A stretch of DNA of 32,238 bases from an uncultured bacterium (GTDB taxonomy: Bacteria > Bacillota > Clostridia > Oscillospirales > CAG-272). A program made the position numbers and the translations under genes. The notes beneath the pieces are model-generated. The model did no database searches. It saw only the letters and a list, made by a program, of their open reading frames with translations, and was not told where the DNA came from. Positions 1 through 32,238 of the stretch are shown piece after piece; the first letter of the stretch is position 1; each line of letters starts with the position of its first letter. The stretch lies in the NCBI GenBank assembly GCA_945920215.1, contig CAMEJM010000016.1, positions 1 through 32,238 of the forward strand, in the 5' to 3' direction.

Positions 1-193
1 CTTGCGTTTGCGTTTCTTTGTTCGGTTTTGGGGTGTATATTCGCTTTTTTATTTTTATTTTTACTTTTTAATATCTTAATATCCAACGGGAGTCCCTGTG
101 GGGTGTTTTATATCTTTCTTAGCGTTTCTGTTCTTTCCGTGTACTGCTGTCAAGAGGTATTTTCTGCTTCTTTGGTAAGAGAGGAGATATGGA

Positions 194-222
194 TTGACTT
201 ATCACCCCTTTTGGAGTATAAT
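194..222 (+). promoter_or_regulatory. Sigma-A promoter of the O-antigen-ligase-like gene
   Basis: TTGACT (194-199) and a perfect TATAAT (217-222) are separated by 17 bp, the optimum for sigma-A. Transcription would start near 229, giving a leader of under 30 nt that contains AGGAG (245-249) ahead of the ATG at 257. The DNA before it (1-193) is AT-rich, and I see no convincing gene there. Confidence 0.85.
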
Positions 223-256
223 AGAAATACTGATTGCCTGAGTTAGGAGTAGCTGA

Positions 257-1735
257 ATGCTCGAACGAATGCGTTCGTTTGTCAGTGACAATCGGGTAGT
301 TGCACGGATTCGCAGTGTCATGCTGGGACCTTATTATCCCATCCCTTTCTGCTTCCTTGCATTCCTGGGTTATTGTATTAGGTACGAAGTCATCATCATT
401 GTACTGTTCGCGCTTGCCGCCTGCGTCGGGTTGGTGATATGTGCCGATCTGCGACCTTTGATGCCGCCGTTACTGACAATCGTTTATATAGTCAATATAT
501 ATCACGCGCCGTCTTTGCCCACCAATTCGGATTACTATTCGACGTTGCCTATCCGCTGCGCGACGGTGATGATTTGCGTTCTGATCGGTTTGTCTTTTAT
601 CCTGCATTATCTGCTGTGGGGCGGTTTCAAACAGGTATTTACAAAGCGTACGCAACTGACCACTTATATCATTTTGTTGGCGTTTGGCCTGCTGCTCAAC
701 GGAGTGGGCGCAAAGACCTATGTATGGAAAGATACCGTTATCGGCGCGGTAACGGTCGTCACCTGGATTCTGATATACCTGCTGTTTGTTCACGGCTTGC
801 CCAAAGGGAAAGAAACCATTGAGTATTTTTGCAATACCTGCCAGTGGATTTCCGTTCTCCTGATTCTCGAGATCATCTTTATTTACTTCCATAATAACGT
901 GATCCTCGACGGCGTGATCATTGAAAACAACATCATGTTCGGCTGGGGGATCAACAATAACTACGGCGGTGTGGTCGCATGGTTGCTTCCGCCCCTGTTC
1001 TATCTTGCAGCAACGCGGCGTAACGGCTGGATTCAGTTTCTTCTGGCGATTGCGTCGTATGCGTGTATCATTTTTTCCATGTGCCGCTCCGCCATGGTGG
1101 TGGGCTCGGTTATTTTCCTCATCTGTCTGATTTCCGTTTGCTTTATCGGTAACAACCGGGAAATCTTCCGTACGTATTCCGCCGTATTGTTGCTCGGCGC
1201 GATTGTCGGCGCAATTATTTTGCGCGGAGAAATTCTGAAAGCTTTTGACTTCTATCGGGAGATAGGATTTTCAGACGCGGGTCGATTCGATATTTGGCGT
1301 GAAGCTGTCAATATTTTTAAGAGCTCCCCACTGTTTGGCGCCGGTTTTTATGCCGCCCCCTTTGAGTCTTGGACGGGCTTCCTGCCGGGATATTGCCATA
1401 ACACGCTGGTAGAACTGCTGTGCTGTTGCGGCGCTTTTGGATTGCTCACATACCTTTGCTACCGTGTCAAAACAGTATTTATTTTGCTCCGCCGCATGAG
1501 CATCGAGCGCTTTTTTCTCTGCATGATGATCGCCACCATTCTCGGCGTGAGTCTGCTGGATAACCATATGTTCAATATTTATCCCGCGTTCTACTATTCC
1601 ATTGCCCTTGCTTTGGGAGAATTGGATTATACGCAGACTCTGCGAGAGGATACACTCGGTATCGCTTCGGCTTCGCTTTCTGCCTCTGCAGGCGAGGAGA
1701 ATGACCGACAGAACGAGCAGTCGTCCTCCAACTGA
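257..1735 (+). CDS. O-antigen ligase/polymerase-like polytopic membrane protein
   Basis: 492 aa, almost entirely hydrophobic, with roughly 10-12 membrane segments and a hydrophilic, Ser/Glu-rich tail after about residue 465. It has the layout of the Wzy_C (O-antigen ligase/polymerase) family. There is an FGWGINNNYGG segment in the middle, then MCRSA before a membrane helix, then a large loop with GRFDIWREAVNIFKSSP, LFGAGF and the family-type His in CHNTLVELL, directly followed by another helix. Family members join or polymerise lipid-linked glycans at the outer face of the membrane. No other glycan genes are in view, so the substrate (teichuronic acid, capsule or similar) cannot be inferred. 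The ATG has AGGAG at good spacing. Transcribed alone, from the promoter at 194 to the hairpin at 1785. Confidence 0.75.
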   Translation: MLERMRSFVSDNRVVARIRSVMLGPYYPIPFCFLAFLGYCIRYEVIIIVLFALAACVGLVICADLRPLMPPLLTIVYIVNIYHAPSLPTNSDYYSTLPIRCATVMICVLIGLSFILHYLLWGGFKQVFTKRTQLTTYIILLAFGLLLNGVGAKTYVWKDTVIGAVTVVTWILIYLLFVHGLPKGKETIEYFCNTCQWISVLLILEIIFIYFHNNVILDGVIIENNIMFGWGINNNYGGVVAWLLPPLFYLAATRRNGWIQFLLAIASYACIIFSMCRSAMVVGSVIFLICLISVCFIGNNREIFRTYSAVLLLGAIVGAIILRGEILKAFDFYREIGFSDAGRFDIWREAVNIFKSSPLFGAGFYAAPFESWTGFLPGYCHNTLVELLCCCGAFGLLTYLCYRVKTVFILLRRMSIERFFLCMMIATILGVSLLDNHMFNIYPAFYYSIALALGELDYTQTLREDTLGIASASLSASAGEENDRQNEQSSSN

Positions 1736-1784
1736 ATGCGCTTCCAAACGCACGTCTTTTCAATTTCCCATCATACAAATGTTA

Positions 1785-1812
1785 AACGCCGCCCCGCACG
1801 GGACGGCGTTTT
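1785..1812. terminator. Bidirectional intrinsic terminator between convergent genes
   Basis: AACGCCG (1785-1791) pairs with CGGCGTT (1804-1810). After one C-A mismatch, CCC (1793-1795) pairs with GGG (1800-1802) around a GCAC loop. Short T runs flank it on both strands. It sits between the ends of the genes at 1735 (plus) and 1848 (minus). Confidence 0.8.
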
Positions 1813-1847
1813 CAATATTTATCGTTTGTTTTTCGCTCGGCGTAGGT

Positions 1848-3254
1848 TTATTCCTTGACATTGAGCCGGACTTCCTCCCGCAGAGAGGAGCAGAACCAGA
1901 TGGCAAAGAAAAGCCACAGAATATTGCACGCCCAAACGACTATCCAGAACCAATCCAGCACCGGTACGGAAACGTACCCGGAGGTATGGGTCGGATCTGC
2001 GGGCAGGTGTTTTGTGGCGATAAAGGATAGGTCATAGAAATAGGACGCTATTGCCGTGAGGCACCCAAAGACGGTACAGGTAATGATTTTCCGGGATAAA
2101 CTTCTGCGAGTCAAACACGCTGATTTTTGCCAGTCTTTTAGACTATCCCCTCCGGTTTCCTCCACTATCAGGCGCAGCAACAGACGCAGCAACAGAATGC
2201 AAACTGCAATCAAAAGCAGTTCTTTTGCCAAGGAAACATACAGAAGCGTATGATAGGCATTCCGCGCGGCGGCATTGTACTCAATCGCCGAATAATCGTA
2301 GGCGTTACGGAACTTCAGAGACAGAATCCAGTAGGCAAGAGAAACCGCACCGTACAGTCCGGTGGCAACCAAGACCTCGCCGCCTTTTTGCAGCAGATGG
2401 AACAAAACAAGTCCCGCAGCAAAAAATGCGATTGCTGCCGCAAAATCCGGCAGATAGTTGATTTTATCGAATATCAAGTCAAAGGAACAGACGACGCCGA
2501 TGATATAGAAAATAACCAGTCCGCGAATACGGCGCAGACGGCACGCGGAGGGAATCGTTGGATTCTGCATATAGGATGTCATCAGGCGCTCGGACGTTTC
2601 TTTATCCGCGCGCATACGCATCAGGTAAGCTATGAAGTAACAGCACCATATGATGCCGAACACAAGCACAGCGATAGCGCCCAGGATAGCGCACACGGGA
2701 TAAAGGTTGTTGACAGCTGAGCCGCTTCCGCTCTCGGAAAGAGACACCAATGTCATTTCCGGCAGGCAGCTCATGACAGAACGGAGGATGAAGAAGATAA
2801 CGGTCAGCCGTTCAATATGTTCGGGGCGCATCCGCAGACTGCCTCCCCCCTCGCTGACGGCTGCGTTACAACCGTGCAGCTCTCCAAGTCGGTAAAAAGC
2901 GCGGAAGAAATGATGGAGAGAGGGAAGAATGTAGCAGCATTCAACGATTGCAAATACAAGACAGAATACCGCAACAATGGAGCGCTGAGAGGCGTTGCCT
3001 CCCCAGATCAGCATCATAATGAAGAAAGCGGGGATTTTGAAGGCGCTGATCAGCGCAAGACGGCTTATGTCCTCTTTTACTTCGTCAAACTCGGGTATCA
3101 CAGCGGATACGCGGCGAAGGGCAAGAATGATAAGGGCGTAGGCAATTACATCCGGGAAAATATCGAGCAACATGGGCATCGGGTTGGCAAGTATGATTGC
3201 CGCAGCCGCGATGAAACCGAAAGAGATAGCATTGCTTTGTTTTTTTGCAGTCAT
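1848..3254 (-). CDS. Polytopic membrane protein of unknown function, secA operon
   Basis: 468 aa from the ATG at 3254. The frame stays open another 44 codons upstream, but those codons overlap the preceding gene out of frame, while 3254 has AAGGA eight bases upstream. About ten hydrophobic segments are visible and there is no signal peptide. The first region (ANPMPMLLDIFPDVIAYALI followed by LRRVSAVIPEFDEVKEDI) resembles a family of uncharacterised clostridial membrane proteins that I recognise only by its 'DI.PD.I.Y.LI...L..L' pattern. No catalytic motif is seen. It lies 16 bp after the 227-aa membrane protein and should be on the secA transcript, ending at the hairpin at 1785. The link to secretion is contextual only. 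Confidence 0.7.
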   Translation of the reverse strand: MTAKKQSNAISFGFIAAAAIILANPMPMLLDIFPDVIAYALIILALRRVSAVIPEFDEVKEDISRLALISAFKIPAFFIMMLIWGGNASQRSIVAVFCLVFAIVECCYILPSLHHFFRAFYRLGELHGCNAAVSEGGGSLRMRPEHIERLTVIFFILRSVMSCLPEMTLVSLSESGSGSAVNNLYPVCAILGAIAVLVFGIIWCCYFIAYLMRMRADKETSERLMTSYMQNPTIPSACRLRRIRGLVIFYIIGVVCSFDLIFDKINYLPDFAAAIAFFAAGLVLFHLLQKGGEVLVATGLYGAVSLAYWILSLKFRNAYDYSAIEYNAAARNAYHTLLYVSLAKELLLIAVCILLLRLLLRLIVEETGGDSLKDWQKSACLTRRSLSRKIITCTVFGCLTAIASYFYDLSFIATKHLPADPTHTSGYVSVPVLDWFWIVVWACNILWLFFAIWFCSSLREEVRLNVKE

Positions 3255-3270
3255 AGATGATTCCTTCGTT

Positions 3271-3954
3271 TCATTTCTTCTTTTTGCGTTGCCCGGCGCC
3301 CTTTCCGGCGGCTTCCGCACGGAGGGCTTCCAGTTCTTCTTCACGCCGCTTGTCCTGCGCTTCGCGGTGCCGGTTGATGAAAGCAAAGCGGGAAGGCTTG
3401 CGGGGCATACTCAGGTCTTCCGGCATACAGATATTGCGGTAAGCGTTGAAAATCAACAGCGCATTGAGACACTGTACGACCAGCCCCACTATCATAAAGG
3501 CAACGGTGGCGGCGGTCAAAACCGCGGTTACCCGCGCGTTTGTTTCCACGCCGCTTGCCAGTGTCAGCAGAATGGTGGGGATGAGGTATAAACAGGTGAA
3601 AATTTTGTTGCGGAATGCTTTTGCGGAACACTGTTTCAGCCCTGTTTCCGCAAAAACCCATTCCAGTCCCGTCAAAAGCAGAACGGTCAGAACAAGCAGC
3701 AGCGCCAGACACGTTCCTTCCGCAAGGTGCGCATAGCGTTCGGTAGCGGGGATAAGGCGCAGCACGATTGCGGCAGCCGATGCGACGCCTACGGCAACCG
3801 AGAGGGAAAAGCCAAGTCCGAACGGGCGATTGACCCGTGCGAGACGGCGGCACGCTACCGCCGTGAAAACGGCGGCTATCGGTACCGAATAAAAGAAAGT
3901 AAAAGAAGCGGGGAAGGCAAGCAGGTATCCGAACAGCAAAATTCCGAAACCCAT
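3271..3954 (-). CDS. Membrane protein with highly basic C-terminal tail, secA operon
   Basis: 227 aa with about six hydrophobic segments between residues 1 and 170, then a cytoplasmic-looking charged tail of about 55 residues (RHREAQDKRREEELEALR, ending in KKKK) that probably forms a helix or coiled coil. The start ATG lies 1 nt after the secA stop, and its GGAG lies inside the secA 3' end, so translation is probably coupled to secA. I do not recognise a family. A polytopic protein with a long basic C-terminal helix could contact ribosomes or RNA, as YidC-type insertases and some Sec accessory proteins do, but no YidC motif is visible and this remains a guess. Confidence 0.65.
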   Translation of the reverse strand: MGFGILLFGYLLAFPASFTFFYSVPIAAVFTAVACRRLARVNRPFGLGFSLSVAVGVASAAAIVLRLIPATERYAHLAEGTCLALLLVLTVLLLTGLEWVFAETGLKQCSAKAFRNKIFTCLYLIPTILLTLASGVETNARVTAVLTAATVAFMIVGLVVQCLNALLIFNAYRNICMPEDLSMPRKPSRFAFINRHREAQDKRREEELEALRAEAAGKGAGQRKKKK

Positions 3955-3955
3955 C

Positions 3956-6703
3956 TCATTTCTCCGTGCCGGCGCTCAGCCCGCAGCACTTCTTATACTT
4001 CTTGCCGCTTCCGCAGGGGCAGGGGTCATTTGCACCGACTTTCGGCGGCTTCACAACGGTGACGCGCTTGGGGGCGGTACGCCCGCCTGCGAAGCCCTCC
4101 TGCGTGGGGGTTGCCACCTGTCTGCGGCGTATGGGATTGACGGAGGGCATCACGCTCAGAAGTCCGCGTACCGTCTGCTCCTTGATGGTTGCCACCATCT
4201 CATCGAACATTTCGCCGCCCACAATGCGGTATTCGCTGATGGGGTTGCGCTGCGCATAGGCGTTCAGACCGACGGTTTCCTTGAGGTCATCCATTGCGTC
4301 AATGTGTTCGGTCCAGTTTGTGTCGACGCTGCGGAGCAGAATCACGCGTTCTGCCTCGCGCATGACACCCTCGGGGAATAACGCGTCCTTCGCGTGATAT
4401 TTTTCAATGGCGCGCTCTGTCAGGGATTCTGTCAATTCTTCACGGTTCAGCTCTGCGCGTTCCTCGGGGGTATATTGCAGGTCTTCCTTGCTCAGCAGAT
4501 ACCCCATCAGCGTGTCGCGTAAGGCGTCAAGATTCCAGAGCTGCGGGTCGTCTCCCGATGTGTAGGTAAGCACAGTCTCGGAGATATATTCGCGAATCAT
4601 ATTTTCCAGAAGCGGACGGATGTCGTCCCCGTCCAGCACCTGCCGGCGTTGGCGGTAAATGATCTCGCGCTGCTGGTTCATGACGTCGTCATAAGTCAGG
4701 ACGTTTTTGCGGCGGTTGAAGTTCATGCTCTCAATCCGGCGCTGTGCGTTGCGAATGGAGTTGGAAAGAATGCGGGCATTGATCGGAGTATCTTCCGGAA
4801 TACCCATGCGCGCCGCCATATTTCCGACGCGGTCTGCACCGAACAGGCGCATCAAATCGTCCTCAAGCGAGAGGAAGAAACGGGATTCTCCGGGGTCCCC
4901 CTGGCGTCCGCTTCGACCGCGGAGCTGGTTGTCGATACGGCGGCTTTCGTGCCGCTCTGTGCCGAGAATATATAGCCCCCCTGCGGCGCGTACACGTTCG
5001 GCTTCCGGGGCAATTTCGGCTTTGTATTTGTCAAGCAACTCGTGGTAGAACGCCCGCGCGGCAAGAAGCTCTTCGTCCTCGGTTGGGGCGTTGCCGGTGG
5101 CGGCGACAATCATTTCCTCCGGTATCTCACGGCGGCGCATTTCCCGCTTGGCAAGGAATTCGGGGTTGCCACCCAGCAGAATATCGGTACCGCGCCCCGC
5201 CATGTTGGTGGAAATGGTCACGGCGCCTTCCTTGCCTGCCTGCGCGATGATCTCGGCTTCGCTTTCATGGTGCTTCGCATTCAGGACGGTGTGCTTGATG
5301 CCGTTCTGCTTCAACAACTGGGAAAGTTGTTCGGATTTTTCAATGGTGATCGTCCCGACCAGCACAGGCTGCCCTTTTTCATGGCACGCTTTGATTTGGT
5401 CAAGAATGGCTTTGTATTTTCCTTTGACGGTACGGAATACATAGTCGTCACGATCAAGACGGATCATAGGCTTGTTCGTGGGGATCTCCACCACGTCCAA
5501 ACGGTAGATTTCCCGGAATTCTTCTTCCTCGGTCAGGGCGGTACCCGTCATGCCGGAGAGCTTCTCGTACATACGGAAATAGTTCTGGAACGTGATGGTC
5601 GCAAGGGTTTTGTTTTCCTTTGCGACTTTGACGCCTTCCTTGGCTTCGATTGCCTGATGCAGACCGCCGTTGTAGCGTCTGCCGGGCATCAGACGTCCGG
5701 TAAAGGAGTCCACGATAATGACCTGTCCGTCCTTGACTACATAGTCCTGGTCGCGGTGCATGACGCCCCATGCGCGGATCGCCTGCGAGATGTAGCGGTT
5801 CAGGTCTGCGTTTTCGGGGTCGGACAGATTTGAGAGAGCAAAATATTTCTCGGCTTTTTCAATCCCATGCTTCGTCAGCACAGCAGTCTTTGCCTTTTCA
5901 TCCACGATGTAGTCCTGCGTTACCTCGTCGTTGTCCACCTTGTCGTCCATTTCTTTGATGACGAATTTGGTCAGGGTACGGACAAAACGGTTTGCCTTTT
6001 CATAAAGGTCGCTGGATTCTTCTCCCGCGCCGGAGATGATCAAGGGGGTGCGCGCTTCGTCAATCAGAATGGAGTCCACCTCGTCGACAATGGCAAAAGC
6101 GTGTCCGCGCTGTACCATATTCTCACGGTAAACCACCATGTTGTCACGCAGGTAATCGAATCCGAATTCATTGTTGGTACCGTAGGTGATGTCGGCGCGA
6201 TAGGCGGCGTGCTTCTCCTCCGCGGATTGTCCGTGAACCACCAAACCGGTGGTCAGCCCCAGATAGCCGTATACGCGTCCCATTTCCTCGCTGTCGCGCC
6301 GTGCCAGATAGTCGTTGACGGTCACAATGTGAACCCCTCTGCCGGTCAGAGCATTGAGGTAAGCCGGCAGAGTTGCCACAAGGGTTTTCCCCTCGCCGGT
6401 CTTCATCTCGGCAATTCTGCCCTGATGCAGGACAATGCCGCCCAGCAGCTGTACATAGAACGGGCGTTTGCCCAGTACCCGCCAGTCTGCTTCACGGACG
6501 ACGGCAAAGGCGTCCGGCAGAATATCATCAAGGCTTTCGCCCGCCGAAAGACGGTTGCGGAACACGTCGGTCATCCCCCGCAGTTCATCGTCGGAGCAGG
6601 TGGCATAACGGTCGGAGAGAGCATCTATGCGGTCGGCAATCGGACGCAGCTTTTTGAGCTGGCGCTCGCTGTATGTGCCGAAAACGGCTGTGAACAATCC
6701 CAT
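3956..6703 (-). CDS. secA: Preprotein translocase ATPase SecA
   Basis: 915 aa. SecA is the cytosolic DEAD-like motor that pushes unfolded preproteins through SecYEG. Walker A MKTGEGKT is at residues 100-107 and the DEVD box at 207-210, followed by IDEARTPLIISG. Downstream are TISTNMAGRGTDI and RQLRGRSGRQGDPG-type helicase motifs (seen here as NQLRGRSGRQGDPG), then the scaffold and wing domains. The C-terminus carries the SEC-C zinc motif C-x-C-x8-C-C (Cys895, 897, 906, 907), which binds SecB-like partners, lipid or ribosomes. Length is slightly above the usual 840-900. The start has AAAGGAGA six bases upstream. It is first in a three-gene unit with two unknown membrane proteins. A second copy (SecA2) cannot be excluded, but everything seen is standard SecA1. 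Confidence 0.97.
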   Translation of the reverse strand: MGLFTAVFGTYSERQLKKLRPIADRIDALSDRYATCSDDELRGMTDVFRNRLSAGESLDDILPDAFAVVREADWRVLGKRPFYVQLLGGIVLHQGRIAEMKTGEGKTLVATLPAYLNALTGRGVHIVTVNDYLARRDSEEMGRVYGYLGLTTGLVVHGQSAEEKHAAYRADITYGTNNEFGFDYLRDNMVVYRENMVQRGHAFAIVDEVDSILIDEARTPLIISGAGEESSDLYEKANRFVRTLTKFVIKEMDDKVDNDEVTQDYIVDEKAKTAVLTKHGIEKAEKYFALSNLSDPENADLNRYISQAIRAWGVMHRDQDYVVKDGQVIIVDSFTGRLMPGRRYNGGLHQAIEAKEGVKVAKENKTLATITFQNYFRMYEKLSGMTGTALTEEEEFREIYRLDVVEIPTNKPMIRLDRDDYVFRTVKGKYKAILDQIKACHEKGQPVLVGTITIEKSEQLSQLLKQNGIKHTVLNAKHHESEAEIIAQAGKEGAVTISTNMAGRGTDILLGGNPEFLAKREMRRREIPEEMIVAATGNAPTEDEELLAARAFYHELLDKYKAEIAPEAERVRAAGGLYILGTERHESRRIDNQLRGRSGRQGDPGESRFFLSLEDDLMRLFGADRVGNMAARMGIPEDTPINARILSNSIRNAQRRIESMNFNRRKNVLTYDDVMNQQREIIYRQRRQVLDGDDIRPLLENMIREYISETVLTYTSGDDPQLWNLDALRDTLMGYLLSKEDLQYTPEERAELNREELTESLTERAIEKYHAKDALFPEGVMREAERVILLRSVDTNWTEHIDAMDDLKETVGLNAYAQRNPISEYRIVGGEMFDEMVATIKEQTVRGLLSVMPSVNPIRRRQVATPTQEGFAGGRTAPKRVTVVKPPKVGANDPCPCGSGKKYKKCCGLSAGTEK

Positions 6704-6782
6704 GGTTGTCTCCTTTGAGGTACGGATTTTCTGCGGCAGGCGGCGTTTGCGCCGAAGAACGCAGAGAGGTATATAAACAGAT

Positions 6783-6810
6783 ATTATATTGTATCATACG
6801 CGCGCGCAAA
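6783..6810 (-). promoter_or_regulatory. Candidate secA promoter
   Basis: On the minus strand, TTTGCG (complement of 6805-6810) lies 16 bp before a perfect TATAAT (complement of 6783-6788). The -35 is weak, and a TACAAT nearby could serve instead. The leader to the secA ATG would be about 75 nt. Confidence 0.5.
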
Positions 6811-6857
6811 TTACCATAGAAAAATGTAAATATTTACCCTTTCCGGGAGCTTTCCTA

Positions 6858-6885
6858 TTGACAAAATACGCGCCGCGGTTAAAAT
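6858..6885 (+). promoter_or_regulatory. Promoter of trmL
   Basis: TTGACA (6858-6863) and TAAAAT (6880-6885) are 16 bp apart. The leader to the ATG at 6912 would be about 20 nt and contains GGAGG at 6902-6906. Divergent from secA. Confidence 0.7.
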
Positions 6886-6911
6886 GAAAAAAGAAAATGC
6901 CGGAGGTTGCT

Positions 6912-7430
6912 ATGAAACGGATTCATATAGTGCTGCATTGCCCCGAGATTCCGCAGAATACAGGAAATATCGCGCGCACCTGCGCCGCCACGGGGGCGGC
7001 GCTCCACCTGATCCGCCCGCTCGGCTTTACGATTGACGATAAAAAGCTGAAGCGCGCAGGACTGGATTACTGGGATAAACTGGACATTACCTATTACGAT
7101 GATACCGACGCCTTTTTCCGTGCGCACGGCGAAAAGGCAATCTATTACTTTTCAACCAAAGCGCCGCGCGCTTATACCGAGGTCGATTACCCGGACGAGG
7201 TGTTCCTGATGTTCGGGCGCGAGACGGCGGGGTTGCCGGAGGAGATGCTGCGTGCCCATGCGGAGAGTTGCGTGCGGATTCCCATGCTGCCTAACCTGCG
7301 TTCGCTGAATCTCTCGAACAGTGTTGCCGTCGCGGTTTACGAGGTACTCAGACAGCGGAATTTTGAGGACCTCTCCTCTGTCGGCGCTCCCCGCACCTTT
7401 TCATGGAGCGATGTATCGCAGACCGATTGA
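6912..7430 (+). CDS. trmL: tRNA (cytidine/uridine-34-2'-O)-methyltransferase TrmL
   Basis: 172 aa SPOUT-class methyltransferase that 2'-O-methylates the wobble base (position 34) of tRNA-Leu isoacceptors using S-adenosylmethionine. The family-defining knot residues are clear: N-terminal LHCPEIPQNTGNIAR (residues 8-22), LMFGRETAGLP (99-109) and the C-terminal RSLNLSNSVAVAVYEVLRQ (130-148). Length fits the YibK/TrmL type, which lacks an extra RNA-binding domain. The start was set at 6912 because GGAGG lies five bases before it; an ATG 15 bp upstream overlaps that site. A tRNA-Leu gene lies about 0.8 kb downstream on the other strand, possibly by chance. The enzyme's known substrates are the CAA and UAA isoacceptors, not GAG. 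Confidence 0.93.
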   Translation: MKRIHIVLHCPEIPQNTGNIARTCAATGAALHLIRPLGFTIDDKKLKRAGLDYWDKLDITYYDDTDAFFRAHGEKAIYYFSTKAPRAYTEVDYPDEVFLMFGRETAGLPEEMLRAHAESCVRIPMLPNLRSLNLSNSVAVAVYEVLRQRNFEDLSSVGAPRTFSWSDVSQTD

Positions 7431-7673
7431 TACGCACTCCCCGATGGAGAGACAGCAAGTTTTCTTTCCGAATCTCAAAGCGAGATTCTTAATTTACTTG
7501 AAGCAGAGAGGAAAGTAAACTTTCCGCTAACCGTTGAAGTAGAGAGCAATCGCTTTACGGTAAGTGAGAGAATGCCGGCATATCCGATACTTTTTCGGCA
7601 TTGCATCGCTTGGGAACCTATAAAACGGCTCATTTCAAAATGCAAAGCAAACTTTCCGTTCTATAATCGCTTT
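7431..7673. other. Gene-free stretch after trmL with one weak hairpin
   Basis: No supported gene. GAATCTC (7470-7476 region) pairs with GAGATTC (7482-7488) around AAAGC and is followed by TTAATTT, a weak candidate terminator for trmL. The fragments AAACTTTCCG (7517-7526 and 7649-7658) and AATCGCTTT (near 7549 and 7665) each occur twice with unequal spacing, suggesting decayed repeat DNA next to the array. Confidence 0.45.
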
Positions 7674-8250
7674 GCCGTCTCTCCTCGCATCAAAAAAGGC
7701 ACCAAACGGTGCCTTCTCGTGGTGCGAGAGATGTCGGGCGTAAAAAACACCCCGGTGGGGCGTTTTTAGCCCGAAGTGCAAGGTTATACCTTGCACTGTC
7801 CCGTCTCTCCCTGTATCAAAAAAGGCACCAAACGGTGCCTTTTCGTGGTGCGAGAGATGTTTGGCGTGGCGCAACCTTCCTGCGGACGGTTGCGCAGCCA
7901 AAAGACAGAGCCAACGGAGGAGGCGAGGTCTGTCCCGTCTCTCCCCGTGTCAAAAAAGGCACCAAGCGGTGCCTTATCGTGGTGCGAGAGATGTCGGGCG
8001 TAAAAAAACACCCCAGTGGGGCGTTTTTAGCCCGAAGTGCAAGGTTATACCTTGCACTGTCCCGTCTCTCCCCGTATCAAAAAAAAGGCACCAAACGGTG
8101 CCTTATCGTGGTGCGAGAGATGTCGGGCGTAAAAAAACACCCCGGCGGGGTGTTTTTAGCCCGAAGTGCAAGGTTATACCTTGCACTGTCCCGTCTCTCC
8201 CCGTATCAAAAAAGGCACCAAGCGGTGCCTTTTTCGATATGGTGCGAGAG
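7674..8250 (-). repeat. Tandem array of five tRNA-Leu 3'-end plus terminator units
   Basis: Five units start near 7674, 7798, 7932, 8059 and 8188; the last runs into the tRNA-Leu gene. Read on the minus strand, each has (1) TCTCTCGCACCA, identical to the final 12 nt of the tRNA (complements of 7720-7731, 7846-7857, 7980-7991, 8109-8120 and the tRNA copy 8240-8251); (2) a GGCACC/GGTGCC hairpin followed by 6-8 T, a strong intrinsic terminator; (3) GAGAGACGGGAC-like sequence complementary to the tRNA 3' side; (4) a 10-bp stem AGTGCAAGGT/ACCTTGCACT; (5) an A/C-rich hairpin CACCCC/GGGG flanked by A and T runs. The second unit has a different segment in place of parts 4-5. Steps between tRNA-end copies are 126, 134, 129 and 131 bp. 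Peptides readable through it are artefacts of the repetition. Confidence 0.9.
8208..8234 (-). terminator. Terminator of tRNA-Leu(GAG)
   Basis: On the minus strand, five A/T pairs plus GGCACC/GGTGCC form an 11-bp stem around a 4-nt loop, followed by T6, starting 6 nt after the encoded CCA. It is the fifth copy of the terminator that recurs in the array. Confidence 0.88.
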
Positions 8251-8323
8251 ACGGGACTTGAACCCGTATGGATAAACCACACGCCCCTCAAACGTGCGCG
8301 TCTGCCAGTTTCGCCACTCTCGC
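8240..8323 (-). tRNA. tRNA-Leu(GAG)
   Basis: 84 nt including an encoded CCA. Acceptor GCGAGAG/CTCTCGC, with discriminator A then CCA. D-arm GCG...CGC with the GG of ACTGGCAGA. Anticodon stem CACGT/GCGTG around loop TTGAGGG gives anticodon GAG (complement of 8287-8289), reading CUC/CUU Leu codons. The long class II variable arm TGG-TTTAT-CCA and the T-arm ACGGG/CCCGT with loop TTCAAGT fit tRNA-Leu. Confidence 0.97.
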
Positions 8324-8336
8324 GTCAACGGTGTTT

Positions 8337-8365
8337 ATTATACAGGATGGAATACTATTTGTCAA
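8337..8365 (-). promoter_or_regulatory. Perfect consensus promoter of tRNA-Leu
   Basis: On the minus strand, TTGACA (complement of 8360-8365), 17 bp, TATAAT (complement of 8337-8342): both hexamers match consensus exactly, as expected for a stable-RNA gene. The mature tRNA 5' end is 14 nt downstream of the -10. The rest of the 8366-8532 gap is AT-rich without a recognisable gene. Confidence 0.93.
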
Positions 8366-8532
8366 GAGTATTTTTTCTTTTCTTTCTCTCGGATCGTGAT
8401 TGTCGATTCATAGAACCGAAACAGAAACAAGACAAAGGGATTGCAGCGGTATTAATTTGAGGAAAATTATGATTATAAAATAAATAATTTGTAATGAATG
8501 TGTGAAAAATGCATATCACGCTGCTGATTTTG

Positions 8533-8562
8533 TTGACTTTCCTTAGTTGAATGTACTATAAT
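8533..8562 (+). promoter_or_regulatory. Promoter of the short-chain dehydrogenase gene
   Basis: TTGACT (8533-8538) and TATAAT (8557-8562) are 18 bp apart. Leader of about 65 nt to the ATG at 8636, with AGGAG at 8624-8628. Confidence 0.8.
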
Positions 8563-8635
8563 AAATGCCGGCAAAAGAGAAAAGCAGTGCCGATTTGTTT
8601 TTACTGAATGATAGATACAAAAAAGGAGTTTTCAA

Positions 8636-9439
8636 ATGAACAGACTGAATGGAAAAGTAGCAATTGTCACAGGGTCTACCAGCGGAATCGGGGTAGGTAT
8701 CGCGCGCCTGTTCGCCGCAGAGGGCGCAAAGGTTGTGATTTGCGGGCGCCGTGAAGAAAAAGGAAAGGTCGTTGTCGACAGCATTCTCAAGGAAGGCGGA
8801 GAAGCCTCCTATCACTTCATGGACATTACCAAGACCGAGAGCATTGAGCAGTTGTTCGCCGATACGGTTGAGAAATACGGAAAACTGGATATTTTGGTCA
8901 ACAACGCGGCAAATGTAGGACTCAAGGACGGTCGCGTAGACGAACTGACTTTGGAGATGTGGGACAACATCTTCCAGAGCGATGTGCGCGGTACTTTCTT
9001 TGCCACCAAGTGCGCGCTGCCCTATATGCAGAAGAATGAAAACGGAGGCTCCATTATCAACATCGGTTCCATGGCTTCCTGCGGCGGCGATCTCGGTTCC
9101 ACCGCATACGCCTGCGCAAAGGCGGGCGTGGATCTGCTGACCCAATCCACCGCGCTCCAGTACGGCAAGCAGAATATCCGCTGCAACTGTGTCAGACCCG
9201 GTCTGATTGTCACGCCTGAAAACGAGGCGCATGTGCCGCAGGCGGTCAAGGATATTTTCACCAGCAATATCATGGTCAACCGTTACGGCTGCCCCGAGGA
9301 TATCGGACATATGTGCGTTTATCTTGCTTCGGATGAGAGCGCTTACGTCACCGGGCAGATCGTCAACGTGGACGGTGGTCTGAACTCTCATGTTCCGACC
9401 GTGGCGCAGTTCAAACAGTTGAACTCCCGTACCTGGTAA
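8636..9439 (+). CDS. Short-chain dehydrogenase/reductase (SDR), possible hydroxysteroid dehydrogenase
   Basis: 267 aa classical SDR using NAD(P). Cofactor motif TGSTSGIG (12-19), then NNAAN, the catalytic Ser in IINIGSMAS and the YACAK Tyr-Lys pair, and the C-terminal VNVDGG. ICGRREEK after the second strand has Arg residues that would favour NADP, which is inference. LTQSTALQY followed by NIRCN.V.PGLI and then NRYG.PEDI resembles clostridial 7-alpha-hydroxysteroid dehydrogenases, so a bile-acid or sterol substrate is possible, but SDR substrate cannot be read from motifs and a sugar or polyol is equally open. Single-gene unit with its own strong promoter and a 14-bp terminator stem, so not tied to any neighbouring pathway. 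Confidence 0.85.
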   Translation: MNRLNGKVAIVTGSTSGIGVGIARLFAAEGAKVVICGRREEKGKVVVDSILKEGGEASYHFMDITKTESIEQLFADTVEKYGKLDILVNNAANVGLKDGRVDELTLEMWDNIFQSDVRGTFFATKCALPYMQKNENGGSIINIGSMASCGGDLGSTAYACAKAGVDLLTQSTALQYGKQNIRCNCVRPGLIVTPENEAHVPQAVKDIFTSNIMVNRYGCPEDIGHMCVYLASDESAYVTGQIVNVDGGLNSHVPTVAQFKQLNSRTW

Positions 9440-9474
9440 AGTCTCCCGGTGTATTTTGTCACCGGACAGGCTTC

Positions 9475-9508
9475 AAAAGGGGCAGCCCGAAACAGGGCTG
9501 CCCCTTTT
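9475..9508 (+). terminator. Strong intrinsic terminator after the SDR gene
   Basis: A perfect 14-bp stem: AAAAGGGGCAGCCC (9475-9488) and GGGCTGCCCCTTTT (9495-9508) around GAAACA. It is palindromic with A/T ends, so it can also stop minus-strand transcripts leaving the GH13 gene. Confidence 0.92.
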
Positions 9509-9665
9509 GCGTTGCGTTATTGCCCTCCGCTCTCCGATAAAGCATTCTTCCTTTTCAGAGGCGAAAGATTGTTTTTCCGGCGTGCGAAAAAACAATTGTA
9601 AGATTTCGTTGCTTTTCTTGACAAACAGATAATGCCATGATAAGAAGCTGCCTCGCAGTACAGCT

Positions 9666-10985
9666 TTATGCTTTTTCCCACAAAAGCGCGCAGTGGGAAT
9701 CAGGGGGGAGCGTCAGAGAGGAACCGTCAAAGATGGCGCCTCTTTGCAGATAGACGCACGCTTCGTCACAGGCGCGCGGCACGGGAATCGTCACTGTTTG
9801 CTTCGTCAGGTTCGCCGCTGTCAGAAGCGTCTGACCCGCGCTTTCACGCAGAAAGGCAAGAGCGGGGGTATCCTCCGCGCACCAACGACAGGAACCCTCG
9901 GCAATGACCGGCAGAGTGTGCCGCAGATGATAAAGTTCTTTCAAAAATGCGCGGCGCTGCTCGGCTTGGGGCGTATGGGAGCGCGAGCGGTCGACACACA
10001 GTCCCGGCGCATTGAAGCGGCAGCCCATAATGCTGTGGCGGGTGCTGTCTGCCAATTCCTCTCCGTTGTAGAGAAAGGGAACGCCCGGCAAAAAGGCGGA
10101 GAGGAGAAACGCGCCTTCCATTGCACCGCAGGGGACGCTCTTTTCCAAGCGGTTGTCGTATGCGTCGTTTACGTAGTCGTGGTTTTCCACTGCAAGGATG
10201 TTCCGGCATTCCGCGCAATCTTCAGAGGCGAGCCGACGAAAGGCGTCGCGTACCCGTTCGGCGCCGGCTTCTCCGCGCAGATGCTGATTCAGCCAGTAAA
10301 TCCAAGAGGAACCGTAGTTCAGATCGAACGCTTCACGCAGGGCGTCAGACTGATTACCTTCGTTCAACATGATGAAATCGGGACGAATGGCACGAATGCG
10401 GCGGACTCCCTCCTCCCAGAAATCGAGAGGTACCTGATCTCCGCAGTCGCATCGATAGCCGTCGACGTCAAAGCGCCGCACAAAATACAGCATATTATCC
10501 CACAGGTATTCTCTGAGTTTCGGCTGGGAAAAATCGAGAATCGGAAAACCAAATTCCGTCAGGCGGATTTCCCCGTGTTCATCCTGCTGCGCAAATTCCG
10601 GATGATCGGCGAGAAACACGGCGTTGGGACCGCAGTGCAGATAGACCAGGTCAGGCATCACGCGCATACCCATCGCGTGCGCTTCACGGACGAAACACTC
10701 AAAATCATCATCGTTTCCGTACTCCGGGTCTATTTGGAAATAGTCGCTGATCCGATAAGGGTTGCGGGGTTTCTCCAGCCCCGATTTCTTCATTCGTTCA
10801 CTGAAGTTCCGGACGTTCTGCGACGGGTCATGAACGACAAAGGGACACAGATAAATGATGTCGACGCCGAGGTCGGCAAGCTCCGGCAAACGCTCCGTTG
10901 CGGCGGCGATGGTGCCGCGCGCGTCGAAAGCCCGAAGAAACATTTGATATATAACTGCTTTTTTCAAATAAGTTGACCGTTCCAT
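9666..10985 (-). CDS. GH13 alpha-amylase-family enzyme, cytosolic
   Basis: 439 aa TIM-barrel glycoside hydrolase acting on alpha-glucosidic bonds. The four conserved GH13 regions are present: I DLVYLHC (112-118), II GYRCD with nucleophile Asp180, III MLNEG with acid/base Glu209, IV ENHD with Asp270. A small beta-sheet domain C follows (about 360-439). No signal peptide, so it works on imported or stored sugars; the exact specificity (glucosidase, maltogenic, sucrose-type) is not readable. The start was set at 10985 because GGAGG lies eight bases upstream; the frame extends 40 codons further without support. Divergent from an AraC regulator, which probably controls it. Confidence 0.88.
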   Translation of the reverse strand: MERSTYLKKAVIYQMFLRAFDARGTIAAATERLPELADLGVDIIYLCPFVVHDPSQNVRNFSERMKKSGLEKPRNPYRISDYFQIDPEYGNDDDFECFVREAHAMGMRVMPDLVYLHCGPNAVFLADHPEFAQQDEHGEIRLTEFGFPILDFSQPKLREYLWDNMLYFVRRFDVDGYRCDCGDQVPLDFWEEGVRRIRAIRPDFIMLNEGNQSDALREAFDLNYGSSWIYWLNQHLRGEAGAERVRDAFRRLASEDCAECRNILAVENHDYVNDAYDNRLEKSVPCGAMEGAFLLSAFLPGVPFLYNGEELADSTRHSIMGCRFNAPGLCVDRSRSHTPQAEQRRAFLKELYHLRHTLPVIAEGSCRWCAEDTPALAFLRESAGQTLLTAANLTKQTVTIPVPRACDEACVYLQRGAIFDGSSLTLPPDSHCALLWEKA

Positions 10986-11006
10986 ACTCATTACCTCCAT
11001 GGTTTC

Positions 11007-11035
11007 ATTGTAATGCTTTCCTCGCACATCTTCAA
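11007..11035 (-). promoter_or_regulatory. Candidate promoter of the GH13 gene
   Basis: Minus-strand TTGAAG (complement of 11030-11035), 17 bp, TACAAT (complement of 11007-11012). The transcript would begin near 11000, just ahead of the GGAGG used for the start at 10985. Confidence 0.55.
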
Positions 11036-11090
11036 TTGTATTTTTACATAAAAGGTGGATTTTTCGATACTGTTTTTTTCGAGGAACCGA

Positions 11091-11119
11091 TTGACCGCGG
11101 GGCAAAGCTGTGCTACAAT
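11091..11119 (+). promoter_or_regulatory. Promoter of the AraC regulator operon
   Basis: TTGACC (11091-11096), 17 bp, TACAAT (11114-11119). The ATG is 20 bp downstream of the -10. It lies back-to-back with the GH13 promoter about 55 bp away, leaving room for a shared regulator site. Confidence 0.75.
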
Positions 11120-11138
11120 TTCCCTGAGGTGGATGTCA

Positions 11139-11981
11139 ATGAATTTTGAACAGCGAACCATTTTGGAACCTGTCAGCGTCCTGTCATTTACAAGAGAGCC
11201 CGTCGCATATGCGACGCCTCCCCAGGAGCATGCCGCTATCTCTTATCGGGTGCGCGGGGGATCGGTGTTCCGTTTCCTTGATGAAAGCGTGTGCGTGCGG
11301 AGCGGCGATTTTCTGTACGTTCCGCCCGGACTTTCCTATTGCCAAAGCAACGCGGAGCAGGAGGAGCTCATTTCGGTGCAGTTTATCTGTGACCGCAGGG
11401 AGGGGGAGCGGATTTGCCGGTTGACCCCTGCCGACCCCGCCTATTGCGCTGCTCTGATGGAGCAAATGTACCGGGCGTGGCAGGAAAACGGTATCGGGCG
11501 GCGCCCGCGCCTGCTTTCCCTTTTGTATCTGCTGTTAGCGGAGCTTTCCGAGCCGAAACCGGGCGTGATCCGCGAGGCGGAGCACACGCTTTGCCGCCGT
11601 TTTTCGGACCCCGACCTCTCGGTTGAGGAGGTGGTGAGAGAGAGCGGCATGAGCGAGAGCGGGTTCCGCCGTGCGTTCATCGGCGAGTTCGGCGTTTCCG
11701 CGCGCAAGTATCTTTGTCGGGTACGGCTTTCCCATGCGGACGCTCTGCTGCGGCAGGGAGAATTCTCGGTGGAAAAGGTCGCGCAGTGTTGCGGTTTTTC
11801 GGATGTGAAGTATTTTCAGCGCGTCTATCGCGCCCGTTACGGAGTCACCCCCGGTACGGTGCGGCGTGCTTGTCGGAAGCAGCCGCTTAGAAGACCGCAC
11901 CCCAATGCTGTCATTCAGCCGGAAACCATGGAATTCATGAAAGATAAAACAGATACGATTTCAGAGAAAAGGGAGAGATGA
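11139..11981 (+). CDS. AraC-family transcriptional regulator
   Basis: 280 aa. The N-terminal cupin-like sensing domain (about 1-110) includes RSGDFLYVPPG. The C-terminal double helix-turn-helix has helix 1 at about 161-182 (SVEEVVRESGMSESGFRRAF) and helix 2 at 209-231 with the typical VAQCCGFSDVKYFQRVYRARYG and the AraC signature ending GVTPG. A basic tail follows. Start chosen at 11139, six bases after GAGGTGG; an ATG six bases earlier touches that site. It probably senses a sugar and controls the divergent GH13 gene and the downstream acetyltransferase, which begins 3 nt after its stop. Confidence 0.9.
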   Translation: MNFEQRTILEPVSVLSFTREPVAYATPPQEHAAISYRVRGGSVFRFLDESVCVRSGDFLYVPPGLSYCQSNAEQEELISVQFICDRREGERICRLTPADPAYCAALMEQMYRAWQENGIGRRPRLLSLLYLLLAELSEPKPGVIREAEHTLCRRFSDPDLSVEEVVRESGMSESGFRRAFIGEFGVSARKYLCRVRLSHADALLRQGEFSVEKVAQCCGFSDVKYFQRVYRARYGVTPGTVRRACRKQPLRRPHPNAVIQPETMEFMKDKTDTISEKRER

Positions 11982-11984
11982 AAT

Positions 11985-12599
11985 ATGAAAATGAAGGATA
12001 AGATGCATACCGGGGAATTGTATCTTCCGGGCGACCCGGAGATTGCGAACGAGCAGACGAAATGCCTCATGCGTTTGGGAAGGTATAACCGCACGCGTGC
12101 GAACCAATCGAAAAAGCGTCAGAAGCTGCTCCGCGAAATGTTTGCGGAAATCGGTGAGGGCTGCTATATTGAACCGCCGTTTTATGCGAATTTCGGCGGC
12201 AAGCACGTTCACTTCGGGTGCCATGTGTACGCCAATTTCCACTTGACGATGGTGGACGACACCCACATTTATGTGGGCGACCATACGATGTTCGGTCCCA
12301 ATGTGACGGTGGCGACCGCCGGCCACCCTGTTTTGCCGGAGTTGCGGGAACGGGAGTACCAGTACAACGCCGCGGTGCATATCGGAGACAACTGTTGGAT
12401 TGGGGCGGGGGCTGTCATTCTGCCGGGCGTGAGCATCGGGGAGAACACGGTCATCGGCGCCGGCAGTGTGGTGACAAAGGATATTCCCGCCGGTGTTGTG
12501 GCTGTGGGCAACCCCTGCCGCGTATTGCGCCAAATCGGGGAGCATGACAGAGAGTACTATTTCAAAGACAAAAAGATGCCGCAGGAGTTGCTTTCATGA
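11985..12599 (+). CDS. Maltose/galactoside O-acetyltransferase family (left-handed beta-helix)
   Basis: 204 aa hexapeptide-repeat acetyltransferase of the LacA/Maa type, transferring acetyl from acetyl-CoA to the 6-hydroxyl of a sugar. An N-terminal Mac domain (GELYLPGDPEI, LRLGRYN-like 29-35) is followed by a beta-helix with hexapeptide repeats (about 58-180). The catalytic His is in ATAGHP (His114), and the C-terminal coil has GAGAVILPGVSIG and GNPCRV. Length matches the family (about 185-205). It follows the AraC stop by 3 nt with GGGAGAG as ribosome site, so the two are co-transcribed. The family often detoxifies non-metabolisable sugars, which fits a sugar-sensing neighbour. Confidence 0.92.
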   Translation: MKMKDKMHTGELYLPGDPEIANEQTKCLMRLGRYNRTRANQSKKRQKLLREMFAEIGEGCYIEPPFYANFGGKHVHFGCHVYANFHLTMVDDTHIYVGDHTMFGPNVTVATAGHPVLPELREREYQYNAAVHIGDNCWIGAGAVILPGVSIGENTVIGAGSVVTKDIPAGVVAVGNPCRVLRQIGEHDREYYFKDKKMPQELLS

Positions 12600-12680
12600 T
12601 AGGTTGCTTTCGCATATGAAAAAGACTTTTTCGGAATATATTGTATGGAATCATAACCGATAGAAAGATAGGAGAAAGAG

Positions 12681-13298
12681 ATGAAAGTAATTTTAGTCAA
12701 CGGCAGTTCGCGGAAAAACGGTTGTACCGGCGCGGCTTTGGCGGAGGTCGAGCGCGCATTGCGGGAAGAGGGAGTGGAGACCGAGCAGGTTTTTATCGGC
12801 AATGAGCCTTTGCCGGACTGTATTGCCTGCCGCAAGTGTCGGGAGCTTGGACGTTGCGTGTTCAACGACAGCGTCAATGAATTTGCGGAGAGGGCAAAGG
12901 AAGCCGACGGCTTCGTGTTCGGCTCGCCCGTCTATTACGCGCATCCCAGCGCAAGACTCTTGACCTTCATGGACAGGGCGTTCTACTCCGGCGGTCGGCA
13001 CTTTGCGTTCAAACCCGCCGCCGCGGTTCTCAGTGCCCGCAGAGCGGGGACGACTGCCTCCTTTGACGTACTCAACAAGTATTTTACCATCTGCTCCATG
13101 CCGGTGGTTTCCTCCACATATTGGAATCATGTGTACGGAACCCAACCGGAGGAGGTGACGGAGGACAAAGAGGGACTGATGACCATGTATAACATAGGCA
13201 AGAATATGGCTTGGTTGCTCAAATGTATTGCTCTCGGTAAAAAACAGGGGTTGGAACACCCGACCAATGAGAAAATACTGACAAATTTCACGCGCTGA
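12681..13298 (+). CDS. Iron-sulfur flavoprotein-like NAD(P)H:FMN reductase
   Basis: 205 aa with a flavodoxin-like fold. The FMN phosphate loop is GSSRKNGCTGAAL (8-20) and GSPVYYAHPSARLLTFMDRA is the family flavin-site segment. Between them is a compact cysteine set, Cys47-x2-Cys50-x2-Cys53-x5-Cys59, the spacing known from archaeal and clostridial iron-sulfur flavoproteins (Isf), where it holds a 4Fe-4S cluster. These dimers move electrons from ferredoxin to O2, peroxide or other acceptors, so an oxidative-stress or redox role is plausible. AGGAG lies eight bases ahead of the ATG. It is 81 bp after the acetyltransferase with no terminator between, so it may be read from the AraC promoter. Confidence 0.85.
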   Translation: MKVILVNGSSRKNGCTGAALAEVERALREEGVETEQVFIGNEPLPDCIACRKCRELGRCVFNDSVNEFAERAKEADGFVFGSPVYYAHPSARLLTFMDRAFYSGGRHFAFKPAAAVLSARRAGTTASFDVLNKYFTICSMPVVSSTYWNHVYGTQPEEVTEDKEGLMTMYNIGKNMAWLLKCIALGKKQGLEHPTNEKILTNFTR

Positions 13299-13319
13299 CG
13301 CCCTCCGGCAAGCGACGGG

Positions 13320-13346
13320 AAGCCCTCGGAGAATCCGGGGGCTTTT
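13320..13346 (+). terminator. Intrinsic terminator after the flavoprotein gene
   Basis: A 10-bp stem AAGCCCTCGG / CCGGGGGCTT (one T-G wobble) with loop AGAAT, followed by TT and a C/T-rich run. Confidence 0.82.
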
Positions 13347-13415
13347 CCTTCTGCAAGAAAAACCAACCTTTTGGGAAGAATACAGAATAGTATTTTTGCA
13401 AAAACCGGCCCCATG

Positions 13416-13475
13416 CTGATTTAACATGAATTTTACCTGTCTGCGCTTCCTGATTTAACCTGCCGGACTTATCAT
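13416..13475 (+). promoter_or_regulatory. Candidate Pho-box-controlled promoter of the pst operon
   Basis: CTGATTTAAC occurs twice (13416-13425 and 13450-13459). TTTAAC (13420) and TTTTAC (13431) are exactly 11 bp apart, and a further TTTAAC starts at 13454. PhoP-type boxes in Firmicutes are TT-AACA-like hexamers at 11-bp steps just upstream of the -10. A good -10, TATCAT, is at 13470-13475, and there is no normal -35 at 17 bp, as expected for an activated promoter. The leader to pstS is about 65 nt. Confidence 0.5.
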
Positions 13476-13545
13476 GAAAACAGACAGCGGAGAGCTGTCG
13501 GACAGAAAAGAATATCATTTTTTACATAAAAGGAGAAAACAAAAC

Positions 13546-14397
13546 ATGAAAAGATTTTTTTCCGCACTTTTGCTTGTCGCAGTGGTATCAGCAATGCTGT
13601 TTTCCTGCGGAGCAAAATTTAAAAAGACCGATGCCCCCACGATCATCACCCGTGAGGACGGTTCGGGTACCCGCGGAGCATTTACCGAGTTGTTCGGAAT
13701 CGAGAATATGCTTTCCACTGCCATTACCAACAACTCTACCGGCGTGGTGATGACAACCGTGGCAAGCGATGTCAACGCCATCGGTTACATTTCCCTCGGT
13801 TCTCTGAACGACACCGTGAAAGCCCTGAAAATTGACGGCGCAGACGCCACCGTGGCAAACATTAAGAACGGCACGTACAAGGTCAGCCGTCCGTTCAATA
13901 TTGCCTATAAGGAACTGAGCGCTCTCGGTCAGGATTTCCTGAACTTCATTCTCTCTTCCAATGGTCAGGCGGTTGTGGAAGAAAAGGGATACATCAAGGT
14001 GGACGACAAAGGCGCTTTCACCAGCACCAACCCCACCGGTACCCTCAAGATCTCCGGCTCCTCCTCCGTCACACCTGTCATGGAAAAACTGAAGGAGGCA
14101 TACCTTGCCATCAATCCTGCCGCTTCCATCGAGATCAACATGACCGACTCCTCCAGCGGGATGAAAGCCGTAGCCGACGGTACCTCTGAAATCGGTATGG
14201 CAAGCCGCGCGGTCAAGCAGAGCGAGCTGGATAAGGGACTGACCCCCGTAACCATCGCTACCGACGGCATCGCCGTGATCGTCAACCCCCAGAACCCCTT
14301 GGAGGGACTGACAAAAGAGGACGTCAAGCGCTTGTATACCGAAGCCAACCTGACGTGGGAGAGCCTCAGCGGCGCAACCTGGAAAGAAGAAAAGTAA
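13546..14397 (+). CDS. pstS: Phosphate-binding lipoprotein PstS, circularly permuted
   Basis: 283 aa. Signal peptide with lipobox LFSC (Cys21), so it is a lipid-anchored extracellular binding protein that hands phosphate to PstCA. The order of parts is unusual. Residues 31-150 hold what is normally the second half (REDGSGTR 36-43, NAIGYISLGS 77-86, KALKIDG, SRPFNIA, FILSSNGQAVVEEKGYI). Residues 166-283 hold what is normally the mature N-terminus (SGSSSVTPVM 170-179, SSSGMKA 202-208, IGMASRAVK, ATDGIAVIVN, then a final TW segment). All phosphate-binding loops are present exactly once, so this is a permutation and not a fragment. Start at 13546 by AAGGAG; the frame opens 24 codons earlier without support. 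First gene of the pst operon. Confidence 0.9.
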   Translation: MKRFFSALLLVAVVSAMLFSCGAKFKKTDAPTIITREDGSGTRGAFTELFGIENMLSTAITNNSTGVVMTTVASDVNAIGYISLGSLNDTVKALKIDGADATVANIKNGTYKVSRPFNIAYKELSALGQDFLNFILSSNGQAVVEEKGYIKVDDKGAFTSTNPTGTLKISGSSSVTPVMEKLKEAYLAINPAASIEINMTDSSSGMKAVADGTSEIGMASRAVKQSELDKGLTPVTIATDGIAVIVNPQNPLEGLTKEDVKRLYTEANLTWESLSGATWKEEK

Positions 14398-14416
14398 TTT
14401 TATATGACGGAGATAC

Positions 14417-14441
14417 GGCGGCGGGCATTTTGCCCGTCGCC
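14417..14441 (+). other. Intercistronic hairpin between pstS and pstC
   Basis: A 10-bp stem (14417-14426 with 14432-14441, one G-T wobble) with loop ATTTT. There is no T run after it, so it is not a normal terminator. Such hairpins after a binding-protein gene commonly protect the upstream message and raise PstS over the membrane parts. Confidence 0.6.
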
Positions 14442-14465
14442 ATGCCCGCATAGAAAGGTTTTTAC

Positions 14466-15365
14466 ATGAAGGAAGCAAGCGTCCGGGCGCCGCGCCCACA
14501 CCCGCCGCTGACCGCCGCGGCGGTCAGGGAACGGGTCATGCACATTGTATTTGCCGTGACGGCGTGCGCGTCGATTTTGGCAGTGGTACTCATTTGTCTG
14601 TTCCTGTTTGCCAGCGGTATTCCCACCATGCGGCAGATTGGCTTGTTCCGTTTCCTGTTCGGTCGGGTATGGAACCCGTCCGGCGAACAGTTCGGGATTT
14701 TTCCCATGATCATAGGAAGCCTGTACGTCACCGCGGGCGCCTTGCTCATCGGCGTGCCGGTAGGGCTTTTGTGCGCCGTGTTCATGGCACGGTTTTGCCC
14801 CGCGGGAATCTATCGGTTCCTCAAGCCCTGCGTGGATCTGCTCGCGGGAATCCCGTCGGTGGTATACGGCTTCTTCGGCTTGATGGTGATTGTCCCGATC
14901 ATTCGGAATACCCTCGGAGGTCCCGGCTCCTCCTGCCTTTCGGCGTCTGTGGTGCTGGGTATCATGATTCTGCCGACCGTCATCGGGCTTTCGGAAACCG
15001 CCCTGCGCGCGGTACCGGAGCAGTACTATGAGGGGAGCCTTGCACTGGGCGCCACCCATGAGAGAAGCGTGTTCCGCGTGGTGTTGCCCGCCGCAAAGTC
15101 GGGCGTGTTTGCGGGTATCATTCTCGGCGTGGGGCGTGCCATCGGCGAAACCATGGCGGTGGTGATGGTGGCGGGGAACTCCGCCGTCATACCGAACAGC
15201 ATTCTCGGTAGCGTGCGCACCATGACCGCCAACATCGTGGTGGAGATGGGCTACGCGGAGGGACTGCACCGTGAAGCACTGATTGCCACCGGGGTGGTGC
15301 TGTTCGTGTTTATCCTTCTGATCAACATCTGCTTCTCGCTGATGAAACGGAGGGCAAAAATATGA
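14466..15365 (+). CDS. pstC: Phosphate ABC transporter permease PstC
   Basis: 299 aa inner-membrane subunit of the high-affinity phosphate importer, with six membrane segments after a 25-residue cytoplasmic leader. Typical PstC features are FGIFPMIIGSLYVT, the periplasm-side GIPSVVYGFFGL, and the EAA-type coupling loop LSETALRAVPEQYYEGSLALGA (shown here in part), then GRAIGETMAVVMVAGN. It pairs with PstA, and the EAA loop contacts PstB. The ATG is 69 bp after pstS with a purine-rich AGAAAGG ahead of it. Its last codon overlaps the pstA start by 4 bp. Confidence 0.95.
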   Translation: MKEASVRAPRPHPPLTAAAVRERVMHIVFAVTACASILAVVLICLFLFASGIPTMRQIGLFRFLFGRVWNPSGEQFGIFPMIIGSLYVTAGALLIGVPVGLLCAVFMARFCPAGIYRFLKPCVDLLAGIPSVVYGFFGLMVIVPIIRNTLGGPGSSCLSASVVLGIMILPTVIGLSETALRAVPEQYYEGSLALGATHERSVFRVVLPAAKSGVFAGIILGVGRAIGETMAVVMVAGNSAVIPNSILGSVRTMTANIVVEMGYAEGLHREALIATGVVLFVFILLINICFSLMKRRAKI

Positions 15366-16234
15366 AAGAGAAACAGAAAACACCGCAGGCTACTGCTTCG
15401 TACTGCCTTCCGGCGCGTCAGCGCACAGAGGTGATTTTGCTCCGCGGTGCCGCGTATTTGGGCGCCGCCTTGACCTGTATCGTGCTGGCGAGTATCCTGA
15501 TTTATATTCTGATAAAGGGCGTGCCGCACATCAGACCCAGCCTTTTTTCGCCGCACTATACCAGCGAAAACGTTTCCTTGTTTCCCGCGCTGGTCAACAC
15601 CCTTACCATGACGGGGCTGACCCTCTTGATTGCGGTGCCGCTCGGAGTCGGGGCGGCGATTTACCTTGTAGAATACGCAAGCCGCAGCAATAAACTCATT
15701 CCCGTGATCCGCCTGACGACCGAAACCCTATCCGGCATTCCGTCTATCGTATTCGGTCTGTTCGGCTTTCTTCTGTTCGTCACCGCGTGCAAATGGGGGT
15801 ACTCCATGCTGGCAGGATCCCTGACGCTTGCCATGATGATACTGCCGCTGATCATCCGTTCCACCGAGGAGGCGCTGCGGGCGGTGCCCGATACTTACCG
15901 GGAAGGCAGCTTTGGTCTGGGGGCGGGGAAGTTGCGCACGGTGTTCCGCGTCGTGCTCCCCTCGGCGGTGCCGGGAATTCTGGCGGGCGTCATTCTTGCA
16001 ATCGGGCGCATCGTCGGCGAGACGGCGGCGCTGATCTACACGGCGGGCAGCGTGGCGCAGATCCCGAAGAATCTGCTCGGCTCCGGCAGAACGCTTGCCA
16101 TTCACATGTACGCTCTGTGGACGGAGGGGCTGAATACCGACGAGGCGTATGCCACCGCGGTAGTTCTGCTCGTTATCGTCACGCTTCTGAACCTGCTTTC
16201 CACCACTTTGGCAAAACGACTGCGGAGGGGATAA
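15362..16234 (+). CDS. pstA: Phosphate ABC transporter permease PstA
   Basis: 290 aa partner permease of PstC. Six membrane segments; [16 protein letters not shown], the coupling loop [17 protein letters not shown] and [16 protein letters not shown] are family-typical. ATGA overlap with pstC (15362-15365) implies translational coupling, and GGAGGG lies inside the pstC end. The stop is 1 nt before the pstB ATG. Nothing unusual in length or motifs. Confidence 0.95.
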
Positions 16235-16235
16235 T

Positions 16236-16985
16236 ATGGACAAATTTCAAATACAATCGCTGAACCTTTATTACGAACGCTTTCATGCGTTAAAAAATGT
16301 GTCTCTCGACATTCCGCAAAATCAGATCACCGCTTTCATCGGTCCCTCCGGCTGCGGAAAATCCACGCTTCTGAAAACCCTGAACCGCATGAACGATCTG
16401 GTGCAGGGCTGTCGCATCGAGGGAAAGGTGCTGTTGGACGGAGAGGATATCTATGACCGCATGGATCCCAATGTTCTGCGCCGCCGCGTGGGAATGGTGT
16501 TTCAGAAGCCGAATCCGTTCCCCATGAGCGTTTACGACAACGTCGCATACGGACCCCGCACGCACGGCGTGAAAGGGAAGGCGGAACTCGATGAAATCGT
16601 GGAAAAATCCCTGCGCGGCGCCGCCATTTGGGACGAACTCAAGGACAGACTCAAGAAATCCGCCCTCGGACTCTCCGGCGGGCAGCAGCAGCGCCTGTGT
16701 ATCGCCCGCGCGCTCGCGGTAGAGCCGGAGGTACTGCTCATGGATGAGCCGACAAGCGCCCTCGACCCGGTTTCCACGGGCAAAATCGAGGACCTTGCGC
16801 TGGAACTCAAAGAGAAGTATACCATTGTCATTGTGACCCATAATATGCAGCAGGCAACCCGCATTTCCGACCGTACCGCTTTCTTTTTGCTCGGCGAAGT
16901 GATTGAGTGCGGAGAGACCGAACAAATCTTCTCTCTGCCGCGGGACAAACGCACCGAGGACTATATTACCGGGCGCTTCGGATAA
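16236..16985 (+). CDS. pstB: Phosphate ABC transporter ATPase PstB
   Basis: 249 aa cytosolic ATPase that powers PstCA. Walker [10 protein letters not shown] (about 34-42), Q-loop in [14 protein letters not shown] signature [16 protein letters not shown], Walker [13 protein letters not shown] and the switch His in IVTHNMQQA. The NPFPMS and RISDRTAFF segments are PstB-specific within the ABC family. GGAGGGG precedes the start. The length is the usual 250. Confidence 0.97.
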
Positions 16986-17033
16986 TGGGGAGATGCCTGT
17001 GTTTTACGGCAACACGCCGTTATGGAGGGAAAA

Positions 17034-17684
17034 ATGAGAGCAAATTTCGACAAACAGCTGGAAGAGTTGAACCGTGAATTGACAGAAATGGGCGCCCGCT
17101 GTGAGGATGCCATCGCCGCCTCGGTGAAAGCCTTGCTCGGCGGCGGGGCGGAACTGGCGGCAAAGGCGGAGGAATACGAGCGCGAAATTGACCGCATGGA
17201 ACGCAGGATAGAGGATTTGTGTATGCGTCTGCTTCTCCAGCAGCAGCCGGTTGCCCACGATTTACGCACCATTTCCTCGGCATTGAAAATGATTACGGAT
17301 ATGGAGCGCATCGGCGACCAGGCGGCGGATATTGCGGAGCTGGTCGGCGTAGCCGAAATATCGAAGTATGAGGGCGCGGGGCACATCAACGAGATGGCGA
17401 CGGCGGCGATCCGCATGGTGACGGACAGCGTGCGGGCGTTCGTTGCCCGGGATCTCACGCTGGCACGCCGGGTGATTGAAGCAGACGATAACGTCGACAA
17501 TCTGTTCACACAGGTGAAAGGCGATTTGGTGAAGTATATCGTTGAGGCACCCGCGCGGGGAGAAGCCGCCATAGATATTCTCATGATAGCCAAGTACCTC
17601 GAACGCATCGCGGATCACGCGACCAATATTGCCGAGTGGGTGGAGTATTCCATCACCGGTATTCATTGTGAGGAGGCGGAGTAA
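17034..17684 (+). CDS. phoU: Phosphate transport regulator PhoU
   Basis: 216 aa all-helical protein built from two related three-helix halves, each with the metal-binding E/DxxxD type pattern (MERIGDQAADIAE near residue 90; LERIADHATNIAEWVEY near 190). PhoU binds PstB and the PhoR kinase and damps the Pho response and phosphate uptake when phosphate is ample. Start set at 17034, directly after GGAGGG; an ATG 12 bp earlier overlaps that site. Last gene of the pst operon: its stop codon lies in the loop of the terminator hairpin. No PhoR/PhoP pair adjoins the operon. Confidence 0.95.
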   Translation: MRANFDKQLEELNRELTEMGARCEDAIAASVKALLGGGAELAAKAEEYEREIDRMERRIEDLCMRLLLQQQPVAHDLRTISSALKMITDMERIGDQAADIAELVGVAEISKYEGAGHINEMATAAIRMVTDSVRAFVARDLTLARRVIEADDNVDNLFTQVKGDLVKYIVEAPARGEAAIDILMIAKYLERIADHATNIAEWVEYSITGIHCEEAE

Positions 17685-17698
17685 TTCCGTCTCCTTTT
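17672..17698 (+). terminator. Terminator of the pst operon, overlapping the phoU stop
   Basis: GGAGGCGGA (17672-17680) pairs with TCCGTCTCC (17686-17694), with one wobble, around a loop holding the TAA stop; TTTT follows. Confidence 0.72.
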
Positions 17699-17740
17699 GC
17701 CTTTCGACGCGCTTCAGTCGGACAATATTTTACAGAACGG

Positions 17741-17769
17741 TTGACAAAAAGAAATTTGCGTGGTATGAT
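17741..17769 (+). promoter_or_regulatory. Promoter of the Mn riboswitch-mntP unit
   Basis: TTGACA (17741-17746), 17 bp, TATGAT (17764-17769). Transcription would start near 17776, immediately before the first riboswitch helix. Confidence 0.85.
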
Positions 17770-17777
17770 ACACCTAT

Positions 17778-17927
17778 CCGTGAGGGAGTAATTAGCGCAT
17801 TTTGCGTGGCAAGTCAACATCCTGACCCTTGGCGGTCTGGCTTGTCTTAAATAATGAGACTCATGTGCAGCCCCGCTGTACCTGTGTCGTATCGGTCAGG
17901 TGCAGGCTGCACCTGATTTATTTTTTT
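17778..17927 (+). promoter_or_regulatory. yybP-ykoY-type manganese riboswitch with transcriptional switch
   Basis: The leader before mntP has the marks of the yybP-ykoY class: GAGGGAGTAA near the 5' end, an AGTCAACATCCTGACC stretch, and CTTGTCTTAA before a closing helix P1 (CGTGAG 17779-17784 with CTCATG 17860-17865). Downstream are three mutually exclusive stems. Terminator: CAGGTGCAG (17897-17905) with CTGCACCTG (17907-17915), then ATTTA and T7. Antiterminator: CTGTACCTG (17876-17884) with the same CAGGTGCAG. Anti-antiterminator: GTGCAGC (17865-17871) with GCTGTAC (17875-17881). In this class Mn2+ binding turns expression on, so high Mn should favour the antiterminator. Confidence 0.88.
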
Positions 17928-17942
17928 GTGGCGAGGATTGAC

Positions 17943-18530
17943 ATGAGTATTTGGGAATTGATTTTGCTTGCCGTCGGGCTTTCCATGGACGCCTACGCGG
18001 TTTCCATCTGTAAGGGGCTTGCGCTCAAGAAAGTGAATTTCCCAAATATGCTGGTGGTCGGGCTGTGGTTCGGCGGTTTTCAGGCGCTGATGCCCATGCT
18101 CGGGTATCTGCTGGGGACCACCTTCGCGAAATACATTGAAAGCATTGACCATTGGATTGCTTTTATTCTCCTGCTGCTCATCGGCGGCAACATGATTCGC
18201 GAGGCGATTTTTGACCGCGGAGCGGAGGAGACGGGAGAAGCGGACGCTTCTCTCGCGCCGCTTTCCATGTTGATTCTGGCAGTCGCGACGAGCATTGACG
18301 CGCTCGCGGTCGGGATCACCTTTTCCACCCTCATTGCCGATATTCCGCACCTGATTTTCGCGGTGGCGTCCATCGGCGTCATCACCTGCGCGCTGTCCTG
18401 TGTCGGGGTCAAGCTCGGCACCCTGTTCGGCGCCCGCTTCAAGAGCAAGGCGGAGATCCTCGGCGGCGTGATTCTGGTACTGCTCGGCGTCAAAATCCTG
18501 TTGGAGCATTTGGGAGTGATCTCTTTCTGA
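17943..18530 (+). CDS. mntP: Manganese efflux pump MntP
   Basis: 195 aa, six membrane segments, two related halves. Each half holds the family motif: GLSMDAYAVSICKGLA with Asp16 and ATSIDALAVGITF with Asp119. In the E. coli protein (188 aa) the matching Asp16 and Asp118 are needed for Mn export. Start at 17943, with GCGAGG six bases upstream; the open frame begins earlier but runs back through the riboswitch, so that extension is not real. Expression is controlled by the riboswitch at 17778. It lowers cytosolic Mn2+ in excess. Confidence 0.95.
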   Translation: MSIWELILLAVGLSMDAYAVSICKGLALKKVNFPNMLVVGLWFGGFQALMPMLGYLLGTTFAKYIESIDHWIAFILLLLIGGNMIREAIFDRGAEETGEADASLAPLSMLILAVATSIDALAVGITFSTLIADIPHLIFAVASIGVITCALSCVGVKLGTLFGARFKSKAEILGGVILVLLGVKILLEHLGVISF

Positions 18531-18544
18531 CGGAAAAGTGCTCC

Positions 18545-18563
18545 GCGGCGCGGCAAGCGCCGC
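18545..18563. other. GC-rich hairpin between mntP and the Ca ATPase gene
   Basis: GCGGCGC (18545-18551) and GCGCCGC (18557-18563) around GGCAA. No T run follows on the plus strand, so termination is doubtful; it may be an mRNA 3'-end stabiliser for mntP or an attenuator. Confidence 0.4.
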
Positions 18564-18630
18564 AAATGGAATGAAAGGCTATCTATTTCAGCATATATAT
18601 AAGTATATCAGTTAAAGGAGTAAAAACGGA

Positions 18631-21342
<2,712 letters not shown>

Positions 21343-21368
21343 GGAATAATCCACCTTTCATGAAAAGT

Positions 21369-21400
21369 AAAAGGCGCGCAGCCGTGGCTGCGCGCCTTTT
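21369..21400. terminator. Perfect bidirectional terminator after the Ca ATPase gene
   Basis: AAAAGGCGCGCAGCC (21369-21383) and GGCTGCGCGCCTTTT (21386-21400) are exact complements. It lies between convergent genes ending at 21342 (plus) and 21509 (minus), so it serves both strands. Confidence 0.92.
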
Positions 21401-21508
21401 CAAATGCCCGCCGGGAAACGGCGCGGGCGGGAAAGCGAAGAAACTCGCTTTTTATTCGAGAACCGGTTTCGGGGTTCTGTTCGATTGTTTGTAAAAGTAG
21501 GGGGAAAC

Positions 21509-22690
21509 TTAACGCCCGCTTTTCAGGTCTGCGATCATCTGTCCGATCCGCTCCAGCGCGCGGTCAATGTGCTGAATGGAGTAGGCGTACGAAATGCGGG
21601 CGAAGCCCTCGCCGCAGCTGCCGAACGCCGTGCCGGGCACAATGGCAACCTTGTAATCGTAAAGCAGTTTTTCACAGAACTGCTCGCTGGTCATGCCGAA
21701 GCCGGATATGTTCGGAAAGACGTAGAATGCGCCGCGCGGTTCAAAGCAGTCCAGCCCCAGCGCGCGCAGTTTGTGGACAATATACTTGCGGCGGCGGTTG
21801 TATTCTTCCGCCATCATCTCAATATCAGGGTCGCCGTTTTGCAGCGCCTCTATGGCGCCGAACTGCGCCGTCGTAGGGGCGCACATAATGCCGTATTGAT
21901 GGATTTTGAAAATCTCATGCACAATAGGAGCAGGCGCCGCCAGGTAACCCAGGCGCCACCCCGTCATGGCATAGGATTTGGAAAAACCGCTCACCACCAC
22001 CGTGCGCTCCCACATATCGGGAAGCGTGGCAATGGAAACATGGCGCGCCCCGTAGGTCAGCTCTGCGTAAATTTCGTCCGAGAGAACCATGATGTTGGTG
22101 CCGCGCAGAACCTCGGCTATCTTCTCCAGGTCCTCGCGGGTCATCACGGCGCCTGTGGGGTTGTTCGGGAACGGCAGAATCAGGAGCTTGGTCCGCTCGG
22201 TGACGGCGGCGCGCAGCAGTGCGGGCGTGAGTTTGAATTCATCCTCCTCACGCGTCGTAACAATGACCGGCTTGCCGCCCGCCAGTGTGACGAGAGGCTC
22301 ATAACAGACAAAACAGGGTTCCGGGATGATGACTTCGTCGCCCGGGTCCACAAGACCGCGGACGGCAAGATCGATCGCCTCACTGCCGCCGACGGTGACA
22401 AGCAGTTCGTCTTTTGCGCGGTAGTGCAGGTCAAAGCGGCGTTCGAGATACGCCGAGAGTTCCCGGCGCAGCTCTATCAGACCGCTGTTTGAGGTGTAAT
22501 AGGTTTTGCCCGCTTCCAGGCTTTCAATGGCGGCGGAGCGGATATGCCAGGGCGTTACAAAGTCCGGCTGCCCTACGGTCAGGGAAACCACGTCCTTCAT
22601 TTCATCCAGCAGGTCAAAGAACTTGCGAATGCCGGACGGGTTGATTTCCCGAACCCGGTGGCCCAGGACCGATTGATAGTCAAAGCTCAC
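21509..22690 (-). CDS. Class I/II PLP-dependent aminotransferase
   Basis: 393 aa fold-type I aminotransferase. Family motifs: GQPDF (40-44), YTSNSGL, PFPNNPTGAV (173-182), SDEIY with Asp205, and the PLP lysine Lys238 in SGFSKSYAMTGWRLGY. It is of the aspartate/aromatic/PatA-like Igamma subgroup; the donor-acceptor pair cannot be read reliably. The start codon is GTG (complement of 22688-22690), overlapping the stop of the upstream Lrp-type gene as GTGA, with AGAGGAA ahead of it. The operon with an amino-acid-sensing regulator suggests a role in amino acid metabolism controlled by that regulator. Confidence 0.93.
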   Translation of the reverse strand: MSFDYQSVLGHRVREINPSGIRKFFDLLDEMKDVVSLTVGQPDFVTPWHIRSAAIESLEAGKTYYTSNSGLIELRRELSAYLERRFDLHYRAKDELLVTVGGSEAIDLAVRGLVDPGDEVIIPEPCFVCYEPLVTLAGGKPVIVTTREEDEFKLTPALLRAAVTERTKLLILPFPNNPTGAVMTREDLEKIAEVLRGTNIMVLSDEIYAELTYGARHVSIATLPDMWERTVVVSGFSKSYAMTGWRLGYLAAPAPIVHEIFKIHQYGIMCAPTTAQFGAIEALQNGDPDIEMMAEEYNRRRKYIVHKLRALGLDCFEPRGAFYVFPNISGFGMTSEQFCEKLLYDYKVAIVPGTAFGSCGEGFARISYAYSIQHIDRALERIGQMIADLKSGR

Positions 22691-23163
22691 AGAATGTTTC
22701 CTCTCTCATCCTGAACTGCGGGGCCGTAAATAACGCCCTTGTCTTTGTATTTGCGCAGAACAAAGTGCGTCGCGGTGGAAATGACGTCCTCGATCGGAGC
22801 CAGCTTCCGCGCCACAAAGTAGGCGACCTCTTTCATGGTGCGCCCTTCAATCAGCACCGCGAGGTCAAAGCCGCCGGACATCAGGTACAGGCTTTGCACC
22901 TCCGGGAAGTTGTAGATTTTCTCCGCCACGCGGTCAAAGCCGCGGTCACGCTGCGGCGCGATCTTGATTTCGATCAGGGCGCTGACATATTCGCGGTCGG
23001 TTTTATCCCAGTCGATCAAAGTCTTGTAGCCGAGGATAATTCCCTCCGCTTCATAGTCGGCTATCATGCGGCGGATGTCGCCTTCCTCTTTGTCGCACAT
23101 CAGCGCGATCTGCGCGGGGGTGAGTCGACTGTCATCTTCCAAAAGACGAAGAATGGTATTCAT
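22687..23163 (-). CDS. Lrp/AsnC-family transcriptional regulator
   Basis: 158 aa. An N-terminal winged helix (about 5-50: LEDDSRLTPAQIALMCDKEE) reads DNA; the C-terminal RAM/ACT-like domain (about 60-140: EYVSALIEIKI, VQSLYLMSGGFDLAVLIEG) binds an amino acid and makes the octamer. ATG at 23163 with AAAGGAG six bases upstream. It is co-transcribed and overlaps by 4 bp with the aminotransferase, a common arrangement in which the regulator senses the substrate or product of its partner enzyme. It transcribes divergently from the ACT/UPF0210 pair. Confidence 0.93.
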   Translation of the reverse strand: MNTILRLLEDDSRLTPAQIALMCDKEEGDIRRMIADYEAEGIILGYKTLIDWDKTDREYVSALIEIKIAPQRDRGFDRVAEKIYNFPEVQSLYLMSGGFDLAVLIEGRTMKEVAYFVARKLAPIEDVISTATHFVLRKYKDKGVIYGPAVQDERGNIL

Positions 23164-23264
23164 GGTGGCTCCTTTCGTTGTGCCGTAATATGTCGCCGGA
23201 AAGTGCGGGGATCCGCGGCGCGCAGGGCATGAAAAGCCGGGGCGCCGGAAGATAAATATATGCT

Positions 23265-23293
23265 ATTATAGTACGAAATACTGCTTTCGGCAA
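23265..23293 (-). promoter_or_regulatory. Promoter of the Lrp-aminotransferase operon
   Basis: Minus-strand TTGCCG (complement of 23288-23293), 17 bp, perfect TATAAT (complement of 23265-23270). Leader about 95 nt. Confidence 0.75.
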
Positions 23294-23384
23294 GTCATTT
23301 TTGTGAAAAAGTGTGCGCAGATGCCGCTGTACTCCCCGATTTTCCCGCAAATAAGAGAAAAAATCTCTCCTGTGTGTTTTTTTC

Positions 23385-23413
23385 TTGCCTAAAACGTCAA
23401 AAGGTTGTATAAT
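23385..23413 (+). promoter_or_regulatory. Promoter of the UPF0237-UPF0210 operon
   Basis: TTGCCT (23385-23390), 17 bp, perfect TATAAT (23408-23413). Leader about 35 nt to the ATG at 23454. Confidence 0.78.
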
Positions 23414-23453
23414 AATGACATTAACAATTATTTTAGAAAAGCAGGAAGAAAAA

Positions 23454-23723
23454 ATGAAAGCAGTTATCACTGTCACCGGCCGCGACAGCGTCGGGATCAT
23501 TGCGGCGGTTTCCGCCTACTGTGCTGAAAGATCCGTCAACATTCAGGATATTTCGCAAAGCGTTCTTTCGGAATTTTTTGCCATGATCATGCTGACCGAT
23601 ATTGACAGCATGAAAGGTACGTTTGCGGACTTTGCGGACGGTTTGGCAGAGCTCGGACGTAAAAGAGGACTTGATATACGTGCGATGCACGAAGACATTT
23701 TCAATACGATGCATCATGTTTGA
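23454..23723 (+). CDS. ACT-domain protein, UPF0237 family
   Basis: 89 aa, a single ACT domain: beta strand MKAVITVTGRDSVGIIAAVS, then the helix YCAERSVNIQDISQSV, strand FAMIMLTDI, and second helix. The GRDSVGI turn is the usual ligand-binding edge of ACT domains, which sense amino acids. Start at 23454 with AGGAAG upstream; the frame extends 23 codons back through the promoter, which is not real coding. The stop is 15 bp before the UPF0210 gene, its usual partner in Firmicutes. It probably gives that protein amino acid control. No biochemical role is established that I know of. Confidence 0.9.
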   Translation: MKAVITVTGRDSVGIIAAVSAYCAERSVNIQDISQSVLSEFFAMIMLTDIDSMKGTFADFADGLAELGRKRGLDIRAMHEDIFNTMHHV

Positions 23724-23738
23724 TTTGGGGGACGTCTT

Positions 23739-25097
23739 ATGCTGAATACAGCTGATATTCTGGAAACCATCCAGATGATTCGGGAAGAAAACCTGGACAT
23801 CCGTACCATTACGATGGGGATATCCCTTTGGGATTGTGTCAGCGAGGACGAAAAGCGTTTTTCCGATAAGATTTACGATAAAATCACCCGCACCGCGGAG
23901 CGCCTTGTGGCAGTGGGGCAGGACATCGAAAAAACTTACGGGATTCCGATCGTTCACAAGCGCGTGTCCGTCACGCCGCTGTCTCTGGTGGGAGGGGCTT
24001 TGTCGCCCGACGGATATGTCCGCGCCGCACACGCCCTGCAAAGAGCCGCCGAAACGCTGGGGATCAATTTTATCGGCGGCTTTTCCGCCCTTGTACATAA
24101 GGGAATGACGAACAGCGCCGCCAATCTGATCGCGGCGATTCCGCAGGCGCTCTCGGAAACCGAGCTTGTCTGCTCCTCCGTCAATGTCGCCACCACCAAG
24201 GCGGGCATTAACATGGACGCCATCCGTCTCATGGGCAGCACCATTCGCAAGACCGCTTCTCTGACGGCTGACCGCAATTCCATCGGCTGCGCCAAGCTTG
24301 TGGTGTTTGCCAATGCGCCGGAGGATAACCCCTTTATGGCAGGCGCCTTCCACGGCGTCGGAGAGCCGGAGAACGTCATCAACGTCGGCGTTTCCGGTCC
24401 CGGTGTGGTCAGCTCCGCCATCAAGCGTGCGGGAGACTGCGATCTTTCCGTGCTGGCGGAGGTCATCAAAAAAACCGCGTTCAAGATTACACGCGTCGGT
24501 CAGTTGGTCGCGACGGAAGCGGCGAAACGCCTCGGCGTGCCGTTCGGGATTGTCGACCTGTCCCTGGCGCCTACCCCGGCAGTGGGGGATTCCGTGGCGC
24601 ATATTCTTGAGGATATGGGTCTTGAAAGCTGCGGCGCACACGGGACTACCGCCTGCCTCGCCATGCTCAACGACGCGGTGAAGAAAGGCGGCGTGATGGC
24701 GTCCGGCCATGTCGGCGGCCTTTCCGGCGCGTTTATCCCCGTTTCCGAGGACGCAGGCATGATTGCCGCGGTGGAGCGCGGTGCGCTCTCCATTGAAAAG
24801 CTGGAAGCCATGACAGCGGTTTGCTCCGTGGGTTTGGATATGATTGCCGTCCCGGGAGATACGCCGGAGGACGTCATCTGCGGAATTATCGCGGACGAGA
24901 TTTCCATCGGGGTGGTCAACACAAAGACAACGGCAGTCCGCGTCATTCCCGCAGTCGGGAAAACCGCGGGTGACAGCGTGGACTTCGGCGGTCTGCTCGG
25001 CACCGCGCCCATTATGCCTCTGCGCGCATATTCCCCCGCGAAATTCATTTCCCGCGGCGGCAGAATTCCGGCGCCGATACACAGCCTCAAGAACTGA
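23739..25097 (+). CDS. UPF0210 (DUF711, PFL-like fold) family protein
   Basis: 452 aa, the full family length. Recognised by [13 protein letters not shown] at the start, [13 protein letters not shown] near residue 75, [35 protein letters not shown] and GSHGT-type segments (here [20 protein letters not shown]), ending [17 protein letters not shown]. Structures in this family resemble the pyruvate-formate-lyase/ribonucleotide-reductase barrel, but no radical glycine motif is evident to me. Function unknown; the ACT partner points to amino acid metabolism. GGGGGA precedes the ATG. Confidence 0.92.
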
Positions 25098-25186
25098 GAA
25101 TGCGACACGCGCGGGTGCGGATTTCCTTTGCCGGCACATTGCTTCGCAGGCGAGCCATACGGCTTGTACCAATCAATTCAGACGAA

Positions 25187-25221
25187 AACGGACGCGGCAA
25201 AAACCGCGCCCGTTCTTTGTT
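25187..25221. terminator. Terminator shared by the UPF0210 and kinase genes
   Basis: AACGG-A-CGCGG (25187-25197) pairs with CCGCG-C-CCGTT (25204-25214) around CAAAAA with one internal mismatch, followed by CTTTGTTT. It lies between convergent genes. Confidence 0.75.
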
Positions 25222-25225
25222 TATG

Positions 25226-26398
25226 TCAGCGTTTTTCCTCTGTCGGCAACGCCTCTTTGTCGGATTGCCGAGCGCGCGCCTTGTCGCTTTTCAAAGCGCC
25301 TTTTTTATGCGGGTGAGTCATGGAGGCAGGCGCCAGAGGTTCCGGCTGCGGCTTCGGCAGGGAGACAAAAAACGTCGAGCCTTGGTTTTCCCGGCTGCTG
25401 ACGCGGATGCTTCCTCCGCACAGGTCGACAATGCGTTTGACAAGCGCAAGCCCAAGCCCGTTGCCGACGGATTTATGGGAGGTGTCGCCCTGATAGAATT
25501 TTTCAAAGATATGCTTTTGCGTTTCGGGGCTCATACCGATGCCGTCATCGGAAATCATAACGTGCACGTTTTCCTCATCCTCATCGCACAGTACTTCGAT
25601 TTTGCCGCCGCGGAAACTGTATTTGATGGCGTTGGAGAGCAGGTTGGTCCAGACCACCGAAAGCATTTCCGCGTTCGTGGTATACTGTACCTCGTCAAGT
25701 TCCAGAATCAGTTCGATCTCCTTTTCGCTCCATTCCTTTTCGAGCAGTACCAGACAGTGGCGGAGCTGTTCGTCAAGGGAGAAAGTGGTGGGGGAGCTGA
25801 CGATCTCCTGATTCTCAAAACGCGAGAGCAGAAGAATGTTGGTCGAAAGGCGTGTCAGACGGTCGCACTCGTCGATGATAATTTGGATATACTCGTCCTT
25901 TTTCGCAGGATCCAAATCCGGGTTTTGCAACTCTTTTGCGAAACCGCGGATAGAGACAATCGGGGTTTTGAATTCGTGGGAGAAATAGTTGATGAAGTCG
26001 TTGCGGAAAATTTCGGTGTTGGACAGTTCCTGCGCCATGTTGTTGTAGGAACGGATCAGGTCGCCGAATTCGCCGTGATGCCCTTTCTCATTCACGCGGA
26101 TGGAGAAATTCCCGCGGGAAACCTGCTCCGCGGCGTAGGAAAGCTCCTCGGTGGTTTTCAGCCACAGCTTGGAGAACGCGAAAGAAAACAGTGCGCCCAG
26201 CAGAAGCGAGAATAAGAGAGTCACCCAAATGTAGCGGGCGTTGCCTTCCCCCAGATGGCTCGCCACAAACGGGATCTTGTACACCGCAAAACTGACGCCC
26301 GCCGTAATCGCGCCGGAAGCCAGCATAATGGCAAACATGAATAAGACCAGAGAAAAGCGTACGCTCCACCACGGTCTGCTTTTTTTAGGTTCTTTCAT
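25226..26398 (-). CDS. Sensor histidine kinase (HAMP-HisKA-HATPase)
   Basis: 390 aa. Two membrane helices (about 16-38 and 57-80) enclose a very short external loop of roughly 18 residues, so it probably senses through the membrane or a partner protein. HAMP about 73-125; HisKA with His141 in FSHEFKTP; ATPase N-box NLLSNAIKYS (Asn256), DDGIGM and GNGLGLALVKRI. A charged, Pro/Lys-rich tail of about 40 residues follows the catalytic domain. The start is at 26398 and overlaps the response regulator by 14 bp. The signal is unknown; the small sensor loop resembles intramembrane-sensing kinases of cell-envelope stress systems. Confidence 0.92.
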   Translation of the reverse strand: MKEPKKSRPWWSVRFSLVLFMFAIMLASGAITAGVSFAVYKIPFVASHLGEGNARYIWVTLLFSLLLGALFSFAFSKLWLKTTEELSYAAEQVSRGNFSIRVNEKGHHGEFGDLIRSYNNMAQELSNTEIFRNDFINYFSHEFKTPIVSIRGFAKELQNPDLDPAKKDEYIQIIIDECDRLTRLSTNILLLSRFENQEIVSSPTTFSLDEQLRHCLVLLEKEWSEKEIELILELDEVQYTTNAEMLSVVWTNLLSNAIKYSFRGGKIEVLCDEDEENVHVMISDDGIGMSPETQKHIFEKFYQGDTSHKSVGNGLGLALVKRIVDLCGGSIRVSSRENQGSTFFVSLPKPQPEPLAPASMTHPHKKGALKSDKARARQSDKEALPTEEKR

Positions 26399-27065
26399 GA
26401 TACACCGCCTTGTAACCCAAACCGCGGATGGTGACGATCTCAAAGTCGCGGGAGTCGCGGAAGCGGTCGCGCAGGCGGTTGATATGCACATCCACCGTGC
26501 GTTCGTCGGTTTCGGAGCTCATGTCCCAAATCTCGTCCATCAGCGCGCGTCGGGTAAAAATTTTATCGGGGTAGGAGAGTAAGGTAAAGAGAAGCAGAAA
26601 TTCCTTTTGCGGCAGCGTCTGAGATTTTCCGCCCGCCTTGACGGTAAAAGCGTCGTAGTCCAGCACCGTTTCCCCCACCGTCAGACGGCGTTCGGTCGCG
26701 GCACGGGCGCGGCGGAGCAGGGCAGCCACACGCAGCAGCATTTCCTCTTCGTCCACGGGCTTGACCATGTAGTCGTCTGCGCCGAGACGCAATCCGCGGC
26801 ACTTGTCCTCGGTGGCTTCCTTTGCAGTCACCATCAGAATGGGAATGTCGCAGCCTCCCTCGCGCAGAGAGCGCGTCAATTCGTAGCCGTCCATGCGCGG
26901 CATCATCAGATCCATGATGATCAGATCCACGTGCTTGGTATCGAGCAGACGGAGCGCGTCCAAGCCGTCAGAGGCGGGCACCGCGCTGTATCCGTTGCGC
27001 TCCAGCACCGCGCACATCAGCTTGCGCGTATGAACGTCATCTTCAACGACCATAATGACAAACAT
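26385..27065 (-). CDS. OmpR/PhoB-family response regulator
   Basis: 226 aa. Receiver domain with acidic pair Glu8/Asp9-Asp10, phospho-acceptor Asp52 in IIMDLMMP, Thr80 and Lys102 in VKP. C-terminal winged helix (about 128-224: LPQKEFLLLFTLL, DEIWD, DERTVDVHINRLRDRF, IRGLGYKA). The start at 27065 has GGAGGGG nine bases upstream. The sensor kinase overlaps its 3' end, so the pair is translationally coupled. A 22-bp-phased direct repeat lies 73-106 bp upstream of its start and is a good candidate for its own binding site. Confidence 0.94.
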   Translation of the reverse strand: MFVIMVVEDDVHTRKLMCAVLERNGYSAVPASDGLDALRLLDTKHVDLIIMDLMMPRMDGYELTRSLREGGCDIPILMVTAKEATEDKCRGLRLGADDYMVKPVDEEEMLLRVAALLRRARAATERRLTVGETVLDYDAFTVKAGGKSQTLPQKEFLLLFTLLSYPDKIFTRRALMDEIWDMSSETDERTVDVHINRLRDRFRDSRDFEIVTIRGLGYKAVYHERT

Positions 27066-27137
27066 AACGGGTTACCCCTCCTTTTCACTACATTTCAGTT
27101 GTACTTCCGATTACGACGCAGAACTGGACGAAACATA

Positions 27138-27171
27138 TTGTTCATAATTAAAGTGTGATTTGTTCATAATT
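27138..27171. promoter_or_regulatory. 22-bp-phased direct repeat, candidate response-regulator operator
   Basis: TTGTTCATAATT occurs at 27138-27149 and again at 27160-27171, identical over 12 bp, start to start 22 bp (two helical turns). OmpR/PhoB-type regulators bind direct repeats on one helix face. It lies between the response regulator gene (minus) and the small gene at 27284 (plus). TACAAT at 27178-27183 could be the plus-strand -10, with the second repeat covering its -35 area. Confidence 0.6.
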
Positions 27172-27283
27172 CATTGATACAATCCACAATAGAATTGTGC
27201 AACAGAGCCGGCACAGATGTACAAAGTGCCGCATAATGTTGACAGTAAGACCGGTACGCGCCGCGTACCCACAGAGGTGTAAA

Positions 27284-27628
27284 ATGATGAATCTTGAAGG
27301 ATATGAAGTCAAGCATAGAGCGTTTGGCGACGGGGTGATTTCCCGCGCGGACGAAAAGTATGTGACGGTCAGGTTTGCCAACGCGGAAAAAACATTTGTC
27401 TATCCGGATGCCTTTAACGGTTTCATGACGCTCACCGACGCAGCGGCGTCGGAAGCGGTTGCGGCAGATGTGGCGGCGTCCCTTGCCGCGAAAAACGCAG
27501 AGGCGGAAAACCGCGCCCGCGAAAGAGAAATGCAGATGAATCACGGCATTGTCATTCCGGGAAGCAGAATCCCCGCGGAACCTCGGACGGATTTTTCCGC
27601 CGAGGATGATTCGAGCGAGGAGTTATAA
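27284..27628 (+). CDS. Small protein with SH3/Tudor-like N-terminal module
   Basis: 114 aa. Residues 3-45 (EGYEVKHRAFGDGVISRADE then YVTVRF, KTFVYPDAFNGFMTL) read as a small beta-barrel of the kind found in DUF3553, CarD-like and repair-helicase tails, with the G-D-G turn and a closing YPDAF. I have seen this segment type in larger clostridial proteins but cannot name the family. Residues 50-85 are Ala/Glu-rich and probably one long helix. The rest is acidic and disordered (SAEDDSSEEL). Start at 27284 with AGAGGTG; ATG 27287 is equally possible. Divergent from the two-component genes. Function unknown; nucleic-acid or polymerase contact is a guess. Confidence 0.65.
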   Translation: MMNLEGYEVKHRAFGDGVISRADEKYVTVRFANAEKTFVYPDAFNGFMTLTDAAASEAVAADVAASLAAKNAEAENRAREREMQMNHGIVIPGSRIPAEPRTDFSAEDDSSEEL

Positions 27629-27641
27629 AGAAAAGACCGTG

Positions 27642-27676
27642 AGGGGGCGCGACTGAAGCGCCCCTTTCGTTTCTTT
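27642..27676 (+). terminator. Terminator after the small SH3-like gene
   Basis: GGGGCGC (27644-27650) and GCGCCCC (27658-27664) around GACTGAA, followed by TTTCGTTTCTTT. An A-rich AAAGAAAAG before it can extend the stem. Confidence 0.85.
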
Positions 27677-27720
27677 ATAATATTGTAGCATGCAGGCAAT
27701 GAAAAGTCAATGAAATCGGG

Positions 27721-27749
27721 TAGACAAGCGGCGCGCGATGTGCTAAACT
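27721..27749 (+). promoter_or_regulatory. Candidate promoter of the HAD-rqcH-mnmM operon
   Basis: TAGACA (27721-27726), 17 bp, TAAACT (27744-27749). Leader of about 30 nt to the ATG at 27786, with AAAGGAGG before it. Confidence 0.6.
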
Positions 27750-27785
27750 ATTAAGAAAAACGGAGAGCGGGAAAGGAGGAGCCAT

Positions 27786-28487
27786 ATGCGGATACGCAGC
27801 TTCACACGGATCATGTGGGACTTCAACGGGACGCTGCTCGACGATGTTGATCTGTGCCTGTCCGGCGCCAACCTTCTGCTGTCCCGCCGCGGACTCAAGC
27901 CTTTGGAGGACCGGGAAGCATACCGGCGTGTGTTCTGTTTCCCTGTGCAGGCGTATTACGCCCGCCTCGGACTGGAGAGCGAGGGGCAGGGCTTCGTGGA
28001 CGCGGCGCACGAATGGGTAGAAGCATACCGCGCCGGTGAGCACACGGCGCCGCTGCGTGCCGGGGCGTTGCCCCTCCTGCAAGCCATCCGCGGCGCGGGG
28101 GTCGCGCAGGGCGTGCTTTCCGCCACGGAGTCCGTAATGCTGTCCGAGCAGCTTGCGGCTCTCGGCATCGGAGAATACTTTGATCTGGTACTTGGCAGAA
28201 ACGATATTTACGCGACCGATAAGAGCGATATTGCCGCGCGATACGCGGCGGAACATACGGCAGAACGGGTGCTGATGATCGGAGATACCGTACACGATTT
28301 CGAGACGGCGCAGTGCGGCGGCTTTGACTGTGTGCTGGTGGAGGGCGGACATCAGGCAAAAGAGGTTCTCGCGCAGTGCGGCTGTCCCGTCTTTAACAGT
28401 TTTGCCGCCTTGGGGGCGTGGCTCGGACTTGCCGCAGAAGCCTGTGAAGATTGCGGTGCGGCGCCCGGAGGCGCGACAAAACTTTGA
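27786..28487 (+). CDS. HAD-superfamily hydrolase, PGP-like, with DxNxT motif
   Basis: 233 aa. Motif I is DFNGT (Asp12, Asn14, Thr16) where most phosphatases of the family have DxDxT; motif II SAT (Ser112), motif III Lys146, and motif IV GDTVHD (Asp167, Asp171) are normal. The helical cap (about 20-90) is of the C1 type seen in phosphoglycolate phosphatases. The second Asp of motif I is the general acid/base, so Asn there should slow or change catalysis; I recall similar WDFNGTLLDD proteins in Firmicutes and Bacteroidetes, so this may be a real subfamily. Substrate unknown. AAAGGAGG precedes the start; rqcH follows 87 bp later without a terminator. Confidence 0.85.
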   Translation: MRIRSFTRIMWDFNGTLLDDVDLCLSGANLLLSRRGLKPLEDREAYRRVFCFPVQAYYARLGLESEGQGFVDAAHEWVEAYRAGEHTAPLRAGALPLLQAIRGAGVAQGVLSATESVMLSEQLAALGIGEYFDLVLGRNDIYATDKSDIAARYAAEHTAERVLMIGDTVHDFETAQCGGFDCVLVEGGHQAKEVLAQCGCPVFNSFAALGAWLGLAAEACEDCGAAPGGATKL

Positions 28488-28514
28488 TTTTGAATCATTT
28501 TGGGATTCCATGCG

Positions 28515-28558
28515 CGCGGCGCTTTGCACGCCGCGGAGATTTGACGCACAAGTGTGCG
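28515..28558. other. Two hairpins in the HAD-rqcH spacer
   Basis: CGCGGCG/CGCCGCG (28515-28521, 28529-28535) and CGCACA/TGTGCG (28545-28550, 28553-28558), the second ending directly at the GGAGGGGAGGG ribosome site of rqcH. No T run, so probably mRNA processing or stability elements and not terminators. Confidence 0.4.
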
Positions 28559-28574
28559 GAGGGGAGGGAAAACG

Positions 28575-30311
28575 ATGGCTTTTGACGCAGGGATGCTGCG
28601 CGCCGTGGTATGGGAGTTACAGAACAGACTGACCGACGGCAAGGTCGAGAAGATCACGCAGCCCGCGAAAGAGGAGCTGAACGTCACGTTCCGCCATTTC
28701 GGGCAGACCGAACGGCTGTGTATCCGCGCCGGCAGCGATATGCCGCGCATTTCCCTGACGGCAGAAAATAAGGAAAGCCCCGCCGTCCCGCCCATGTTCT
28801 GTATGCTGCTGCGCAAGCACCTCGGCGGCGCACGCCTTGTACGGGTGGAGCAAGAGGGGTATGAACGGGTGGTAAGGCTGACTTTCTCCTGCTATGACGA
28901 AATGGGCTTTGACGTGGAAAAGAGTCTTGTGGCGGAGATCATGGGCAAGTATTCCAATCTCTTGCTCCTCGACTCCGCTGACAGGATTCTGGCGGTGCTG
29001 CGCGCCGTGGATTTCTCCACCAGTCGCTTGCGGCAGCTTTTGCCGGGGATGACCTATGAGTTGCCTCCCGCGCAGGATAAAATTCCGCCGCTCTCTGAAA
29101 CAAAGGCGCATTTTTTCACCGCGTTTTCCGCGGCAAATGCGGATATGCAGATTGATAAGTGGATTACGGGAACCTACCTCGGCACTTCTTTGCAGGTGGC
29201 GCGGCAGATTGCTTTTTCCGTGACGGGGCGCACCGATACGCGCTTGGGTGAAACGGACGCAGCTTCCCTCTGGAGCGCGTTTGACGATTGGTTTTCCCGC
29301 GTGCGGGACAACAGGTTTGAGCCCTGCGCCGTCTTTGACAGGGACGGGAAACCGTTGGATTTCTCCTATGCGGAACTCACCTATTTCGGCGCCGCCGGTA
29401 CCGTGCGGAAGTATCCTGATTTCGGGGCGCTGCTGGACGCTTGCTATATGGCGCGCGAGAAAACCGAACGGATCAGGCAGCGCGCCGCCGACCTTTGGGG
29501 GATTGTCGAGCGTGCCGAGGGGCGTCTCTCACGCAAGCTGGATATTCAGGGGCAGGAATTGGCGCAGGCGCAGGAGGGCGAACGCTGGCAACGCATGGGC
29601 GACCTGCTCACCGCCAACCTGTGGAAACTGAAACGCGGAGATTCCGTACTTGTCACCGAGGATTTCTATGAGCCGGACGCGAAGCCGACCGAGATTCCGC
29701 TCGATTCCCGTCTGACTCCCGCCGCCAATGCGCAGAGATACTATAAACTGTATACGAAAGCAAAGCACGCCAAGCAGTATCTGGCAGAACAAATGGAAAA
29801 GAGCCGTGAGGAACTGGCTTATCTCGGAAGCGTCAGGGGCTTTTTGGAGCGCGCCGAAACCGAGGCGGACCTGACGGAGCTGCGTGAGGAGCTGTACCGC
29901 GCGGGGTATGCCTCGCGCATGAAAGGGTATACTTCTCCGAAACAAATCAAGCTTCGTCCCATGGAGTTCGTCTCTCCCGCAGGGTATCGCGTGCTGGTAG
30001 GTCGCAACAATATGCAGAATGACCGTTTGACCTTCCATGACGCGGGGAAGAACGACCTGTGGTTTCATGTCAAAGGGACGCCCGGCTCTCACGTCATTCT
30101 GGTGTGTAACGGGGAGGAGCCGCCGGCGGAGGACTATACCTTTGCCGCCCGCCTCGCGGCAAAATATTCCGGCGCTGCAGGGGATCTTGTACCGGTGGAT
30201 TATACGCGCGTGCGGTATGTGAAAAAGCCGCCTGCCGCCAAACCGGGGTATGTCATTTACCATACCAATTATACCGCCTACGTCAGCGCGCAGGAGACCG
30301 AAAAAGGATAA
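28575..30311 (+). CDS. rqcH: Ribosome quality control protein RqcH (NFACT / fibronectin-binding family)
   Basis: 578 aa. RqcH binds 50S subunits stuck with nascent chains and recruits tRNA-Ala to add C-terminal alanine tails that mark the chain for ClpXP. NFACT-N domain (1 to about 220, beginning MAFDAGMLRAVVWEL), helix-hairpin and long coiled coil (about 290-420), and the NFACT-R domain near the end (HDAGKNDLWFHVKGTPGSHV). Residues 97-98 are Glu-Arg where the studied Bacillus protein has Asp97-Arg98. Start at 28575 by GGAGGGGAGGG; an in-frame ATG seven codons earlier precedes that site. Older names are FbpA or PavA. Same operon as a tRNA modification gene. Confidence 0.93.
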   Translation: MAFDAGMLRAVVWELQNRLTDGKVEKITQPAKEELNVTFRHFGQTERLCIRAGSDMPRISLTAENKESPAVPPMFCMLLRKHLGGARLVRVEQEGYERVVRLTFSCYDEMGFDVEKSLVAEIMGKYSNLLLLDSADRILAVLRAVDFSTSRLRQLLPGMTYELPPAQDKIPPLSETKAHFFTAFSAANADMQIDKWITGTYLGTSLQVARQIAFSVTGRTDTRLGETDAASLWSAFDDWFSRVRDNRFEPCAVFDRDGKPLDFSYAELTYFGAAGTVRKYPDFGALLDACYMAREKTERIRQRAADLWGIVERAEGRLSRKLDIQGQELAQAQEGERWQRMGDLLTANLWKLKRGDSVLVTEDFYEPDAKPTEIPLDSRLTPAANAQRYYKLYTKAKHAKQYLAEQMEKSREELAYLGSVRGFLERAETEADLTELREELYRAGYASRMKGYTSPKQIKLRPMEFVSPAGYRVLVGRNNMQNDRLTFHDAGKNDLWFHVKGTPGSHVILVCNGEEPPAEDYTFAARLAAKYSGAAGDLVPVDYTRVRYVKKPPAAKPGYVIYHTNYTAYVSAQETEKG

Positions 30312-30325
30312 AGCAACATAAAACG

Positions 30326-30898
30326 ATGGGAAAACACACGCATATGATAGACTTATTGCAAATGCAGAAAGCCATGATCCTCGCACATCTCCGAGAGGGA
30401 GATACCGCCGTGGATTTTACAATGGGAAACGGCAACGATACCCTGTTCCTCAGCCGCACGGTCGGTGAGACGGGCAAGGTCTACGCCTTTGATATTCAGG
30501 AAAAGGCGCTCGAAAGCACCGCGGCACATCTGAAAGAACAGGGCGCGCCCGAGAATTATACGCTCCTCCTTGCCTCTCATGACCGCGTGCGCGAATTCGT
30601 ACATGAGCCCATCAAGGCGGGGATGTTCAATTTGGGGTACCTGCCCGGTTCGGGTCACAAGGAGATCACCACGATGCGGAAGACCACCATGCCGGCGGTG
30701 GAAGCGGCGCTTGACCTGCTCGCACCGGACGGGGTTCTTCTTGTCGCGGTTTATCCGGGGCATGAGGAGGGGACGCTGGAGGGAGAAATGCTTGACGCCT
30801 ATTTCGCAACCCTTGACCGAAAGCAAATCTGCGTGACCAAAATCAGGATCGTCAATTCGCCCTCCTCGCCTTTCTTCTTCGTGTGCGAGAAAAAATGA
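30326..30898 (+). CDS. Class I SAM-dependent methyltransferase, MnmM/YtqB-like
   Basis: 190 aa Rossmann-fold methyltransferase. SAM loop VDFTMGNGNDTLFLS (29-43), acidic Asp in VYAFDIQEKAL, and the family-specific FNLGYLPGSGHKEITT block. This is the rRNA_methylase-type family whose Bacillus member YtqB (MnmM) makes the final methylation of 5-aminomethyl-2-thiouridine at tRNA wobble position 34; that assignment is from memory and similarity here is by motif only. The ribosome site is weak (AGGA 17 bases before 30326); ATG 30344 is an alternative. It lies 14 bp after rqcH, so both probably share a transcript. Confidence 0.85.
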   Translation: MGKHTHMIDLLQMQKAMILAHLREGDTAVDFTMGNGNDTLFLSRTVGETGKVYAFDIQEKALESTAAHLKEQGAPENYTLLLASHDRVREFVHEPIKAGMFNLGYLPGSGHKEITTMRKTTMPAVEAALDLLAPDGVLLVAVYPGHEEGTLEGEMLDAYFATLDRKQICVTKIRIVNSPSSPFFFVCEKK

Positions 30899-30996
30899 CG
30901 TTGAATTTACAACACAACAAAATTTCGTTTACATGATATTCACAGCGGTGGGATATAGTTATAGAAAAGGGAATTACCATCCCCGAAGGAGAATTC

Positions 30997-31695
30997 ATGA
31001 ATAACTATTATCAGGATCAATACGGAAGTGACAGAGTCAAAAACTATTACAGTGCGATTTCCCGCACGTACGGCATGATGTCTGTCGGCTTGGGCATTAC
31101 ATTCGTTTCGGCGCTTCTGACGGCGTCTTTCCTCCCCGGACTGATTTCCAGTCTCCCGCTTGCCATCATTCTGCTGGTGGCACAGGTCGTTACCGTCATT
31201 GCTTTTTCCGCAACTGTCCGCCGCGCGAGCACCGGCGCCGTGATCGGGATGTATGTCCTGTATTCGCTGCTGACCGGTCTTTCCATCTCTTATATATTTG
31301 CGCTGTACCATATGACCACCATTTTCCTGTGCTTCGCTGCCGCTTCTCTTGCGTTTGCCATTTTGGCGCTGATGGGGCACAATACACGCCGCGACCTTTC
31401 CGGGTTCGGACGTTTCTTCTTGGTGGGATTGATCGGCGTGCTGCTTTTGTCGGTGGTCGGATATTTCCTCCCTCAGACCGGCACACTGGAAATCGTGATC
31501 TGCTGCGTCGGTCTTGTGCTGTTCCTCGGCATCACGGCATACGATACCCAAAAGATTCGCCGCTATTTTGACGAAGCGGACGAGGGCGAAGAAATGGGCA
31601 GAAAAATGTCGATATACTTTGCTATGCAACTGTACCTCGACTTCATGAACATCTTCCTGTATCTCCTCCGCCTGTTCGGGCGCTCCCGCGACTGA
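30997..31695 (+). CDS. Bax inhibitor-1/YccA-family membrane protein
   Basis: 232 aa with seven membrane segments after a 25-residue polar N-terminus. Family pattern: LTGLSISYIF, GHNTRRDLSGFG (where GYTTKKDLS is usual), FLGITAYDTQKIRRYF and the closing MQLYLDFMNIFLYLLRLFGR. The Asp pair in the YDTQ and LYLDF segments corresponds to the pH- and Ca2+-leak site known from the Bacillus homologue YetJ. It probably acts as a Ca2+ channel or a membrane-protease partner. Start with GAAGGAGA seven bases upstream. I see no convincing promoter in the 98-bp gap. Confidence 0.92.
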   Translation: MNNYYQDQYGSDRVKNYYSAISRTYGMMSVGLGITFVSALLTASFLPGLISSLPLAIILLVAQVVTVIAFSATVRRASTGAVIGMYVLYSLLTGLSISYIFALYHMTTIFLCFAAASLAFAILALMGHNTRRDLSGFGRFFLVGLIGVLLLSVVGYFLPQTGTLEIVICCVGLVLFLGITAYDTQKIRRYFDEADEGEEMGRKMSIYFAMQLYLDFMNIFLYLLRLFGRSRD

Positions 31696-31740
31696 AGCGG
31701 CAGCCCTGAGTTTGACCCGGCTTTCAAAAGAACCTTAAAC

Positions 31741-31851
31741 AGCCCCACACGAGGTGGGGCTGTTTCGTTTTGGTGGGGGAAGCTTACATAGTGTAAATCG
31801 GGGCAATTCGCACGGAAGTTACAGAGTACGAACACAGTTTTAGTCCCGAAC
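31741..31851. repeat. Structured dispersed repeat, copy 1 (holds terminator of the BI-1 gene)
   Basis: Begins with AGCCCCAC (31741-31748) pairing with GTGGGGCT (31754-31761), then TGTTTCGTTTT, which serves as terminator of the upstream gene. It continues through GGTGGGGGAAGC, a TTACA/TGTAA stem (31784-31796) and a GGAAGTTAC...GTACGAAC block to TTTTAGTCCC. Copy 2 starts 386 bp later. Confidence 0.85.
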
Positions 31852-31966
31852 TGTCCACCGGAGGTTCCGGGGCTGTCTCATTCAGCGCAGAACGAAAAAC
31901 GAAAAAAGAATGGTTTGAACGGATACCGATGAGTATATTGTAATACCCTTGCATTCTTCTGTTGTT

Positions 31967-31988
31967 GAAAACCGCTGTGGCGGTTTTC
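31967..31988. terminator. Stand-alone terminator-like hairpin between the two repeat copies
   Basis: GAAAACCGC (31967-31975) and GCGGTTTTC (31980-31988), perfect 9-bp stem with loop TGTG. No gene ends near it on either strand. No other gene is visible in 31852-32126. Confidence 0.6.
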
Positions 31989-32126
31989 TCCATAAATGAT
32001 TATTTCGTTTTTCTATCGCCGAAATCGCCCTTGCCGTATGTCGATACGGCTCGCGGGGCGATATTCGACGATTCTGCATCTGACTGCGGCAGCCCCAAGT
32101 CCGAATCCAGCTTCCGGAAACAGAAT

Positions 32127-32238
32127 AGCCCCACACGAGGTGGGGCTATTTTGTTTTGGTGGGGGAAGCTTGCAAAGCGCAAGTCGGGGCGGTTCGCACG
32201 GAAGTTGCAAAGTACGAACACAGTTTTAGTCCCGGAAC
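32127..32238. repeat. Structured dispersed repeat, copy 2 (runs to the window end)
   Basis: Same layout as copy 1 with about a dozen substitutions. The terminator hairpin is identical; TTACA/TGTAA has become TTGCA/CGCAA and a later GTTAC has become GTTGC. Probably cut by the end of the window. Confidence 0.85.

Follow-up and report, generated by a model that had tools for sequence, protein, structure and literature searches.

A circularly permuted PstS heads a pst operon in an uncultured bacterium of the Clostridia

The pstS gene of the window (the whole 32,238-nucleotide stretch of DNA analysed here) encodes a circular permutation of PstS, in which the second part of the canonical protein comes first and the first part comes last. 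Judging from profile matches and gene neighbourhood, its product in all likelihood serves a Pst phosphate importer as its phosphate-binding lipoprotein and belongs to a lineage of circularly permuted PstS proteins. For convenience, the first and second canonical parts are called segments A and B, so that the ordinary order is A-B and the order of the window protein is B-A. The features of the gene are as follows.

13531..13535, + strand: ribosome-binding site AGGAG of pstS, preceding the ATG (sequence)
13546..14397, + strand: permuted pstS, 283 residues plus stop (open reading frame, PF12849, TIGR02136)
13546..13608, + strand: signal peptide and lipobox LFSC, with Cys21 at 13606-13608 (by-eye reading)
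13639..14001, + strand: segment B, second part of canonical PstS, N-terminal here, residues 32-152 (segment profile)
13651..13674, + strand: loop REDGSGTR, residues 36-43 (invariant positions in a 33-row alignment)
14002..14034, + strand: inter-segment linker, residues 153-163, an 11-residue gap between profile matches (segment profile)
14035..14367, + strand: segment A, first part of canonical PstS, C-terminal here, residues 164-274 (segment profile)
14053..14082, + strand: loop SGSSSVTPVM, residues 170-179 (invariant positions in a 33-row alignment)

In the PF12849 search of the genome, segment B corresponds to profile positions 134-266 at 13639-13959 and segment A to profile positions 5-125 at 14023-14364. 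The window gene is labelled L208 in the locus set used for the segment profiles.

Swapped order of the PstS segments

Both segments of the PstS domain are recognised in the window protein by PF12849 and TIGR02136. The native protein matches PF12849 with 103.2 bits (cut-off 27) and TIGR02136 with 170.4 bits (cut-off 206.6), in each case as two swapped stretches, and a canonical-order end-to-end match is absent with both models. We typed by hand a rotated copy, consisting of residues 157-283 followed by residues 28-156. The rotated copy matches PF12849 in a single stretch (5-266/267) with 112.5 bits, and TIGR02136 in a single stretch (40-294/295) with 180.9 bits, still below the cut-off. An earlier note on this DNA had proposed that the halves of PstS are swapped, and the two swapped pieces bear this out; the rotated alignment it suggested as a check gives a single stretch and a higher score with both models, and the end-to-end alignment of the native order with ordinary PstS that it named as counter-evidence does not occur.

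All five permuted proteins scored, including that of the window, fall below the TIGR02136 cut-off (one of them, L123, was supplied without its N-terminus). Since rotation adds only about 10 bits and leaves the window protein under the cut-off, the permutation is not the sole cause of the low score, and divergence adds to it. The permutation may nevertheless hide PstS from annotation: the permuted PstS encoded beside pstC, pstA, pstB, and phoU on the complete Treponema saccharophilum plasmid pTS2 (L276) is named merely 'substrate-binding domain-containing protein'.

REDGSGTR and SGSSSVTPVM, which we take to be phosphate-binding loops, each occur once in the 283 residues, as the earlier note had read them. 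Residues R36, E37, G39, S40, G41, and T42 in the region of the first loop and G171, S172, S174, P177, and M179 in the second are invariant in 33 permuted rows, as are S202, G205, D240, and G241. The signal peptide and the lipobox are likewise intact, with LFSC and Cys21 recognised by eye. The gene, which had seemed functional at first reading, indeed looks intact.

We compare the window protein with 11 PDB sequences. Only 4H1X, 'Phosphate-binding protein pstS 2', aligns with the native protein in one piece (residues 31-274 with residues 11-264), thus sharing the permuted order across the whole chain, although it is not the closest sequence to the window protein. Three canonical proteins (4q8r, 4gd5, and 1twy) align as two pieces in swapped order; for each of the remaining seven, the best-matching stretch is positioned as in the A-B order. 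4H1X matches a profile of permuted proteins (A1, built from 33 sequences, with three rows, G025, G029, and G036, from the window's order) as a single piece spanning residues 3-264 of its 265, with an E value of 2.4e-89. Canonical proteins of the TIGR02136 type (4q8r, 4gd5, 1twy, and the product of locus L166) resemble the window protein in segments, loops, and operon but have the A-B order; L166 reaches 282.3 bits with TIGR02136 in one stretch, whereas the window protein reaches its lower score in two. We presume that 4H1X is PstS2 of Streptococcus pneumoniae; no paper naming it was found in the open PMC literature.

A chimeric assembly, or the merging of two gene fragments, in the window's genome would also place B before A, and the assembly is in 33 contigs. 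However, the B-A order is present at all 80 of the best loci in the genome_contigs set, a figure that shows abundance and not share because the permuted query favours B-A loci. Isolates are among these loci (Eubacterium barkeri, Roseburia inulinivorans, Anaerotignum lactatifermentans, and Caldicoprobacter oshimai), and the same order is found on the complete plasmid pTS2 of the spirochaete Treponema saccharophilum and in the crystallised protein 4H1X. Together these refute an assembly fault, which we consider exceedingly improbable.

Operon context and function

The permuted pstS heads an operon of four further genes, each scoring above its curated NCBIfam cut-off, in agreement with the earlier observation that pst genes follow.

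14466..15365, + strand: pstC (TIGR02138, 297 bits, cut-off 196.45)
15362..16234, + strand: pstA (TIGR00974, 288.1 bits, cut-off 193.45)
16236..16985, + strand: pstB (TIGR00972, 421.5 bits, cut-off 343.2)
17022..17684, + strand: phoU (TIGR02135, 206.7 bits, cut-off 130.25)

This context is general among permuted genes. In the fetched stretches, 95 of 98 non-redundant permuted ORFs are accompanied on their strand by a pstC-like ORF, and 71 of the 98 show the exact order pstS-pstC-pstA-pstB-phoU. Of the three without a pstC-like neighbour, at least L146 sits on a stretch that is cut short. The window gene is the sole PF12849 gene found in its 98%-complete genome, which also has one PstC above the cut-off. 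A profile search of the genome gives no PHO4 match, and two Na/Pi cotransporter genes are present; phosphate uptake therefore need not rely on Pst.

The window protein would fold as a type II binding protein with the usual two lobes, bind phosphate between its lobes, be anchored through Cys21, and deliver phosphate to PstCA. Alternatively, it could bind another oxyanion or act as a receptor instead of the Pst binding protein. The noncommittal annotation of the pTS2 relative would fit such a role, but the pst context of 95 of the 98 ORFs and the invariance in 33 rows of the loops presumed to bind phosphate argue against it. The passages of PMC4913102 on pneumococcal Pst2, whose binding subunit is PstS2, can be taken either way, as they describe Pst2 as a phosphate transporter and report that its loss leaves the initial rate of phosphate uptake in low phosphate comparable to that of the parent. 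On balance, we regard another substrate or a receptor role as very unlikely and retain the assignment as the phosphate-binding lipoprotein of Pst.

Distribution and origin of the permuted order

The earlier note had suggested that the swapped order may be a lineage trait and not unique to this genome. The best 80 loci and the surveys of phylum, order, and genus reject uniqueness and bear out the suggestion. With the window's own genome counted in both surveys, one-piece matches to A1 are found in at least 18 of the 398 phylum genomes (E below 1e-100) and in at least 48 of the 197 from the order; 46 of the 48 have an E value below 1e-78, and the other two are G492 and G531. These counts are lower bounds, since the candidates scored in each genome were limited to 6 and 12, respectively. 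G623, in which the two parts lie on two contigs, is left out of the order count. In the genus, 6 of 69 genomes have one-piece matches, namely the window's own and five others, whereas a PF12849 search, which is less sensitive than the A1 profile, gives no permuted copy in 24 other genomes of the genus. Permuted and ordinary PstS are both present in four genomes of the order survey (G486, G586, G617, and G637).

The short contigs of Leptolinea and Treponema MAGs that carry permuted PstS may be misbinned. Permuted PstS in one piece is also encoded by short 'Bacteriophage sp.' records that are unannotated and derive from human faeces (MT837530, MT837962, MT838145, MT838544, and MT837061); these records (H16-H20) are possibly bacterial DNA filed as phage. 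An Anaerotignum MAG (L076) has a tandem pair of permuted PstS genes, with frames from 3982 and 5133.

To reconstruct the origin of the permuted order, we use quick, unrooted trees without bootstraps, in which the PstS segments are put in a common order and 4H1X is absent. E. coli PstS has the A-B order, as do 10 of the 11 PDB sequences compared, and A-B is therefore taken as the older state. In an 86-row PstS tree (minimum lengths of 98 residues for A and 105 for B; permuted rows thinned by identity from 94 to 38 and ordinary rows from 48 to 44), the B-A order needs one change. The 38 permuted rows lie on one side of a branch with an SH-aLRT support of 70, which is 98 for 37 of the 38 when the long-branched L014 is set aside.

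A wider PstS tree of 116 rows (minimum lengths of 90 for A and 95 for B; permuted rows thinned from 124 to 47 and ordinary rows from 85 to 65; L011 removed for its very long branch) needs three changes when searched freely, and two divergent permuted rows, L213 and L239, group with canonical rows at a support of 93. When the 47 permuted rows are constrained together, the log-likelihood is 82.11 above that of the free quick tree, with a p-AU of 0.987, although a p-AU over 0.05 does not by itself prove a clade. The constrained tree scores higher, indicating that the free search had missed a better tree.

The permease gives an independent view, as its tree contains no PstS letters. In a PstC tree of 92 rows, thinned from 185, the 34 permuted-operon rows lie on one side of a branch with an SH-aLRT support of 94. 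The nearest PstC below 90% identity comes again from a permuted operon in all 115 permuted cases and from an ordinary one in 66 of 68 ordinary cases. The window gene groups with the other permuted rows in both the PstS and PstC trees. The PstS tree, the constrained test, and the PstC tree all point to a single origin and to inheritance with the permease; most likely, the permutation arose once and has been inherited jointly with PstC.

The permutation might instead have arisen more than once, for example separately in the group with the motif 'REQGSGT' (L239, L240, and L241, the last being the same gene as L213). This group is divergent, its linkers are 29-31 residues long (29 and 31 in L239 and L240), and its attachment to canonical rows at 93 accompanies the three changes of the free tree. 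However, holding all 47 permuted rows together gives a better score, the PstC beside the group falls inside the permuted PstC clade, whose tree needs one change, and the chains of the group start at the same point as the other permuted PstS. Several origins are therefore not favoured, and we judge them improbable.

In the classical route to a permutation, an in-frame tandem duplicate sheds its first and last parts. By this route, the permuted PstS would derive from an in-frame A-B-A-B tandem through loss of the leading A and the trailing B. A double PstS of this A-B-A-B form is encoded in a single frame in two genomes of one family.

L148, G322:C1:561000-568000: double PstS of 544 residues, upstream of pstC-pstA-pstB
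L149, G341:C92:9000-16000: double PstS of 531 residues, upstream of pstC-pstA-pstB

Like the window gene, the double genes head a pst operon, and they contain the B-A order in their middle; unlike it, they comprise two full canonical copies in one frame and belong to another branch. The doubles show that the expected intermediate architecture exists. As direct ancestors they are unsupported, since in the PstS trees they branch elsewhere and not as sisters of the permuted clade; they serve as an example of the intermediate, not as a remnant of it.

Chain ends and the membrane anchor

In the comparison of the window protein with canonical 4q8r, the end of piece A falls at residue 113-115 of 4q8r and the start of piece B at residue 116-118. 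The two positions are adjacent, indicating that the new termini open one short loop. The permuted chain begins just ahead of the REDGSGTR strand and stops just before the same point, and the old chain ends are joined by a short linker. We surveyed the linker in 128 permuted ORFs, of which three lack the motif and were left unmeasured; it is 10-14 residues long in 117 of the 125 measured and 29-31 residues long in three.

From E. coli PstS, we take REDGSGTR to lie in the lobe opposite to the first. In the ordinary protein CpPstS, the N-terminal domain is described in PMC12421899 as residues 24-111 and 279-324, so that both chain ends lie in the first lobe. With the ordinary ends in one lobe and REDGSGTR in the other, the lipid anchor of the window protein is very probably carried by the REDGSGTR lobe instead of the one where ordinary PstS has both its ends.

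The earlier note suggested that the permutation could alter the docking on PstCA. We compared PstC columns between permuted and ordinary operons (115 and 48 rows, excluding those of the two A-B-A-B operons and a set of distant ordinary ones chosen by hand). This exploratory comparison does not clearly point to a new docking surface. Nine columns are diagnostic, the sharpest being Y192 and E203 (ORF numbering). Both are presumably in a cytoplasmic loop, and nothing is therefore drawn from them on docking.

Taken together, these data allow a broader but tentative proposal, which we hold to be possible and rather doubtful as a whole: one old permutation would have moved the ends of PstS, and hence its membrane anchor, to the other lobe, and the permuted PstS and its PstC would have stayed together as a separately evolving pst operon that spread within Bacillota and into Spirochaetota, because the two are mutually adapted and are not swapped for their ordinary counterparts. 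A large permuted lineage, most likely of one origin, offers a natural experiment on the position of terminus and anchor versus docking on PstCA.

We found no paper on a permuted PstS in the open PMC literature, a scope that leaves subscription papers and structure-database remarks outside. Among the matches listed there, we found one ABC binding protein that is circularly permuted in nature, Tp0684 (TpMglB-2) from Treponema pallidum, and its authors propose the subscript 'c' for permuted binding proteins (Type Ic; PMC4990184). Like the window protein, Tp0684 is a naturally permuted ABC binding lipoprotein; unlike it, Tp0684 is of Type I and binds glucose, and its moved strands belong to the N lobe (PMC4990184).

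Downstream of the operon lies an MntP-like gene (17943-18530), which scores 125.2 bits, below the model cut-off of 214. Its leader (17760-17942) has no Rfam match; read by eye, it contains a GGGAGTAA stretch as well as a hairpin with a T run after it.
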